Source of the DNA: an uncultured Verrucomicrobiota bacterium
GTDB lineage: Bacteria; Verrucomicrobiota; Verrucomicrobiia; Limisphaerales; UBA9464
Direction: 5' to 3'
Length of the DNA: 64,000 nucleotides
Assembly: GCA_903922605.1 (NCBI GenBank)
Contig: CAIXUG010000072.1
Coordinates: 1-64,000 of the forward strand
Program-made: the position numbers and the translations under genes
Notes under the pieces: model-generated
The model's input: the letters and a program-made list of their open reading frames with translations, nothing else
The model's database searches: none
What the model was told of the DNA's origin: nothing
Part shown: positions 1 through 64,000 of the stretch, one piece after another
How the letters are laid out: the number at the start of each line of letters is the position of its first letter
Numbering within the stretch: the first letter of the stretch is position 1

Positions 1-47
1 GGCTCGCTCCGCTCGCCTCCGCTTCGGCGCGCCGCCTCACGGAGTCC

Positions 48-92
48 AAGTGTCACCCATGCGGTGAGCACAAAGTGTCACCCATGCGGTGA
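48..92. repeat. Two perfect 20-bp direct repeats at the left edge
   Basis: The 20-bp unit AAGTGTCACCCATGCGGTGA occurs at 48-67 and again at 73-92, a 25-bp period. Spaced GTGTCACC-type repeats of this kind resemble the multiple terminal transposase-binding repeats of IS21-like elements, so this may be the end of an insertion sequence lying left of the window. No transposase is visible here, and the identification is a guess from pattern. Confidence 0.5.
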
Positions 93-101
93 TCGAGCGC
101 C

Positions 102-172
102 CAGCGTTGCCCCACCAGCGTCCCGGGATATTCCTCCTCTCACAAACGGCGATCGGGCCATGGGTTGTCGAG
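102..172 (+). repeat. Dispersed 71-bp repeat, copy 1
   Basis: This stretch is collinear without gaps with 23362-23432; I count about 11 mismatches over 71 bases. In the second copy the left end forms the 3' arm of a GGGCAACGC/GCGTTGCCC hairpin. Both copies stand upstream of genes. The TTG codon at 165 that could extend the next gene lies inside this repeat, which argues for a later start of that gene. Confidence 0.7.
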
Positions 173-281
173 AGCGATTCTTCATTTTGTAAATTCTGTT
201 CATTCTGCCAGATCTGCTCGCTTTTGTTCCTTCGTTGTCTGCCCGCTTGCCGGCTCAACGCGGGGATGCCTTCATGTCGCG

Positions 282-1733
282 GTGAACCTCCTTCCTGCCG
301 GCACCGCCTGGGCGCTTCTTCTGGGCACGACGCTTTCTTTTGCCGGTCGGGCGGCGGAGGCCAACTGGCCGCAGTTTCGCGGGCCCGGCGGACTCGGAAT
401 TGGCGCTGCCGATGCGCATCCGCCGGTGAGCTTCGGCCCGGGCACCAACGTCGCGTGGCAGGTCGCAATGCCGTCGGGTAACTCGTCACCCATCGTCTGG
501 GGCCGCCGTATTTTTCTCACGGGCTTTGCCGACGGGAAGCTGCTGACGCTTGCGCTCGACCGGGACAGCGGCCGTGAGCTGTGGCGACGCGAAGTGGCCC
601 CGGAGAAAGTCGAGGAGGTGCACCAATCCTATGGCAGCCCGGCCTCGGCCACACCGGTCACCGATGGTGAGCGAGTCTATGTGCATTTCGGCTCGGTGGG
701 GCTGCTGGCCTATGATCTCGACGGGAAAGAGCTGTGGCGGCGGCCGATGACGCTCACGCAGACGGAATACGGCGCGAGTTCGTCGCCGGTGCTGGCCGGC
801 GGAAATGTCGTGCAACTGCTCGACCAGGATGGCGGCTCCCATCTGGTCGCGGTGGACCGGCGCACGGGCGCGGTGGCGTGGCGCGTCGAGCGTCCCGAAA
901 TGCGCCGGGGTTTCGGGACGCCCATCGTCTGGGACCACGATGGCGCTTCGGACCTGGTCGTGCCGGGCACGATCTGGCTGAAGGGGCTGGACCCGCGCGA
1001 CGGCAGCGAGCGCTGGCGGGTCAGTGGGTTGGCGCGTATCACCTGCACGTCGCCGGTGGTGGCCGATGGGATGCTGCTCACCGCGAGCTGGACCACCGGC
1101 GGTGACCTGAACGCCGAGCACATCACCATGCCGAAGTTTGACGATTTCCTGGCCCAATACGACACGAACAAGGATGGCAAGTTCAGCTACGAGGAGCTTC
1201 CGCCGGGCCCGATGAAGCAGCGCTTCAAGCACATGGACGGCAACCGCAGCGGCTTCATCGAGCGCGCCGAGTGGGAGACGATGGCGGACATTTTTGCGCG
1301 CGTGGAAAACCAGGCGTTCGCGGTGAAGCCGGACGCGAAGGGCCAGCTCTCCGACAGCGGGGTGCTGTGGCGTTTCAAAAAGGGCCTGCCCTACGTCGGC
1401 TCTCCGATCGCCTACCGCGGGCGCTTCTATATGGTTAAAAACGGCGGCATGCTGACCTGCCTCGATCCGCAGACTGGTAAGCCTGCGTATCAGGAGGAAC
1501 GCCTGGGAGCGGTGGGTGACTATTACGCCAGCCTGGTGGCGGCCGATGGACGTATCTACGTCACCTCACAGCGTGGCGTCGTGACGGTGGTCAAGGCGGG
1601 CGATGCGTTCGAGGTGCTTGCCCATAATGAGCTGGGAGAAGTGACCCAGGCTAGTCCGGTCCCGCTGGGGGACACGCTTTTCGTCCGCACTGCGGGGCAT
1701 CTCACGGCGTACCGGCAAAGTCCGACGCGGTGA
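282..1733 (+). CDS. Secreted PQQ-like beta-propeller protein with EF-hands (BamB-like)
   Basis: A secreted protein of about 483 residues from the GTG at 282. That start puts a hydrophobic leader before the mature sequence ANWPQFRGP, a typical opening of PQQ-like (BamB/alcohol dehydrogenase type) propellers in PVC bacteria. The open frame runs back to a TTG at 165, but that lies in a dispersed repeat and yields an unlikely N-terminus. Repeated blades of the form 'ALDRDSGRELWRR' are visible. Two EF-hand-like loops, DTNKDGKFSYEE near residue 293 and MDGNRSGFIE near residue 319, are inserted in the propeller. It probably acts in the periplasm or at the outer membrane. The substrate is unknown and no quinoprotein active-site signature is evident. 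It could be an assembly factor or a scaffold rather than an enzyme. Confidence 0.8.
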   Translation: MNLLPAGTAWALLLGTTLSFAGRAAEANWPQFRGPGGLGIGAADAHPPVSFGPGTNVAWQVAMPSGNSSPIVWGRRIFLTGFADGKLLTLALDRDSGRELWRREVAPEKVEEVHQSYGSPASATPVTDGERVYVHFGSVGLLAYDLDGKELWRRPMTLTQTEYGASSSPVLAGGNVVQLLDQDGGSHLVAVDRRTGAVAWRVERPEMRRGFGTPIVWDHDGASDLVVPGTIWLKGLDPRDGSERWRVSGLARITCTSPVVADGMLLTASWTTGGDLNAEHITMPKFDDFLAQYDTNKDGKFSYEELPPGPMKQRFKHMDGNRSGFIERAEWETMADIFARVENQAFAVKPDAKGQLSDSGVLWRFKKGLPYVGSPIAYRGRFYMVKNGGMLTCLDPQTGKPAYQEERLGAVGDYYASLVAADGRIYVTSQRGVVTVVKAGDAFEVLAHNELGEVTQASPVPLGDTLFVRTAGHLTAYRQSPTR

Positions 1734-1853
1734 GCCGTAATCCCCCAATCGGGCGATGGCCAGCCGCCGCGCCGGGTCGGAGACCGGCGCTCCATTTTCC
1801 TTACGGGGATTCGTGTTTCACCCGGCCCATTCGCCCGGCACCTTCCCGGCGGT

Positions 1854-2663
1854 ATGGCGACATTTTTCGACACGCACGCGCACCTCGATTTTCCGGACTT
1901 TGCTTCCGATATCGCAGAAGTAGTGGCGCGGGCGCAGGCGGCTGGCATTGAGCGGATCATCTCCATCGGGACCGATCTGGAAAGCAGCGCGCGGGCGTTG
2001 GCTCTGGCGGAGCAGTATGCGTGCGTTTATGCCGCGGTCGGCTGGCACCCGGGCCATGCGGAAGAGGCTCCGGACGATTTCCGCAGCGAACTGCGCGCGC
2101 TGGCTGCCCATCCCAAGGCAGTCGCCATTGGGGAATGCGGCTTCGATTATTACCGGTTGCCAAGCGGCAATGGCGGCACTGCCGAGGACGACACCCGCGT
2201 GAAAGCCAAGCAGGCGGTGGTCTTCCGTCAGCAACTGGAGGTCGCGGCTGAATTGGGGCTGAACGTGGTCGTCCACACGCGGGGCGGCTCGTTCGACGAC
2301 ACGGTGGCGGCCATGGAACCTTACGCCGTGCGCGTGCGCGGGGTGTTCCACTGCTTTGTCGGAACCCCGGCAGAAATGGAACGGACATTGGCGCTGGGCT
2401 CGCTGGTCAGTTTCACGGGCATTACCACGTTTAAGAATGCCGCGGAAATCCGGGCCACGTTGGCGGCGACGCCGATGGGTAAGTTCATGCTGGAGACTGA
2501 CTGCCCGTTTCTGGCCCCGATGCCGTATCGCGGCAAGCGCTGCGAACCGGCTTACGTGCGCGATCTGGCCATGGTGGTCGCGGACGTCAAAGGCTGTTCG
2601 CTGGCCGAACTGAGCACCGCCACCAATGCGGCTGCCCGGGAATTTTTCCCACGGGTGCAGTGA
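1854..2663 (+). CDS. tatD: TatD-family metal-dependent hydrolase (DNase)
   Basis: A 269-residue cytoplasmic hydrolase of the TatD family, whose members are metal-dependent 3'-5' exonucleases or DNases. The family metal ligands are visible: HAH at residues 8-10, E94 in GECGFDYY, H141 in VVVHTRG, H166 in VFHCFVG and D216 in LETDCPFLAP. The length is the usual one for the family. The ATG at 1854 opens directly into FFDTHAHLD, so the start is well fixed. It stands alone on the plus strand about 120 bp after the propeller gene and is followed by a palindromic repeat element. The DNase role comes from the family; the physiological substrate is not shown by the sequence. Confidence 0.92.
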   Translation: MATFFDTHAHLDFPDFASDIAEVVARAQAAGIERIISIGTDLESSARALALAEQYACVYAAVGWHPGHAEEAPDDFRSELRALAAHPKAVAIGECGFDYYRLPSGNGGTAEDDTRVKAKQAVVFRQQLEVAAELGLNVVVHTRGGSFDDTVAAMEPYAVRVRGVFHCFVGTPAEMERTLALGSLVSFTGITTFKNAAEIRATLAATPMGKFMLETDCPFLAPMPYRGKRCEPAYVRDLAMVVADVKGCSLAELSTATNAAAREFFPRVQ

Positions 2664-2720
2664 GTATCCGCAAGATTTTGCCTCACAGTCGTCCTCTGCC
2701 GCTTTTTTCACCGAAGCGCT

Positions 2721-2861
2721 TGAAAATAGTCCAGCCATTCATGGCTGGGTAAACATGCGATTAGGAAGCAAGTCCCGGAGGGACGACAGAATCTACCGTC
2801 CCTCCGGGACTCGTTAGAGGTCTGGCTGCATGCCCAATGCTGAAGCACTGGGCTATTTTCA
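2721..2861. repeat. MITE-like palindromic element upstream of dinB
   Basis: The outer ends TGAAAATAG (2721) and CTATTTTCA (ending 2861) are inverted. An inner inverted repeat pairs AGTCCCGGAGGGAC at 2771 with GTCCCTCCGGGACT ending at 2811. Next to the outer ends are two small hairpins, around CCAGCCATTCATGGCTGG and CCCAATGCTGAAGCACTGGG. The nested palindromes fit a REPIN or a small non-autonomous element. It occupies most of the gap between tatD and dinB. Confidence 0.65.
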
Positions 2862-2890
2862 GGGAGCGAGTTCGTCTTCATCCTTGGTCT

Positions 2891-3979
2891 GTGCCGCGAG
2901 TCATCCTCCATATCGACATGGACGCCTTTTACGCGTCGGTGGAGCAGCGTGACCGGCCGGAGCTGCGGGGCCGGCCCATCATCGTGGGCGGTCCTTCCGA
3001 GCAGCGCGGGGTGGTGTGTGCGGCGAGCTACGAGGCGCGGAAGTTCGGGGTGCGCTCGGCCATGCCCAGCCGGACAGCGGCGCGGCTGTGCCCGCAAGGC
3101 GTGTTCATCCGGCCCCGCATGGAGGCCTACCGGGAAGAGTCGCGCGAAATCTTCCGGCTCGTGCGCGAGACGGGCGTCGTGATTGAGCAGGTCTCGGTGG
3201 ACGAGGCGTATCTGGAAGCGACTGCCTTGGTCGATCCAGCGCTCACCGATCCGGATGCCGCCTTGCGCGCGGCGCTGCCCATGGCTGAACACCTCAAGCA
3301 AAGCATTCGCGGGCAGCGGGGACTGACCGCCAGCGTGGGTATCGCGTCGAACAAGCTGCTGGCCAAGCTGGCCAGTGATTTTCGCAAGCCGGACGGACTG
3401 ATGCTCGTCACTGAGGCGGAGAAGGTGGCGTTTCTGCGTCCGCTCCCGTGCCGCACGTTGCATGGTGTGGGCGCGGTCACGGCCGATGTCCTGGCCAAGG
3501 CGGGGCTGAACACCATCGGCGATGTCCAGGATCATCCGGGAGACTTGCGGGCCCTCATCGGCTCGTTTGGTCCGGTGCTCAAGCGTTATGCCATGGGCGA
3601 GGATGACCGTCCGCTGGAACTCGGCGATGAGATCAAGAGCATCAGCAGCGAAAACACCTTTGACCGCGACACGGCCGACCGGCCGACACTGCGGGCCTGC
3701 CTGAAAGAGCAGGCGGCCGACATCGCGGCCAAGCTCCAGCGCCGCCGGCTGGCGGCGCGCACGGTCCAGGTCAAGGTGCGCTACGGCGACTTCAGCACGC
3801 TCACCCGCCAGTTTTCCGTGGAGGAGCCGTTGACGGAGGCGAAGGACATCTACCGACTCGGCTGCTGGCTGCTGGGCCGCGAAAAGCTGGTGCACCGTCC
3901 ACTGCGGCTGATCGGGCTGGGCGTCAGCGGTGTGTGCGACCTCACGGCGAAACAGCTCGTACTGCCCTTAACACCATGA
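2891..3979 (+). CDS. dinB: DNA polymerase IV (Y-family translesion polymerase)
   Basis: An error-prone Y-family polymerase for lesion bypass. From the GTG at 2891 the protein has 362 residues and opens with the usual PRVILHIDMDAFYASVEQ block. An upstream ATG at 2837 would add 18 residues encoded by a repeat element and is less likely. Catalytic carboxylates are visible: D9 in HIDMDAF, and D104 and E105 in SVDEAYLE. Palm, fingers, thumb (the HhH-like LHGVGAVTADVLAKAGL) and little-finger regions follow in order. The C-terminus QLVLPLTP matches a beta-clamp binding motif, as in E. coli DinB. The stop overlaps the next gene by four bases (ATGA), so the two are probably translationally coupled. 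No LexA box was recognised upstream. Confidence 0.93.
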   Translation: MPRVILHIDMDAFYASVEQRDRPELRGRPIIVGGPSEQRGVVCAASYEARKFGVRSAMPSRTAARLCPQGVFIRPRMEAYREESREIFRLVRETGVVIEQVSVDEAYLEATALVDPALTDPDAALRAALPMAEHLKQSIRGQRGLTASVGIASNKLLAKLASDFRKPDGLMLVTEAEKVAFLRPLPCRTLHGVGAVTADVLAKAGLNTIGDVQDHPGDLRALIGSFGPVLKRYAMGEDDRPLELGDEIKSISSENTFDRDTADRPTLRACLKEQAADIAAKLQRRRLAARTVQVKVRYGDFSTLTRQFSVEEPLTEAKDIYRLGCWLLGREKLVHRPLRLIGLGVSGVCDLTAKQLVLPLTP

Positions 3980-4842
3980 AACTCATTTCGAAAAGGCGTG
4001 CTGGGCTGTTTGTGCTGGGGGGCACCATCCTTGCCGGACTGCTTTCGCTGGAATTGATCCGGTTGCGAAGGGGCGAAGAGCTGCCCCTGCCAAATGCCTA
4101 CAATGATTTTGTCCGGGCGGGAGAAATGGTGGTCGGGAAGACCGGAGACTTGGATTACAAAGACGCGGCGAAGGTCGCAGCTTTTGCGGTTGAAAATTCA
4201 GCCGTTCTGATCCAGGTGCGAAACGGTCTGGAGAAATCATGCCTGGTACCGGTCGAACTCAAGGCTGATTGGATGGCGCGTCATGTTAAGGAGATCATGG
4301 CGCTCCGTCAGGCTGGCAACGCTTTGGACGTGCTGGCCAAGGAGAGGGAGGCTGCAGGGGCGATAGATGAGGCAGTTAACATTCGGCTGGACGTGATGCG
4401 CATGGGCATCGAGTCACGGCGCGGAGGGGCCTTGATCGACTATCTGGTTGGTACGGGGACTGAGCTGGGCGCGATCGAAAGCCTCGCTCGGATGATTCCC
4501 CGACTGAACTCAACACAGGCGCGTCACGCCTTGGAAACGCTGAAAGGACTCCCAGAAGCGGGCGCCTCCCTGAGTGATGCGAAACGATGGGAGCGGCGAT
4601 GGGTTTGGCTGGGAAGCGGCTGGTGGCGGAATTGGGAGGGGATCAGGGAAATGTTCGATCATCTTTTCGAAGATACATCCGACGCATCCCCGTTTTCGCC
4701 GACTGAGCGTCAGCGAGACTTCTTCGCGGCGAGATGCAAGCTCGTGCTGGCCCTGGCCCGACGGGAGTTTGAACTGGAGCAGGACAGGGCGCCGGCGAAC
4801 GACACCGAGCTGGTTCCCCACTATCTGCTGCGGCTCCCTTGA
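3976..4842 (+). CDS. Unknown membrane-anchored protein coupled to dinB
   Basis: A protein of 288 residues that I do not recognise. The ATG at 3976 overlaps the dinB stop in an ATGA arrangement, typical of translational coupling. The N-terminus is positively charged (MKLISKRRAG) and followed by one hydrophobic segment, LFVLGGTILAGLLSLELI, so it is probably anchored in the inner membrane with the rest outside. The body is mostly helical with no motif I can name. It resembles in style the many single-pass helical proteins of unknown function in Verrucomicrobiota. The coupling might be fortuitous; nothing else ties it to DNA repair. Confidence 0.75.
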   Translation: MKLISKRRAGLFVLGGTILAGLLSLELIRLRRGEELPLPNAYNDFVRAGEMVVGKTGDLDYKDAAKVAAFAVENSAVLIQVRNGLEKSCLVPVELKADWMARHVKEIMALRQAGNALDVLAKEREAAGAIDEAVNIRLDVMRMGIESRRGGALIDYLVGTGTELGAIESLARMIPRLNSTQARHALETLKGLPEAGASLSDAKRWERRWVWLGSGWWRNWEGIREMFDHLFEDTSDASPFSPTERQRDFFAARCKLVLALARREFELEQDRAPANDTELVPHYLLRLP

Positions 4843-4846
4843 TTCC

Positions 4847-6034
4847 TCAGGGGCTGAAGTGCAGCACGATGTTACTGCCTGACCGAGTCACGGACTTCAC
4901 GTTCACCGCGTAATCGGAACTGAGCCGGTAAAAACGCGCCGTGTTGGCAAGAGGTACCACAAATTGCGAGGCCGCAGCCTGCAATTGAGCGGAAGGCTCG
5001 GCGGCGTAAGGCCCTTCCGGTGACGCGGCGGATTCCACGCCCATGATGCGCTCGGCCGTCACCTGTCCGGCCAGGACGCTGGCGATCCAGCTTTCGTTGC
5101 CGGTAAGGCGGGTGGTGTAAAAGGCGGCGGGCAGATTCACCGGCTCATCCGGCACCAGCACCCAGCCGGCGCTCGTGTCGTTGTAGAGCCCGCCGCGATC
5201 ATAGATGGCAGCACTGAAATCTGGTCCATTGGCAGAAAACCGGTAATCCGATTCCACGGCGTGGTTGAGTCCGACCAGCTTCCACACACCGGCATCCAGT
5301 ACAAACGCGCCACCGCCAGAATCGCCCGAGGACAGCGTGCCCTCGTCCGTGCCCGCATTGGCATCAAAGGTGCAGCGGAGCAGATCGCCCGGAAGCGCGG
5401 CCCCGTTGGGCTCGCTGTTGCCGTTGGTGTCCGTGATGGTGGCAACCGTGTTGGTGCCCCAGCGTGTGGTCGGGTCGCCGCTGCCCCAGTACCAGCCTTT
5501 CGTTTCAGGGCCGAAGATGCCACTTGCCACCACCGCATCACCCCGGGGGAATCCGCGCCCGAAGAACACGATGCCCTTGCTGCGCTCGGCGGTGCCGGTG
5601 TAGCGCGGGGCGAAACTGTCAAACGTGTCCGCGACCTGCCAGATGCGCAGGTCGGCGTTGGGGGCCAGATAGGAAGCCACGGCCACGTAGTTGCGGCCGT
5701 TCACATAGAACATCTGCCCGGTGCCGCCCCCGACATGCGCCACGGTGATGAAGTATCCGGGTGCGATCGATGTCCCAAGCAGGCCGCCCCAGATGCCCTG
5801 CCATTGCCAGCCGCTCCCGGCCAGGGAGCCCGTCGGGGCGGTGGTGTTGTGGGTGGGATCACCCGATCCGTAAAGAATGAGCGCCTGTGCTGACAGGACA
5901 GAGGCCAAGCCCGTGACAGTAATCCCGCCGATTCGTACCCAAGCCGAAATCGTGATGCCGAAATGACTGCATAAAGCGTGCCCGGTTACCATCAAGGTGA
6001 AACCCGACTTGAGCATACAGGGCTGCCGAATCAT
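4847..6034 (-). CDS. Secreted trypsin-like serine protease
   Basis: A chymotrypsin-fold serine protease of up to 395 residues. The catalytic triad is clear: H100 in TVAHVGG, D128 in NADLRIWQV and S239 in SSGDSGGGAF. The region around residues 35-55 (ITVTGLASVLSAQA) looks like a signal peptide core, so the true start may lie downstream of the first ATG and the enzyme is probably exported. The C-terminal part ends with a beta-rich region containing ARFYRLSSDY, a type of tail common in secreted Verrucomicrobial proteins. It converges on the dinB-coupled gene with only a 4-bp gap. Substrate unknown; degradative or processing roles are both possible. Confidence 0.85.
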   Translation of the reverse strand: MIRQPCMLKSGFTLMVTGHALCSHFGITISAWVRIGGITVTGLASVLSAQALILYGSGDPTHNTTAPTGSLAGSGWQWQGIWGGLLGTSIAPGYFITVAHVGGGTGQMFYVNGRNYVAVASYLAPNADLRIWQVADTFDSFAPRYTGTAERSKGIVFFGRGFPRGDAVVASGIFGPETKGWYWGSGDPTTRWGTNTVATITDTNGNSEPNGAALPGDLLRCTFDANAGTDEGTLSSGDSGGGAFVLDAGVWKLVGLNHAVESDYRFSANGPDFSAAIYDRGGLYNDTSAGWVLVPDEPVNLPAAFYTTRLTGNESWIASVLAGQVTAERIMGVESAASPEGPYAAEPSAQLQAAASQFVVPLANTARFYRLSSDYAVNVKSVTRSGSNIVLHFSP

Positions 6035-6086
6035 GAATAGAGCCGCCCGCCGCTTGGCAAAGGCTTTCCCTTGACGCAGCGTCGGG

Positions 6087-6854
6087 GTGGCTTTGAAACA
6101 ACGTCTCGATCAGGCGCTCGTGGAGCGTGGCCTGTGCGAAACCCGCACGCAGGCCCAGCGCGCCATCATGGCCGGGCAGGTCCGCCTCAACGGCCATCCC
6201 GCCGCCAAGTCCAGTGACCCCGTACGGGAGGGCGATGCGGTGGAACTGCTCGCGGGGGACAAGTTTGTCAGCCGGGGGGGGCACAAGCTGGAGCACGCCC
6301 TCATCTATTACGGGCTCAAGGTTGCCGGCTTGGTCGCGCTCGACCTGGGCGCAAGCACCGGGGGGTTCACCGATTGTCTCCTGCAACACGGAGCGGCCCA
6401 GGTCTTTGCGGTGGATGTCGGGCACGGCCAGCTGGCCTGGAAATTAAGGCAGGATGCGCGGGTGGTGGTGATGGAAAAGACCAACGCCCGCACGTTGGGA
6501 CCAGGGTCGTTCGGCCCGGCGTACCGACCTTTCGATCTGATCGTGGCGGACTGCTCGTTCATCTCCCTGCGCAAGATCCTGCCGGCCGCGGCACCTATGC
6601 TCCGGGAGGGCGGGAGTCTGGTGGCATTGGTGAAGCCCCAGTTTGAGGCGGGCAAGGCCGAGGCCGACAAGGGCGAGGGAGTCATCACCGATCCGGCGGT
6701 ACACGCACGGGTGCTGGCCGAGCTGGAAGCATTTGTCCGCACCGAGCCACTGGGTTTACGCTGGAATGGCGTCACCGAATCCCCACTGATGGGGCCTGCC
6801 GGCAACAAAGAATTTTTGGCGTTGCTGACGAAGTCCCCGAACAGTGACCGTTAA
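6087..6854 (+). CDS. tlyA: TlyA-family S4-domain rRNA methyltransferase
   Basis: A 255-residue protein with an N-terminal S4 RNA-binding domain (residues about 3-60, with RLDQALVERG) and a FtsJ/Rossmann methyltransferase domain. The SAM-binding motif LDLGASTGGFTD is at 84-95 and the catalytic-type motif VKPQFEAGK lies near residue 187. Family members 2'-O-methylate rRNA, and some are also annotated as haemolysins. The GTG at 6087 or the TTG at 6093 may start it. It overlaps the NAD kinase gene by 11 bases, a pairing also seen in other bacteria (tlyA-nadK), so the two are probably cotranscribed. The methyltransferase assignment is strong; haemolytic activity should not be assumed. Confidence 0.9.
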   Translation: MALKQRLDQALVERGLCETRTQAQRAIMAGQVRLNGHPAAKSSDPVREGDAVELLAGDKFVSRGGHKLEHALIYYGLKVAGLVALDLGASTGGFTDCLLQHGAAQVFAVDVGHGQLAWKLRQDARVVVMEKTNARTLGPGSFGPAYRPFDLIVADCSFISLRKILPAAAPMLREGGSLVALVKPQFEAGKAEADKGEGVITDPAVHARVLAELEAFVRTEPLGLRWNGVTESPLMGPAGNKEFLALLTKSPNSDR

Positions 6855-7752
6855 AGCCGCAACCAACGTGAAAAAACTCGCCGAATCCATCCGCCGGGTG
6901 GGGCTTATCGCCAATCCGGAGAAGCCCAACGCGGCCCGGTTGGTCCGGCGCGCGGCAAAGATTCTGGCCGGCCTGGGGCGCACGGTGGCCTGCGACCCCG
7001 ACACCGCCGGGGTGCTGCACGGCGAGGTTCCCGCCGTGGCGAGCCTGATGCAGCTCGCGCGGTCAATGGATCTGCTGCTCGTCTTTGGGGGCGACGGCAC
7101 AATGCTCCGGGTCGCGCGCGAGATCGCCGGCCTGCCGGTGCCGCTGCTGGGCATCAATGCCGGGCACCTCGGCTTTCTCACCGCCGTTCCGCCCGCGCGG
7201 CTGGCCGATTCGCTGAAAAAGATTCCCGCCGGGCGCTTCGTCATCGAGGAGCGTTCTCTGCTGGAGGCGACGGTTATCCGCAGCGGCCAGCCTTCCACCG
7301 AGATCGCGCTGAACGACTTTGTGCTCAGCCGCGGAGTGACCTCCCGGCTCATCGAGATCGAGGTGTGGGTGAACGACGAGCTGCTCACGCGCTATCGCTG
7401 CGACGGTTTTATCGCCAGCTCGCCGACCGGTTCCACGGCTTACTCGCTGGCGGCCGGCGGGGCGATTGTCAGCCCCGACGCCGACGTGCTAACCCTCACG
7501 CCCATCTGCCCGCATACGCTCAGCATCCGCCCGCTGGTGATCAGCCTGAATTCCACTGTGCGCGTGAAACTGCTGAGTTCGCCCCTGCTGGGATCGCTCT
7601 CGGCGGACGGGCAGGGGCAGACCGACCTGGGCGCCGGCGACACGGTGGTCATCCGCCGGAGCCAACGCACCGTGCGGCTCATCCGCCTCGCGGGCACCAG
7701 TTTCTTCAGCACGCTGCGCCAGAAGTTTGGCTGGTCCGGCGGCAACCTCTGA
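6844..7752 (+). CDS. nadK: NAD kinase
   Basis: Phosphorylates NAD to NADP in the cytoplasm. The signature GGDGT is at residues 82-86 and the second conserved block SPTGSTAYSLAAGG follows near residue 198, with ALNDFVLSRG between them. The C-terminal beta-rich domain contains GQGQTDLGAGD. The GTG at 6844 overlaps tlyA; a second GTG at 6868 (opening VKKLAESI) would shorten the protein by eight residues and is equally possible. Length about 302 residues, normal for the family. It is followed after 9 bp by a LacI-type regulator gene on the same strand. Confidence 0.94.
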   Translation: MTVKAATNVKKLAESIRRVGLIANPEKPNAARLVRRAAKILAGLGRTVACDPDTAGVLHGEVPAVASLMQLARSMDLLLVFGGDGTMLRVAREIAGLPVPLLGINAGHLGFLTAVPPARLADSLKKIPAGRFVIEERSLLEATVIRSGQPSTEIALNDFVLSRGVTSRLIEIEVWVNDELLTRYRCDGFIASSPTGSTAYSLAAGGAIVSPDADVLTLTPICPHTLSIRPLVISLNSTVRVKLLSSPLLGSLSADGQGQTDLGAGDTVVIRRSQRTVRLIRLAGTSFFSTLRQKFGWSGGNL

Positions 7753-7761
7753 TTTTACCCC

Positions 7762-8781
7762 ATGGTTCGCCTCAAAGAAATCGCCGCCGTTGCCGGTGTG
7801 TCCGTGATGACCGTCAGCAAGGCGCTGCGCAACAAGCCAGACCTCTCCGCCGCCACCAAGGAACGCATCCGCAAGCTCGCGGCCGACATGGGCTACGTGC
7901 CCGACATCAGCGCGCAGCAGCTGCGGAGCCGCACCACCCGCCTGCTGGGCCTGGTGATCTCCGCCAGCACGAATCCGATCAATGCGCGCATCGTCATGGC
8001 GATCGAGGAGCGGGCCCATGAGCTGGGCTACGATCTCATTCTTACCCACACGCTGAACCGCCCGGAACGGGAGGAGGCGGTGTTGCGCCGGCTGATCGCG
8101 CGCCGGGTTGACGGGCTGTTCATCACCCCGGTGTACCGTTTCGAGAAGAGTTCACCGGCGTACGAGGAGCTGTCGCGCCACGGCATTCCGACCGTGATCC
8201 TCGGGCATCGCGCGCCCTTCTGCCAGCAGTACCCCGCCATCGAGACGGATGATGTTGCCGCCAGCGCCGCCGCGACGCGGCACCTGCTGGAGCTGGGGCA
8301 CCGGCGCATCGTGTTTTTCGCCGGACCGATGGTCGCGCCGTGGGCCCAGCTGCGCCTGGAAGGCTATCGCCGGGCCCATCGCGACGCGGGGGTTCCGCTG
8401 GACGACAAGCTGATGTTCAACGCCGGTTCCACCATCGAGGAGGGCTCGGCGGCCGCGTTGCAGTTCATGCAGGAGCGGTCCGACGCCACCGCGCTCCAGT
8501 GCGCGCATGATCTCACCGCCATCGGCGCGGTGGACACGCTGCTCAACCAGGGCTGGCGGGTGCCGCAGGAACTGAGCGTCGTGGGCTTCGGCAACATCCT
8601 CACCAGCGAGTTTTTCCGGGTGCCGCTGACCACCGTGCGGCAGCCCAAGCTGCGCCTGGGGGCCATCGCGATGGATGTCATGATGAAATTGCTCCGGGGC
8701 GAACCCGCGCAGTCGCACCGGCTGCCGGCCGAACTGGTCATCCGCGCCAGCACCGCGCCGCCGCCGGCAACCCCGAGGTAG
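7762..8781 (+). CDS. LacI-family transcriptional regulator
   Basis: A 339-residue repressor-type protein. The N-terminal helix-turn-helix (residues about 3-50: KEIAAVAGVSVMTVSKALRN) is classic LacI/GalR, followed by a periplasmic-binding-like ligand domain (LLGLVISASTNPINARI onwards) and the usual VVGFGN block near residue 273. It lies 9 bp after nadK and may share its transcript. No sugar-use genes are adjacent, so the effector and targets cannot be deduced. PVC genomes often carry many such regulators. The start codon is fixed by the immediately following DNA-binding domain. Confidence 0.92.
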   Translation: MVRLKEIAAVAGVSVMTVSKALRNKPDLSAATKERIRKLAADMGYVPDISAQQLRSRTTRLLGLVISASTNPINARIVMAIEERAHELGYDLILTHTLNRPEREEAVLRRLIARRVDGLFITPVYRFEKSSPAYEELSRHGIPTVILGHRAPFCQQYPAIETDDVAASAAATRHLLELGHRRIVFFAGPMVAPWAQLRLEGYRRAHRDAGVPLDDKLMFNAGSTIEEGSAAALQFMQERSDATALQCAHDLTAIGAVDTLLNQGWRVPQELSVVGFGNILTSEFFRVPLTTVRQPKLRLGAIAMDVMMKLLRGEPAQSHRLPAELVIRASTAPPPATPR

Positions 8782-8935
8782 GCTGCGGGTTGTTCCTGAA
8801 GCGCCTGATATTGGCGAAAAGTGTCCGGCGAAATCAGGCCGAACCCCTTGTGAACCGGGTTTCTCCTGCGTGGTCCAAACTGTCCTGGTTTCGGGCGGGG
8901 AAGGGGATTGTTATGTCTCCGATTCCGACCCGGGC

Positions 8936-9259
8936 CTATTGACGGCCACGCTCCAAAACGAATCGGTATTTCGCCACGCCGCGTTCATACTTTATGTTGT
9001 AGTGAACGGCGGTTCCGTTGGACTGGATCACCTCCAGCCACTGATAGGGCGCCCCAGGTTCGATGCATGTCGGAAGCAGGGAATTGGTGGTGGCGGGCAC
9101 GGCGTAATGATTCGGCCCCATTTGCTCCAGAGAATCGGAAATGATCCGTGCTCTTTGACGGTTTCGATGCCGGGGCAGGAGCACCTGGTCGTCCAGCAGG
9201 CCGAGCAGGAGGATGGCCGTCACGCTTCCCAGCACTATTTTGGTGGTTCTTGAAAGCAT
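8936..9259 (-). CDS. Small membrane-anchored protein of unknown function
   Basis: A 107-residue protein with a short basic N-terminus and a single hydrophobic helix (IVLGSVTAILLLGLL), then a soluble domain with aromatic residues (QWLEVIQSNG, YNIKYERG). I do not recognise it. It lies about 60 bp upstream of nadA on the same strand. Codon use and composition look like those of neighbouring genes, but an open frame of this size in high-GC DNA could arise by chance, hence the moderate confidence. Confidence 0.5.
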   Translation of the reverse strand: MLSRTTKIVLGSVTAILLLGLLDDQVLLPRHRNRQRARIISDSLEQMGPNHYAVPATTNSLLPTCIEPGAPYQWLEVIQSNGTAVHYNIKYERGVAKYRFVLERGRQ

Positions 9260-9321
9260 TGGCCAGACGGTCAGAAACAGCGGTGTCTTCTCCTTTCGGG
9301 TCTTCTGGGCTTGGCGCCGCT

Positions 9322-10323
9322 TCAGCCGCGCGCCGAAATCTCCAGCATCCGCTCGATGGGCAGGCGGGCGCGTTCCAAGATCTCACGCGGCAGCTCGATG
9401 CGCGGGGCGAGGTTCACCATGCAGTCGTGCAGCTTCTCCAGCGTGTTCATCTTCATGAACCGGCACTCGTTGCAGGCGCAGCGGTCGGTGGGCGCGGGAA
9501 TGAAATTCTTGTCCGGGCACTCCTTCTTCAGGCGGTGCAGCATCCCGGCCTCGGTGGCGATGATGATGTCCTTGGCCGCCGTCCGTTTGCACCAGGTGAC
9601 CATCTTCTCGGTCGAGCAGACCTCGTCCGCGAGCATCCGGACCGCCTTGGGGCACTCGGGGTGCGCCACCACGGGTGCCTCGGGGTATTGTTGGCGGATA
9701 CGGGTGATTGCCTGGTGGGTCCACTCGACGTGGACGTAGCAGTCGCCCTTCCACAGGGTCATCGGCCGGCCCGTCTGTTCCATCACCCAGCCGCCGAGGT
9801 TCTCGTCGGGTACGAAGAGGATGTCCCGGTCCTTGGGGGCGGCGTTCACGATCTTTACCGCGTTGCCGCTGGTGCAGATGCAGTCGCTGAGGGCCTTCAC
9901 CTCGGCGGAGCAGTTGATGTAGGCGATGGTCCAGAAGTTCGGATTCGTATCCTGTAGCGCCTTCAGCTTCGGGCCGGGACAGCTTTCCTCCAGCGAGCAG
10001 CCCGCGTCCTTGTCCGGCAGGATGACGATTTTGCCGGGATTCAGGATCTTCGCGGTCTCCGCCATGAAGTGGACTCCGCAAAAGACGATCACGTCCGCGC
10101 TGGTCTTGGCGGCGTGTTGGGCCAGGCCGAGCGAATCGCCCACGACATCCGCGACATCCTGGATTTCCGGCACCTGGTAGTTGTGCGCCAGGATAACGGC
10201 GTTGAGCTTCCGCTTCAGCGTCAGGATGTCTTGGGACAGGGAATCCAGCTGCTCCGGGGGCAGGACGCGACGCAGTGCGAAGCGATCGACACCGGCGGGC
10301 TGGATTTCAGGCGCATTGAACAT
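9322..10323 (-). CDS. nadA: Quinolinate synthase
   Basis: Condenses iminoaspartate with dihydroxyacetone phosphate to quinolinate, the first committed intermediate of de novo NAD synthesis. The 333 residues show the family blocks ILAHNYQ, GDSLGLAQ, VFCGVHFMAET, HPEC, ATEAGM and CNECRFM. Cysteines C82, C224 and one of C284/C287 are the likely [4Fe-4S] ligands. The protein is of the usual length and needs no start correction. nadB and nadC are not in the window. The NAD kinase gene nearby acts later in NAD(P) metabolism but is on the other strand, so the proximity is probably coincidental. Confidence 0.95.
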   Translation of the reverse strand: MFNAPEIQPAGVDRFALRRVLPPEQLDSLSQDILTLKRKLNAVILAHNYQVPEIQDVADVVGDSLGLAQHAAKTSADVIVFCGVHFMAETAKILNPGKIVILPDKDAGCSLEESCPGPKLKALQDTNPNFWTIAYINCSAEVKALSDCICTSGNAVKIVNAAPKDRDILFVPDENLGGWVMEQTGRPMTLWKGDCYVHVEWTHQAITRIRQQYPEAPVVAHPECPKAVRMLADEVCSTEKMVTWCKRTAAKDIIIATEAGMLHRLKKECPDKNFIPAPTDRCACNECRFMKMNTLEKLHDCMVNLAPRIELPREILERARLPIERMLEISARG

Positions 10324-10410
10324 GGCCGGAAGGTAAACGGTCAGCCGGAAAGGCCAAATGCGAAACGGATTGTGATTGCGCTGACCGGCCAGGCATCCGG
10401 TCGCACGGCC

Positions 10411-10440
10411 AAAGAAAAAGGCCCGGCCGAAGCCGGGCCT
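10411..10440 (-). terminator. Rho-independent terminator of the lectin/Ig repeat gene
   Basis: Read on the minus strand, AGGCCCGGCTTCGGCCGGGCC forms a perfect stem with a short loop and is followed by TTTTTCTTT. It lies about 35 bp after the stop of the long minus-strand gene at 10474 and before nadA, so nadA is not simply read through from that gene. Confidence 0.85.
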
Positions 10441-10473
10441 GATATGGGCGGTGAGGCCTGTGCGTTGCCTTGC

Positions 10474-13400
10474 TCAGGGAGCCGAACGGGTCCGGTAGAA
10501 CTTGGCCGGGGCCGTGGTCGGAACGGTGAAGGGGCTGGTTGCGCCTGCCACGTCATTATAGGTGCCGTTAACCGTCGTCGATTCCGTGAGGACGCCGGTG
10601 TAGGTGATGACCGGGGCGGTCGCCGTGCCACCTAGCGACAGGGTGGCTGGAGCAGCTGCCGTACTGGTGCTGATGGCGAGGTCATCCACGAAGTGGTTTT
10701 CGTTGAGGCCGCCGGTGCGCGCACCGAGGCCGAAACGACCGCCCGCGATGCCCGCATAGCCGGGCAGGGGCAGGCCAAGGAAGACCACCTCGTTGTCGAA
10801 GACGACATCCAGGGTGCCCTCGGGTTTCACCTGGATGACGACGTCCACATAGTTGCCGAGGGTGTCGAACAGTGCCGCCGGCACCAGTTTGACGGCGACC
10901 GAGGCACCGCCGAAGTAGATTTCAACGTCAGGCCCCTCCGGGGGCGTGCCGGCGGGACTGTTGTCAAAGGTGTCGAAACCAACAATGAGGCCGCTGCCCT
11001 CACCGCCTTCGCCGAAGGTCCCGTCGGCCAGGTCGTTCCCCCAGACGAAGCTCATGCCGTCGGCCGGCGGCGTGGTGCCGCCGCCCACCTGGACCTTGAA
11101 CTTGGCCACCATCCCGGTGACGAGGCTGTCACCGGTGGGGTTGTCGATGAGGAAGCCGCCGGCGAGCCCGTTCTCGGCGGTGGTGAGGGAGAGCTTGCCG
11201 CTGTCGCCCGCACCGCCGTTGGCATCGACCACCGCCGACCCAAACACCTGGGTGCCGTCCGGCACGTTGCCATCGTCAAAGTTGAACGTGAGGTTCGGGG
11301 CCGGGGGCGTGATCGTGACCACGGTCAGATCGGCCGCATCGCTGGTGGTGGTGACCTTGGTGGTGCTGGTGGCCACGGCGCGGTACTGCTCACCGCTGTT
11401 GGCGGCGGTCAGCGCCGCGGTGGTGTAGGCGAATCCGGTGGCGTTCGGGATGTCCGAGAAGAGCGAGCCGCCCGCCGGCTTGCGCTGCCATTTCACGGTG
11501 ATGCGGGCCGGGTCATTGACCTGGCACGAAAAGGTGACCGGCGCACCGGCGAGCCGGACCCGGCTGGCCGGCTGCTGGGTGAAGGCGGGGGTGACGTTCT
11601 GGGCGACGGTGGTCTTGATGGCCACATTGTCGACCCACTGGTTTTCGTTGAGGCCACCCGTACGGGCGCCGATTCCGAAGCGCCAGCCGCCCACCGCCGT
11701 GAAGCCCGGCAGCTGCAGGTCATGGATGATGACCTGGCCATTGTAGGCCACGTTGACCAGGCCGCCGAGCTTGACCTCGACCAGCACCTCGGCGAACTGG
11801 TCGCCTGTCTCGATCAGGCTCAGCGGCACCTTGACGTCCTGTAGGAAGGCGCCTTTCCACTTCACACCGATGGCGGGGGCTTCGCCACCGCCGTTATCGA
11901 AGATGTCGAACGTCACCGCGAGGCCGGTGCCGGCACCCTCTTCCACGTCGCCAAAGGTTCCGCTGGGCACGTTGGAAGCCCAGACAAAGCCGAAGCCATC
12001 GGCGGGCGGCACGGTGCCGCCACCGACGAGCATGTCGAACGCGGCCACAAAGCTTTCGACCGCCTGGCCGGCATCGGCATCGCGGATCACCAGGGAACCG
12101 GTCTGGCTGTTTACCGTGTCCGTGAGGTGCAACGTGCCGTCGCCGGGAAGGTTGGCACTGCCATAGATGACGGTGCCGGCCGGCGCGGTCGTGCCATCAA
12201 ACGTCAGGCTGATATTCGGAGCCGTGGGCCGCGCGAGCGCGATGGCCTGGAGCGACACGTCGCTGCTGGTGACCTGGTTGGCCGCGCCGGTCGCGATCAC
12301 GTGAAACAGCGTGCCGGTATCTGCGGCCGTCGTGACCGGGGTGGTGTAGCTCGCCGAGGTGGCGCCGCTGATGTTCGAAAAAGCCGGGTCGGACGGCCCC
12401 TTTTTCTGCCATTGGAACGTCGTGACGGTCGGATCATTGACGGCGACGGTGTAAGTGGCCGCCTTGCCCACCAAGACCACGGAGGAAACGGGCTGCTGGA
12501 CGATGACCACCGGGCCGGCATAGAGCGTGGTGGTCAGCTCAATGTCATCCACATAGCAGATCTGGTTGAGTCCGACGGTGCGGGCGGCGAAGGCGAAACG
12601 TCCCCCCGACAGACCGGGGAAGCCGGGGATTTGCACGTTGGCCAGCAGCACCTGGCCATCGTGGATCACATCCACGGTGCCGTCCGCTTTCAGCCGGACG
12701 ATCACTTCCACAAAGGCCCCGGTGGCCAGCTGGGTCACGGGCACCTTTTTGATGGCCAGAACCTGTCCGCCCCACCGCACGTCGACGGCCGGGGCCTCGC
12801 CACCACCGTTGTCATAGTCGTCAAAGGATACCGTCAGTCCGGTGCCCGCACCATCCTCGGCCGCCGGGAATAGCCCCTCGGGAATGTCATTGGCCCAGTT
12901 CAGGCTGAAACCGTCGGCGGGAACATCCGTGCCCGGTCCCATCTGCATCTGGAAGGTGGCGGTGAAAGCGCCGACCGCCTTGCCGTTGTTAAAGTCCTCC
13001 ACGATGAAGGTGGAGTTCTGATCGTTCTGCGGCTCGGTCAGGTGCAGGGATCCTGAGCCACCCACCCCTCCGTCGGTGGTGATGGTGCCCGTGCCAAAAT
13101 TCGTGGTGCCCGCCGGCAGCATCCCATCATTGAAGTCCAGGGTGATGGTCGGCGTGGGCAGGGTGACCGCGACCGTGCTGAGCGTGACCGGGTCGGTGAC
13201 CGCCGTGTTGTCCGGGCCGACCGCCTGCACCTGGTATTGCGTGCCGTTGTCCGCCGCCGTGAGCAGGTCAGTGGTGTATTGGGTCGCCGTGGCTCCGGCA
13301 ATGGCGGTGAAGGCATTTCCGCCCGGAGCCTTGCGGAACCACTGATAGCTCTGCGGCAGGGTGGGATCGTTGACCAGGGCGCGGAAGGTCACCTGACGGC

Positions 13401-14142
13401 CGATGACGCCGGTCAGGTTTTCCGGCTCCTGGATGAAGGACAGCTGCAGCGGCCCGGTGGCGGTCGTGATCGACAGATCATCGATCCAATGTGTTTCATT
13501 CGCCCCGCCTGTGCCCGCGCCGAACCCGAAGCGGGCGCCCACGATGGGCTGATAGCCGGCGATCAGCAGGTTGGTGTAGACCGTGTTGCCATTGTAAATC
13601 AGGTCGATCGTGCCATCAGAATCCAGCTTGACGGACACGTCCACAAAGTTGGTCCCGGTGGCAATGAAACTGATGGGCACCTTGGTATCGGCCACCACCT
13701 GGTTCTGGTAACGGATGCTGATGGAGGGAGCTTCCCCCCCGCCGTTGTCGTAGGTGTCAAACGACACGGTGACGCCGGTGCCGGCGCCGTCTTCCCGCCA
13801 GGTGCCATCGGGCAGATCGCTGGCCATGCAAAAGCTGAAGCCATCCGCCGGCGGCACCGTACCCCCGCCAATCCGGGCCTTGAAGTGGGCCTCAAAACTG
13901 TTCACCCCGTCGGTCGCATCCGGGTCGAGCGGTTGGATCACAAAGCCGCCATTCTGACTGTTGACGGCCAGCGTGAGTTTCAAGATCCCGCCATTGATCT
14001 TGGTGTCGCCGAAGATCTTCGTGCCGGCTGGCACCTTGTTGTCATTGAAATTTGCGGTGAAGGTTCCGGCCAGGGCCGAGGCGGCGGCAAATGTGGCCAG
14101 CGCGCTCTGCCAGGCTAAACGCCAGATGGGTTTTCGGTTCAT
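10474..14142 (-). CDS. Large secreted lectin-like/Ig-like repeat protein
   Basis: A secreted protein of about 1222 residues starting at the ATG at 14142, which is preceded by GGAGGAAA and opens MNRKPIWRLAWQ followed by a signal peptide ending near ASALAG. An earlier in-frame codon at 14208 is less likely. The mature part has four units of roughly 290 residues. Each contains a beta-sandwich reminiscent of L-type lectin or concanavalin folds, with the recurring pattern ADGFSF...GAGTG..VSFD..DNGGGEAP, and then an Ig-like linker (FQWQKKGPSDPAFSNISGAT and similar). The C-terminus ends TAPAKFYRTRSAP. Probably a cell-surface or extracellular carbohydrate-binding or adhesive protein. No catalytic residues are recognised. 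Confidence 0.85.
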   Translation of the reverse strand: MNRKPIWRLAWQSALATFAAASALAGTFTANFNDNKVPAGTKIFGDTKINGGILKLTLAVNSQNGGFVIQPLDPDATDGVNSFEAHFKARIGGGTVPPADGFSFCMASDLPDGTWREDGAGTGVTVSFDTYDNGGGEAPSISIRYQNQVVADTKVPISFIATGTNFVDVSVKLDSDGTIDLIYNGNTVYTNLLIAGYQPIVGARFGFGAGTGGANETHWIDDLSITTATGPLQLSFIQEPENLTGVIGRQVTFRALVNDPTLPQSYQWFRKAPGGNAFTAIAGATATQYTTDLLTAADNGTQYQVQAVGPDNTAVTDPVTLSTVAVTLPTPTITLDFNDGMLPAGTTNFGTGTITTDGGVGGSGSLHLTEPQNDQNSTFIVEDFNNGKAVGAFTATFQMQMGPGTDVPADGFSLNWANDIPEGLFPAAEDGAGTGLTVSFDDYDNGGGEAPAVDVRWGGQVLAIKKVPVTQLATGAFVEVIVRLKADGTVDVIHDGQVLLANVQIPGFPGLSGGRFAFAARTVGLNQICYVDDIELTTTLYAGPVVIVQQPVSSVVLVGKAATYTVAVNDPTVTTFQWQKKGPSDPAFSNISGATSASYTTPVTTAADTGTLFHVIATGAANQVTSSDVSLQAIALARPTAPNISLTFDGTTAPAGTVIYGSANLPGDGTLHLTDTVNSQTGSLVIRDADAGQAVESFVAAFDMLVGGGTVPPADGFGFVWASNVPSGTFGDVEEGAGTGLAVTFDIFDNGGGEAPAIGVKWKGAFLQDVKVPLSLIETGDQFAEVLVEVKLGGLVNVAYNGQVIIHDLQLPGFTAVGGWRFGIGARTGGLNENQWVDNVAIKTTVAQNVTPAFTQQPASRVRLAGAPVTFSCQVNDPARITVKWQRKPAGGSLFSDIPNATGFAYTTAALTAANSGEQYRAVATSTTKVTTTSDAADLTVVTITPPAPNLTFNFDDGNVPDGTQVFGSAVVDANGGAGDSGKLSLTTAENGLAGGFLIDNPTGDSLVTGMVAKFKVQVGGGTTPPADGMSFVWGNDLADGTFGEGGEGSGLIVGFDTFDNSPAGTPPEGPDVEIYFGGASVAVKLVPAALFDTLGNYVDVVIQVKPEGTLDVVFDNEVVFLGLPLPGYAGIAGGRFGLGARTGGLNENHFVDDLAISTSTAAAPATLSLGGTATAPVITYTGVLTESTTVNGTYNDVAGATSPFTVPTTAPAKFYRTRSAP

Positions 14143-14537
14143 AATGTTGCAGTTTTCCTCCGACAAATGACGACGAGTTGACATGGTGAAGACGGGAGTG
14201 CTCACCACGGGAGATTTAATAAGGGCTTAAGGAGTCATCTGCCTGTTTTTGAACCGACTTGGCAAGCCTCAATTCCGTGGAGTCGGGGAGTTTGTGGCCG
14301 GTGGACTGGCTGCCGGGGCCTTCAGCGTCGATGGGGCAGAGAAATATCCGGACGACGGTCCTGCGCCGGGGCGTCGGCGGCGGGCCGGAATCTCCCCATG
14401 AGAGCGGGTCTAAAAAGACAGCAGCGGCGCAGGACGAGCCTGCGCCGCCACCTTCCGCAACCAAGGAACCTTGCCTGAACCCTGGCCGCTTCGAACCAAA
14501 CCCAGCCGCCCATCGGCCGCCGGTCAAAAACCGACCG
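14143..14537. other. Intergenic region upstream of the lectin/Ig gene
   Basis: This gap of about 395 bp holds the leader and presumably the promoter of the minus-strand lectin/Ig gene on its left side, and a terminator for the next minus-strand gene (14412-14449). A sequence TTATTAAAT on the minus strand near 14215 could serve as a -10 region, but I see no convincing -35. Open frames here are short and unlike genes. Confidence 0.5.
14412..14449 (-). terminator. Rho-independent terminator of the 122-aa gene
   Basis: On the minus strand GGCGGCGCAGG pairs with CCTGCGCCGC around a 4-nt loop, and the stem is followed by TGCTGTCTTTTTAGA. It lies about 90 bp past the stop of the gene at 14538-14906. 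The short spacer before the T-run makes it slightly imperfect. Confidence 0.65.
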
Positions 14538-14906
14538 CTAACGGACAGCCTCTACCAACCGCTGCGGGCTCTGAAGCAAACCCAGCAGCGCACGGACAGT
14601 GCATGTGCGCTTGCGCCGTTCCGTAAATTCATTCGCCAGCCGGCGACGTGCCTCCGCCGAATCGCAGGCTAAAAGCTCCTGCGCCAGATTGACCTCGGAA
14701 ACCAGCTGGGATTCCAGGCCGTAACGCAGTTCGAACCATACAAAAACCCGGGCCAGGGGAGGAAAGCCGGCCCAAAAGACGTCCGCCACCGCTTCGTTTG
14801 CGGCAAGTATTCCACGCAGCCCCTCCTCTTCTTCGGGCGAGGTCTGCTGCCAATAGGCGGACCATGCCTGGATGAGGCTCTGTCGGGCTGAAGATTGGCG
14901 TTCCAT
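14538..14906 (-). CDS. Unknown 122-aa soluble protein
   Basis: An all-helical, charged protein of 122 residues (MERQSSARQSLIQAW...) with no signal peptide or membrane segment. I do not recognise a family. The ATG at 14904-14906 is a clear start, and a terminator-like hairpin follows the gene. It may form a two-gene unit with the membrane protein ending at 14932, which is read in the same direction 25 bp upstream. Confidence 0.55.
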   Translation of the reverse strand: MERQSSARQSLIQAWSAYWQQTSPEEEEGLRGILAANEAVADVFWAGFPPLARVFVWFELRYGLESQLVSEVNLAQELLACDSAEARRRLANEFTERRKRTCTVRALLGLLQSPQRLVEAVR

Positions 14907-14931
14907 GGAAAAAAGATATGGGTGGCGATGA

Positions 14932-15300
14932 TCAAGCCGTGGCCGGACTCAGGGCGGCGTCGGAAAGGGCGTTCACCGTCCGCAAGCCAAGCATCCCTTC
15001 CAGCAACCGACAAAGGGTCCGCAGTTTGCGATAATTCAGGATCAGGCCGAGCCCGAACATCAGGGCCACCTTGAGACCCCAAGAGTTGCCGACCAAATCG
15101 TGGATGCCTCCATCGGGGCCTTGCAACAGCATGGCCGAGCCGATGACGACCGTGATCACAAAGTTACGGACAAACGCCAGCACCGCAGTTTTTAGGACAC
15201 TGGAATCATGATAAGAACTATCCTTACCATCGGTAGGCAAAAAAAATCCGGAGTATTTCACCCGGAAAGTGGTTTTGAGGCCTGCCGTTGCGTTCGTCAC
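14932..15300 (-). CDS. Unknown small membrane protein
   Basis: A 122-residue protein starting with GTG at 15300. Two hydrophobic segments are visible, LAFVRNFVITVVIGSAMLL and LKVALMFGLGLILNY, with a short loop between, so it is probably an inner-membrane protein with cytoplasmic tails. No family recognised. The start is uncertain; a later start is possible because the first 35 residues are unremarkable. Confidence 0.5.
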   Translation of the reverse strand: MTNATAGLKTTFRVKYSGFFLPTDGKDSSYHDSSVLKTAVLAFVRNFVITVVIGSAMLLQGPDGGIHDLVGNSWGLKVALMFGLGLILNYRKLRTLCRLLEGMLGLRTVNALSDAALSPATA

Positions 15301-15452
15301 GGCTAAGAAATAGCCCTATTTGCAGTAGTATCGCAATGGCACTTCAGAACCATTTCGACCAATTTTAGGCAGGGTGAGAAAGTCCCTAGGGAGTTAGGAG
15401 TTACGAGTTACGAGTGGCAAGTGATAGGGGCCGCAAAACCGCCCCAAGGGCC

Positions 15453-17801
15453 TCAGTTCACCGGCCGTACGCGGTAGAAATTCGCATCATGCACCACGCC
15501 GTCATCAAAATCGAAGCCGGCGTCCGAACCTTGGAAGTTTACCATGGGTTGCCAGTTCACCGGGGGCACGAGTGAAGAGGTGTTTTCGATGACATAGTTG
15601 ACGCCGGTGACGCCGCTGGCGTGCAGGTGCCACTGGGAAGAGCCATTTTGTGTGATTGTCAGTGTCGGCGCTACCGCGACTCCGGAGGTGACCAACGAGA
15701 GCTGGGTCTGACTGAAATAGGCACTGAAACCCAGGCCGTAACTGGTGTCCTGCCCGAGCAATCGGGCGAAAATCAACTGGACGGTGTAAGTCGTGCCAGC
15801 AGCGAGCGCGTGGGCGGGAATGGTCGCCGTGGTGGCGGTGCCATTCAGCGTGTCCGGCTCCCCTGGACTGGAGGTCTGGTAGACGCTGTTGCCATCCGCC
15901 GTCTGGACCGAGAACTGCACGAAGTCGTTCACCGTGCCGCCGGGGAAGGCATTCCAACGGACAGTATAAGCCGCATTGGGGTCCACCGACTGGATGGCGG
16001 CAAAGTTCAGGACCTGCGGTGCGGCGGGAAATGTGCTGGCTGGCAACGGAAGCGTGACCACGTGTGTGCCCTGGTTGCTCGTGTGAAAGGTCACCGTGTA
16101 GCTGCCCGGCGGATAGTCCCCGTCGAGCCCGGCCTGGGACAGGTATCCCGCGTTGAGCGAAGGGGAGGAATCGCCGTTATCGGTCGTCAATGCGACCTGG
16201 GATCCGCCCGGCAGTTTGAGGGACACGTCGAGCAGGCCGGAACCCGACACATCCGTAAAAGCCTGGAATTTGTACGGCTTGCTGCCGGTCACCGGTGGGG
16301 CGTCCGAGGTCTGGACATAGGCCAGGCCCTTGACCACCCCGAACCGCTTCACGACCGGCGACGTGCCGGTAGTCAGCGGGAACTGGGTCTGACTGAAGTA
16401 GGCACTGAAACCGAGGCCATAGCTGGTGTCCTGCCCGAGCCCGTTGGCAATCAGCACGCGGGCTTGGTACGTCGTGCCGGCGGTGAGGGTGTTGGCGGGA
16501 ATGGTAGCTGCGGTATCCGTGCCATTGAGTGCCCCCGGCTGACCGGGGCCGGGGGTTTGGTAAACACTGTTGCCGTCCGTCGTCTCGACGGTGAACTGCA
16601 CGTAGTTGTTGGTGGTGCCACCGGGAAAACCATTCCACTGGATCGTGAACGCAGCATCGGGATTCACCGACTGGGCGGCGGTAAAGTTCACGATCCGGGG
16701 TGCGGCGGGAAACGTGCTGGCCGGCAACGGGAGCGTGACCGCGTGCGTGCCCTGGTTGCTTGTGTGGAAGGTCACCGTGTAGCTGCCCGGCGGATAGTCC
16801 CCGTCGAGCCCGGCTGGGGACAGATACTTCGCGCTGAGCGAGGGGGAGGAATCACCGCCGCTGGCCGTCAACGCGACCTGGGAGCCGCCCGGCAGGGTGA
16901 GGGACACGTCGAGCAGGCCCGGTGCCGACACATCCGTGAACGCCTCGAACCGGTAGGGCTGGCTGTCGGTCACCGGCGGGGCGTCTGCGGTCTGGACGTA
17001 GTAGAGGCCCTTGACCACGCCGAACGTCTGGACAATGGGCGGTGCGACGGTGGTCAGCGGAGACTGGGTCTGGGAGAAGTGACCGGCATAGGCCGCCACC
17101 CCCTGGCCATAGCTGGTGTTGTTGACCTGGGAAACATGCGCAAAAGTCAGCTGAACCGTGTAGGTCGTACCCGATGCCAGCGTGTTGGCCGGAATGACGA
17201 TGCTGTTGGGTGAGGTTCCGTTCAGTGCGCCCGCTTCGCCGAGGTCGGGGCTTTGGAACACCGAGTTGCCCGAGTTGTCATCCACTTCGAGCCGGACATA
17301 GTCGGCCGCCGTACCGCTGGCGAAGGCATTCCAGCTGAGCGTAAACGGTGCCGATGCATTCACCTGCTGCGCCGCGCTGAAATTCGCCAGCTGCGGGATA
17401 TTGGGATACGCTCCACTGAGGATTACCGGCACGGTCCGGGTGCCATCATGCACGGCTTGGACCGTCAACGTGAAGATGCCGTCGGGAAAATCGCCATCCA
17501 TGGCGGACTGCGTCGCATAGCTTCGCTGCAGCCGCCAGGCGTCATCGTTGCCGTTCAGCGAAAGCGCCACCGCGTCCTTTCCGAGGGCCTGCAAGCTCGC
17601 TCCGCCAATGCTCGTCACGCTGCTGTACGTCACCGAGCTCATGAACCGATAGGGGTTGATGTCGGGCGCCGGCTGGCCGGCGCCCGACTGCTGGTAGCCC
17701 ACACCTTTGACGACCAGCAGTTGGCGGGCATCCTGCGCGTGGAGTTCGACGGCGAAGGCCAGCAGGAGACAAGGCAGAAGGGCTGATTTCGGGTACTTCA
17801 T
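15453..17801 (-). CDS. Secreted triple-repeat protein of unknown function
   Basis: A 782-residue exported protein with a clean signal peptide (MKYPKSALLPCLLLAFAVELHAQ). Three units of about 225 residues follow, each with a 'VVKGLxYVQT...PYRFxAFTDVS' block and a fibronectin-like 'AAPxxxNFTAAQSVNxxAxFTxxWNxFxxGT' block ending in SYGxGFSAYFSQTQ. The last part (about 90 residues, NGSSQWHLHASGV...NFYRVRPVN) is a C-terminal tail of the type found on many secreted Verrucomicrobial proteins. The second and third units are nearly identical at DNA level. No enzymatic motif was found. A surface or matrix role is likely but unproved. Confidence 0.78.
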   Translation of the reverse strand: MKYPKSALLPCLLLAFAVELHAQDARQLLVVKGVGYQQSGAGQPAPDINPYRFMSSVTYSSVTSIGGASLQALGKDAVALSLNGNDDAWRLQRSYATQSAMDGDFPDGIFTLTVQAVHDGTRTVPVILSGAYPNIPQLANFSAAQQVNASAPFTLSWNAFASGTAADYVRLEVDDNSGNSVFQSPDLGEAGALNGTSPNSIVIPANTLASGTTYTVQLTFAHVSQVNNTSYGQGVAAYAGHFSQTQSPLTTVAPPIVQTFGVVKGLYYVQTADAPPVTDSQPYRFEAFTDVSAPGLLDVSLTLPGGSQVALTASGGDSSPSLSAKYLSPAGLDGDYPPGSYTVTFHTSNQGTHAVTLPLPASTFPAAPRIVNFTAAQSVNPDAAFTIQWNGFPGGTTNNYVQFTVETTDGNSVYQTPGPGQPGALNGTDTAATIPANTLTAGTTYQARVLIANGLGQDTSYGLGFSAYFSQTQFPLTTGTSPVVKRFGVVKGLAYVQTSDAPPVTGSKPYKFQAFTDVSGSGLLDVSLKLPGGSQVALTTDNGDSSPSLNAGYLSQAGLDGDYPPGSYTVTFHTSNQGTHVVTLPLPASTFPAAPQVLNFAAIQSVDPNAAYTVRWNAFPGGTVNDFVQFSVQTADGNSVYQTSSPGEPDTLNGTATTATIPAHALAAGTTYTVQLIFARLLGQDTSYGLGFSAYFSQTQLSLVTSGVAVAPTLTITQNGSSQWHLHASGVTGVNYVIENTSSLVPPVNWQPMVNFQGSDAGFDFDDGVVHDANFYRVRPVN

Positions 17802-18014
17802 GGTGGGTACGAGCTGGGCGATCGATTCTGAATGGAATGAAAAGCAGCGCCGCTCGGCTTGAAAAGCAAGTTTCTTTGAGCGCGAGCAGCCTGAACCCGC
17901 AGCCGGTGCTTGGCGGATTGCAGCTCACCGGGTACCTATCGGCCTTGCAGCCCAGCCGTTTTGGATTCCGTTGAAACCCGACCGTCAGGGGAGCGTCTGG
18001 CTTGCGCCGTTGTC

Positions 18015-20618
18015 ATGTCATTTCCGCGTTTACTCGCCGTCCTGCCGTTTCTGCTCTGCGTGCTCGCGCGGGCGCAGAATGGCGACCACACCAACGAGGT
18101 GCAGCGCGAGGTCGTGGCGCGCGAGCTGATCCCGCCGGCACCGGTGCGTTCGCCGGAGGAGGAGGCGAAGACGTTCGTGCTCGCGCCGGGCTTCCGGGCC
18201 GAGCTGGTGGCCGCCGAACCACTGATTACCGCGCCCGTGGCGGTGCAGTTCGACCATCTGGGCCGCCTCTGGGTGGTCGAGATGAACGGCTACATGCCCA
18301 CGCCCGACGGGAAGGGGGAGCTGGAGCCCAACGGCAACATCGTGGTGCTTGAAGACACCGACGGCGACGGCCGCATGGACAAGCGCACCGTCTTTCTCAG
18401 CGGCCTCGTCATGCCGCGTTCGCTGATGCTCTTCCAGGATGGCGTCATCGTGGCTGAGCCGCCCCGGCTCTGGTTTGCCCGCGACACCGATGGCGACGGC
18501 AAGGCCGATGAGAAGCTCCTTATTGCCGACGACTACGCCTCTCAGGACGATCCCCGGCTCGGCGACCGGGCGAATCCGGAGCACGCCAGCAACAGCCCGA
18601 CGTGGATGCTCGACAACTGGGTCTATTCCGCCAACCACACCTGGCGCTATCGTTGGCTCGGCGGCTCGCCCACGAACTGGATCAAGGAGCCGACGGCCTT
18701 CCGTGGCCAGTGGGGGCTTTCGCAGGACAACTACGGCCGCCTCTATCATAACTCCAATTCCGACCCCCTGCGCGCCGATCTCGTGGAGAGCCGTTACTTC
18801 GCGCGCAATCCGAACCTGCGGAATCCGTTCGGCGTGAACGTGCAGCTCGAACCCGACATGAGGGTGTGGACTGCGCGGGTCAATCCGGGGGTCAACCGGG
18901 GTTACCAGCCCGGCCAGCTCACCCCCGATGGTAAGCTGGCGACGTACACCGGCGCGTGCGGTCCGGTGGTCTATCGGGGTGACCAGTTTGGCGAGGAATT
19001 CGTCGGCGACGTATTCCTGTGCGAGCCGACCGGCAACATGATCCGGCGGGAACGCATCACCAACCGCGACGGCGTGCTCAGTGCGACCAACGCTTACGAC
19101 CATGCCGAATTTTTCACCGCGACCGACGAACGTTTCCGCCCGATCAACCTGCACAATGGGCCGGACGGTGCGCTCTACGTGGTGGATTTCTACCGGGGCC
19201 TGATTCAGCACCACATTTACCTGACGAGCTACCTGCGCAAGCAGATCGAGTCGCGCGACCTGCAAACCCCGATCAACCACGGGCGCATCTGGCGCGTCGT
19301 CAAAGCGGGGCAGCCGGTGAAACGGGAGAAGCTTCCCGCGAAGCCGACGAACCAGGAGCTGCTAGCGAAGCTGTCGCATCCCAATGGCTGGTGGCGCGAT
19401 CGCGCGCAGCAGATGCTGGTGGAACGCCGCGCGACCAATGCCGTCCCGCAGCTGCGCCAGCTCGCCACCTCGGAACACAATCCCTCGCCACTGGGACGCC
19501 TGCATGCCCTGTGGACGTTGGAAGGCCTGGGCCAGCTGGATTTGCCGACCTTGCAAATTGCACTGGATGATCCGACCCCGAAAGTGCGCGGTGCCGTGCT
19601 GCGCCTGAGCGAAGGCTTCCTGAAAGGCCCGGAACGCGCCGAGGCCACGAGCTTGGTGCTGCGCCGGGCCGGTTTCATCCCGCTGGAAGAGCAGCTTCAG
19701 CTGATGCTCACCTTCGGCGAAATGCGCACCCCGGCCACCGAGAGCATTCTAAAGGTGCTGCTGATGAATTCGCCCCCCAGCCAGCTGCGCTTTGACGCGG
19801 TGATCAGCGGTCTGGCCGGCCGCGAACTGGAGTTCCTCCAGTCGCTGGTGCTCGACCCGGTCTGCGCCACCATGAAGACCAACCACGCGCCGCTGCTCAC
19901 CGGGCTGGCCCGCTGCGTGGCGTATGAGGCCGTGCCTGACCGGGTGGGAAAACTGCTGGAGATGGCGGCTTCGCGACCCGACGGGTCTTGGCAGCAACTG
20001 GCCCTGCTCGACGCCTTGGCCGGCCTTGTTCCCATGGCCAAGCCCGGCCAGCCGGCACCCTCGGTAAAACCGATCATCCTCGGGGAGGAATCCAAGGCGC
20101 TACTGGCCCTGCGCATGGTCGATTCGCCGGAGGTGAAAAAGCTCGTGAGCCGCCTGGAGCCGCTAATTGTCTGGCCGGGCAAGCCGGGGGCCGCGCCTTT
20201 GCCCGCGATGGCCGCGCCACTCGTGGGCGAGGAGGCCGCCAGCTTCGCCCGGGGCAAGGCGCTCTACACGATCATCTGCGGTGCGTGCCATCAGCCGCAC
20301 GGCAATGGTCAGGCCGGACTGGCCCCGCCGTTGCGTGATTCCGAATGGGTGCTCGGCAGCGAACAGCGGCTGGTGCGGATCGTCCTCCACGGTCTGCGCG
20401 ACGATATTTCGGTGAAGGGCACCACCTACCAGCTCAACATGCCGGCACTCGGCGAAAGCCTGAACGACGAGCAGATCGCCGATGCGCTCACCTATATCCG
20501 GCACGAATGGGATCACAATGCCCCCATCGTGAAGCCCGCCACCGTCAAGGCCGCCCGTGCCGCCACCAGCAAGCGCGAGGATTCGTGGACGCAGGCGGAA
20601 CTGCTTAAGCTGCCGTGA
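18015..20618 (+). CDS. PVC-type membrane-bound dehydrogenase with HEAT-like repeats and cytochrome c domain
   Basis: A secreted protein of 867 residues starting at the ATG at 18015, giving the signal peptide MSFPRLLAVLPFLLCVLARA. The first 430 residues form a propeller of the PVC dehydrogenase type (GFRAELVAAEPLITAPVAVQFDHLGRLWVVEM; LHNGPDGALYVVDFYRG). Two calcium-binding-like loops, EDTDGDGRMD near residue 113 and RDTDGDGKAD near residue 156, are present. A HEAT-like helical region (about 445-720) follows, then a class I cytochrome c domain with CGACH near residue 754 and the distal Met probably in LNMPALGE. Likely oxidises a sugar or alcohol in the periplasm and passes electrons to the haem. 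It is divergently transcribed from the repeat protein at 17801. Substrate unknown. Confidence 0.88.
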   Translation: MSFPRLLAVLPFLLCVLARAQNGDHTNEVQREVVARELIPPAPVRSPEEEAKTFVLAPGFRAELVAAEPLITAPVAVQFDHLGRLWVVEMNGYMPTPDGKGELEPNGNIVVLEDTDGDGRMDKRTVFLSGLVMPRSLMLFQDGVIVAEPPRLWFARDTDGDGKADEKLLIADDYASQDDPRLGDRANPEHASNSPTWMLDNWVYSANHTWRYRWLGGSPTNWIKEPTAFRGQWGLSQDNYGRLYHNSNSDPLRADLVESRYFARNPNLRNPFGVNVQLEPDMRVWTARVNPGVNRGYQPGQLTPDGKLATYTGACGPVVYRGDQFGEEFVGDVFLCEPTGNMIRRERITNRDGVLSATNAYDHAEFFTATDERFRPINLHNGPDGALYVVDFYRGLIQHHIYLTSYLRKQIESRDLQTPINHGRIWRVVKAGQPVKREKLPAKPTNQELLAKLSHPNGWWRDRAQQMLVERRATNAVPQLRQLATSEHNPSPLGRLHALWTLEGLGQLDLPTLQIALDDPTPKVRGAVLRLSEGFLKGPERAEATSLVLRRAGFIPLEEQLQLMLTFGEMRTPATESILKVLLMNSPPSQLRFDAVISGLAGRELEFLQSLVLDPVCATMKTNHAPLLTGLARCVAYEAVPDRVGKLLEMAASRPDGSWQQLALLDALAGLVPMAKPGQPAPSVKPIILGEESKALLALRMVDSPEVKKLVSRLEPLIVWPGKPGAAPLPAMAAPLVGEEAASFARGKALYTIICGACHQPHGNGQAGLAPPLRDSEWVLGSEQRLVRIVLHGLRDDISVKGTTYQLNMPALGESLNDEQIADALTYIRHEWDHNAPIVKPATVKAARAATSKREDSWTQAELLKLP

Positions 20619-20725
20619 GGTGAGGGAGATGTGAACGTTGAACATGGATCGAGGAGGCGCGATCATGGAGCATAGCCTTGCGCGGCAACTGATCTGACCC
20701 TCATGGTGGCCGTGCAGCCCGTCCG

Positions 20726-21010
20726 ATGGCCATGCCGACATCTCCCAATCCCGCCAACGACACCGGCAACCGCCGTCGTACCCGGTGGCTAATCGCCTTC
20801 TGGGCGATTTTGGCCTGCTTCAACTTGTTCCTTTGGTTGGACGGAGATGGGCAAGCCTCCCGGGGCGGCCTGTGCTTGAGCCTGGGCATGCTGTGCCTCG
20901 AGTCTCAGAACTTCGTTCAGGGAAAGCCGTTGCGCTACGGGCTGGGGCTGATGGCTTCGATATTCATCGCGGGTGTCGGAGTGCTCGCCGTGCTGCATTT
21001 TGTGAAATAG
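20726..21010 (+). CDS. Small two-helix membrane protein
   Basis: A 94-residue protein with two or three hydrophobic stretches (WLIAFWAILACFNLFLWL and LMASIFIAGVGVLAVLHFV). It is not recognised. It is followed 18 bp later by another membrane protein gene on the same strand, so the two may form a unit. Composition matches the surrounding genome. Confidence 0.55.
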   Translation: MAMPTSPNPANDTGNRRRTRWLIAFWAILACFNLFLWLDGDGQASRGGLCLSLGMLCLESQNFVQGKPLRYGLGLMASIFIAGVGVLAVLHFVK

Positions 21011-21028
21011 CAGCCAGGCAGCTGCGCC

Positions 21029-21658
21029 ATGAACCAAAGCTTTGAAGTTACGGGCGGGGCCAGACTCGGCTGGATCCACGCCTCCTGGCCGCTGGCCAGA
21101 CTCACTGCAACCTCTGATACCCTTCTGGTCTCGGTCGGGCTGCTGGGCAACTACCGGTTCACCCCTGACACCGTCGTTTCGATCGTTGCACACTCGGGAA
21201 TGAGGGATCGGGGAATCCACATCCGGCACTGTGTCCCTGAATACCCTGAGAACATTGTTTTTAAGTGTATGGGTGCTCCGGACAGACTGCTTACCGGCAT
21301 CCATCAAACTGGGTTCCTACCTCGGGCTCCTGCCTCCGCCCAGCCGCTTCGGCGGGGCTTCACCCTGCGCTGGCAGGCAATCGTCGTCATGGTCATCGCC
21401 TGGACTGCCTTGTCCACGCTGACGATGATTCCGACGTTCCCGCCGCGGTTCCTGCGGGACATGATTCCCTGGATGGCCATCGCCATTGTCCCAGCGTTCG
21501 CCACGACCGTCGCCCTGATTCGAATACCTGCATTTCAGCATCTGGTGATCAAACCCGGCCGGAACGTGGGCGAGATCCGGCCGGTTCTGATCCTTCTTCT
21601 TCTGGCCAACGGTGGATTGCTGTTGGTCTTGGCGATCCTCGGTTTTTTCCAGCAATGA
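21029..21658 (+). CDS. Unknown membrane protein with N-terminal soluble domain
   Basis: A 209-residue protein. The N-terminal 80 residues form a small beta-rich domain (FEVTGGARLGWIHASWPLARLTATSDTLL ends one strand pair; GIHIRHCVPEYPENIVFKC follows). Two or three membrane helices come after, AIVVMVIAWTALSTLTMI, MAIAIVPAFATTVALI and VLILLLLANGGLLLVLAILGFF. From memory, proteins with this 'GGAR.GW..ASWPLARL' opening recur as hypothetical proteins in Verrucomicrobiota and Planctomycetota; no function is known to me. Confidence 0.65.
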   Translation: MNQSFEVTGGARLGWIHASWPLARLTATSDTLLVSVGLLGNYRFTPDTVVSIVAHSGMRDRGIHIRHCVPEYPENIVFKCMGAPDRLLTGIHQTGFLPRAPASAQPLRRGFTLRWQAIVVMVIAWTALSTLTMIPTFPPRFLRDMIPWMAIAIVPAFATTVALIRIPAFQHLVIKPGRNVGEIRPVLILLLLANGGLLLVLAILGFFQQ

Positions 21659-21707
21659 CACTGACGGTTTACCCGAAAACACTGCTTCAGACCGGATGGA
21701 AATCGCC

Positions 21708-22040
21708 ATGAAAATTGTGACCCGATTGCCTCTCCAAGAGCTGTGGAGGGAAGATGGATTCACCACCACCTTGCGTCTCCGGGATTTGACGGCCGAGGAT
21801 TTAAAAAATCTGCTGCGCGCCGGCCCGGTTCAATTTGTCGTCGTTGACGTTGGACACGCACCACAGTGGATTCCAGTTCGTCAGTGCTACGATTTTTGGA
21901 AAAATGAACTGCAACCGCATTTTGCCGAACCTGAAAGCAAAGCCGCTTTGGAAACTTATCCCGGCGACTATTGTTACTTCGTCTCCGAATGGAGTAGCCC
22001 TGACGGAACCCCGATTGCAGTTTGTCAGCGCTGCCACTGA
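21708..22040 (+). CDS. Unknown 110-aa soluble protein
   Basis: From the ATG at 21708 (an alternative lies at 21696) this encodes 110 residues opening MKIVTRLPLQELW. It contains an 'LTAEDLKNLLRAGPVQFVVVDVG' segment and ends in CQRCH. The size and composition recall small immunity-type or stand-alone soluble proteins, but no family is recognised. It lies 50 bp downstream of the membrane protein gene and may be cotranscribed. The C-terminal CxxCH appears at the very end of a protein without an export signal, so a haem role is unlikely. Confidence 0.5.
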   Translation: MKIVTRLPLQELWREDGFTTTLRLRDLTAEDLKNLLRAGPVQFVVVDVGHAPQWIPVRQCYDFWKNELQPHFAEPESKAALETYPGDYCYFVSEWSSPDGTPIAVCQRCH

Positions 22041-22464
22041 AGCGGTTTCAAAAAATTGCGCCGCCGCAGTCATGGGTCACCAACCCGGTACCAATGGTCC
22101 TGTTGGCAGAGGCGGACATCGGGCGCTCTCCTCCTCATCCCGGATATCCCCATGAACCTCCTACAGGTTTACTGGCTGCAAGCGCTGAAAGCGCGTCTGA
22201 GTAATGCCTGGGGTGGAGCGAAGCCCCAGGGAGAGCCTTCGGATTGTTCTGGAGGGCTGAAGGCCATCACCATTTTGGGACGCGCTTGCAGCGCTCGACT
22301 GCTTTGGCTCAGTCAAACTGGGGCTGCGCTCGCGCGGCTCGCTCCACCCAGGAATCATTCGGACAGGGGCTTTCAGCCTTTCCAACCGTGGCTGTCCACA
22401 AGTCCCCATCGTGGAGAGGGGGAACATCAACCACCTCGCTTTCTTGGTGGCCGGACATCCCGTC
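22041..22464. other. Non-coding, repeat-bearing region
   Basis: I see no convincing gene here. It contains an imperfect inverted repeat (22206-22352) whose ends are CCTGGGGTGGAGCGA and TCGCTCCACCCAGG. Just outside the right end, GGCTTTCAGCC is complementary to GGCTGAAGGCC inside. The pattern resembles a REPIN or a small non-autonomous element. Open frames across it have gene-unlike composition. Confidence 0.5.
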
Positions 22465-22632
22465 CAGGCTCCGGGGTTGCTTCGGAGCGGCAAAGATCGG
22501 AACTTTCCGGAGCGCGGGAAGTCGAAGTCTGGTCTGAGCCATTCTCAATCGCCCCACCTTTCAGATGTCCGCCCGTGTATTCCTTGTCCGCCATGGTGCC
22601 ACCTCGCTTGTGGCCATTGAGCGACTGTTTGC
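22465..22632 (+). pseudogene. Truncated duplicate of the histidine phosphatase 5' region
   Basis: These 168 bases match 23500-23664, covering about 100 bp upstream of the intact histidine phosphatase gene plus its first 18 or so codons. The copy at 22565 reads MSARVFLVRHGATSLVA against MSTRVFLVRHGATPLVA, then diverges and runs on into unrelated frame for about 50 codons. The upstream part is as well conserved as the coding part, pointing to a segmental duplication that was later cut off. No functional protein is expected, although the RHG motif is retained. Confidence 0.75.
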
Positions 22633-22767
22633 CTTCTCGAAACCGGTCCTCGTCCAGATCGGTCCATCGGACCAGATACGGCCTGCCCCTCCGCCCACAG
22701 TGGACTTCTTTTTGCCAGAGCCGCGAGTGAAAGCCGAAGCAGTTAGATTATTTGTACAATATAGCAT

Positions 22768-23082
22768 ATGAAGTTGCAAATATATCTCCTATTCATAATT
22801 TCCGCCCTCGTGACCCTGGCATGGCCGTTTGCATTGTTGTTAAGCGTGTTCATTTTTGATTCGCCAACGCGCGGAGTGATAGACCTGTTTGGGCGTATCG
22901 TTCTTGCCTTGCTCCTGATTTCCTATCCTTGGGGATTCATCATGGCCGCAATCCGATTCATTAATCGGCGCAAGAATAACACTTTCTTTTCCAACTTTAC
23001 GATGACTCTGTTGATCGCGCCAATTTCTCAGCTTTTAGCATTCTTCATGTTTGCATTTGTTTTAAACGGCCTAAGGAAATGA
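22768..23082 (+). CDS. AT-rich small membrane protein
   Basis: A 104-residue protein, almost entirely hydrophobic with three likely membrane helices (LFIISALVTLAWPFALLLSVFIF, IVLALLLISYPWGFIMAAI, MTLLIAPISQLLAFFMFAFVL) and a basic loop RFINRRKNN. The DNA from about 22740 to 23085 is visibly richer in A and T than its surroundings, including ATTTGTACAATATAGCATAT just before the ATG. This suggests recent acquisition. It lies between the truncated duplicate and the intact phosphatase gene. No family recognised. Confidence 0.55.
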   Translation: MKLQIYLLFIISALVTLAWPFALLLSVFIFDSPTRGVIDLFGRIVLALLLISYPWGFIMAAIRFINRRKNNTFFSNFTMTLLIAPISQLLAFFMFAFVLNGLRK

Positions 23083-23499
23083 ACGTGATCAGGCCGTATC
23101 ATGTCGGGCAACGCTGACGCGTTGCCCTGATTTCGTCGCCCTGCGAGCGCAGCGATGCTGGCGGCCGGCCACCCCAGGCCCAGGGTGACCTGTGCAACGA
23201 TGGTGTTACCGCTCCGCTTTTGAAGTGAGGTCTGGAAGTTCCTCCGCATCTTCGCGTCTTCGTTGTTTTGTCCAGTCTTTCCCCTGTGACCCGTAGCTCC
23301 TGGTCAGGGGCCGCCCCGACGGCGCTGACGCTGGTCGGGACGGAAATAATGGGCAACGCGGCAGCGTTGCCCCACCAGCGCCTCGGGATAGTTCTCGCGC
23401 CTCAAACGGCGATCGGGCCGTGGATTGTCGAGGGTTCTCCCGCCCGCATGGACCAGAAGCTGGGCAGGAATCTCAGGGAGAGCCGGGCAGCTCAATGTG
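23083..23499. repeat. Hairpin-rich intergenic repeat region
   Basis: Two near-identical hairpins, GGGCAACGC-loop-GCGTTGCCC, stand at 23106-23127 and 23351-23372. The second runs directly into copy 2 of the 71-bp dispersed repeat (23362-23432), whose copy 1 is at the left edge of the window. The pair of hairpins in one gap is REPIN-like. Between them I see no gene. The right part (about 23440-23499) shows nothing recognisable. Confidence 0.6.
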
Positions 23500-23599
23500 C
23501 AGGCTCCGGGGTTGCTTCGGAGCGGCAAAGATCGGAACTTTCCGCAGCGCAGGAAGCCGAAGTCTGGTCTGAACCATTCTCAATCGCCCCATCTTTCAC

Positions 23600-24286
23600 A
23601 TGTCCACCCGTGTTTTCCTTGTCCGCCATGGCGCCACACCACTCGTGGCCGAGGACCGTTTTGCCGGTGAAACCGATGTCGCCCTGTCCGATCTCGGGCG
23701 CGAGCAGGCGCGGCGGGTCGGTCAGCGGCTAGCCCCGGTGCCGCTGAGCGCGGTCTATACCTCGCCGATGGGCCGCACGGTGGCGACCGCCCGGTTCATT
23801 TCTGAACCGCACGGGCTGCAAGTGCAGGTGCGCGACGGTCTTCGGGAGATTTCGCATGGACGCTGGGAACAGCTCACCCGCAAGGAAGTGGAGGCGAAGT
23901 TCGGCGACGAATACGCCTGCTGGGAGGAGGATCCGTTTACCTTCGCGCCGGTGGGCGGAGAAACCGGGCTGGCGGTGGTAGCCCGGGCGTTGCCGATCCT
24001 GCGCGAAATTGTGACGGCGCATCCGGAGCAACAGATCGCCGTGGTGTCCCATAAGGCCACGATCCGGTTGCTGCTCTGCGTGCTGCTGGGCTTCGATCCG
24101 CGAACCTATCGCGACCGGCTCGATCAGAGTCCGGCCTGCCTGAACATCCTCGACTTCAAGGATCCCGCCCACGCGCGGCTCACGCTCTTCAACGACGTGT
24201 CGCATTATGGTGACCAGGGGCTGGAGCTGCCGGCGGCACCGAAGGGGCGCCTGTCGAAGTGGTGGGACGGGACGGGGAAGCAGTGA
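23600..24286 (+). CDS. Histidine phosphatase family protein (phosphoglycerate-mutase-like)
   Basis: A 228-residue histidine phosphatase. The RHG motif with the catalytic histidine H10 (VFLVRHGAT), the arginine-bearing TSPMGRTVATA and the second histidine in VVSHKATIRLLL are present, as is an acid in GLREISHGRWE. Such proteins include cofactor-dependent phosphoglycerate mutases, CobC-like phosphatases and broad phosphatases; the length and motif spacing suggest a phosphatase rather than a glycolytic mutase. The 100 bp upstream plus the first codons are duplicated at 22465. The gene converges with rpoN. The substrate is unknown. Confidence 0.9.
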   Translation: MSTRVFLVRHGATPLVAEDRFAGETDVALSDLGREQARRVGQRLAPVPLSAVYTSPMGRTVATARFISEPHGLQVQVRDGLREISHGRWEQLTRKEVEAKFGDEYACWEEDPFTFAPVGGETGLAVVARALPILREIVTAHPEQQIAVVSHKATIRLLLCVLLGFDPRTYRDRLDQSPACLNILDFKDPAHARLTLFNDVSHYGDQGLELPAAPKGRLSKWWDGTGKQ

Positions 24287-24418
24287 TCAGTAAACAGTGA
24301 GTCAGTGATCAGTGGGGCGGCGGAGCGAGGGCAAACAGCGAACAGCAAACAGCGAGCGTTCCTGCAGTTCCCCCATTCGTAATTCGAAACTCGTAATTCG
24401 AAATTTTGAGCCCTTGGC
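24287..24418. repeat. Short tandem-like repeats between convergent genes
   Basis: The gap holds imperfect repeats of GTGATCAGT/AAACAGTGA (24280-24315) and of ATTCGTAATTCGAAA/CTCGTAATTCGAAAT (24375-24405). Similar CAGTGAATCAGT strings recur at 36065-36092. They look like low-complexity intergenic repeats rather than a terminator. Confidence 0.5.
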
Positions 24419-25918
24419 TCAATATTTCTTCCGCAGGTGGCTGGGCAGCACGTTCAGTTCGGCCCGGTATTTGGCCACGGTGCGGCGCGCGATCATGATG
24501 CTCTTTTCCTTCAGCTTCGCGACGAGTTCCTCGTCGGAAAGCGGGGAGGAGCTGTTCTCGTTGGAGATCAGTTCGGCGAGAATGGTCTTCACGCTCGTGT
24601 TCGACATGTTCTCACCGGAGGAGGTGGCCACGCCGGAAGTGAAAAAGAACTTCATCTCAAACAGGCCCTGCGGGGTGGCCATGTACTTGCCGGAGACGGC
24701 ACGACTGACGGTGGTCTCATGGACGCCCACGACTTCGGCGATCTGCACCATGGTCATGGGGTGAAGGTGGGTGACGCCCTTGTCCAAAAAGTTGCGCTGC
24801 CGTTTCACGATCTCGTTGGCGATGTTGAGGATCGTGCTCTGGCGCTGGTGGATGCTCTTGATGAGGAACTTCCCGGCCTTGATCTTGTCGCGGATGTATT
24901 CGCGGACCTCGCCCGAAGTTTCGGCCTGGGTGAGCAAATCCTTGTAGTGGTTGCTGATCCGCAGGTGGGGAATGTGGTCGTTGTTGGTCGTGACGGTATA
25001 TTCGCCGTCTTCCCGCCGTACAACATGGACCTCGGGCAGCACGTACTGGTTGCCATCCGACGCGTACACCCGGCCCGGACGGGGATCGAGGTGGGCGATA
25101 TTGCCCGCGAGCCGCTGGGCCTCGGCCGCCGTGATGCCGAGCTGGCGGGCGATCTCGGGATAGCGGCGTTTGCCGAGCGACTCCATGTGGTCGCGAATGA
25201 TGGCGTATTCGAGGGATTCCTGCCGGCCAGAGCGTTCGAGCTGAAGCAGCAGGCACTCGCGTAAGTCGCGGGCGCCGACACCCGGCGGCTGGAAGCTCTG
25301 GACCACTTTGAGCGCGGTCTCGAGATCCTCCAGGGAAAGGCCGGTGGAAAATGAAAGCTCCGAAAGTCCGGACTGGAGGTAGCCGTGATCGTCGATGTTG
25401 CCGATGAGGAGTTCGGCGACCTGACGCAGCCGCTCATCCAGGTCGGAAGTGCGGGCCTGATCGAGCAGCTCGGCCTGGAGCGAAGTCTCCGCCGTCAGCG
25501 AATCGAACATGAACTGCCGCCGTTCCTCGTCCTCGGGCGTGGAGCGGTTGACCGTGTTCGTGGCCGAGAAATGGTCACGCCATTCCTGATCGAGCTGGAT
25601 CAGGCGCTGAAGTTCGGCGTCGAGACGGTCCACCGGCTCGTTGGATGGTTTCTCGGTGGAGGGATCGTACTGCGTGTCTGGCGGCGGTTCGGTCGGGTCC
25701 AGCAAGGCGGCGGCATCGTCCGAGTTGGACTCGCGTTCCTCCTGGGAGATGTCGCTGATGGCGGCCTCCTCCAGCATGGGGTTCTGCTGCAGCTCCTGCT
25801 CCACCATCGCCTTCAGCTTGAGCACCGGTGCCTGCAGCAGCGCCAGCGACTGCTGGAGCTGCGGCGACAGCACCATCTGCTGCGACATGCGCTGCGAGAG
25901 ATGAAGACCCTGTGACAT
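24419..25918 (-). CDS. rpoN: RNA polymerase sigma-54 factor
   Basis: Sigma-54, which directs RNA polymerase to -24/-12 promoters and needs AAA+ activators. The start at 25918 gives 499 residues opening MSQGLHLSQRMSQQMVLSPQLQQSLALLQ-type region I; a longer frame to 26050 is unlikely. The acidic region II (residues about 55-105) follows, then the core-binding domain (EERRQFMFDSLTAE onwards), the helix-turn-helix (TMVQIAEVVGVHETTVSRAVSGKYM) and the RpoN box ARRTVAKYR at 477-485. No activator gene is in the window. A possible target is the fliO promoter (46096-46111). Confidence 0.95.
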   Translation of the reverse strand: MSQGLHLSQRMSQQMVLSPQLQQSLALLQAPVLKLKAMVEQELQQNPMLEEAAISDISQEERESNSDDAAALLDPTEPPPDTQYDPSTEKPSNEPVDRLDAELQRLIQLDQEWRDHFSATNTVNRSTPEDEERRQFMFDSLTAETSLQAELLDQARTSDLDERLRQVAELLIGNIDDHGYLQSGLSELSFSTGLSLEDLETALKVVQSFQPPGVGARDLRECLLLQLERSGRQESLEYAIIRDHMESLGKRRYPEIARQLGITAAEAQRLAGNIAHLDPRPGRVYASDGNQYVLPEVHVVRREDGEYTVTTNNDHIPHLRISNHYKDLLTQAETSGEVREYIRDKIKAGKFLIKSIHQRQSTILNIANEIVKRQRNFLDKGVTHLHPMTMVQIAEVVGVHETTVSRAVSGKYMATPQGLFEMKFFFTSGVATSSGENMSNTSVKTILAELISNENSSSPLSDEELVAKLKEKSIMIARRTVAKYRAELNVLPSHLRKKY

Positions 25919-26076
25919 CTGGCGCGAGACTAGCGTGGAAAGCCCTTTACACAAGCATTCCGTGAATCTGGCACGAATCTTGAGGGGGAGGCTTGACAGG
26001 CGGGTTTGCTTACCTGAACTCCCAGCCTGGGCGGAAAAACCCTCGCCCATCAGTGACCACTGCCTAACCTCCGGCC

Positions 26077-26880
26077 GTGCCCGTGCAGTTCACCATTCTC
26101 GGCAGCGGTTCCGGCGGCAATTGCGCCTATCTGGAAGCCGGGGAAACGCGCCTGCTGATCGACGCCGGGTTCAGCGCGCGGCAGATCCGTGAACGCCTCG
26201 CCGGCATCGGCCGCGCGCCGGAAGGGCTGACCGGCATTCTCGTCACCCATGAACACGGCGACCACATCACCGGTCTGGGCACGCTCTGCGCGAAGACAGG
26301 CATCACGATTTACGCGAACTGGTTCACCCGCGAGGCCATCGAAAAGCAGTTTCCAGCCGCAGGCTTGAAGTTCGCGGTCTTCGAGACCGGGGCGGCGTTC
26401 ACAGTGGGCGAGGTGGAGGTGCAGTCCTTCAGCGTGCCGCACGATGCGATGGATCCCGTCGGTTTTCTGCTCCGCACCATTGCAGGCAATATTGGTTTCC
26501 TGACCGATCTTGGTCACGCGACGAAGCTCATTCTGGAGCGGGTCAAACCGGCCAACGTGCTGGTGCTGGAGGCGAACCACGACCTGAAGCTCCTGCAGGA
26601 CGATACGCGCCGGCCCTGGAGCACCAAGCAGCGTATCCTCAGCCGGCACGGGCACCTGTCGAACGACGCGGCGGCAGAAGTCGCCGTGCAGCTCGCCAAT
26701 GCCGAACTGCACCGCATCTATCTCGGGCACCTGAGCCGCGATTGCAACCGGCCGGAACTGGCCCATCGTACGGTCGCCACCCGTCTCCTCGAAGTGGGCG
26801 CGAACCATATCGCGGTGGACAACACCTCGCAGGAGAAACCCAGTCCCACGCTGCCGCTCGCCGGCTTCCGGCTGCTTTGA
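26077..26880 (+). CDS. MBL-fold metallo-hydrolase (YycJ/WalJ-like)
   Basis: A 267-residue metallo-beta-lactamase-fold hydrolase from the GTG at 26077. The metal motif HEHGDH is at residues 58-63, and further ligands are probably H120 (VPHDAMD), D143 (LTDLGH) and H240 region (LGHLSRDC). The opening FTILGSGSGGNCAYLE and the size match the YycJ/WalJ group of predicted hydrolases or nucleases. It is divergent from rpoN with about 160 bp between. The natural substrate is not known from the sequence. Confidence 0.88.
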   Translation: MPVQFTILGSGSGGNCAYLEAGETRLLIDAGFSARQIRERLAGIGRAPEGLTGILVTHEHGDHITGLGTLCAKTGITIYANWFTREAIEKQFPAAGLKFAVFETGAAFTVGEVEVQSFSVPHDAMDPVGFLLRTIAGNIGFLTDLGHATKLILERVKPANVLVLEANHDLKLLQDDTRRPWSTKQRILSRHGHLSNDAAAEVAVQLANAELHRIYLGHLSRDCNRPELAHRTVATRLLEVGANHIAVDNTSQEKPSPTLPLAGFRLL

Positions 26881-27264
26881 CTGGGGTGGTTTCAGAAATG
26901 AGGCAGCCATGAAGAGAAGTCCCTCGGGAAAGAGCTCGGTGTGCAGGGAACGCGGAGGGGCGCGAGCCGCCTTCCCCCTCACCCTGACCCTCTCCCTTGG
27001 GGAGAGGGGAAAGCCGGGCAGCTTCACGGGTTGCGGGAGGGTGCTTTCGGCCAGTCCAGCGTCGGATTTTGCCGCAAAGCGGACGATGATTCTCCCTCTC
27101 CCTGAGGGAGAGGGCCGGGGTGAGGGGGAAGGGCGTAAACGGACTCCAATAGCGGCGGAAAGGATTTGGGCTGGATCAAAAGGCGCGACGCTCAGGGCGA
27201 CACCCGCATTTTCCAACCGCAGGCATTCAGGTGGCGCAGCTACAGGGTCTTTGAGGGTACTCCG
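26881..27264. other. Intergenic region with REPIN-like element
   Basis: Between the MBL gene and the GH57 gene lies a 160-bp element (26972-27131, listed separately). To its left about 90 bp and to its right about 130 bp show nothing recognisable. The GH57 frame is open back to 27166, but that part is not gene-like. Confidence 0.6.
26972..27131. repeat. REPIN/MITE-like element, copy 1
   Basis: The inverted ends TTCCCCCTCACCC...CCCTCTCCC and GGGAGAGGG...GGTGAGGGGGAA are each about 37 bp. Each end contains its own CCCTCTCCC/GGGAGAGGG hairpin. The same structure, with a partly conserved inner region (CGGATTTTGCCGC, GCGGACGATGATTCTCCC), recurs at 56801-56962. Elements with these ends are widespread in high-GC bacteria and are mobilised as REPINs. 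Confidence 0.85.
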
Positions 27265-28917
27265 ATGACTCCGGTGACCGGCCAGCTCGCGCTCGTTCTG
27301 CATGCCCACCTGCCATTTGTACGGCATCCGGAGCACTCCAGCTTTTACGAGGAGACGTGGCTGTTTGAGGCCATCACGGAATGCTACCTGCCGCTGTTGC
27401 GAATGATGGACGGTTGGACGCGGGACGGTCTGCCGTGGCGGCTGTCGCTAACACTCACACCCACGCTGTGCGTGATGCTCGACGATCCGCTGCTGCAATC
27501 CCGTTACGCGCAGCATCTCGAATCGCTGCTCGGATTGGCGGAGAAGGAATTGGAGCGCACGCATTTCGATCCGGCGAGGCAAGCCCTGGTCCGCTTCTAT
27601 CTGGAACGGCTCTTGGAAGCGCGGAGCGGGGAGCGGGGAGCGCGGAATGAAGAAACGGGGAGTGTGTTGGGGCGCCTCGCGGAGCATCAGCGGAATGGCA
27701 ATCTGGAAATCCTGACCTGCGCGGCGACGCATGCGCTGTTGCCGTTGCTGACGGGCGAACCCTCATCCATCCGTGCACAGCTAGGGGTGGCCGTCATGGA
27801 TTACCAAAGGCGCTTTGGCCGGCCGGCGTCGGGCATCTGGCTGCCTGAGTGCGCGTGGTCGGCGGACGTGGGGCCTTACCTGCGCGGGGCCGGACTGAGG
27901 TGGTTCATCACCGAGACGCATGCGTTGTTACGGGCGAAGCCGCAGCCGCGCGCCGCAACCTTTGCTCCGGTGATCACGCCGGACGGGCTCGCCGCCTTTG
28001 CCCGCGATCCGGCCAGTGCGCGGCAGGTATGGAGCCGGCGCGAGGGCTATCCGGGCGATGCGCGGTATCGCGAATTTCACCGCGATCTGGCGCATGAGGC
28101 GGAGTGGACCTACGTGCAGCCGCATCTGGCCACCGATCAGCGTACGTTCACGGGTTTCAAGTATCACCGCGTCACCGGGGCCAACGTGCCGGCGGAGGCC
28201 AAGGAGCTTTACGACCGCACGGCGGCACTGTCCGCCGTCGCGGAGCATGCCGCCCATTTTGTGGAGCAACGGGCGCTCCAATGCACGACGGCCACGCCAC
28301 TGCTCAGGCGTCCGCCGCTGCTCGTGGCGCCGTATGACGCGGAGCTGTTCGGCCACTGGTGGTTTGAAGGGCCGGAATTTCTCGACGCCGTGGTCCGCCG
28401 AGTCGCCAGCGGGATGGATGGCCTCACGCTGACCACGCCGGGCGAATACCTCCGCCAGTTTCCGACGCATCAGCAGGCCATTCCGGCTGCGTCATCGTGG
28501 GGGGAGGGAGGCCATCTGGGTGTGTGGCTTGACGAATCCAACGCGTGGATGCAGCCGCCCTTGCGCGCCGCCGCTGCCCGGATGACAGCGCTGGCCGACC
28601 ATTTCGCCAGCGATGTAACGGATGATCTGATTGAGCGAGGTCTCAGGCAGGCCGGTCGGGAACTGCTGCTGGCGCAGGCGAGCGACTGGCCCTTCCTGGT
28701 GAAGATGGGCACGGCGGGGGACTATCCGGCACGCCGCTTCCGCGAGCACGTCGAAAACTTCAACCGGCTGGCGGAGGCGCTGGAAAGCTCGGTGGCGGAA
28801 TCACTACGCTCCGCTTTGGAACCGTTGGAGGCGAGGAACAACCTGTTCGCCGACCTGGATTGGCGCTGGTGGTGCGGGCGTAAGCCGGCTCACGGCGTGT
28901 CCGAGCGCACGCGGTAA
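27265..28917 (+). CDS. GH57 glycoside hydrolase (1,4-alpha-glucan branching enzyme type)
   Basis: A 550-residue GH57 enzyme from the ATG at 27265, which opens MTPVTGQLALVLHAHLPFVRHPE; upstream frame to 27166 is rejected. The catalytic nucleophile is expected at E195 in GIWLPECAW, and the acid/base at D358 in YDAELFGHWW. The HAHLPFVRHP block near the N-terminus and a C-terminal helical domain fit GH57 branching enzymes acting on glycogen. A short in-frame stretch at residues 121-133 (RSGERGARNEE) is encoded by GCGGGGAGC-type repeats and may be an insertion. It converges with the next gene, overlapping by 28 bp. Confidence 0.9.
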   Translation: MTPVTGQLALVLHAHLPFVRHPEHSSFYEETWLFEAITECYLPLLRMMDGWTRDGLPWRLSLTLTPTLCVMLDDPLLQSRYAQHLESLLGLAEKELERTHFDPARQALVRFYLERLLEARSGERGARNEETGSVLGRLAEHQRNGNLEILTCAATHALLPLLTGEPSSIRAQLGVAVMDYQRRFGRPASGIWLPECAWSADVGPYLRGAGLRWFITETHALLRAKPQPRAATFAPVITPDGLAAFARDPASARQVWSRREGYPGDARYREFHRDLAHEAEWTYVQPHLATDQRTFTGFKYHRVTGANVPAEAKELYDRTAALSAVAEHAAHFVEQRALQCTTATPLLRRPPLLVAPYDAELFGHWWFEGPEFLDAVVRRVASGMDGLTLTTPGEYLRQFPTHQQAIPAASSWGEGGHLGVWLDESNAWMQPPLRAAAARMTALADHFASDVTDDLIERGLRQAGRELLLAQASDWPFLVKMGTAGDYPARRFREHVENFNRLAEALESSVAESLRSALEPLEARNNLFADLDWRWWCGRKPAHGVSERTR

Positions 28918-31406
28918 AATTGCAGGCCATCACCCAGTGGAATCTGAAGTTCCAGGTCGCGTGGCTGGGCGGGGTAGGTCGGCTCAGTGCCAGGAACGTC
29001 CAGTCGCAGCCAGCTCGGAGACGCAAGATCATTGGCCGCTTCCAATTGGATCGCCTGATTGGTCGGCTGTCCGATATGCAGGCTCAACTGGCCGTTGTGC
29101 GCCTCGGCGCGGACCGTGGCCGGGTCGTTGATAAAAGGATCACCCAGCTGATAAATCCAACGCTGGATCAGCTGGGCCCCCGCGTCATCCGCGACATTGG
29201 AAGCGATGGGCGGCATCTGCCCCGGGCCGCGCATCGACTGGCGCTGAAACAGCACCGAATGGTCGGGGGATCCACCGACCAGCACGCGGTTGGCGGTGTC
29301 GCCGCGCGTGTCGTTTAGCCGTCCGTTGATGAGTCCGGCAAGGTCTGTCTTGGTTTGCAATCGCGCGTCGAAGAACCCACCGCCGGGCCCACCGGGCCGA
29401 TGGCAGAGGCTGCAGTTCGCCGCGAGGTACGAGCGCACGCGCCACTCCACGCTGACCGATTCGTCGTCGGTCGCCGCGAGCGACGCCAGCGGGACGAGAT
29501 TGGTGGGCGGAGCGGCGAAATATCCGGCCTCAGCCAGCGCCGCGATCTGGTTTGTGGTGATACCACCAGGGTAGGTGAAGTTGCCGTTCAACTGGGCGGT
29601 GTTGAAGCCGAGCGTTAGGCCGGCGGACGCATTATGGCAGGAGAGGCATTCCGCCCGGCTGGGGTAGTGCCAGACCTGCGTCTGCGTGACCCCATTGATG
29701 ATGCGGGTGATGGTTTCGTTCGTGCCTTCCTCGGGCACGAGCACGGCATTGGTCAGGGAATCCCAACGGTAGGTGATGCCGTAGACGCCATTCTTGTTGC
29801 GGACGATAAACCGGGTCTCCAGCCGGCGCGACGACTCGGGGACGCCGTTGGTCAGCTCCAGGTCAAAATGCTTCACCCACAACGTGCCATTCGGCGAAGA
29901 CCAGGTGTCGTTGGTGGCGAAACCGAGCTGCTGGGCCGGATCCGGCACACAGAACCAGCGCTGCTTTTTGGCGCCGTCAGACCAGAACGGCAGATTTACG
30001 GAATAGGCCACCAAGCCAGCGGCCGGAGTGAGCGAAGCGGTATCCGCGAACGCACCGGTATCGGCAAGCGTCGGCGGGAGGGGAGAGCCCGTGAAGGTCG
30101 GATTATAGTCCAGCCGCTGGATCAGACCGCTGCTCACGTTGATGGCCAGGATGTCCCCGTTGCGAGGGTCCGTGCCGAAAGCCGCGATGCCCGTCTGGCC
30201 GAGCAGGCGGGTGATCTGGGGAGCGGCAGATTCCTGCCGGCGCAACGACCAGACGTTGCCGCTCACATAATCTGCGTAGACATATGCGCCAAAAAGCTGC
30301 GCCAACCGGGCTCCGCGATACACCAGCCCGCCGATCAGCGAATTGCCCTTGTCGGTGCCGGAACCGTGCGCGTAGGACTGGACGGGTGGGACGTAATTGA
30401 ATTGCGGATCGGTCAGAAAATTGGCCGGCATGCCGCTCTTCGGGCCGGCAATGTTACCCTCCCGGAAGTCCCAGCCGTGGTTCGCGCCCTTGCGCGTCAC
30501 GAAGATGCTTTCCCACCGGTCCTGACCGACATCACCGATCCAGAGATCGCCGTTGGCCGCGTCGAACGACCAGCGCCACGGGTTGCGCAACCCGACCGCA
30601 AAGTATTCGGTGCGCACTTTGGCGGCGACCACGGGCTGGCCGTTGAAGCTGGTCGCACCGACGAACGGGTTGTCGGCAGGAATGCGGTAATTGCCCACCA
30701 CGGCCGGGTGCGGATTGGGCGCGAGTGAACCTTCACGGTTGTCCACGTCGAGGCGCAGCAGGCCGGCGAACAGGTCGGCATCGATCTTCTGCGCGTTGCC
30801 GAACTGGTCGTTGGCGCCACCGCCGTCGCCGAGCGACACGTAAAGATAACCATCCGGCCCGAAATGCACGTCGCCGGCGTTATGGTTCGAGGCCGGATCA
30901 GCCTGCTGGAAGAGAATCACCTCCGAGGCGGCATCGGCGAGGTTGGGATTGGCGGCGGAGACGTGGAATTCGCTGAGGCGGTCATGCAACTGATTGGCAT
31001 GGCCGGTCGTGGAGGCGGTAACGGTGCGATAGAGGAAGATGCGCCCGTTGGTCGCGTAGCCGGGATGAAAGGCGAGTCCCAGCAGGCCTTCCTCACCGCC
31101 ATATGCGGTCTTGGCCGTGAGATCGAGGAAGACCGCCTTCTGCGGGTTTCTCAGGTCAGGGAGGACGGTGATGCGCCCGGGCTGTTCGACCACAAACAGG
31201 CGATTGGTTTCGCCGGGGGGAGTTGCGATGGTCACGGGGGCAGAAAAGGTGAGCCCGGGGAAGGCATTCCCCAACTGATAGCCGAAAGAGCCGGGCACGT
31301 CCGGCAGCTTCAAAGTGCGGTTGGCCACCCGCTCCAACGGGCCAGCCACCGCCGGCGTCACGGCAGCCAAGGCGGCGAGCAGCAGGAGGAGCAGGGCGCG
31401 ACGCAT
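28890..31406 (-). CDS. Secreted glucose/sorbosone-dehydrogenase-like propeller with two haem-binding sites
   Basis: A 838-residue exported protein (signal MRRALLLLLLAALAAVTPAVA). Residues about 40-430 form a PQQ-dependent sugar dehydrogenase-like propeller (RLFVVEQPGRI, GEEGLLGLAFHP, SNHNAGDVHFGPDGYLYVSLGDGG, VGLRNPWRWSFD). From about 480 comes a haem module with CLSCH near residue 585 and CSLCH near 665, also found in the 1317-aa protein at 48127. The C-terminus contains an LQFYRVRSD tail. Likely oxidises an aldose or related substrate outside the cytoplasm and passes electrons through c-type haems. Its tail overlaps the GH57 gene on the opposite strand. Confidence 0.88.
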   Translation of the reverse strand: MRRALLLLLLAALAAVTPAVAGPLERVANRTLKLPDVPGSFGYQLGNAFPGLTFSAPVTIATPPGETNRLFVVEQPGRITVLPDLRNPQKAVFLDLTAKTAYGGEEGLLGLAFHPGYATNGRIFLYRTVTASTTGHANQLHDRLSEFHVSAANPNLADAASEVILFQQADPASNHNAGDVHFGPDGYLYVSLGDGGGANDQFGNAQKIDADLFAGLLRLDVDNREGSLAPNPHPAVVGNYRIPADNPFVGATSFNGQPVVAAKVRTEYFAVGLRNPWRWSFDAANGDLWIGDVGQDRWESIFVTRKGANHGWDFREGNIAGPKSGMPANFLTDPQFNYVPPVQSYAHGSGTDKGNSLIGGLVYRGARLAQLFGAYVYADYVSGNVWSLRRQESAAPQITRLLGQTGIAAFGTDPRNGDILAINVSSGLIQRLDYNPTFTGSPLPPTLADTGAFADTASLTPAAGLVAYSVNLPFWSDGAKKQRWFCVPDPAQQLGFATNDTWSSPNGTLWVKHFDLELTNGVPESSRRLETRFIVRNKNGVYGITYRWDSLTNAVLVPEEGTNETITRIINGVTQTQVWHYPSRAECLSCHNASAGLTLGFNTAQLNGNFTYPGGITTNQIAALAEAGYFAAPPTNLVPLASLAATDDESVSVEWRVRSYLAANCSLCHRPGGPGGGFFDARLQTKTDLAGLINGRLNDTRGDTANRVLVGGSPDHSVLFQRQSMRGPGQMPPIASNVADDAGAQLIQRWIYQLGDPFINDPATVRAEAHNGQLSLHIGQPTNQAIQLEAANDLASPSWLRLDVPGTEPTYPAQPRDLELQIPLGDGLQFYRVRSDTP

Positions 31407-31473
31407 GACTGCAATGTGCTCGCGCTCGGAACCATGTAAAGTGGCGGTTCCGTAAACTTGGAGACTGCGCTGG

Positions 31474-32895
31474 TCAGGGCTTGGCGTGTTCTTTGGCGTC
31501 TGCCACCATTTTGGCGAACACTTCCTGGCCGCCGAAATAGCCGTAATTGACGGGTCCGAGCAGCTTGAGCTGCGCGTTCAGGTCGTCCCAGGCCTGGCAC
31601 TTGTAGGCATACCAGGCGTAGTTGTGCCGCCACCCGATGGCGGCGGGTTCGCGGCGAAGAAACTCCTCATAGGCGGCGCGGAGGTCGGGCCAGACTTCCG
31701 GCCGCAGCCAGTAGCGCTGACGCGTGGCATCATCCTTCCCCGAGCGGGCGGCAAGAAAGATATGGGCGTCCACGATGGTCAGCGGCACGGTGCCGTTCCA
31801 GTTGGTGTTGTGAATGCACTCGCGGCCGAAGGTGAGCATCTCCTCCGCCGAACCGAGCCACATGGGCTCGAGATAGTGGAGCTTGTACATGCAGGCGTCG
31901 TAATTGTTCGGGGCGGCCCGCATGGCCCGACCGAACCACCGCTCCATCTCCGGACGGTCCCGGTCAAGCCCGAGGCAGACCTCGATCATTTCGGCCGGGG
32001 CCCGGGTGTCGTGCTCGTCCTTGTTCCAGGCGGATACCAGGGATTCTGCCGCCACCTTCATGCGCTCTTGGAACAGCTTCCAGTTTTCCGGCGAGACCTC
32101 ATTGGCATAGCCGTTGCCACGGGCCCGCCAGGCTTGGTGCAGGTAGAACTTACCACGCAGCAGGTCGTATCCGGCGGCGTTCGGCCAATGTTCCTTGAGG
32201 GGGGGACCGAGCCGCCCCCAGAACTCCGGGTATTCCTCCTGGTTTTGCTGCGCCACGTCCATGAGCTGCTGCGCCATGGCGTAGATCTCGGCTTCGGGAG
32301 TGGTCGGGTCGTGGATGGCCTTGATCAGACTTTCCAAGGCAGCGTAGCGCCGGAAGTGGACCTGCTCCATCGCTTCCTCCGGCGGATCTTTTGCCGGCAG
32401 CACGGCTTTCATGGCCTCAGCCGCGCGGATGGACGCGTAAAATTTCAAGTAGGCGGAATACCCTGAGCCGTCCATTTGCTGGGCGACCGACTGGAAGACC
32501 TTGGCGGTCGCAGCATCGGACTGCTTCGCGTCTCCCACCCGGTACCGCACGGCGAGATATTTGACCAGCGGGTCGGTGCAGCCCTGATCCAGGGCCGACT
32601 GGGCCAAGGTGGCGATCTTGCCCAGCCAGTCGGCGGGAACTCCGGCATCGCCGGCGCGGGCCGCAGCCATCAGGCTCAGTGCGGACTTGGCGGGCTCGTC
32701 CCATTTCGGGGAACGCTGGCCGGCGCGCTCATAGGCCCCGACCAGGTTGGTCATGAACCAGCGCTGCCGGTCGGTTTTGGCCGGTTCCTGTCGGGGCGGT
32801 GTGGTAGTGAGATTCCCGGACGCCGGCGCATCGGATTCGCCGGAAACGGCCAGGCTGCCAAGCAGAAGCAGTCCGAGCAGGAGCAGAAATTTCAC
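31474..32895 (-). CDS. Tandem paralogue 1, DUF4034-like exported protein (no lipobox Cys)
   Basis: One of three consecutive paralogues, each exactly 473 codons when started at the equivalent GTG (here 32895, opening VKFLLLLGLLLLGSLAVSGES). Unlike its two neighbours, the cysteine of the lipobox LAVSC is replaced by glycine (GGC for TGC), so it is probably a secreted or signal-anchored protein rather than a lipoprotein. The helical body, with blocks such as AWRARGNGYANEVSPE, EMERWFGRAM, CMYKLHYLEPMWLGS and NTNWNGTVPL, resembles proteins with DUF4034; this family naming is from memory. Function unknown. It is the third gene in transcription order. Confidence 0.82.
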   Translation of the reverse strand: MKFLLLLGLLLLGSLAVSGESDAPASGNLTTTPPRQEPAKTDRQRWFMTNLVGAYERAGQRSPKWDEPAKSALSLMAAARAGDAGVPADWLGKIATLAQSALDQGCTDPLVKYLAVRYRVGDAKQSDAATAKVFQSVAQQMDGSGYSAYLKFYASIRAAEAMKAVLPAKDPPEEAMEQVHFRRYAALESLIKAIHDPTTPEAEIYAMAQQLMDVAQQNQEEYPEFWGRLGPPLKEHWPNAAGYDLLRGKFYLHQAWRARGNGYANEVSPENWKLFQERMKVAAESLVSAWNKDEHDTRAPAEMIEVCLGLDRDRPEMERWFGRAMRAAPNNYDACMYKLHYLEPMWLGSAEEMLTFGRECIHNTNWNGTVPLTIVDAHIFLAARSGKDDATRQRYWLRPEVWPDLRAAYEEFLRREPAAIGWRHNYAWYAYKCQAWDDLNAQLKLLGPVNYGYFGGQEVFAKMVADAKEHAKP

Positions 32896-32970
32896 CGTGT
32901 GATGCCGACGCGAAAGCGGTCGGGTTTCAATCACAAAAGCCCGGGTCGGAAACGGGTTATGGCTCTGGGC

Positions 32971-34392
32971 TCAGGGTTTTGCATGCTCCCGGGCATCTGC
33001 GAGCATCTTGGCGAACGCTTCCTGGCCGCCGAATTCGTCGTAATTTACGCGGCCCAGCAGCCTGAGCTGTGCATTCAGGTCATCCCACGCCGCACATTTG
33101 TAGGCGAATCGGACATAAGTTTGGCGCCGGATTCCATCGTCGGGACTGCGACGGAAGAACTCCTCGAAGGCCGCCCGGATGTCAGGCCAGACGCCCGGGC
33201 GCCGCCAGTACATGGACCGCGCGGCTTCGGTCTCCTGAAAGGACGCGAAAAAATCATGCGCGTCGACCAGCACCAGGGGCACGGTGCCACTCCAATTGGT
33301 GTTGCCGACGCATTCGTGCCCGAACGCCAGCATGGCCTCCGGCGAGCCAAACCACATGGGTTCGAGATACCGGAGCTTTCCCGTGCAAGCCGCGTGATTG
33401 TTGGGTGCGGCGAGCATGGCCCGCTGGAACCACCTCTCCATCTCGGGCCGCTCCTTGCCCAGGCCGGTACAGACTTCCAACATCAGCGTGGCGGGCTGCG
33501 GGTCATTGCTGTCCCGATCCCAGGCGGACTGGAGCGCCTTCTCGGCAAGCTTGAGATGTTCCTCAAAGAGTCGTCCGCCTTCGGCCGTAACCTGGTTGGC
33601 GTAGCCGCCACCGCGCGCTTTCCAGGCCGCTTTGATCTCGGACCACCCGGTAAGGAGCGCGACCAGATCCGATTTGGGCCGGGTCTCCCGCAAGGCGCCC
33701 TCGATTCTCTCCCAGTATCCGGGCGGGATTTGGTCGTCGCTGTCCACCAGAGTCAGCACGTCGGTGCACATTTCATACAACTCTTGTGGCGGCGTGGTCC
33801 TGTCCTGGAAGGCGTCGAAGAGCTGGTTGAGGCTGCTCTGGATCATCGCGTGGATGTTGAACAGCTGAGATTGGGTCTGCTGGTCCGGGGCGGGCAGGGC
33901 CGCCCTCATCGTCTCGGCCGTCCGCAGGGCGGCATAGAGTTTTAGCCGGGGCGGATAGTCTGAGTCGGCCAGGCTCTGGACGATCTCACTCAATGCGCCG
34001 GCTTCGGACGGGCTGACCTTCTCCAGGTGGACAATGCCGTACCGCAGGGCTGCGTAACGGACGTAAGGATCGGCACAGCCCTTGTCCACGGCCGACTTCA
34101 TTAGAGAAGCGATCTCCTGTCGCCAGTCAGCGGGAACGTCAGGGCGGTTCGCGCCGGCCGAGGCGATGAGATTAAAGGCTACCTTCACGTCCCCATCCCA
34201 CTGTGGGTCGTGCTTGCCGATGCGCTCATAGGCCCCGACCGTGTTCTTCACATACCATTGGTAGGCGTCATCCTTGGCCCGGTCGCTCTGCTGACGCGCC
34301 GTGACGAGCTCGGCGGGCGTCGGATCGCCGCGCTTGCAGGAAACGGCGAGACCGCCGACCAAAAGCAGGCCGAGCAGGGGAAGCAACTTCAC
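32971..34392 (-). CDS. Tandem paralogue 2, DUF4034-like lipoprotein
   Basis: Middle copy of the triplet. From the GTG at 34392 it encodes 473 residues opening VKLLPLLGLLLVGGLAVSCKRGD, with a lipobox LAVSC, so it should be lipid-anchored. It shares with its neighbours the blocks WKARGGGYANQVT, EMERWFQRAMLAAPNNHAAC, YLEPMWFGSPEAM and GTVPLVLVDAHDF. A longer frame to 34455 is open, but the sequence upstream of the GTG is conserved between copies because the 5' flank was duplicated too. Function unknown. Copies 2 and 3 keep the cysteine that copy 1 has lost. Confidence 0.83.
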   Translation of the reverse strand: MKLLPLLGLLLVGGLAVSCKRGDPTPAELVTARQQSDRAKDDAYQWYVKNTVGAYERIGKHDPQWDGDVKVAFNLIASAGANRPDVPADWRQEIASLMKSAVDKGCADPYVRYAALRYGIVHLEKVSPSEAGALSEIVQSLADSDYPPRLKLYAALRTAETMRAALPAPDQQTQSQLFNIHAMIQSSLNQLFDAFQDRTTPPQELYEMCTDVLTLVDSDDQIPPGYWERIEGALRETRPKSDLVALLTGWSEIKAAWKARGGGYANQVTAEGGRLFEEHLKLAEKALQSAWDRDSNDPQPATLMLEVCTGLGKERPEMERWFQRAMLAAPNNHAACTGKLRYLEPMWFGSPEAMLAFGHECVGNTNWSGTVPLVLVDAHDFFASFQETEAARSMYWRRPGVWPDIRAAFEEFFRRSPDDGIRRQTYVRFAYKCAAWDDLNAQLRLLGRVNYDEFGGQEAFAKMLADAREHAKP

Positions 34393-34599
34393 CGGCTGAT
34401 GGCGACGTGAAAACGGTTTGAATTCAACTGCAAAAGGCCGGGCCGGCCGCGTCATATCTTTTGAGAACCGGCATTCGATGCCAGCCTAACATGTCTGGGC
34501 TGATAACCGTTTCGCCCCGAGTGCGGCGGAAATGAGCCGGCTGACCAGCAGCAATTGCGGGCAATGCCATCGAGGGCCAACGATTCCCGCAAAATCAGC

Positions 34600-36021
34600 T
34601 TAGGGTTTCGCGTGATTTTTGGCCTCCGCAACCATCCGGTCGAATGCCGCCCGTCCACCGAAAAAATTGTAGTTCACCGGCCCCAGCTGCTGGAGCTGCG
34701 CATTCAGGTCATCCCACGCCTGGCACTTGTAGGCATGCAGCGTGTAGTTCGGGCGCCACCCGACGGCGTCGGGTTCCTTGCGGAAGAACGCCTCATAGGC
34801 CGCCCGCAGGTCGGGCCAGACTTCCGGTTGCAGCCAGTAGGCCTGACGCGAGGCGCTGTCGTTCCGCCCGTAGGCGCTGAGAAAACCATGGGCCTCCGTG
34901 AGCACGAGCGGCACCCTTCCGCTCCAGTTGGTGTTGCTCACGCATTCGTGGCCAAAGGCGAGCATTTCCTCCGACGACCCAAACCAGATGGGCTTGAGAT
35001 AATGGAGCTTGGCCTGGCAGGCGTCGTAGTTGTCGGGGGCGGTGAGCATCGCGCGCTGAAACCACAGCTCCATCTCGGCACGGTCTTTGCCGAGGCCGGT
35101 GCAGACCTTGATCATCTCGGTGGCGATCCGGGTGTCGGTGTTGTCCTTCTTCCAGCCGGACTGCAAGGCCTGATCGGCCAGCTTCAACCGCTCGTCAAAC
35201 AGGCGGGCGCCTTCGGGGGTCACCTTGTCGGCAAAACCGCTGCCGCGCGCCTGCCAGGCATAGGTCCGGTAATACCAGCCGCGCAGCAGGTCGGCCTGGG
35301 CGGATTTCGGCCACTGGTCCCGGAGGGTGGCGTCCAGTCCGGACCAGTACTCCGGAAATTCCCGGTCATTTAGCCGCACCATTTCCATGAGGGCCGATGA
35401 CATCACATAGATCTCCGATTCGGGAGTCGTCGGGTCGTGGAGGGCCTGCAGGAGGTTTTGGAGCGACTGGCGGCGCAACTCGTGCACCAGGGCCATCTCG
35501 GTCTGGGGTGGGTTGTTTTCGGGCAACGTGGCTTTCAGGGACTCGGCGGCGCGCATGAGCGCATAGAAATTCAGGTAAGGGGAGTACCCGCTCCGGCCCA
35601 TGTCCGCGGCGATGTCCTGGAAGGCCTTGGCCGTTTCGGCATCCGACCGTTTCATGTCCCCCACCCGGTAGCGCAGGGCGACATAGCGCACGAGCGGGTC
35701 GGTGCAGCCATGATCCACGGCGGACTGGGCCAGTGAGGAGACATCGCGCGACCACTCGGTGGTGAGTTTCGCTTCGCCCGACCGCCCCGCAGCCATGAGG
35801 TTCAGCGCGGTTTTCGCTGGCCCGTCCCATTGCGGATCATGCTGGCCGACGCGTTCGTAGGCTCCGACAAGGTTGGTCGTGAACCACCGGTGCGCGCTGT
35901 CTTTGGCGTGGTCCTGCTGACGGTGGGCGGCGGCCAGGCGTGCCGGCGTTGGTTCGCTGCGCTTGCAGGAAACAGCCAGGCCGCCCCAGAGGAGCAGAAC
36001 TAAGACGGGGAGCAACTTCAC
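34600..36021 (-). CDS. Tandem paralogue 3, DUF4034-like lipoprotein
   Basis: First of the three copies to be transcribed. It starts at the GTG at 36021 (no earlier start in frame), giving 473 residues opening VKLLPVLVLLLWGGLAVSCKRSE with a lipobox. The sequence is helical, with AWQARGSGFADKVTPEG, EMELWFQRAML and YLKPIWFGSSEEM. The three genes are separated by about 75 and 207 bp. The family is found mostly in PVC bacteria as expanded paralogues; no role is known. It is followed downstream in the genome (to the right) by the flagellar cluster, with which no link is evident. Confidence 0.83.
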   Translation of the reverse strand: MKLLPVLVLLLWGGLAVSCKRSEPTPARLAAAHRQQDHAKDSAHRWFTTNLVGAYERVGQHDPQWDGPAKTALNLMAAGRSGEAKLTTEWSRDVSSLAQSAVDHGCTDPLVRYVALRYRVGDMKRSDAETAKAFQDIAADMGRSGYSPYLNFYALMRAAESLKATLPENNPPQTEMALVHELRRQSLQNLLQALHDPTTPESEIYVMSSALMEMVRLNDREFPEYWSGLDATLRDQWPKSAQADLLRGWYYRTYAWQARGSGFADKVTPEGARLFDERLKLADQALQSGWKKDNTDTRIATEMIKVCTGLGKDRAEMELWFQRAMLTAPDNYDACQAKLHYLKPIWFGSSEEMLAFGHECVSNTNWSGRVPLVLTEAHGFLSAYGRNDSASRQAYWLQPEVWPDLRAAYEAFFRKEPDAVGWRPNYTLHAYKCQAWDDLNAQLQQLGPVNYNFFGGRAAFDRMVAEAKNHAKP

Positions 36022-36173
36022 CGCCCAATGGCGACGGGAAAACCGTCCGGTTTCAACTGTAGATATCAGTGAATCAGTAACCGGTAATCAGTGAACGAAA
36101 CACTGCGGAGTCAGCGGCGGTCGGGATGCCGTGCTGTTTCATTCATAATTCATCCTTCAACTTTCATCATTTC

Positions 36174-36488
36174 TCAATACACGCAGTCGAGGTCGATGAC
36201 CTGGCCGCAGGCGCAGTGGATGCGGATGCGGGTGACCTTGCCACCATCATGCTGGAGGGTGACGGTCGGCTGGGCGGTCTCGCCGGCGGGTGCGCTGCAA
36301 TGGAGCCCGCTCGTCGCTGACACTGGCATCGGCAATGAGGCTGGTGGCACTGCCACCAACGAGGGGATGAAGGATGGTTTTTCCGAGGCGGAAGCCAGGG
36401 CGTTGAGGCGTCCGTTGCCGGTGGCGGCGACAGCGCCGGTCGGTGAACCGCCGCCGAAGAGAGGGATGAAGGGCTCGGCCATGCTCAT
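36174..36488 (-). CDS. Small protein at the 3' end of the flagellar cluster
   Basis: A 104-residue protein starting 6 bp after motB in the same direction, so very probably in its operon. The N-terminal 75 residues are rich in Pro, Ser and Ala (low complexity); the C-terminus VTRIRIHCACGQVIDLDCVY carries a CxC plus one further cysteine, perhaps a small metal site. I recognise no family. Its position suggests a motility-related accessory role, but that is inference from order alone. Confidence 0.65.
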   Translation of the reverse strand: MSMAEPFIPLFGGGSPTGAVAATGNGRLNALASASEKPSFIPSLVAVPPASLPMPVSATSGLHCSAPAGETAQPTVTLQHDGGKVTRIRIHCACGQVIDLDCVY

Positions 36489-36494
36489 GATTTG

Positions 36495-37244
36495 TTATTT
36501 GTTTTTTGCTGTATCTTTGTCGTTTTTGACCTTCACGACGACACTCACGCGCCGGTTGCTTCCGTCGGTCGCCTGCCGGTCCGGCATGGGCTGGGTGTCG
36601 GCGTAGCCTGCCACCTTGCGGATTTGGGCTTCCGCGATGCCATGCTCGAGCAGCTTGCGACGGGCGGTGTTGGCGAAATCGGAACTCAGTTCCCAGTTGC
36701 CGTAGTCCTCGCTCTTGGGCGTGTGGCCGACTTCGGTATGGCCCTCCAGCTCGATCAGGAAGGAGCTGGAATAGCGCGAAAGTTGCCACGCGAGCGTGGT
36801 GAAGACCCATTGGCCGTATTCGGTAAAGGATGCCGAGTCGGATTGGAAGATGGGCTTGTTGGCGCGGTTGAACACCGTGATGCGGATGCCCTCGGGCATA
36901 TAGTCGAGCTTTACGGCCTCCTCGTCCGGGGTTTCCGGGTTGTGGGGCAGGGTCTTGAGGAAATCGGCGGCCAGCTTGCGCAACAGCTTCAGTTCCAATG
37001 CAGCCGGGGAATCAAAATTGCCGCGCTCCGATTTGGGCGACTGCACATCCTTGGTCGGGATGATGCCGGAGGCGCCCGGGATGGGCGAGGCGAACGGATG
37101 GTTGAAGGAGCGTTGGACCGCCTCCTTGATCTTCTCGTCCTGCGAGGTGAGCCAGAGTACGAGGAAGAGCGCCATCATGGCCGTGACAAAATCGGCATAG
37201 GCCACCTTCCAGGCGCCACCGTGATGTCCGTGTTTTTTGGCCAT
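36495..37244 (-). CDS. motB: Flagellar motor stator protein MotB
   Basis: Stator subunit anchoring the ion-conducting complex to peptidoglycan. It opens with a basic segment and the single membrane helix AYADFVTAMMALFLVLWL, where D18 is the proton- or ion-carrying aspartate. The C-terminal OmpA-like domain (residues about 105-240) contains LIELEGHTEVGHT and NRRVSVVV. Length 249, typical. It follows motA after 27 bp. Sequence alone does not tell whether protons or sodium drive it. Confidence 0.94.
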   Translation of the reverse strand: MAKKHGHHGGAWKVAYADFVTAMMALFLVLWLTSQDEKIKEAVQRSFNHPFASPIPGASGIIPTKDVQSPKSERGNFDSPAALELKLLRKLAADFLKTLPHNPETPDEEAVKLDYMPEGIRITVFNRANKPIFQSDSASFTEYGQWVFTTLAWQLSRYSSSFLIELEGHTEVGHTPKSEDYGNWELSSDFANTARRKLLEHGIAEAQIRKVAGYADTQPMPDRQATDGSNRRVSVVVKVKNDKDTAKNK

Positions 37245-37271
37245 GAAATGGGAGTGTCCCTTTAGGAGGGG

Positions 37272-38123
37272 CTACTTGCCTTTAAGGAGGGCTTCGAGTT
37301 CGTCCGCCGTGGGCTTGAGGTCGCTGCTGAGACCACGCCGGCCCATCTCGACCGCCATGATCGGGGCCATCCCGTTGACGAAACCGACCACGGAGGCCGC
37401 GATGCACTTGGAATACGCCAGCTCCGAGGCCCCCATGAATTCCATGTTGACCGCCAGCGGTCCCAGAAAGCCGTAGGAAATCAGAATGCCGAGGAAGGTG
37501 CCGACCAGGGCGGCGGCCACGTGGTGGCCAATCTCCTCGATCGGGCCGGCAATCGAACCCATCGTGATCACGATGCCGAGCACCGCCGCCACGATGCCGA
37601 AGCCGGGCATGGCGTCGGAAACCTTGTTCAGCACGCCGACCGGGGCGTGATGCTCATTCTCCATGGCCTCGAGCTCGATCGCGACGAGCGGCTGGAGCTG
37701 GTCGGGTTTGACCTTGCCATCGATGATCGGGCGGAGGGCGCCGCACATCAGCTCCATGGCGTGATGGTTTTTGAGGAAATTGGGGTACTTGCTGAAGATG
37801 CTGCTCGATTCAGGGGTCATGACGTGTGACTCGAGCGCCACCATGCCACTGCGCCGGCCGAGCATGAACAGCTCATAGAGGATGCGGAACAGCTCCTCGT
37901 AGGCCGCCTTGTTGTAGGGGGTGCCTTTGAGCGTGCCGAGGATCTGCTTCACCATGTCCATCAGCACCTTCTTCGGCGACATGATGATCATCGCCCCGAG
38001 AGCGGAGCCGCAGATGACGACGAACTCGGACACTTGGATCAGCGCGCCCATGTGGCCGCCGGCCATCATGAAGCCGCCCATGACCGAGAGCAGAACGACC
38101 ACTGCGCCTATGATGACAATCAT
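37272..38123 (-). CDS. motA: Flagellar motor stator protein MotA
   Basis: Ion-channel-forming stator subunit with four membrane helices. The ATG at 38123 gives 283 residues opening MIVIIGAVVVLLSVMGGFMMAGGH; a GGAG lies about 12 nt upstream, while the frame extending to 38165 overlaps fliA and is less likely. Conserved blocks are LMLGRRSGMVALE, VLNKVSDAMPGFGIVAAVLGIVITMGSI and the C-terminal helix pair with LISYGFLGPLA. It lies between fliA and motB in a minus-strand operon. Confidence 0.94.
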   Translation of the reverse strand: MIVIIGAVVVLLSVMGGFMMAGGHMGALIQVSEFVVICGSALGAMIIMSPKKVLMDMVKQILGTLKGTPYNKAAYEELFRILYELFMLGRRSGMVALESHVMTPESSSIFSKYPNFLKNHHAMELMCGALRPIIDGKVKPDQLQPLVAIELEAMENEHHAPVGVLNKVSDAMPGFGIVAAVLGIVITMGSIAGPIEEIGHHVAAALVGTFLGILISYGFLGPLAVNMEFMGASELAYSKCIAASVVGFVNGMAPIMAVEMGRRGLSSDLKPTADELEALLKGK

Positions 38124-38146
38124 CCGTGTGTGTCTCCAGAACGGGG

Positions 38147-38959
38147 TTAGGCCGCCATCTCGCACTCGTGGTTCTGGAGGAACGCACGGATGTTGAGGAT
38201 GGCTTGGGAATGAATCTGGCAGATGCGCGACTCGGTCACGCCGAAGACTTCGGCGATCTCACGCAGCCGGAGGTCTTCAAAGTAATACAGGGCCAGCACC
38301 TTGCGCTGCATCTCCGGCAGCTGCTTGAGGCGTTCACCGATGACCGCCGCCAGCTCATGACGGGACACCTGGGCCACCGGATCCTCCTGCGACTCGTCGG
38401 CGACACTCTCGTAACGGGTCGTATCCGAATCGCTTTCGCCGTCGGCATTGGGCGAGGCGTCGAGGCACACGAAGGTGGCCGGGCGGATTTCATCCAGCAG
38501 GGTCTCGTAGTCCTTGAGCGAAAGTTCCATCGCGCGGGCCACCATGGGGGCGGTGGGAACCTGGCCGTTGGCCTGTTCCAGCTCCGAAATCACGGCCTGC
38601 ACGCGGCGCGCCTTGTCATGGACGGAGCGCGGAACCCAGTCGAGCCGGCGCAGCTCGTCGAGCACCGCGCCGCGGATGCGCACCCGGGCGTAGGATTCGA
38701 AGGAGCTGCCACCCTCGGGATCGTGGTTGCGGACCGCGTTCAGCAGGCCTACCAGGCCGGAGCTGTTGAGGTCCTCGATGTCAACATGCGAGGGCAGGCT
38801 CATGGCCATGCGGCCCACCACCGTGCGCACGAGGGGCAGGTAGCGCTCCACCAGGTCCGCCTCGGCGACGCTGCCGGGCTCGATGTGATAGCGCCGGGTC
38901 AGTTCCTGCTTGCGACGCCGGTCGGGCGAGACAGGAGTGGGATTTGCGATGGCCGTCAT
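38147..38959 (-). CDS. fliA: Flagellar sigma factor FliA (sigma-28)
   Basis: A 270-residue sigma-70-family factor of the FliA/WhiG group controlling late flagellar genes. Region 2 (LVERYLPLVRTVVGRMA; GLVGLLNAVRNHDP; YARVRIRGAVLDELRRLDWVPRSVHDKAR), region 3 and region 4 (LYYFEDLRLREIAEVFGVTESRICQIHSQA) are all clear. It lies upstream of motA in the same operon, in an arrangement seen in many bacteria. The anti-sigma factor FlgM is not in the window. Confidence 0.94.
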   Translation of the reverse strand: MTAIANPTPVSPDRRRKQELTRRYHIEPGSVAEADLVERYLPLVRTVVGRMAMSLPSHVDIEDLNSSGLVGLLNAVRNHDPEGGSSFESYARVRIRGAVLDELRRLDWVPRSVHDKARRVQAVISELEQANGQVPTAPMVARAMELSLKDYETLLDEIRPATFVCLDASPNADGESDSDTTRYESVADESQEDPVAQVSRHELAAVIGERLKQLPEMQRKVLALYYFEDLRLREIAEVFGVTESRICQIHSQAILNIRAFLQNHECEMAA

Positions 38960-38965
38960 AATATA

Positions 38966-39214
38966 TTAGCGAGAGGTGGGGGTTGCTGATTTGGCCGGAG
39001 CAAGCTGTGGCTGCGGACGGCGGGCCTGCTCGGCGAGCGTGTCTTTCAAATTGGTGATCCAAAGCTTGCCCCACCAGCGCATCAGCAGTCCGGCCGCGAG
39101 GGCCGCCACACACGAGCGCCAGAGGATGGTGGAATCGCTGGCCTCCTGGAGCCGGCCGAAGATCGCGCCGATTCCGAAACCCAACATACCGCCGAGGAGC
39201 ATCAATTTTTTCAT
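38966..39214 (-). CDS. Small membrane protein between flhF and fliA
   Basis: An 82-residue protein starting with MKKLMLLGGMLGFGIGAIFG, with a second hydrophobic segment SCVAALAAGLLMRWWGKLW and a charged tail. It ends 6 bp before fliA and belongs to the same transcript. In many genomes flhG (fleN) occupies this place; this protein has no P-loop and is no FlhG. Function unknown, but tight linkage suggests a role in flagellar assembly or the membrane part of it. Confidence 0.75.
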   Translation of the reverse strand: MKKLMLLGGMLGFGIGAIFGRLQEASDSTILWRSCVAALAAGLLMRWWGKLWITNLKDTLAEQARRPQPQLAPAKSATPTSR

Positions 39215-39293
39215 GGCTTAACCGAATTTCTAAGCGGGGGTAGCAGGGGGTTTGCCAGCTGCAAAATCATATGAAAAACCTAAGGAAAACGGC

Positions 39294-40400
39294 CTATTTC
39301 GTGGCAAATTGGGTCGCGAATATTTTTTCCGGGCTCGCCGGGACAAAATCTCCCGGAACATTTTGCCCGGCGCTTAGGAAGCGGATCGGTAAATTAGTCC
39401 CCAGCGCCAGATTCCACAGTTTGCCCCAGCGCGGCTCCTCATCGAGGTGGGTCACGATCACATCCGCGAGGGGGAGCGCGGCGAAGGCCCGGGCCTGGGC
39501 CAGCAGCAGGGGCACCTCATAGGCGGCGTTCAGTACTAGGTGGAGGTGGGCGCTCCCTAAGGTTGAGGTCTGGCGATGCAGTTCCGCGAGGGCGGCCGGG
39601 TTGCGCCAGTTCACGCCGGGGAGGTCCACAAACGCGATGCTGGCACCCTCCGCCTCGGCGGTGCCCCGCCAGAACCGGCTCACGGGCATGCCCAGAATCT
39701 CCCCGTAAACGCTCAGGGTCTCCGCCGTGTTCGCCGTGGAGCCATCCAGCCGCCACACGTGCGCGGAGCGGCCTTCCACCAGCACGGCCTGGGCGAGCCA
39801 TTTGCAAAGGGCCGTGGTCTTGCCGCTGCCGGCGGCGCCCACGAAGACGTGCGGGCGTTCTGGTGTCGCCGGCATTTCCGGGGCGGGCCGCCACATCCGG
39901 CCCATGACGCGGCGGGCGAGGGCGATCTCGGCGGCCAAGCTGGGTGGTGGCGTGGGCCCATGCTCCGCCATCATGGCGTCCAGGATGCGCTGCACGGGCA
40001 GGCGGGCGAGCCCCGTCTGCTCCAGCAGCTGCGCGACGGGCCACGAATGGTCGGAGCTGTGGTGATAGGCATCGGGGATGGCAAGCCTCACCCCCACCTC
40101 GCGGGGCACCGGCTCGGCCACGGGCACGCTGACCGGCGGTGCGGCGTCCATCCGGGTTCGGATATCCGCCAATTCCCGGCGCAATTCCTCAAAGCCTTCC
40201 GGCAAGGTGGGGACGGCGGGTGCGGCGGTCCTTTCCGGAACATGTGCCACCACCTCGATCCGGGACTTCTGCCAGAGCCGGGACAAGCCGGAGGCCGGCA
40301 GCTGGCGGACGTTGAGCACGACGGCATCCTCACCCAGCTGCGCACGGATCTGCCCGATGGCATCGGCGGCGGAATCGGCAATGAACGTCTGGGTGGGCAC
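39294..40400 (-). CDS. flhF: Flagellar SRP-type GTPase FlhF
   Basis: SRP-family GTPase that sets the site and number of flagella. The 368 residues comprise a basic/variable N-terminal domain (MPTQTFIADSAADAIGQIRAQ... and a linker), an N domain and a G domain. The P-loop GAAGSGKT is at 188-195, a G3-like DLPG at 259-262 (where other family members usually have DTAG), THLDE at 317-321 as G4 and GQNVPGD at 345-351 as G5. It is downstream of flhA. The altered G3 may change hydrolysis; binding should still be possible. Confidence 0.88.
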   Translation of the reverse strand: MPTQTFIADSAADAIGQIRAQLGEDAVVLNVRQLPASGLSRLWQKSRIEVVAHVPERTAAPAVPTLPEGFEELRRELADIRTRMDAAPPVSVPVAEPVPREVGVRLAIPDAYHHSSDHSWPVAQLLEQTGLARLPVQRILDAMMAEHGPTPPPSLAAEIALARRVMGRMWRPAPEMPATPERPHVFVGAAGSGKTTALCKWLAQAVLVEGRSAHVWRLDGSTANTAETLSVYGEILGMPVSRFWRGTAEAEGASIAFVDLPGVNWRNPAALAELHRQTSTLGSAHLHLVLNAAYEVPLLLAQARAFAALPLADVIVTHLDEEPRWGKLWNLALGTNLPIRFLSAGQNVPGDFVPASPEKIFATQFATK

Positions 40401-40438
40401 AGGTCGGTCCTAGGAATCCATGACGGCGATCAGGCCGC

Positions 40439-42556
40439 TTACTCCGGGCAGGGAATGGTGGCGGTGCTCTGGATTTCCACCCGGGCCGGAACCTCGGAGT
40501 AGGCGAGCACGTTCAGATCGGCGAAGGTCGTCTCAAAGAAGCGGCGGAAGCTCAGGCGGATCTGCGGCGCGCAAAGCACCAGCGGGGGAGCTCCGGCGGC
40601 GAGCATCTGCTGGATGTGCCGCGACAGCGTGTCCACGATGTGCTTGGCGACTTTCGGATCGAGCATCAGTAACACCTCGGTGGCCGAATGACGGACGCCC
40701 TGGGCGATCAGCTGCTCCAGTTTGGCGTCGAGGGTGATCGCGCGCAGGCTGCCCTTTTCGTTCTGGAAGGGTTTGATGAACTGCGCCCCCAGCGCCTTGC
40801 GGGCGTGCTCCGAAAGCTCGTCCGGGTTCTTCGTGATGCTGGCATAGTCGCCGACCTTTTCCAGGATGCCGGCGAGGTTCCGGATGGAAATGCCTTCGGC
40901 GAGCAGGTTTTGCAGGATGCGTTGCACCTGGCCGACGTTGAGCTGGGTCGGGATCAGCTCGTTCACCACGGTCGGATGCGTCAGTTTCAGGTTGTCGAGC
41001 AGGTTCTGGACATCCTGGCGGCTGAGCACCTCGTGGCAATGGCGGCGCAGAGTCTCGGAGAGGTGTGTGACCAATACGGACGCGGAATCCACCACGGTGA
41101 AGCCGCCAACCTCGGCGTTCTTGCGCTCCACGTCGGTGACCCAGGTGGCCGGCAGCTGGAACACCGGTTCCACGGTGGGCACACCCTTGAGCTGGAGGCG
41201 GCTGTTGGTGGCGTTCATGGCCAGCCAGTGACCCGGCATGAGGGCACCGGTGGCGACCGCGCTGCCCTTCAGCACGAAGCGGTAGTCGTTGGCGCCGAGC
41301 TGGAGATTGTCGCGGAGCTTGATGGGCGGGATGATGATGCCCATCTCCTGGGCGAACGTGCGCCGCACCCCCGTCACCCGCTCCAGCAGGTCGCCGCCCT
41401 TGCGGGTGTCGGCCAGGCTGACGAGGCCGTAACCCAGCTCGATCTGCAGGGCGTCGAGGGTCAGCAGGGTTTCCAATTTTTCGCCGGCACCACCCGGGGC
41501 AGCGGCGGCACCCGGAGTCCCGGGGGCTCCAGCGGCGGCTGGTTTGCCTGACTTGGCGGCTTCGGCGGCTTCGGCTTCGGCCACTGCCGGAGCCTGCTTG
41601 TGCAGGTGCACGGCCAGATAGCCGGTGGCGACCGACAGCACGAGGAACGGCAGCATCGGCAGGCCGGGCACAATGGCAAACACCCCGAGCATTACCGAGA
41701 GGATCGTCATGGCGCGCGGGTAGTAGAGCAGCTGCCGGCCCAGTTCCTTGCCCAGGCTGTCCTTGGAGGCGGCCCGGGTCACCAGCATGCCGGCCGCCAT
41801 CGAGGTGATGAGCGCCGGGATCTGGGAGACCAGGCCGTCACCGATGGACAGCAGGGTGAAGCGCTGGAGCGCGTCGTTCACGCTCATGCCGCGTTGGGCG
41901 ATGCCGATGGCGAAGCCGCCGAGCACGTTGATCAGCGTGATCAGCACCGCCGCGATGGCGTCACCGCGGACGAACTTGCTCGCTCCGTCCATCGCGCCGT
42001 AAAAGTCCGCCTCCTGCTCCACCTTGCGCCGGCGGGCGCGGGCCTCGGCCTCATTGATGATGCCGGCATTGAGTTCGGCATCGATCGCCATCTGCTTGCC
42101 GGGCATGGCGTCGAGGGTGAAGCGCGCGGCCACCTCGGCGATGCGCCCTGCGCCCTTGGTGATGACCACGAAGTTGATCAGCACCAGGATCAGGAAGACC
42201 ACCAGGCCGACGACATAGTTGCCCCGGACCACGAAATTGCCGAAGGCCTCGATGATGTGGCCGGCGAAGCCGTCGAGCAGGATCAGGCGCGTGGAGGCGA
42301 CGTTGAGCGCCAGCCGGAAGAGCGTCGTGAACAGCAGGAGCGAGGGGAAGCCGCTGAAATCCGACGGATCCTTGACGTAGAGGATGATCAGCAGGATCAG
42401 CAGCGCGAGCGCGATGCTTACGCTCAGCAGCAGGTCCAGCAGCAGCGGCGGGACCGGCAGCACCAGCATCAGCACGGTGCTGAACACGCCGACGACCAGC
42501 CAGAGATCGCTCTGCTTGAAAAACCGCAGGAAGGATTGATCGGATTTGGCCGCCAC
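40439..42556 (-). CDS. flhA: Flagellar export apparatus protein FlhA
   Basis: The 705-residue export gate component. Eight or so N-terminal membrane helices carry the FHIPEP signature region RFTLDAMPGKQMAIDAELNAG, followed by FYGAMDGASKFVRGDA. A variable linker rich in Ala, Gly and Pro (about 325-365) precedes the large cytoplasmic domain with VVDSASVLVTHLSE and LNVGQVQRILQNLL. It lies 4 bp after flhB in the same direction. The C-terminus binds export chaperones in the family. Confidence 0.96.
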   Translation of the reverse strand: MAAKSDQSFLRFFKQSDLWLVVGVFSTVLMLVLPVPPLLLDLLLSVSIALALLILLIILYVKDPSDFSGFPSLLLFTTLFRLALNVASTRLILLDGFAGHIIEAFGNFVVRGNYVVGLVVFLILVLINFVVITKGAGRIAEVAARFTLDAMPGKQMAIDAELNAGIINEAEARARRRKVEQEADFYGAMDGASKFVRGDAIAAVLITLINVLGGFAIGIAQRGMSVNDALQRFTLLSIGDGLVSQIPALITSMAAGMLVTRAASKDSLGKELGRQLLYYPRAMTILSVMLGVFAIVPGLPMLPFLVLSVATGYLAVHLHKQAPAVAEAEAAEAAKSGKPAAAGAPGTPGAAAAPGGAGEKLETLLTLDALQIELGYGLVSLADTRKGGDLLERVTGVRRTFAQEMGIIIPPIKLRDNLQLGANDYRFVLKGSAVATGALMPGHWLAMNATNSRLQLKGVPTVEPVFQLPATWVTDVERKNAEVGGFTVVDSASVLVTHLSETLRRHCHEVLSRQDVQNLLDNLKLTHPTVVNELIPTQLNVGQVQRILQNLLAEGISIRNLAGILEKVGDYASITKNPDELSEHARKALGAQFIKPFQNEKGSLRAITLDAKLEQLIAQGVRHSATEVLLMLDPKVAKHIVDTLSRHIQQMLAAGAPPLVLCAPQIRLSFRRFFETTFADLNVLAYSEVPARVEIQSTATIPCPE

Positions 42557-42559
42557 AGG

Positions 42560-43645
42560 TCAGGATTGGTTGAGCTCCGCGTAGTAGCGGTAGCGGTTGG
42601 TGCGGTACACGTAGGCGAGGACTTCGGCCACGGCCGCAAAGAGCTGCGCCGGGACTTCGCCGCCCACGCGGCCGTACTTAAACATCATGCGCGCCAGCGG
42701 CTTGTTCTCGATCACGGGCACCTGGTGCTGCTTGGCGATCTCGCGGATACGGAGCGCGTTGAGGCGGGAGCCCTTGGCGATGATCTGCGGCGCCTTCATC
42801 GTCTTGCGGTCATAGCGCAGCGCGATGGCGAGGTGGGTCGGGTTGGTCAGCACCACGTCGGCCTTGGGGACATCGAGCAGCATCTGCCGGGTGGATTTGG
42901 GCTGGCGGCGGCGGCGCATCTTCGCCTTCACGTGCGGATTGCCTTCCGTGCCCTTCATCTCCTCCTTGACCTCTTCCTTCGTCATCATGAGGTCCTGGCC
43001 GGTGCGCCAGAGCTGGTAGCCGTAGTCGATTGAGGCCAGCATCATCAGCACGGAGGCGATGGTCAGAAATACATGGTAGGCGGCTCCCGCGAGGAAGGTG
43101 CCGATGCGCTGGATGTCCACCACCGTGTGAAAGATCGGGTCATCCAGCACCTTCTTCACCTGCGAATAGGAGAGCGTGATGATGCCCGCCAGCTTGAGGC
43201 AGGAAAGGGCCGTGGGCGCGAGGGACTTGGTGGAGAAGATCCGCTGGAAGCCCGTCATCGGGTTGAGCCGTTCCCATTTGATGGTCAGGGCTTCCGAAGC
43301 GGTCTGGAAGCGGCTCTGAATGCTGCCTGCCAGTATGCCGCCCACCATGGTGGCCAGCACGATCGGGGCGACGCAGGCGGCAAAGACCAGCCCGCCGTCA
43401 ATCGCATAGCGCTGGAGGAGGTTGGCCGAGAGCGGGGTGTCGTGCAGGTGGCTGAACATCCGGATCAGCGCGTGCGACAGCCGGTTCCACAGGTCCGAGC
43501 CGGTGAACTGGAGCGCCAGCAGGGCCGCGAAGAGGACAAAGACCGTCTGGACCTCGGCGCTGCGGGCGAACTGGCCGTTCTTGACCGCCTCATCCAGCCG
43601 CCGCTGCGTTGGCAGCTCTGTTTTTTCTCCGGCGTGTTCGCTCAC
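42560..43645 (-). CDS. flhB: Flagellar export switch protein FlhB
   Basis: A 361-residue export apparatus protein that switches substrate specificity by autocleavage. Four membrane helices in the first 215 residues are followed by a basic linker (KAKMRRRRQPKSTRQ) and the cleavage motif NPTH at 268-271, then HLAIALRYDRKTMKAP. The N-terminal EKTELPTQRRLDEAVKNGQ is classic for the family. It lies between fliR and flhA with short gaps, typical of a single operon. Confidence 0.96.
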   Translation of the reverse strand: MSEHAGEKTELPTQRRLDEAVKNGQFARSAEVQTVFVLFAALLALQFTGSDLWNRLSHALIRMFSHLHDTPLSANLLQRYAIDGGLVFAACVAPIVLATMVGGILAGSIQSRFQTASEALTIKWERLNPMTGFQRIFSTKSLAPTALSCLKLAGIITLSYSQVKKVLDDPIFHTVVDIQRIGTFLAGAAYHVFLTIASVLMMLASIDYGYQLWRTGQDLMMTKEEVKEEMKGTEGNPHVKAKMRRRRQPKSTRQMLLDVPKADVVLTNPTHLAIALRYDRKTMKAPQIIAKGSRLNALRIREIAKQHQVPVIENKPLARMMFKYGRVGGEVPAQLFAAVAEVLAYVYRTNRYRYYAELNQS

Positions 43646-43663
43646 AGGATGGTCTCCATGGGA

Positions 43664-44431
43664 TCAGGCCGTGCCGAGCAGCTGGGCGACTTTCATCAGG
43701 TCGGCCGGCAGCCGGCGCAGGTAGTTGGCGATGTGTTGGCCCATGAGGGTGCAGGTCACCCCGAACGTGAGCAGCCCCGCGAGCGAACGCGCGGTCGTGC
43801 CCTCGTAGAAAACATTCATCTGCGGCACCGCCCGGCCCAGCAGGGCGAAGACCAGCGTCACCAGGAAGGAGACGGCCATGACCGGCGCGGCGATCTGCAG
43901 GGCGATCACGAAGATGCGGCCGCTCCGGAGGATCACGTCATATAGCAGAGCTTCCTTCAGGTGGATGCCGCCGATGGGGGCCACCAGGTAGCTCTGCTGC
44001 AGGCCGGCCAGCATCCAGTGATGCAGGTCCAGCGAGAGGAACATCACCACCGCCAGCCAGTAGAGCGTCGCACTGGTCAGCGGGGTGGTGCTGGGGGCGA
44101 GGGGATTGAAGATGGTGGACATCGAGAGCCCCATTTCGGTCGAAATGAGCCCGCCCGCCAGTTCCACGGCGTAAAACACGAACCGGCAGACAAACCCCAG
44201 CAGCAGGCCGACGCTGGCTTCTGAGAAAAACAGGCTGAACAGCCCCCAGATCGTGGCCGGCATCGGGGGCGCGGAGGGCAGCGTGGGGGAGATCACCGCC
44301 GCCGTCAGACCGCACAGGGCGACGCGAATGAGGACCGGCACCGGTGTCGCCGTGAAAATCGGCAGGGCGAGCAGCAGCGCGCTGATCCGCACGAACACAT
44401 ACATCCAGTTGGTCAGGTCCTGATAGAGCAT
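43664..44431 (-). CDS. fliR: Flagellar export protein FliR
   Basis: A 255-residue integral membrane protein of the export gate core (FliPQR). It opens MLYQDLTNWMYVFVRISALLLALPIF, and the conserved FSEASVGLLLGF, AGGLISTEMGLSMS and FALLGRAVPQMNVF blocks are present. It starts 14 bp after fliQ and ends 18 bp before flhB. The gene order fliO-P-Q-R-flhB-flhA matches many bacterial clusters. Confidence 0.95.
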   Translation of the reverse strand: MLYQDLTNWMYVFVRISALLLALPIFTATPVPVLIRVALCGLTAAVISPTLPSAPPMPATIWGLFSLFFSEASVGLLLGFVCRFVFYAVELAGGLISTEMGLSMSTIFNPLAPSTTPLTSATLYWLAVVMFLSLDLHHWMLAGLQQSYLVAPIGGIHLKEALLYDVILRSGRIFVIALQIAAPVMAVSFLVTLVFALLGRAVPQMNVFYEGTTARSLAGLLTFGVTCTLMGQHIANYLRRLPADLMKVAQLLGTA

Positions 44432-44444
44432 ATGCCGGGGCCGA

Positions 44445-44714
44445 TCAGTGAACCATCTGGGGCATCTTCTGGATGACGGAGGTGGTGAACTCGATGGTGG
44501 TCCGCAGCATCCAGGGCAGCAGGATCACGGTGAGGACACAGATGCCGACCATTTTGGGCACGAAGGTCAGCGTCTGTTCCTGGATCGAGGTGACGGCCTG
44601 GAACAGGCTGACCGCGAGACCGATGGCCATGGCGGTCAGCAGCATCGGGACCGCCAGGGCGGCAGCCTGGAGAATCATGGCCTTGATCAGTTCGGTGGCA
44701 AATTCGGGAGTCAT
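44445..44714 (-). CDS. fliQ: Flagellar export protein FliQ
   Basis: An 89-residue two-helix export gate subunit (MTPEFATELIKAMILQAAALAVPMLL; AIGLAVSLFQAVTSIQEQTLTFVPKM; VILLPWMLRTTIEF). The motif SLFQAVTSIQEQTLTFVPK is diagnostic of FliQ. Several copies of this small protein wrap around FliPR in the export channel. Position between fliP and fliR is standard. Confidence 0.95.
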   Translation of the reverse strand: MTPEFATELIKAMILQAAALAVPMLLTAMAIGLAVSLFQAVTSIQEQTLTFVPKMVGICVLTVILLPWMLRTTIEFTTSVIQKMPQMVH

Positions 44715-44745
44715 GGGAGGGGCATCAGTGCGCGTGGGCGGCGGG

Positions 44746-45555
44746 CTAGCTGCCGAAGCTGAGGATCAGCGACCGGACCACCAGGTCCCAGCCGTCCACG
44801 AGCACAAAAAGGAGGATTTTCAGGGGCAGCGCCACCGTGGCGGGCGGCATCATCATCATGCCCATGCTCATCAGCACGGTGGCAACGACGAGGTCGATCA
44901 GCACCAGGGGCACGAAGAGCAGGAAGCCCATCTGGAAGGCGGTCCGCAGCTCGCTGATGATGAACGCCGGAACCACCACGCGCAGGGGCAGCACGGCCGG
45001 TTCGGTGGCCGGCAGGCGGGCCAGTTCGGCGAACAGTTCCACATCCTTGGCCCGGGTCTGCTTCAGCATGAACGAGCGCAGCGGCTTTGCGGCGGCGTCC
45101 ATGGCCTCATCGCTGGAGATCTGCTTGGCGATGTAGGGCTGGATGGCGGTCTGGTCGATCTGGTTCCAGACCGGCTGCATGATGAAGTAGGTCATGAACA
45201 GCGACAGGCCGATGAGGATCTGGTTGGCCGGGGTGCCCTGGAGCGACAACGCGGAGCGGACGAACGACAGCACGATCACGATGCGGGTGAAGCAGGTCAT
45301 CAGCAGCACGATGGAGGGAGCCAGCGTGAGCAGGGTCATCACGAAGAGGACCTTGATCGCGACATCCACATCCTGCGGCTGAGAACCGGTGTCCACGCCG
45401 ACGTTGAAGCGGAACGGCGTGGAGGCGGGGGCGGAAGTCACGCCCTGGGCGTGGGTTACCATGACGCCGAAGACCACCAGCGCGAGGAATAGCAAGTAGT
45501 ACCGCAGCCAGGAGGCTTTCAGCGCGCGGAGGATTTTGGAAAGGACGGACTTCAC
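44746..45555 (-). CDS. fliP: Flagellar export protein FliP
   Basis: Core subunit of the export channel. The most likely start is the GTG at 45555, giving 269 residues opening VKSVLSKILRALKASWLRYYLLFL with a signal-like membrane segment; a TTG at 45603 inside fliO would lengthen it. Conserved blocks are SIVLLMTCFTRIVIVLSFVRSALSLQGTP, QILIGLSLFMTYFIMQPVW and LIDLVVATVLMSMGMMMMPP. It overlaps nothing but begins about 10 bp after the fliO stop. Confidence 0.95.
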   Translation of the reverse strand: MKSVLSKILRALKASWLRYYLLFLALVVFGVMVTHAQGVTSAPASTPFRFNVGVDTGSQPQDVDVAIKVLFVMTLLTLAPSIVLLMTCFTRIVIVLSFVRSALSLQGTPANQILIGLSLFMTYFIMQPVWNQIDQTAIQPYIAKQISSDEAMDAAAKPLRSFMLKQTRAKDVELFAELARLPATEPAVLPLRVVVPAFIISELRTAFQMGFLLFVPLVLIDLVVATVLMSMGMMMMPPATVALPLKILLFVLVDGWDLVVRSLILSFGS

Positions 45556-45565
45556 GGAAGAGGTA

Positions 45566-46081
45566 TTAGCGGCGGCCAAGGGTTTGCAGCAGGGTATCGG
45601 CAAAGGAGACGCTCGGTGCCGGAGCGTCGCTGGCCTCGACGGTGGCCTCGGGCAACTGGCTCAGCAGCGTCACGCCGGTGGGCGAGGTCGCCAGCAGCAG
45701 CCGTTGGCGTTCGTAGCCGACGACGTACAGCGAATGCCGCTGACCGAGCGATTTGACCTCCAGCACGTTCAGGCGCGCGGTGCCGGCCCGTTTGAGGCCG
45801 AGGCGGCGGCTGTTCCGCACAAACCATTGCACGCCAAAGAGCAGGGCGACCATCAGCGCCAGTGCGCCGAGGAGGCGGACCAGCGGGAGGATGAGGGAGG
45901 GAGAAGGTGGCAGTCCGACCGCGGGCGCGGTGCTCGTTTGGAGGAGTGGGAACGCGTTCGTTCCTTCACCCAGAAGGCTGGTCGTCGTGACCAGCGTCAG
46001 CACAAGCGCGGCAAAGAGGACTGCCCGCAAGAATGCTGCTCGACGCAGACTGCCGAAGTTGAAATGACCGATGGAAAACAT
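45566..46081 (-). CDS. fliO: Flagellar assembly protein FliO
   Basis: The first gene of the export cluster. From the ATG at 46081 it encodes 171 residues; an ATG at 46105 is the alternative. An N-terminal hydrophobic region (FLRAVLFAALVLTLVTTTSLL) is followed by a membrane helix LVRLLGALALMVALLFGVQWFVR and a small domain with TARLNVLEVKSLGQRHSLYVVGYERQRLLLATSPTG broken across strands, the usual FliO pattern. FliO aids FliP assembly. A sigma-54-like promoter overlaps the 5' end and would place the transcript start within a few bases of 46081, so the start is uncertain. Confidence 0.85.
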   Translation of the reverse strand: MFSIGHFNFGSLRRAAFLRAVLFAALVLTLVTTTSLLGEGTNAFPLLQTSTAPAVGLPPSPSLILPLVRLLGALALMVALLFGVQWFVRNSRRLGLKRAGTARLNVLEVKSLGQRHSLYVVGYERQRLLLATSPTGVTLLSQLPEATVEASDAPAPSVSFADTLLQTLGRR

Positions 46082-46095
46082 CGCTCCGGCCTTCA

Positions 46096-46111
46096 AGCAG
46101 CGCATGTGCCA
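46096..46111 (-). promoter_or_regulatory. Candidate sigma-54 promoter at fliO
   Basis: On the minus strand TGGCAC at 46111-46106 is followed by five bases and CTGCT at 46100-46096, so GG and GC are at the -24/-12 spacing. The -24 box is perfect and the -12 box keeps TGC. It would give a start near 46085, four bases before the fliO ATG at 46081, which would be nearly leaderless; this weakens it unless translation begins later. Confidence 0.4.
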
Positions 46112-46296
46112 TTGGAGTAATTAACCTATTTGCAACAGGTTACGCACGAGTCTAAGTGCTTATGGGAAGGTTTTGCCTCCCCAATTCACTGATCACTAGG
46201 CAAAGAGCGCACACGGGAGGCAGGGCGTGCAGAAAATGCCGCCTGAGGGGATTTACAGCGGCGGAAGCACTTAATACTTGAGGGCCGACCTCCCGT
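46112..46296. other. Intergenic gap before the flagellar cluster
   Basis: The 185-bp gap separates the leucine-rich-repeat gene from fliO. It is relatively AT-rich near 46115-46140 (TAATTAACCTATTTGCAACAGG) and presumably holds the upstream regulatory DNA of the flagellar operon. No activator-binding site can be identified by eye. Confidence 0.4.
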
Positions 46297-48081
46297 TCAG
46301 GGCATCCGGAGGCGATACACCCGGATCGGATTGTTCGTCCATTGCGAGTCGCCGAAGTAAGCCGGACTGCCAGTCAGGATATTGGTGCTCAGGGGCATCC
46401 AAGCCGGGCTGGAGAGGTCGGCGGCAGCTTCGATGACAAAGGGCAGGCCAGCGGTTCCGGTGATGTTAAACCCGAATTTCGCCTCCCGGACCCCCAAGAC
46501 GCCATCATTGGTCACGATTTGGACATCCCACACCGCAGTCGGGTGACTCGCGAACATGTCGCCCCAGCCAAGGGTGCCTGGGCGATAATAGACCGTGGTA
46601 TTGGCATTGCCGTCGAACTGATCCGGGTTGGCGCTGGGCGCGTCGCCCTGGAAAAACACCTGTTGCAGGCTGTCACAGTCGGAAAACACGGCGTCCCCGA
46701 GTTCGGTGACTCCGGCAGGGATCGTCACCTGCGGGAGGCTGGTGCAGTAGTAAAACGCCTCGTCACCGATATGCGTCAGGGTCTCGGGGAGCACGACATT
46801 GGTGAGGCCGAAACAGCCGAAGAACGCGAACTCCGCGATGTCCGAGACCCCTTCGGGGATGGTGACCCGGGTCAGGGCGGGACAGTTGTAGAACGCGGAA
46901 TCCGGGATGGCGGCCAGGCCCCGGGGCAGCGTGACGTCGGCCAGATGGGTGCAGAAGTAACACGCCGAGATGCCGATGTTCGTGACGCCGTCGGGCAGGG
47001 TCAGGTTGGTCAGGGCGATGCAATATTGGAACGTCAGGTTGCCGATGCTGGTGAGGCCGGCGCCCAGCCGGATGCCGGTGAGGAGGGTACACTTTTGGAA
47101 CGCCTCGTCGCCGATGCTGCTGACACTGTCGGGTAGGCTGACGGCGGTAAGCGCGCGACAATGCTGGAATGCATAGTCGCCGATGGCCGTGACCCCTTCG
47201 GGGACGGTGTAGCTTCCCGCCCGATGCAGCGGATATTGGATCAGCAGCGTCTGGGCCTTGTCGAAGAGCACCCCGTCCAGGCTGCTGTAGAAGGCGTTGA
47301 GCGATTCCACGGTGACTGCCTGGCAACCCGAAAAGGCGGAGATCCCGATGCTGGTCACGCTCGCAGGGACCGAGACTTCGGGCAGGATGCAATCAATGAA
47401 CGCCCCGTCGCTAATGCTGTCCAGGCTGCGGCCGAGCGTCACCTCGCTCAGCCCGTAACACTCCGCGAAGGCCTGGTATCCGAGGCTGACCACACTGTCG
47501 GGAATCACCACGCCCGGCAGGCTCGTGCAATCCTGAAACGCCTGATCGCCGATGACGGTGATGCCCGTGCCCAACACGAGGTTCGTCAGGCTGCGGCAGT
47601 CCATAAACGCCCCGATCCCGAGGTTGGTCACGGAATTGGGAATGCTGACGCCGGCCAGGCCGGTGCAGAAGGCGAACGCCCCGTCGCCGATATCCGTCAG
47701 CCCATCGGGAAGGGTGACGTTGGTCAGGCCATAACAATCGGAGAACGCGTCCGGCTCGATTACCGTCACACCCGCCGGAATGGTGAGGCTCGTCAGCCCA
47801 TAGCATTCCGCGAACGCCCCGCTACCGATGAGGGTGATATTGGTCCCGAGCTGGATGTCGGTCAGTGCGGAGCTGGCGAAGGCATCGTCCCCGATGGCCG
47901 TGACCGGCAGGCCGTCAAGCTTATCGGGGACCGTCAGCACGGTGTCGGACCCGGCATAGCCCGTGATGGTGATCGCGGCCCCGTCGTTCGTGTAGCTCAA
48001 CTGTGCGCGGATCGCGGCCGGCCACGCCAGCAGCAGCGCCAGCAGGAGACGCGCGAAACCGCAGTGACGGGCAATGAACAT
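46297..48081 (-). CDS. Secreted BspA-type leucine-rich-repeat protein
   Basis: A 594-residue protein with a signal peptide (MFIARHCGFARLLLALLLAWPAAIRA). From about residue 50 to 490 it consists of some 18 repeats of 23 residues of the form 'LTSIGDEAFxxCxxLTxVTLPDGV', the BspA/LRR_5 type. The last 100 residues form a C-terminal domain ending VYRLRMP. Such repeats mediate binding to surfaces or host proteins in other bacteria; here only a role in protein or surface binding can be guessed. It precedes the flagellar genes on the same strand, with a 216-bp gap. Confidence 0.85.
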   Translation of the reverse strand: MFIARHCGFARLLLALLLAWPAAIRAQLSYTNDGAAITITGYAGSDTVLTVPDKLDGLPVTAIGDDAFASSALTDIQLGTNITLIGSGAFAECYGLTSLTIPAGVTVIEPDAFSDCYGLTNVTLPDGLTDIGDGAFAFCTGLAGVSIPNSVTNLGIGAFMDCRSLTNLVLGTGITVIGDQAFQDCTSLPGVVIPDSVVSLGYQAFAECYGLSEVTLGRSLDSISDGAFIDCILPEVSVPASVTSIGISAFSGCQAVTVESLNAFYSSLDGVLFDKAQTLLIQYPLHRAGSYTVPEGVTAIGDYAFQHCRALTAVSLPDSVSSIGDEAFQKCTLLTGIRLGAGLTSIGNLTFQYCIALTNLTLPDGVTNIGISACYFCTHLADVTLPRGLAAIPDSAFYNCPALTRVTIPEGVSDIAEFAFFGCFGLTNVVLPETLTHIGDEAFYYCTSLPQVTIPAGVTELGDAVFSDCDSLQQVFFQGDAPSANPDQFDGNANTTVYYRPGTLGWGDMFASHPTAVWDVQIVTNDGVLGVREAKFGFNITGTAGLPFVIEAAADLSSPAWMPLSTNILTGSPAYFGDSQWTNNPIRVYRLRMP

Positions 48082-48126
48082 CGGCGGCAGGAAAGCCTGC
48101 TGGGGACGGAGTTTTCGGTTTTCAGT

Positions 48127-51100
48127 TTACTGTGCCGGCGCCTGGCTGACCAATCGGGCGTAACGACTGGAGCCGGTGGTCGGAACCGTGACGGTGTTCT
48201 GGTCACCGTTCGTGGTGGGAGCCGGACCGAGCGTCCAGACGGCGTCCGGGGCGAGGCTGTCGGCGAATTCGAGATAGAAATTGCCACCGTTGGCCGAGGC
48301 CGCATTGAAGGTCCAGGAAAAGACAATCGCGTCATTCTGGCTCGACGCCTGCAGTGCCGGCGCGGACCCCACGAGGCTGTCAATCCACGCGGCCAGCAGG
48401 TCGTGCGCGGCCGTGTCGATCTCGTTGCGGGCCAGCGGCGGCATCTTTACCAGCGCGGTGGTGGTGCCCACCCGTTGCCAGATGGCAGAGCGCAACTGGT
48501 CTCCCGGCGTGACAACGTGGGTGCCGCTCACACCGAGATCGGCGATGACCGGGCCGTTGATGATGCCGGAATTCGTCAGCGGAGTGGTGAAACGGGCGTC
48601 GAAGTTCGCGCGCACGCCACCCGGTTGGTGGCAGTAGGCGCAGTTGACATCGAGGAATGAGCGGGCGCGCAAATCCAGCGACGAAGTTGTGTCCGTCACC
48701 GGCACCACGACGGGGTAGGTGGGGAGTGTGGCCTCGTCCAATGCGGGATAAAACAGGCCGACGGAATTCAGGGTGCGGAGCTGGTTATCGGTCTCACCAC
48801 TGCCGGCATACAGCAGGTCGCCGTTGAGCTGGCGGGTCTTGGACGCGCCGAGCACTCCGCCCGCTTGCGGGGTGTGGCAGGTGATGCAGTCGGTGCGGCT
48901 GGGGTAATACCACTGCTGCGTGCGCACGCCCGTGGCCGTCGCGATGACGATGTCCTCTGTCTGGCTGCTGGTGACCAGGTCGGCATCGCTGTAGTCGGGC
49001 CGCCAACGGTACGTGGCGCCAAAGATGACGCCGTTGGTGGAGTTGACCAGCACTCGGGTTTCGAGGCGGCGGAAAGAGGCCGGGTCGGTTTCGTTCGTCT
49101 GCAGGTCGAAGTGCTTCACGAATACGGAGCCGGCCGGATAAACCCAGTTGGTCTCCGCCGAAAACTGGATCTGCTGTGCCGGCCGGAGCGCACCACCATC
49201 ATAAGGCACCACCAGCCATCGCAGCTTGCGGGCGCCATCCGACCAGAACGGCGAATTGACCGTGTAAGGAATCAGGCCGGTGGCCGGCGCGAGGGTCGTG
49301 ACGTCGAAGAACGTGCCGGTTTGCGAGAGCAACGCGGGCATGGCCGAATTGCCATCGGTGGGCAGGCCGAGATAGGGCTGCGCTTGCGGACGGGTGGTCA
49401 GGCCAAAGCGGCGTCCGCTGCCGGCGGTCACACTGACGGTGACGGTGGCGGACTTGTTCGTGGCGCCCCGGTCGTCGGTGGCCACCGCGCTCAGGCTGTG
49501 AAAGCCGACGGCCAGCCGGGGGACCGTCAGGGTGTAAGGGGCGTTGGTCAGTGTGCCAACCGCGGAGCTTCCATCGTAGAAGACGACTTTGGCGACCTGT
49601 CCGTCGGCATCGGTCGCGGTCGCGGCGAGGGTCACGCTGGCCGGCCCGGCGACCGTGAAGCCAGGGGAGGGGGACGTCAGTGCGACCGAGGGCAACTGGT
49701 TCGGCAGGTAGAGCTGGCTGGTAGGAATGATCGTCTGGGTGGTCGAGGGGCTGCTCCAGGCCAGCTTGGCGACGGCACCGCCGCCGTTTTCATAATATTC
49801 CATGCGGATGTCATAAAATTTCCCGGCCTGGAGGGCGATCGTGCCGGTCCAGTCGGTCGGCCCCTGATCAATCCATTCGTCGATGATCTTCTGGCCGTTG
49901 ACATACAGGCGCACGCCATCGTCCGAGGTCGTCGTGAACGTGTAGGTCTCGCTGAACTGGGCCTCCACCTGCCCGGTCCAGCGCACGGTGAACGTGTCGA
50001 CCGAAATCAGCGGGTCAGGCGAGCCGTTGCCCCAGTCGAAGTTCACCGTGGGATCCGTCCGGACCAGGGTGGCGGTTCCGTTGAACGTCTTCGCCTGGTT
50101 GGAGAAATACTCGCCCTGCAAACCCTTGCCGGTGCCCACCGAGTTGCTGTTGAAGAAGGTCGCGGTCACGACTTCGCTGTCGGCATAGCCGACCTTGAAA
50201 GCCTGGACCTTCAATGCCGTGGTGGCCGTCAGCGTGAACGGCCCGCTGTAGGGCGTCGAGGTGGGGCTCGGCGGGGTGCCGTCGGTGGTGTAGCGGAGGT
50301 CCGTGCCCGGCGTGGGATCGGACAGGGTGACCTGGACCGAGTTCTGAAAGACGCCCCCGTTGGGCGAGACCACCGGAGCGGCGACCCACTGCCCGTGACC
50401 ATATACGGCCAGGGTGTTGGCGGTGCCGACGAAGACCTTGCCATTCGCGACCGTGGGCGTGGTGAACTTCACCGCCGGGCCGGGCACGTCGCGGCTGCCC
50501 ATCTGGGCACTGTTGTAGAGCTCTTTGGTGAGGTTTTCGGCGTCGTAGGCGTGCAGGACGGATGGACCGCGGCTGCCGTAGGCCCCGAAGTCGATCGCCC
50601 AGGCGATGCCATTCGTGTCGCCGTCGGCGGAGATGCTGGGCGTGCCCGCGGGATAGCCGAAGCCGTTGGCCGTCTGGCTCTGGACCGTGCCGGTCAGCTT
50701 ACCGCTGGCAAAGGGCAGCATCTTCATGGCATCGCCCGAGCCGATGAAGTACATCCGCCTTTTGTAATAGGCCGGCGTTCCCCACGTGCCGGCGATCACG
50801 CCGGGCAGGGACTGCACAATCTGGGAGTCATTGTTCGCCTGAAAGTGTCCGAGATTGTCCCGGTCGAGGATGTAGATCTTGCCCTCCTTACCGGCACCGA
50901 CGCAAAGGTGGGGATGGGCCACGCTGCCCACCTCGTCCGGCAGGACGACGACGCCACCGGAGCCGAGGTCGGCGTCGGCGGCGTTGAGGGCATCCTGGTT
51001 GAAGGGCGTGAAGTAGTCGGTCAGCGTGAGATTTGTCCCGCCAGTGCTCAGCCTGAGGAAACTGTCGCCGTAGTTCTGGCCGGACGCGCCGAACGTGCCG

Positions 51101-52080
51101 TTGCCCGTGATGACGTACATGTTGCCATCGGCATCCAGCGCCGGCCCGAGGCCGCCCATCCAGATGCCGCCCAACCCGCCATTGGGAGTCGTGTTGTAAA
51201 CCTGGACCTGTTTCAACGTCACCGAGTCATAGGCCAGTATCCAGCCGTGGTAAGGACCGTTGTCCCCGTGGGAGGCGAAGGCGATGTAAACCAACGGGTT
51301 GGTCTGGCCGGCCGGCTGGAACAGGGCCAGGCCGGGCCGGTTCATCTGCCGCAACGGGTTGAAGGGAACGGAGCCGGCCCCGTTGTTGCCGTCGCCCGTG
51401 CCTTTCACCGTCGCCGTGATGACCACCGGGCTGCCCGAACGCTCCGCGCCGGTCGTCACGTCCAGCGCGTGCAGACGGTGCACATATTTCGTCCCCGGCT
51501 CCTTGGTCTTCACCTCCACGTAGATCGTGCCTGCGGTCGCATCGATGGTGGGCGTGCTGGTGATGCCGATTTCCGGCACGATGTCACTGCTGCCCACATC
51601 CCCGCTTGGCACCGTGGTGACGCCGGCGGCGGCATTCAGAAAGCTGACCTGCCAGAGGGGCTGGGCGTTGGCGCCGGCCGAGTCATTGGCGTCGAAGGCG
51701 TAGACGCTGTCGTGTTCCGTGGCCACAAAGACCACATCATGCACGCCCTTGCCCGGCACGTTCACACCCGTGAGCACCAGCGGCTGGGCATAGACATAGC
51801 CGTCCACGTTGCGGCTGAAGAGCTTGCCAAAGCCGGTGGCATTCACATTCGACGGCGTCAGCTGGGTTTCGGCCAGGTTGGCCCCGTGCCGCATCAGGTC
51901 GTAGTGATGCATCAGCACGTTGACCTGCCCCTGCGCCAGCGGCGTGAACAGCAAAAGCCCCAGCAGCGCCAAAGCCGTTCCCGTCCAGGAACTTGAGGCG
52001 CATGAGCCCGACGAAGGGGCGGTCGGTCGCGAATCCATCATGCCTGCGCGGGTGGCAATCGACGAAAGAGGGAGGGCCAT
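48127..52080 (-). CDS. Large secreted propeller, PA14 and haem-module protein
   Basis: A 1317-residue exported protein with a signal peptide ending near LAQG. In order: a PQQ-like propeller (about 50-520, with HDSVYAFDANDS and GGLGIWMGGLGPALDADGNMYV-type blades split by loops), a chitobiase-type domain (about 565-635, LRYTTDGTPPSPTSTPYSG), a PA14 domain (about 650-785, GLQGEYFSNQ and TSDDGVRLYVNGQKIID), an Ig-like domain (about 795-880) and the haem module with CITCH near 1065 and CAYCH near 1145. The haem module also occurs in the protein at 28890. Probably binds sugars and takes part in extracytoplasmic redox. Confidence 0.87.
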   Translation of the reverse strand: MALPLSSIATRAGMMDSRPTAPSSGSCASSSWTGTALALLGLLLFTPLAQGQVNVLMHHYDLMRHGANLAETQLTPSNVNATGFGKLFSRNVDGYVYAQPLVLTGVNVPGKGVHDVVFVATEHDSVYAFDANDSAGANAQPLWQVSFLNAAAGVTTVPSGDVGSSDIVPEIGITSTPTIDATAGTIYVEVKTKEPGTKYVHRLHALDVTTGAERSGSPVVITATVKGTGDGNNGAGSVPFNPLRQMNRPGLALFQPAGQTNPLVYIAFASHGDNGPYHGWILAYDSVTLKQVQVYNTTPNGGLGGIWMGGLGPALDADGNMYVITGNGTFGASGQNYGDSFLRLSTGGTNLTLTDYFTPFNQDALNAADADLGSGGVVVLPDEVGSVAHPHLCVGAGKEGKIYILDRDNLGHFQANNDSQIVQSLPGVIAGTWGTPAYYKRRMYFIGSGDAMKMLPFASGKLTGTVQSQTANGFGYPAGTPSISADGDTNGIAWAIDFGAYGSRGPSVLHAYDAENLTKELYNSAQMGSRDVPGPAVKFTTPTVANGKVFVGTANTLAVYGHGQWVAAPVVSPNGGVFQNSVQVTLSDPTPGTDLRYTTDGTPPSPTSTPYSGPFTLTATTALKVQAFKVGYADSEVVTATFFNSNSVGTGKGLQGEYFSNQAKTFNGTATLVRTDPTVNFDWGNGSPDPLISVDTFTVRWTGQVEAQFSETYTFTTTSDDGVRLYVNGQKIIDEWIDQGPTDWTGTIALQAGKFYDIRMEYYENGGGAVAKLAWSSPSTTQTIIPTSQLYLPNQLPSVALTSPSPGFTVAGPASVTLAATATDADGQVAKVVFYDGSSAVGTLTNAPYTLTVPRLAVGFHSLSAVATDDRGATNKSATVTVSVTAGSGRRFGLTTRPQAQPYLGLPTDGNSAMPALLSQTGTFFDVTTLAPATGLIPYTVNSPFWSDGARKLRWLVVPYDGGALRPAQQIQFSAETNWVYPAGSVFVKHFDLQTNETDPASFRRLETRVLVNSTNGVIFGATYRWRPDYSDADLVTSSQTEDIVIATATGVRTQQWYYPSRTDCITCHTPQAGGVLGASKTRQLNGDLLYAGSGETDNQLRTLNSVGLFYPALDEATLPTYPVVVPVTDTTSSLDLRARSFLDVNCAYCHQPGGVRANFDARFTTPLTNSGIINGPVIADLGVSGTHVVTPGDQLRSAIWQRVGTTTALVKMPPLARNEIDTAAHDLLAAWIDSLVGSAPALQASSQNDAIVFSWTFNAASANGGNFYLEFADSLAPDAVWTLGPAPTTNGDQNTVTVPTTGSSRYARLVSQAPAQ

Positions 52081-52203
52081 GTTGTAACTCTAAGCAATGG
52101 CGGGGCCAAATGGGTATGACAATCTCGTAACTTTCCCCCCTGATTTCGCCCTGCGGCTCGGCTTGTCGACGTGACGTGAGCCGGCGCTCCTCCCGGCAAA
52201 AGC

Positions 52204-53343
52204 CTATCTGGAGGATGAGAGCTTGGCCGCAGGTGCCCCGGCGGCGGCGACCTTTTCGCTGCTGGCCAATCCGAGGACCGCCCAGGCGCTGCCGCCGCCA
52301 ACGATGGGAATGAGGCTGTCGGATCCCGCGCCGCCCGGCTTCGTTGGCCGGGAGATCATGGGCCAGGAGCCGTCCTTGCGCTGGGTTTTGACGAGGAAGG
52401 CGCGACCGCGCTGAATCGCCGGGTCCGCTTTGTCGCGATCGCCAAGGCTCAAGGCGTAAAGGGCTTGGCCGGTGGCCCAGGCATCGCTCGGGCCGCCGGC
52501 GGTCTGGCTCCAGCCTCCATCGCGATTCTGCCGCTTTTGGATGAGGCGGGCGAGGGGAGCCCATTCCGTATGGGGCCTCTTCAGACGGGTCCAAAGCACC
52601 AATCGCAGTGCGGTTGACTGCGGGTCGTTATCGCTATCGGTGGCCTTCAACCACTCGACGGCCTTGTCCACCGCGGCCCGGGCGGTGCCGTCTCCCGCGT
52701 TGGCGGTGGGCAGTAGGGCCAGGCAGGCGAGGGCGGTCATCGTCTCACCGGAGTGCGACAAAATCGGTGGACGCGTATCGGGCCAGGCGGACCAGGAACC
52801 GTTCTCCGTCTGATCCGCCTTCACGGTATCGAGCAGGCGGCTTCGGGCCTCACGCTGCACCGGGTTGAGGCCAGGAACGGAGTTCAGCCCGAGCGAGTAA
52901 TAGATTGCCTTGGGATTGAGCGCCTTGGGTGCGGCGGCGGGCCGCTCGTAGTTGAACTTGCCCGCGCCCGCTTCGGTCAGCCAGCGCGTCATGTCCGCCA
53001 GGACCGCTTCATCGACGGCGTGGCCGTGCAGCTTCGCCTCGTTCATCGACCAGACGACGAGTGCCGCATGATGGCAGGAAGAACAATTGTGTTCCTCCTT
53101 CCAGGCCACCGCGTCGCGCGCCAAGAACGAAAGCCCGAGGTTGATAGTCTGACTCGCTGCTCCGGGCTTCAGGTCTCGTGCTTGAACTTTGGTCAATCCT
53201 GTCAGGCCATGGAGGAGGCAAACCGCCACCAGCACCCGGGACCTACCAATGACACGTGGCAGGGCATCGGCGCACGCCGCCAAAGTACCCCCGCGGAGAC
53301 GCCTGAAACGCTGGCGAAAGCGGAGGGAAAAGGTGCGGATCAT
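52204..53343 (-). CDS. Prenyltransferase/squalene-cyclase-like repeat protein with CxxCH
   Basis: From the ATG at 53343 this encodes 379 residues opening MIRTFSLRFRQRFRRLRGG with a signal-like hydrophobic stretch (RVLVAVCLLHGLTGL). The body shows alpha-barrel repeats of the squalene-hopene-cyclase kind (DQTENGSWSAWPDTRP, QNRDGGWSQTAGG, RKDGSWPMIS) but lacks the DXDDTA acid motif of true cyclases. A CSSCHH motif sits at the start of the mature part. An earlier start at 53415 is possible. Function unknown; the CSSCH may bind haem, and similar proteins are common in PVC genomes. Confidence 0.8.
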   Translation of the reverse strand: MIRTFSLRFRQRFRRLRGGTLAACADALPRVIGRSRVLVAVCLLHGLTGLTKVQARDLKPGAASQTINLGLSFLARDAVAWKEEHNCSSCHHAALVVWSMNEAKLHGHAVDEAVLADMTRWLTEAGAGKFNYERPAAAPKALNPKAIYYSLGLNSVPGLNPVQREARSRLLDTVKADQTENGSWSAWPDTRPPILSHSGETMTALACLALLPTANAGDGTARAAVDKAVEWLKATDSDNDPQSTALRLVLWTRLKRPHTEWAPLARLIQKRQNRDGGWSQTAGGPSDAWATGQALYALSLGDRDKADPAIQRGRAFLVKTQRKDGSWPMISRPTKPGGAGSDSLIPIVGGGSAWAVLGLASSEKVAAAGAPAAKLSSSR

Positions 53344-53467
53344 GGCTTCGATGCCTGGTTGAGCATGGCCACTGCCATGCTCAGCATTGATTTTAGATTC
53401 GAGGGTCTCCCACAAGGCCCCTTTTGAAAAGGGCGCATCTTTCCATCGTCGCTCCGGCGGATGATAC

Positions 53468-53543
53468 GGAGTGCGGATGGTCTCATCCGCGTGACCACGC
53501 CGTCAGGATATGGCCGCCTCGCGGACGAGACCGTCCGCGCTCC
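53468..53543. repeat. REPIN-like palindromic element
   Basis: The ends GGAGTGCGGATGGTCTCATC and the inverted GACGAGACCGTCCGCGCTCC match with a few changes over 23 bp and each contains a GCGGA...TCCGC mini-hairpin. The 76-bp layout of two inverted hairpins is that of a REPIN. Confidence 0.65.
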
Positions 53544-53640
53544 TTTTCTATGCCCTCGCCTTCTTTTCCCGGTTCGGAATTCGCACGGATAGAAACAAAA
53601 CATAGGACTCCCAGGATGAAAAGATGTGCGCCCTTCGGAG

Positions 53641-53871
53641 GGCCGAAGGCCCGGCCGCAAGCCAGCCCAGGGCAAGCTGGACGAAGTCCGGCGCCGCCCT
53701 GGGTTCAGTGCCCCTACGATCAAAGCCCTGCGAGGGCGGCCCAACCAATCTGTCCAGACGCTTTGTGTCGCTCCTTCAGAGCTGACCGATTTTCCGTCCA
53801 CCACCCAAGGCGTCGCTCGTTCCTCGCTTTGCCTTGGGCTGGCTTGTGACCAGGCCTTTGGCCTTCATCGG
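53641..53871. repeat. Inverted-repeat (MITE-like) element
   Basis: The left arm (53641-53680, with AAGCCAGCCCAGGGCAAG) is complementary to the right arm (53826-53871, with CTTTGCCTTGGGCTGGCTTG). Outside it lie GGCCGAAGGCC on the left and AGGCCTTTGGCCT on the right, each self-complementary. The spacer of about 145 bp holds no gene. No transposase is nearby. Confidence 0.65.
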
Positions 53872-53940
53872 CAAGCTGATTTCCAAGGCTGACTCATCAA
53901 GGGGATTGCTCGCTTACCTCACTCGGTAGAAGCCCAAGGT

Positions 53941-54759
53941 TCAGGCTTTCAGGCTTTTACCGGTCATCGCTTCCAGGCGCTTTTCCAGCAGCTCCTTGAA
54001 CTGTGTAAGGTTGCGATACTCAGGAACGTTGTGAACGGAGAGGTCGAAGTGTAGCTTCGTACCTTCCTTGCGGTAAAGGATCGGACGTTGGCCGATCGCA
54101 TGAGCGTAGCCTACTTCGTAATAAACATTGGGTCGCTCGCCGGTCAGATCCGCAATTAGGAATTCGGAGTCACTGATGTGCTTCAAAATCACATCAGTGA
54201 TTCTGTCTTGGTGCTCGACATCATCTGCTCGTACGGCATTGATGCCGAACCGGCGACAGACCTGCTTAATCGTGTCGGCAACGTCCTCCAGTTCAGGGTG
54301 GTTTTTGTCCATCCACATCATAATGAACGCAGAGTTTGCAATATGGCTCGTAACCTTCGGAGCCTTTATGGGTTTTGGATCTAAGTCTCCAACAGGAACA
54401 GCGCGAATTAAAGTAAGTGCTCGATCAAATGACTCTGCAAGTCGCTCTTCAAAAAACTTCGATTGCTCTCGCAGCAAAGTTATCGTTGCGCTCATCCACT
54501 TGGCCAAATCACCTTTTGGTGCGGCAAAAAGAAACGGACAGACGTCTTGCTTGATAAAACTAAACCAGCGGAGGGTTTCAATTTCTAGAGACTCAACTTT
54601 TTTTTGGAAAGCCTCAGGCGTGCTAGTTAACTCAACGCCATCATTTGCGGTATAACTGTACGGCTTTCTTGGCCATTGGATTTGAAGGCGAACAATTTTC
54701 TTTCTGAGCAATTCCCCGTCTTTTAGCAATTTGGCATGACGGGATGACAACATTTTCAT
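53941..54759 (-). CDS. TIR/nucleoside-deoxyribosyltransferase-like domain protein
   Basis: A 272-residue protein with an alpha-helical N-terminal half and a C-terminal Rossmann-like domain (about 142-235). The motifs [43 protein letters not shown] and RPILYRKEG fit the TIR-like/NDT superfamily; D204 and E215 are the candidate catalytic residues. The family includes nucleotide-cleaving effectors of antiphage systems. The DNA is visibly richer in A and T than its neighbours. It starts 7 bp after the moxR stop, so it is likely cotranscribed. No immunity or sensing partner is recognised with certainty. Confidence 0.8.
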
Positions 54760-54766
54760 AAAGCCC

Positions 54767-55765
54767 TTACGCCATCACCCCCGCATCCCGCGGCACATCC
54801 TTCAGGATCTGCGAGATGATGAGGTCGGTGGTGACGGCTTCGGCTTCGGCCTCGAAGTTCGGGATGAGCCGGTGGCGCAGCGTCGCGGGGGCGACGGCGG
54901 CGATGTCATCGAAGCTCACATTGAAGCGGCCCTGGGTGAGCGCCCGGACCTTGCCGGCCAGCGTGAGCACCTGGGCACCACGCGGGCTGGCGCCAAAGCG
55001 CAGGTACTGGTTGGTGATCGGCGCGGCGGTCTCGGTCTTCGGGTGCGTGGCCAGCACGAGGCGCACGGCGTAATCCTTCACGTGGCTGGCGATGGGCACC
55101 TCGCGCACGAGCTGCTGGAGAGCGATGAGGCCGGGGCCGTCGAGCACTTTGGTGGGCGTGACCTTCTCGCCCTCGGTGGTGCGGTTGAGCACCTCGGTCA
55201 TCTCCGCGCGGGTCGGATAGCCGACGATGAGCTTGAAGAAAAAGCGGTCGAGCTGCGCCTCGGGCAGGGGATAGGTGCCTTCCTGGTCGATGGGATTCTG
55301 CGTCGCCAGCACGAAGAACGGCTTGGGCAGCGGACGGTTCGCGCCGCCGGCGGTGACCTGCTTCTCCTGCATGGCCTCCAGCATGGCCGACTGTGTCTTG
55401 GGCGTGGCGCGGTTGATTTCGTCCGCCAGGACGAGGTGGGCGAACACCGGGCCCTTCTGGAATTCGAAGGAGCGGCGGCCGTCGGGCCCTTCCATGACCA
55501 GGTTGGTGCCGAGGATGTCGGCGGGCATCAGGTCGGGCGTGAACTGGATGCGGCTGAAGCTGAGCTCCAGCACCTCGCTGAGCGTGCGAACCAGCAGCGT
55601 CTTGCCGAGGCCGGGTACGCCCTCCAGCAGCACGTGGCCACCGCCGAGGATGGCCGTGAGCGTGCCGTCCACGATGGCGTCCTGGCCGACCATGACCCGG
55701 CCGATCTCGTTACGGACGGCGGCGTAGATTTCGCGGAAACGTTGGATGGCTTCTTCGGTGGTCAT
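54767..55765 (-). CDS. MoxR-family AAA+ ATPase
   Basis: From the ATG at 55765 it encodes 332 residues; the longer frame reads from a palindromic repeat and is rejected. Walker A GVPGLGKT is at 49-56, Walker B LVLADEIN follows with D115 and E116, then the sensor region [24 protein letters not shown]. MoxR ATPases act as chaperones that mature or activate partner proteins, often together with VWA or DUF58 proteins. Neither is encoded nearby; the adjacent gene is the TIR/NDT-like one. Confidence 0.92.
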
Positions 55766-55835
55766 GACGGGGGAGAGTTCTTTGTGGCGGCAAGCGTAGG
55801 CATGAGACCGGCGCGGGCAAGGTTTGTTCACAATG

Positions 55836-55948
55836 AGTAGGTCGGGCCGGCGGCCCGACATGTACTGCGGGCTGCCAGCCCGCAGCAGCGTCCGAAACGC
55901 CGGCCTGGCAGCCCGTCATACCTGTCGGGCCGGCGGCCCGACCTACTG
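55836..55948. repeat. Palindromic REP-pair element
   Basis: AGTAGGTCGGGCCGGCGGCC at 55836 is inverted at the right end (GGCCGGCGGCCCGACCTACT, to 55947). Each arm contains a GTCGGGCCGGCGGCCCGAC hairpin. The middle contains a further imperfect palindrome, GCGGGCTGCCAGCCCGC. The element sits in the divergent gap between moxR and the LOG-family gene. Confidence 0.75.
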
Positions 55949-55985
55949 GGTTGCGCTGCGCGCCGCCTTCCTTACCCTCTACGCC

Positions 55986-56669
55986 ATGCCTGAAACACAA
56001 GCCTCACGCATGAGCGAGGATCCGTGGCGCGTCTTCAAGATCATGGCCGAGTTTGTCGAGTCGTTCGACACGCTGTCCCGACTGGGGCCGGCCGTGACGA
56101 TCTTCGGCTCGGCCCGGACCCAACCGGAAGATGTCTATTACAAGGCCGCCGTCGCCATCGGCGAGGGGCTCTCCAAAGAAAAGATCTCGATCGTGACCGG
56201 GGGCGGACCCGGCATCATGGAGGCGGCCAACCGGGGCGGTGCAAGGCCGAAGACCGTGCCGAGGGTCGGGCTGAACATCGAGCTCCCCTTCGAACAGAAG
56301 GGAAACCGGTACGCGAACCTGCCAATCAACTTTCACTACTTCTTCACGCGCAAGGTCTGCCTGGTGAAGTACAGCATGGGCTTTGTCTATATGCCCGGTG
56401 GTTTCGGGACGCTGGATGAGCTGTTCGAGGTGGTGACACTGGTGCAGACGCAGCGCATCCCGGCCTTCCCGATCATCCTGTTCGGTTCCACGTTCTGGAA
56501 AGGCATGTTTGACTGGATGTCCGCCACGCTCGTACCGGCCGGCACGATCTCGGCGGGCGATCTGGACCTGTTGCGGGTGACGGATGATCCGGCGCAGGCG
56601 GTGAAGTGGATCGTGGACTACCGTCGTACCGTCGGGGTGCCGGACCAGGTGCCGGCGGCCTATCGCTGA
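55986..56669 (+). CDS. LOG family protein (cytokinin riboside 5'-monophosphate phosphoribohydrolase type)
   Basis: A 227-residue protein from the ATG at 55986 (frame extends back through the repeat element). The LOG/'lysine decarboxylase' signatures TGGGPGIMEAANRGG (71-85) and MPGGFGTLDE (136-145) bind nucleotide and catalyse N-glycosidic cleavage of nucleoside 5'-monophosphates in characterised members. The prefix VTIFGSARTQ is also typical. Soluble and cytoplasmic. The old label lysine decarboxylase is not supported for this family. Confidence 0.9.
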   Translation: MPETQASRMSEDPWRVFKIMAEFVESFDTLSRLGPAVTIFGSARTQPEDVYYKAAVAIGEGLSKEKISIVTGGGPGIMEAANRGGARPKTVPRVGLNIELPFEQKGNRYANLPINFHYFFTRKVCLVKYSMGFVYMPGGFGTLDELFEVVTLVQTQRIPAFPIILFGSTFWKGMFDWMSATLVPAGTISAGDLDLLRVTDDPAQAVKWIVDYRRTVGVPDQVPAAYR

Positions 56670-57116
56670 AGGAGCACCCACCACGGATTGCACGGATGAC
56701 ACGGATTTTGAAGCCCTTCCATAAATGCTGTAACCGCAATAAGGACGGATGGCAGCGGTCTCGCCCCATCAGCGGGAGCTTTGGATGGATGAACGCTCCC
56801 TTCCCCCTCACCCCAACCCTCTCCCTCGGGGAGAGGGGGCAGCCGGGTGGCCTGGCTGATTCTTCGGTGGCGCGTCTGACCATTTCCGCACCGGATTTTT
56901 CGCCAAAAAGGCGGACGATGATTCTCCCTCTCCCCAAGGGAGAGGGCCGGGGTGAGGGGGAAGGGCGCATGCGCATGGACCATGCGTCCGGATTCATGAA
57001 GGCTCATCGGCCTCCATCGGATGGCTCCTTTTGGTGGAATCAAGACGTACACCGCCCGCGAAGCGCAACTTCACGCATCCGTGGAATCCGTGAAATCCGT
57101 GGTTAATTAAATCCCC
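56670..57116. other. Intergenic region with nested repeats
   Basis: The 447-bp gap before the M16 gene holds a REPIN-like element (56801-56962, copy 2) nested between outer inverted repeats. The outer arms are 56680-56707 (ACCACGGATTGCACGGATGA...) and 57075-57103 (...GTGAAATCCGTGGTT), of the widespread 'CACGGAT' intergenic type. Apart from these I see no gene. Confidence 0.7.
56801..56962. repeat. REPIN/MITE-like element, copy 2
   Basis: Second copy of the element at 26972-27131, with TTCCCCCTCACCC and GGTGAGGGGGAA ends of about 37 bp, each with an internal CCCTCTCCC/GGGAGAGGG hairpin. The inner 80 bp are less conserved than the ends but still share GCGGACGATGATTCTCCC. Confidence 0.85.
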
Positions 57117-58379
57117 GTGTATCAATCGACCCGACTTCCCAACGGCATAACCGTGCTCACCGCCCACATGCCGCACATGGCCAGCGTCTCGCTGGGCGTG
57201 TGGGTCGGCGTAGGCGGACGCCACGAACCGGCCCCGCTGAACGGCATCTCGCACTTCATCGAGCACATGCTCTTCAAGGGCACGCGGCGGCGCAGTGCGG
57301 CGCAGATTTCCCAGGCCGTCGAGGGCATTGGCGGCTACCTGAACGCCTTCACCGACGAGGAGCACACCTGTTTTTACAGCCGCGCGCGGGCCGACCGGCT
57401 CCCCGAGCTGCTCGACGTGCTGCTCGACATGTTCCTCAACTCCGCCTTTGCGCCGGCGGAGATCGCCAAGGAGCGCGATGTGATCAAGGAGGAGCTGGCG
57501 ATGTACCGCGACCAGCCGGCGGAATACGTGCATGACCTGCTGAATGGTGCGCAGTTCCCGGGGCATCCGCTGGGGCGGCCCGTCATCGGCACCGTCAAGA
57601 CGCTCAACGGCATCCGGCGCGAGCATTTCGGGGAGTACCTCGCCAGCCACTATGTCACGGGCGCGACCGTGATTGCGGCCGCCGGCGATGTGCAGCACGC
57701 GGAACTGGTGAAACTCGTGAGCCAACGGGCCAAAGCCTTCCGGCCCGGAACCCCTCCCGACGACCAGACCGAACCGGCGCTGGCCAAGGCGCCCGCAGTG
57801 ACCTTGGCGACGCGCAAGACGGAGCAGACCAACCTCAGCCTCGGCTTGCGGACCTGCTCGCGGCACGACGAGCGACGCTTCGCGCTGAGGCTGCTGAATG
57901 TCATTCTTGGCGAAAATATGAGCTCGCGGCTGTTCCAGAAGATCCGCGAGGAGCATGGGCTGACCTACAACATCCAGAGCTCGCTCAGCTTCTGGGCCGA
58001 TTGCGGGGATCTCGTGGTGAGCGCGGGGTTGGACACCGGGCAGCTCACCAAAACCTTGCAGTTGCTGGCCGGTGAACTGAGGCGGCTGCGGGAGGAGATG
58101 CCCGGTCGCGCCGAGTTTGGCCGGGCACGCGACTATGTGCTGGGCCAGATCGACCTCGGCCTCGAAGGCACGGAGAACCACATGATGACCCTCGGGGAGC
58201 ATTGGCTGGGCTTCGGCCGGATCCTTGCGCCGGCTGAAACCAAGGCCCAGCTTTCTAAAGTGACACCGGCCCAAGTGCGCGCCGCCGCCCGGGATTTTTT
58301 CCAGCCGGAACGGATGACGCTTGCCCTGGTCAGCCCGCGTAAAAGCACGGCGGGATTGCTCAAGCTGCTCACGAGCTAA
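57117..58379 (+). CDS. M16-family zinc metallopeptidase
   Basis: A 420-residue M16 peptidase of the processing-peptidase type. The inverted zinc motif HFIEH has H46, E49 and H50, with E126 in IKEELAMY as the third metal ligand. The C-terminal half carries RLFQKIREEHGLTYNIQS, the family second signature. No signal peptide is visible, so it may be cytoplasmic, as in the PqqL/YmxG group. The GTG at 57117 starts directly with YQSTRLPNGITV. It is followed by an unknown membrane protein gene after 12 bp. Confidence 0.92.
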   Translation: MYQSTRLPNGITVLTAHMPHMASVSLGVWVGVGGRHEPAPLNGISHFIEHMLFKGTRRRSAAQISQAVEGIGGYLNAFTDEEHTCFYSRARADRLPELLDVLLDMFLNSAFAPAEIAKERDVIKEELAMYRDQPAEYVHDLLNGAQFPGHPLGRPVIGTVKTLNGIRREHFGEYLASHYVTGATVIAAAGDVQHAELVKLVSQRAKAFRPGTPPDDQTEPALAKAPAVTLATRKTEQTNLSLGLRTCSRHDERRFALRLLNVILGENMSSRLFQKIREEHGLTYNIQSSLSFWADCGDLVVSAGLDTGQLTKTLQLLAGELRRLREEMPGRAEFGRARDYVLGQIDLGLEGTENHMMTLGEHWLGFGRILAPAETKAQLSKVTPAQVRAAARDFFQPERMTLALVSPRKSTAGLLKLLTS

Positions 58380-58391
58380 GGGAGGCCAACC

Positions 58392-59183
58392 ATGCTGAGC
58401 CGGTTCTTCCGTAATGTGATCGCCTTGGCCGCCCTGGTGATTTCGGCGCTGTGGGCGCTGACGTATTCCCGCCAACCCGCCGATCGCAGCCACTCCTCGC
58501 TCTGGGAAGTGGCAATTATCCTCATCGCCGGCGTCCTCATCGCGGTGTGGGTGCTCTGCTTCGCCCGTGATCCTGCACCGTGGGTGGCCGCCGGCCGGAC
58601 GATGGGGTTCAAGTCCGTCTATTCGGAACGGCTGCCCCGGCCGCCCTTCGCGATGCCTGAGCACATCGCGGATGTGCTCGGGCGGACCGGGCCGGAGTTC
58701 GACCTCTATCTGGCCCATCGCTGCCAGCAGCATCTGGTCTCGATTCCGACGCGCACCTTGTCGGTCGATGATGATCGGGATTCCCCACCGCTCTTCGACA
58801 ATCCTGAGCAAAGCCTGACCGAGCCCTATCCGGTGGAGACCTTTGCGCTGATCCATTCGCGGGGTTTGAAGCTGCCCCAGTTCCATCTGAGCCCGGAAGG
58901 CATCGTGGACAAGCTGCTGGACCGGGTGGATGTGGATTTCGAAAGCCACCCCAAATTCTCCGTCCGCTACCGGCTGTGGGGCTGGTCGGAACCCGAAATC
59001 CGGCTGTTCTTCACTCCAGCCCTGCTGGATTTCTTCTCGGAACGCCCCGGCTGGAGCCTTGAAGGCTGCGGTGGCAGCCTGCTGATCCGCCGGGAGAACC
59101 GCCTGGTTTCGGCGAAGGAGCTGCCCGCCTTTGTGCGTGAGGTGCTGGAACTGCATGGGGCTTTGGCGGATGCCTGCGCTTAG
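58392..59183 (+). CDS. Unknown membrane protein downstream of the M16 peptidase
   Basis: A 263-residue protein with two N-terminal membrane helices (VIALAALVISALWALTY and VAIILIAGVLIAVWVLCFA) and a soluble domain of about 200 residues. It includes PAPWVAAGRTMGFK and RTGPEFDLYLAHRCQ. I do not recognise a family. The ATG follows the M16 stop by 12 bp, and a GGAGG-like sequence precedes it, so the two genes are probably cotranscribed. Confidence 0.75.
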   Translation: MLSRFFRNVIALAALVISALWALTYSRQPADRSHSSLWEVAIILIAGVLIAVWVLCFARDPAPWVAAGRTMGFKSVYSERLPRPPFAMPEHIADVLGRTGPEFDLYLAHRCQQHLVSIPTRTLSVDDDRDSPPLFDNPEQSLTEPYPVETFALIHSRGLKLPQFHLSPEGIVDKLLDRVDVDFESHPKFSVRYRLWGWSEPEIRLFFTPALLDFFSERPGWSLEGCGGSLLIRRENRLVSAKELPAFVREVLELHGALADACA

Positions 59184-59253
59184 GGCCGGTCCTGAGACGC
59201 CATGAGCCGGTTCGCCCATTGTGCAGGGCGGGGGAGGTTCGTATGTTCCACAC

Positions 59254-59646
59254 GTGAACGTGCTACCCGTGGAACTTGCCGGCCTGCGAGTGACGCTCGA
59301 CCAGCTGCATTACCAGCGGCTGCGTCCGGAGCAGTCGCCGGGGCGTCCGCACTCGTTCATCTACTACCTGAGCATCCACAACGACAGCGACGTGAGTGTC
59401 ACCATTCGCGGGCGCAAATGGGTGGTCACCCACGGCGACGGCACCCAGCTCACCGTCGAGGGCGACGGCGTGGTCGGGGAAACCCCGGTGATCCCGCCGG
59501 GGGAGAAGTTCAGCTACAACAGCCGCCACGTGATCGGCACGCGCACGGCGGTGGCCGAGGGGGCCTATCTGGGGCTCGACGCCTTGGGACGCCGCGTGAT
59601 CGTCCGGATTCCGAAGTTCCGGCTGGTCGTGCCGGCGGGGGCCTGA
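59254..59646 (+). CDS. ApaG-domain (DUF525) protein
   Basis: About 130 residues of an ApaG-like beta-sandwich, from the GTG at 59254; an earlier GTG at 59221 adds eleven residues. Conserved pieces are YYLSIHNDSDVSVTIRGRKWVVT, VVGETPVIPPGEKFSYNS and GAYLG. ApaG proteins occur next to ApaH in some bacteria, and their role is unclear. Here the neighbours are an unknown membrane protein gene and infA on the opposite strand. Confidence 0.83.
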   Translation: MNVLPVELAGLRVTLDQLHYQRLRPEQSPGRPHSFIYYLSIHNDSDVSVTIRGRKWVVTHGDGTQLTVEGDGVVGETPVIPPGEKFSYNSRHVIGTRTAVAEGAYLGLDALGRRVIVRIPKFRLVVPAGA

Positions 59647-59690
59647 ACGGCCATCATGGCGTTTTGGGTGCCGACGACCGTACTTCAGCC

Positions 59691-59909
59691 TCAGGCCTGG
59701 CGGAAGATGATCCGGGCCTTGCCGAGATCGTAGGGCGACATTTCCACCTGCACCTTGTCGCCGACGCTGATGCGGATGAAGTTTTTGCGCATCTTGCCGG
59801 AAATGTGGGCGAGCACGACGTGGCCGTTCACCAAACCGACGCGAAACATGGTTCCCGGCAACACCTGGGTCACCGTCCCGATCAGCTGAATGGGCTCTTC
59901 TTTCTGCAT
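59691..59909 (-). CDS. infA: Translation initiation factor IF-1
   Basis: A 72-residue S1/OB-fold protein from the ATG at 59909, opening [19 protein letters not shown]; the longer frame is not IF-1-like. Family motifs [21 protein letters not shown] broken across strands, [22 protein letters not shown] and ARIIFR are present. IF-1 occupies the ribosomal A site in initiation. The gene stands outside a ribosomal protein cluster here, divergent from the DUF151 gene. Confidence 0.95.
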
Positions 59910-60073
59910 GTGTTTTGGCAGCCGCTGCCGGTGAGATGAGCGATGGCCGGCAACTGGGGGCCGAGTTTGAAAAATTTGGCGGGCAGGAGGCAAGCCACCT
60001 TTTGTGAGGCAGAGGTTACTTTTCCCGCCCACACCCGCTTGCTTTCGCCTTGGGCGGCTTCCACACTTGGGGC

Positions 60074-60550
60074 ATGAAGAAGGACGTAGTGCCGGTGCAA
60101 ATCCGTGGACTGCTGCCCGCCAACAGCGGGTGCGCCCTCTTCGTGGGCAACGACGAGAAGGTCTTCGTCATCCAGGTTGAGCACAACATGGGCGCGATCA
60201 TCGGCATGGCCCTGCGCGGCACCCACCACGAACGCCCGCTCACCCACGACCTGATTGGCCGCATGTTCAGCGGCTTCGGCATCTCGGTGGAGCGCGTGGT
60301 CATCACCGAACTGAAGAACGCCACCTACTTCGCCCGCCTGATCCTGAAGCAGGAGAACGAGCTCGGCACCAAACTCGTCGAAATCGACGCCCGTCCCAGC
60401 GACTGCCTCGCGCTCGCCGCCATGCAGAAGAAGCCGATCTTCGTCACCACCAAGCTCTTCCACGAGGTCGAGGACATGAGCGAGGTGCTCACGCGCATCG
60501 GCGAGGAGAAGGAAGGCGGGGAAGAGGGCGGCGAGTCCGGCCTGGCCTGA
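60074..60550 (+). CDS. Bifunctional nuclease family protein (DUF151)
   Basis: A 158-residue DUF151 protein from the ATG at 60074. Family blocks are [41 protein letters not shown] and [15 protein letters not shown]. Some members have DNase and RNase activity; others are of unknown function. The C-terminal tail is rich in Glu and Gly ([12 protein letters not shown]). The stop shares its last base with the ATG of holA. Confidence 0.9.
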
Positions 60551-61713
60551 TGGCACGCGTCGCGGCCAGTCCGGGAACGACCGCACCCTTGGTGCTGGTC
60601 TGTGGCGATGATGACTTCACCGTCAAACAGCGCGCCCAGGCCCTGTTTAACCAGTGGTCCGCCGAACTCGGCGGCATGGACCACGAGATCGTGGATGCCA
60701 GCGCCCTGAACACCGCCGAGGCGCTCAAATGCCTGTCCCGTCTCCGCGAGGCCCTGAACACCCTGCCCTTTTTCGGTGGCGCCAAGGTGGTCTGGTTCAA
60801 GGATTGCAGCTTCCTGGGTGAGGATCGCACCTCCTCCAGCGCGGCGGTCACGGCGGCGCTCACCGAGTTTGCCGAGGAGCTGAAGGCGTTCCGCTGGGAC
60901 GGCGTGCGGCTGCTGATTTCCGGCGGCAAGCCCGACAAACGGCGGTCGTTCTTCAAGACGGTCGAAAAGCTGGGCTCGGTCGAGCCGTTCACCGCACTTT
61001 CCGCCGACGACAAGGACTGGGCCTCCCGGGCCGAAGGCGAGGCCTTGCGGCTCATCAAGGCCGCCCGCAAGGATATCGCGGACGACGCGCTGGGAGAACT
61101 TGTCACGCGGGTCGGCCCCAACCTTCGTGCCTTGGCCAGCGAGGTCGAAAAGCTCACGCTTTATCTGGGGGACCGTCCCGAAATCACCCTGACCGACGTG
61201 CAGACCCTGACGACGCGCCAGAAGTTGGCGCAGGCCTTTGCGCTGGGGGAGGCGCTGGGCGACCGTGATCTGGGCAAGCTCATGCGCGTGCTCGACCAGG
61301 AGCTTTGGGAAATCCGCACGGGCGCCGACAAACGGAAGTCGGAGATCGGCCTGCTCTACGGCCTCATCTCCAAGATCCGCGCGCTGCTCATGCTCAAGGA
61401 GCTGCGTCAGCAGGGCGTCCTGAAGCCGGCGCGCGACTACAACAGCTTCAAGTCGCAGCTGGAGCGCGTCCCGGCGGATTCGCTGCCCGGCGACAAGCGC
61501 TTCAACCCGCTGGCCGGCCATCCCTTCGTGCTGTTCCAGGCGATGCGCCAGACCGACAACTACGAGCTGCCCGAACTGATCCACGCCATGGAGGTGCTGC
61601 TGGACGCCAACGTGAAGCTCGTCAGCAGCGACCTCGACGAGGCGATGGTGCTGCAACAGGCGCTCGTGGAGATTGTCGGGCTACGCCCGCGCAAGGCGGC
61701 GCCGGGGCGGTGA
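60550..61713 (+). CDS. holA: DNA polymerase III subunit delta
   Basis: The clamp-loader delta subunit, 387 residues, opening with LVLVCGDDDF and containing FGGAKVVWFKD and LLISGGKPDKRR and the C-terminal helical region KARDYNSFKSQLE-like. It opens the sliding clamp for loading. The start overlaps the DUF151 gene by one base, indicating coupling. Length is slightly above the family's average. The rest of the clamp loader (dnaX, holB) is not in the window. Confidence 0.88.
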   Translation: MARVAASPGTTAPLVLVCGDDDFTVKQRAQALFNQWSAELGGMDHEIVDASALNTAEALKCLSRLREALNTLPFFGGAKVVWFKDCSFLGEDRTSSSAAVTAALTEFAEELKAFRWDGVRLLISGGKPDKRRSFFKTVEKLGSVEPFTALSADDKDWASRAEGEALRLIKAARKDIADDALGELVTRVGPNLRALASEVEKLTLYLGDRPEITLTDVQTLTTRQKLAQAFALGEALGDRDLGKLMRVLDQELWEIRTGADKRKSEIGLLYGLISKIRALLMLKELRQQGVLKPARDYNSFKSQLERVPADSLPGDKRFNPLAGHPFVLFQAMRQTDNYELPELIHAMEVLLDANVKLVSSDLDEAMVLQQALVEIVGLRPRKAAPGR

Positions 61714-61735
61714 ACCGGCCCATATTGCGAATCCC

Positions 61736-62923
61736 ATGCGCCTGCTGCGCCTCCTTTTTTTCGTCGGATTCGTGGCCGCATGCCTGCTGGGCTGCACTAA
61801 CCAGATGAGTTGGGAGGCCCAGCCCCTCGGGGGTATGGTTCTGACTTCGCCGGTTGCCAGGCTTGTTTACCAACGGGGCCTGGACGCCAGCGCGCTGTTA
61901 ACGATTACCGGGGACTGTGGCCAGACGAACGGGATCGTGGAAGCGCGGGCTAGGCCGGTGGATTCCACGAAGAACGAGGTGCCTTGGCAGCCGGTGGGAA
62001 CTAACCGGTCGGACGGCCACTTCGACGGATACCTCCGCGTGCCCGGCGGCTGGTATCGGCTGGAGGTACGCGTGGTCGGATCCCACCTGTCGCAAGGGTT
62101 CGTGGAGCCGGTGGGCGTGGGCGAAGTGTTCATTGTCGTTGGCCATTCGGTGGCGCAGGGCGGGGACACCAATCTCGCCGGCGCGACGACGGATGATCGC
62201 GTGAACACCATCGCGTGGCCGGCTGATTCCGGGGCGGTGCGCCGCGAATACGAACGCACCGCCGATCCGCAGTTCCTCCCGCCGGCGCAGGGCACGCACT
62301 TTTCCGATGGGGTGGTCCCCGCGCCCTTCGGCCACGGCACCTACTTTTGGGCGCAGTTCGCGGAACGGGTCGCGCAGACGCAGGATGTTCCCGTGCTGCT
62401 CCTGAATGCCGCGTTTGGCGGCACCAGTCTGGAGCATTGGGCCAGATCGGCACGCGGGGAGCCGTTCGGGCACAGCTTTGTGAAGTCGGAACTGCGGATG
62501 CCCTACATCAATCTGTACCACGCCCTCCGGCGCTACGCTGCGGTCACGGGCGTCCGGGCGATTCTGGCCGATCAGGGGCAAAACGACTGGCCGGAAACGG
62601 ACGGCGGGAAGGTGTTCGCCAATTACGCGACCTGGGTGGCGCAGGCGCGCAGCGATCTGAGTTTTCCCGAGCTGGCCGTGGTGGTGAACCGCGCCAATCC
62701 GCCGGGAACCCGGACGACGATCCGCGAGGTGCAGGAGCGGGTGATCCGGGAAATCCCGTTCTGCTTTCCCGGCCCGGACTACGACACCCTCGCCCCGGTG
62801 GACCGCTATGACGGCGTCCACCTGAGCGCCCCCGGCCTGACGAATGCCGCACGCCTGTGGGCGGAGGCATTGCCGGCGGCCTTCTTCCAGCGGGTGAAGC
62901 CGTATCAACCGACTGCTCCGTAA
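61736..62923 (+). CDS. SGNH/GDSL-like lipoprotein (sialate O-acetylesterase-like)
   Basis: A 395-residue lipoprotein from the ATG at 61736 with a clear lipobox CLLGC (C20). The mature part has an Ig-like start and a SGNH-like hydrolase domain: FIVVGHSVAQGG where relatives have GQS, LLNAAFGGTSLEHW as the glycine block, DQGQND and a final YDGVHLSAPG with D and H. The first motif has His where the family has Gln, but the serine is kept. It probably removes acetyl groups from sugars at the cell surface, as inferred from the family. Confidence 0.82.
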   Translation: MRLLRLLFFVGFVAACLLGCTNQMSWEAQPLGGMVLTSPVARLVYQRGLDASALLTITGDCGQTNGIVEARARPVDSTKNEVPWQPVGTNRSDGHFDGYLRVPGGWYRLEVRVVGSHLSQGFVEPVGVGEVFIVVGHSVAQGGDTNLAGATTDDRVNTIAWPADSGAVRREYERTADPQFLPPAQGTHFSDGVVPAPFGHGTYFWAQFAERVAQTQDVPVLLLNAAFGGTSLEHWARSARGEPFGHSFVKSELRMPYINLYHALRRYAAVTGVRAILADQGQNDWPETDGGKVFANYATWVAQARSDLSFPELAVVVNRANPPGTRTTIREVQERVIREIPFCFPGPDYDTLAPVDRYDGVHLSAPGLTNAARLWAEALPAAFFQRVKPYQPTAP

Positions 62924-63044
62924 AGAGCGGTGCTTGACGGCACGGTAGGATTCCTCTGCTTTTATAAGCAGGGTGTCTCTTAGCTGGTCATTCAGTACCT
63001 GCGCTCATACGCTTACAGCCAGTCGGATTGAAAACTGAGTTCGC

Positions 63045-63050
63045 AGGGAG
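63045..63050 (+). promoter_or_regulatory. Ribosome binding site of the right-edge NTPase gene
   Basis: AGGGAG lies five bases before the ATG at 63056 and fixes the start of the partial NTPase gene, which has no other good ATG close by. Confidence 0.7.
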
Positions 63051-63055
63051 ACCCC

Positions 63056-64000
63056 ATGGCAGGAGAAGGCGAGCAACCAACGCAAACGGCAACGAGCCTC
63101 GGCTCGCATACCGTCATTGTTCAGATTGCTGGTGACGGGAACGCGGTCAATTTGGGTGTTCCTTACCTTGCGCTCATTCCTCCTGGTAATCGCTTTCGGG
63201 AAATCCGCCACGAGATTGACCTGCTCAATCCCTATTGCCGCAGCATCCCATTAGTGGGGCGTGAGGCGGACATGGATTCGCTTTGGGAGTGGCTGCATTC
63301 ATCCAAACCCGTTTCGGTACGGACGCTCAAAGGCCGTGCGGGAGCAGGCAAGACTCGGCTGGCCATCGAATTGGTGGAGCGCCTCCGCGAAGAGCACCCT
63401 GACCAGTGGGGGGCGGGCTTTGTGGGCGGACGCGAACTGCGCCGGTTCGCCGCGCAGCAGAACCTTTCTGTGTGGGGCTGGGCCAAGCCAACGCTGGTGG
63501 TGGTAGACTATGCCGCCTCGTTGGTCGAACCGCTGCGAGTTTGGCTGGCCGAACTGGCGCAAAACTCAGCCCGTGCGGGCGGACCACCGTTGCGGCTGCT
63601 ACTGCTGGAGCGCGAGGCGACGCAGGGAGAAGGATGGTTGCGGCTGTTGTGTAGCGGAGGGTTTAGCGAAGCGGGCGTGCCCGACCTGTTTGATCCGCCG
63701 GAACCCAAGCTGCTGGATCATCTGGATTCTCCGGCCAAGCGCCGGGCAGTCCTCACCCAGATTCTGGACCGCGCGGCGGCTTTGGCCCGTCGCCCGACGC
63801 CACTGATGCCCGGGCCGGGCCAGAACCCGATCGTGGACCGCCAGTTGGAGAATCCCCAATGGGAGGACCCGCTCTACCTGATGATGGCGGCGCTGCTTTC
63901 CCTCCATTCCAATCTAGTCGAAGTGCTCCAACTGCCTCGCACTACGCTGGCCTTGCGGCTGGTGGAGCACGAGAACAAGCGCCTGACCGAGGGAGTTCCG
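63056..64000 (+). CDS. STAND-like P-loop NTPase, N-terminal part (cut by the window edge)
   Basis: The frame is open from the ATG at 63056 to the last base, 315 codons. The N-terminal 60 residues contain VIVQIAGDGNAVNLG, a motif type found in effector-associated regions. LVGRE at 66-70, Walker A GRAGAGKT at 93-100, Walker B LVVVDY (D151) and a sensor-like LLLLERE at 181-187 follow in the order of a STAND NTPase. The sensor repeats expected after residue 315 are outside the window. STAND proteins are regulators or antiphage sensors; neither can be decided here. No partner gene is visible in the window. Confidence 0.8.
   Translation, partial: MAGEGEQPTQTATSLGSHTVIVQIAGDGNAVNLGVPYLALIPPGNRFREIRHEIDLLNPYCRSIPLVGREADMDSLWEWLHSSKPVSVRTLKGRAGAGKTRLAIELVERLREEHPDQWGAGFVGGRELRRFAAQQNLSVWGWAKPTLVVVDYAASLVEPLRVWLAELAQNSARAGGPPLRLLLLEREATQGEGWLRLLCSGGFSEAGVPDLFDPPEPKLLDHLDSPAKRRAVLTQILDRAAALARRPTPLMPGPGQNPIVDRQLENPQWEDPLYLMMAALLSLHSNLVEVLQLPRTTLALRLVEHENKRLTEGVP

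Follow-up and report, generated by a model that had tools for sequence, protein, structure and literature searches.

Three paralogous genes stand in tandem on the minus strand of the window, the 64,000-nucleotide stretch of a contig from an uncultured Verrucomicrobiota bacterium analysed here, and one of them lacks the lipobox cysteine that the other two carry; the question that this locus raises is whether one copy of an exported protein has changed its place in the cell after duplication and, if so, how unusual such a change is in its family. The genes lie in the order c3 (34600..36021), c2 (32971..34392) and c1 (31474..32895), all three reading frames being present and intact, and each runs for 473 codons from an equivalent GTG start (36021, 34392 and 32895, respectively); read from the first possible start, the frames of c1 and c2 lengthen to 486 and 494 amino acids owing to in-frame upstream GTG/ATG codons. 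The proteins of c1 and c3 are 58% identical and align without a gap, while c2, at 49% identity to c1 and 52% to c3, arrives at the same length because its single insertion and its single deletion offset each other. The length of exactly 473 codons given in a preliminary description of this DNA thus holds for these three genes, counted from the equivalent GTG, and not as a rule of the family, whose length is nearly constant: three of the four paralogues at the same place in a congeneric metagenome-assembled genome (G004), counted likewise from the GTG, have 477 (d0), 474 (d1) and 475 (d2) codons. Recent gene conversion as the source of the likeness between c1 and c3 was considered and rejected, identity being moderate throughout and a near-identical tract absent.

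In c2 and c3, a hydrophobic stretch precedes the motif LAVSC, which constitutes a signal peptide with a lipobox ending in cysteine, and both are predicted lipoproteins that can be lipidated because the genome encodes both Lgt and LspA. In c1, codon 19 (32839..32841, minus strand) reads GGC for glycine where c2 and c3 read TGC for cysteine, as had been reported, and SLAVSG stands in place of the lipobox. The first cysteine of c1 is residue 106, with none sooner in the longer reading of 486 amino acids either, and the protein thus offers no other cysteine for a lipoprotein. The lipobox pattern is matched by c2, c3 and all four paralogues of the congener, so that the array relatives retain the cysteine and, as first described, c1 alone of the three lacks a lipoprotein prediction; both the start codons and the lipoboxes were called by eye and by pattern rather than by a trained predictor. 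The hydrophobic stretch of c1 is as strong as those of c2 and c3 and is followed by small residues that, by eye (LAVSG-ES), would suit cleavage by signal peptidase I at A-V-S|G or V-S-G|E. The stretch past residue 19 of c1 likewise departs from that of its paralogues, CKR.[DE]PTPA having become GESDAPASG; this stretch has drifted in d0 as well, in which the cysteine is retained.

The absence of a known function noted in the preliminary description is borne out, although the family can be named. Against the curated cut-off of 21.3 bits for DUF4034 (Pfam PF13226), c3 scores above (24.9) and c2 (20.0) and c1 (17.9) below; the profile is only partly covered, the matches of d1 and d2 are weak as well, and a genome-wide family search with an E value of 0.01 returned no DUF4034 match. 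By these scores, the array proteins appear as a distant branch related to DUF4034, a family for which a literature search found no paper. For the array proteins, there was neither an NCBIfam match nor a clear sequence relative in the PDB; searches with the Pfam TPR families gave no match above cut-off, with none at all for c1 to c3 and only sub-threshold TPR_19 matches for relatives. An AlphaFold2 model built from the seven array proteins has a mean pLDDT of 85 and a pTM of 0.79; it comprises about twenty helices, with nothing but helix from residue 37 onwards and good confidence from about residue 39. Its top PDB matches by Foldseek and VIA-align are TPR superhelices (IFIT, OGT, LGN/Pins, Tom70), with Z scores of 12–16 over about 300 residues, a range to be read against the tool's own note that helical repeats can score about Z 13 from shared arrangement alone. 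The model thus supports a TPR-like solenoid of stacked helix pairs wound into a superhelix, and not kinship to the matched proteins, from which the array proteins differ in being bacterial and exported, in sharing only 5–14% identity with them and in having no TPR sequence-family match above cut-off. TPR-like solenoids usually bind proteins or peptides; hence we infer a putative role as protein-binding scaffold, the structural matches giving no function by themselves. In larger relatives of about 820 amino acids (L018, L019, L020 and L021), the C-terminal half of the DUF4034-related family follows a GYF_2 domain and a membrane helix; the domain of the family therefore occurs with a protein anchor as well.

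The reading preferred here, to which we give a probability of about 70%, is that exported TPR-like, DUF4034-related proteins form a local birth-and-death array here, in which the usual member is lipidated and c1 has lost its lipobox and is exported without lipid. The usual member would leave the cytoplasm through Sec, receive its lipid from Lgt and be processed by LspA at the lipobox cysteine; its helical solenoid would then sit on a membrane, in all likelihood on the periplasmic side, and act as a scaffold that binds proteins. The lipobox of c1 was most likely lost through a single base change from TGC to GGC; with the signal sequence kept, the protein would still reach the periplasm, where cleavage would set it free or the signal sequence, if left uncleaved, would hold it. 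The proposed move from membrane lipoprotein to soluble secreted protein is hence upheld as to the missing lipobox and qualified as to the rest: in a diderm bacterium the periplasm is the default and likelier destination, so that “secreted” finds no support if taken to mean release from the cell, and an uncleaved signal anchor is possible. The latter is suggested by MetQ, a binding protein that occurs in lipidated and in secreted form: by prediction its family contains members of both kinds, and the Cys20Ala mutant yielded protein with and without cleavage (PMC8416018). The likeness is that of one family whose members are predicted lipoproteins or signal-peptidase-I substrates, with one cysteine deciding (PMC8416018); the difference is that MetQ is an unrelated protein whose case was tested at the bench, whereas the array is known from sequence.

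The change in c1 had been presented as a neat case, a view that does not survive comparison with the order, where the cysteine is missing in other lineages too. A survey of the N-termini of 36 homologues (the seven array proteins and 29 others, the long membrane protein of G196 being excluded) found the lipobox present in 26, clearly absent in seven (c1, G007, G117, G189, G305, G312 and G064c) and ambiguous in three (G001, G185 and G209). A maximum-likelihood tree from which the 40 N-terminal columns were left out requires at least six changes of the lipobox among the 33 scored homologues; when G209 is scored as lacking and G185 as having the cysteine, the count becomes seven, at least four of them forced by well-supported branches. 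Genome G064 alone has two homologues with a lipobox and one without, so the same contrast between paralogues occurs outside this array. Because its relatives have switched the lipobox cysteine several times, the change in c1 is ordinary rather than special: a credible loss and one of several recurrent anchor switches. With at least six switches of the lipid anchor in a single family of a single order, the DUF4034-related proteins make a small, countable example that is usable for asking what constrains anchoring rather than one that reveals a new mechanism.

The direction of the change, from lipoprotein to unanchored protein, was implied from the start and is probable, with good though incomplete assurance: loss in c1 is favoured because the cysteine is present in the other six proteins of the array and in most of the family. 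Gain in the others also fits the tree, in which c1 branches off first within the array (86/68) and the nearest outside group includes a congeneric homologue, that of G007, without the cysteine; one early loss followed by a regain costs as many changes as two losses. It is accordingly conceivable, though rather unlikely, that the glycine is the old state, the ancestor shared with the congeneric homologues of G007 and G001 having already lacked the cysteine and the other array copies having regained the lipobox. The placement of c1 on which this depends is weak, as AU tests reject neither its grouping with c3/d3 nor that with d0 (p 0.34 in each case), and the branch of G007 and G001 is long (1.3 changes per column); besides the prevalence of the cysteine in the family, c1 itself retains the LAVS of a lipobox. 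The homologue of G007 adjoins a ribosomal-protein gene at another genomic place and was rejected as an orthologue of the array.

A step beyond loss in c1 would be that selection keeps anchored and unanchored forms of the same scaffold, with a free periplasmic copy competing with the anchored ones or shuttling between them; we regard this as improbable, if somewhat less so than the decay of c1 considered below. Were it true, members of this family would have specialised repeatedly by switching their anchor.

Comparison with the congener indicates how unstable the array is. Its surroundings are collinear in the two genomes at 86–94% nucleotide identity: downstream, a gene for a protein with a GSDH domain and a c-type cytochrome (28890..31406, minus strand) and, upstream, a motB-like flagellar gene (36495..37244, minus strand) followed by motA, fliA and flhF-like genes, the flagellar genes being named by reading the sequence, keep the same order around the array site in both. 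Despite such close neighbours, c1 and c2 have no counterpart in G004 above 58% identity; for c1, a search of the genus likewise gave nothing above 58%, and no orthologue turned up in the other genomes examined. The array therefore turns over much faster than its neighbours, through differential loss or replacement. The sole clear orthologue pair across the two congeners is c3 and d3, which correspond one to one at 95% amino acid identity (dN 0.023, dS 0.136), a sign of purifying selection on this pair during most of their separate history. In G004, d3 (L031:9921-11342, minus strand), otherwise of 473 codons, is interrupted by a premature TAG at codon 436 that would cost it the last 38 residues, through either real damage or an assembly error. 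Between motB and the array lies a frame of 104 amino acids (36174-36488, minus strand), for which G004 has conserved DNA that differs by 6 bp in frame; it has no NCBIfam match and may be a small gene belonging to the flagellar cluster.

Such turnover, with different copies in the two congeners and the counterpart of c3 interrupted in one of them, could suggest that the array is losing copies and that c1 is decaying, its missing lipobox being the earliest damage to be seen. This is quite unlikely: c1 has kept its full length, shows a pairwise dN/dS of about 0.41 with c3 (0.23–0.48 for other paralogue pairs) and retains nearly all invariant columns, with 10 changes at columns invariant in relatives against 11 in c2, 12 in d1 and 21 in d0. 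Because its frame is intact and it has no excess of changes at invariant columns, c1 does not look like a pseudogene on these counts. Slightly less likely still is an error of base calling or assembly by which TGC was mistaken for GGC, c1 being a lipoprotein like its paralogues, since, for all that a single base decides, that the source is a metagenome-assembled genome in 90 contigs and that a confirming orthologue is lacking, c1 also departs from the paralogue pattern past residue 19, which fits an older change, even if Cys-bearing d0 has drifted there too.

The view that a 5' flank of about 45 bp was duplicated together with the genes is supported. The flanks of c1 (32896..32940), c2 (34393..34437) and c3 (36022..36066; identical in the congener), all on the minus strand, share 32/45, 28/45 and 31/45 positions from -45 to -1 in pairwise comparison (62–71%), values equalled in none of 20000 shuffles; the flank is likewise present at d2 and d3 and absent at d0 and d1. 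Two other accounts of the flank were rejected: as a coding N-terminal extension (SRRH, Tat-like), it has no ATG, GTG or TTG in the frame of c3 and d3 and its differences are not biased to third positions; as a genome-wide repeat, it was located by genome search in the array only. A scan of the flank for sigma-70 promoters found none. In each flank, a TTG-initiated frame of 12 codons (32892-32930, 34389-34427 and 36018-36056, minus strand; e.g., LKPDRFRVGITR) terminates at a TGA overlapping the GTG start; these frames may be due to chance, because GTGAA always provides the TGA. Upstream of the flank of c3 and adjoining it, the 30-bp stretch TTCACTGATTACCGGTTACTGATTCACTGA (36066-36095, minus strand) has many similar short stretches in other parts of the genome, its best matches on other contigs reaching 93–94% over about 30 bp, and is by these matches a dispersed intergenic repeat. 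The 75 bp preceding c3 (36022-36096) are identical to positions 11343-11417 of L031 in G004, although c3 itself differs there at 9% of its third codon positions, and this stretch may be under constraint.
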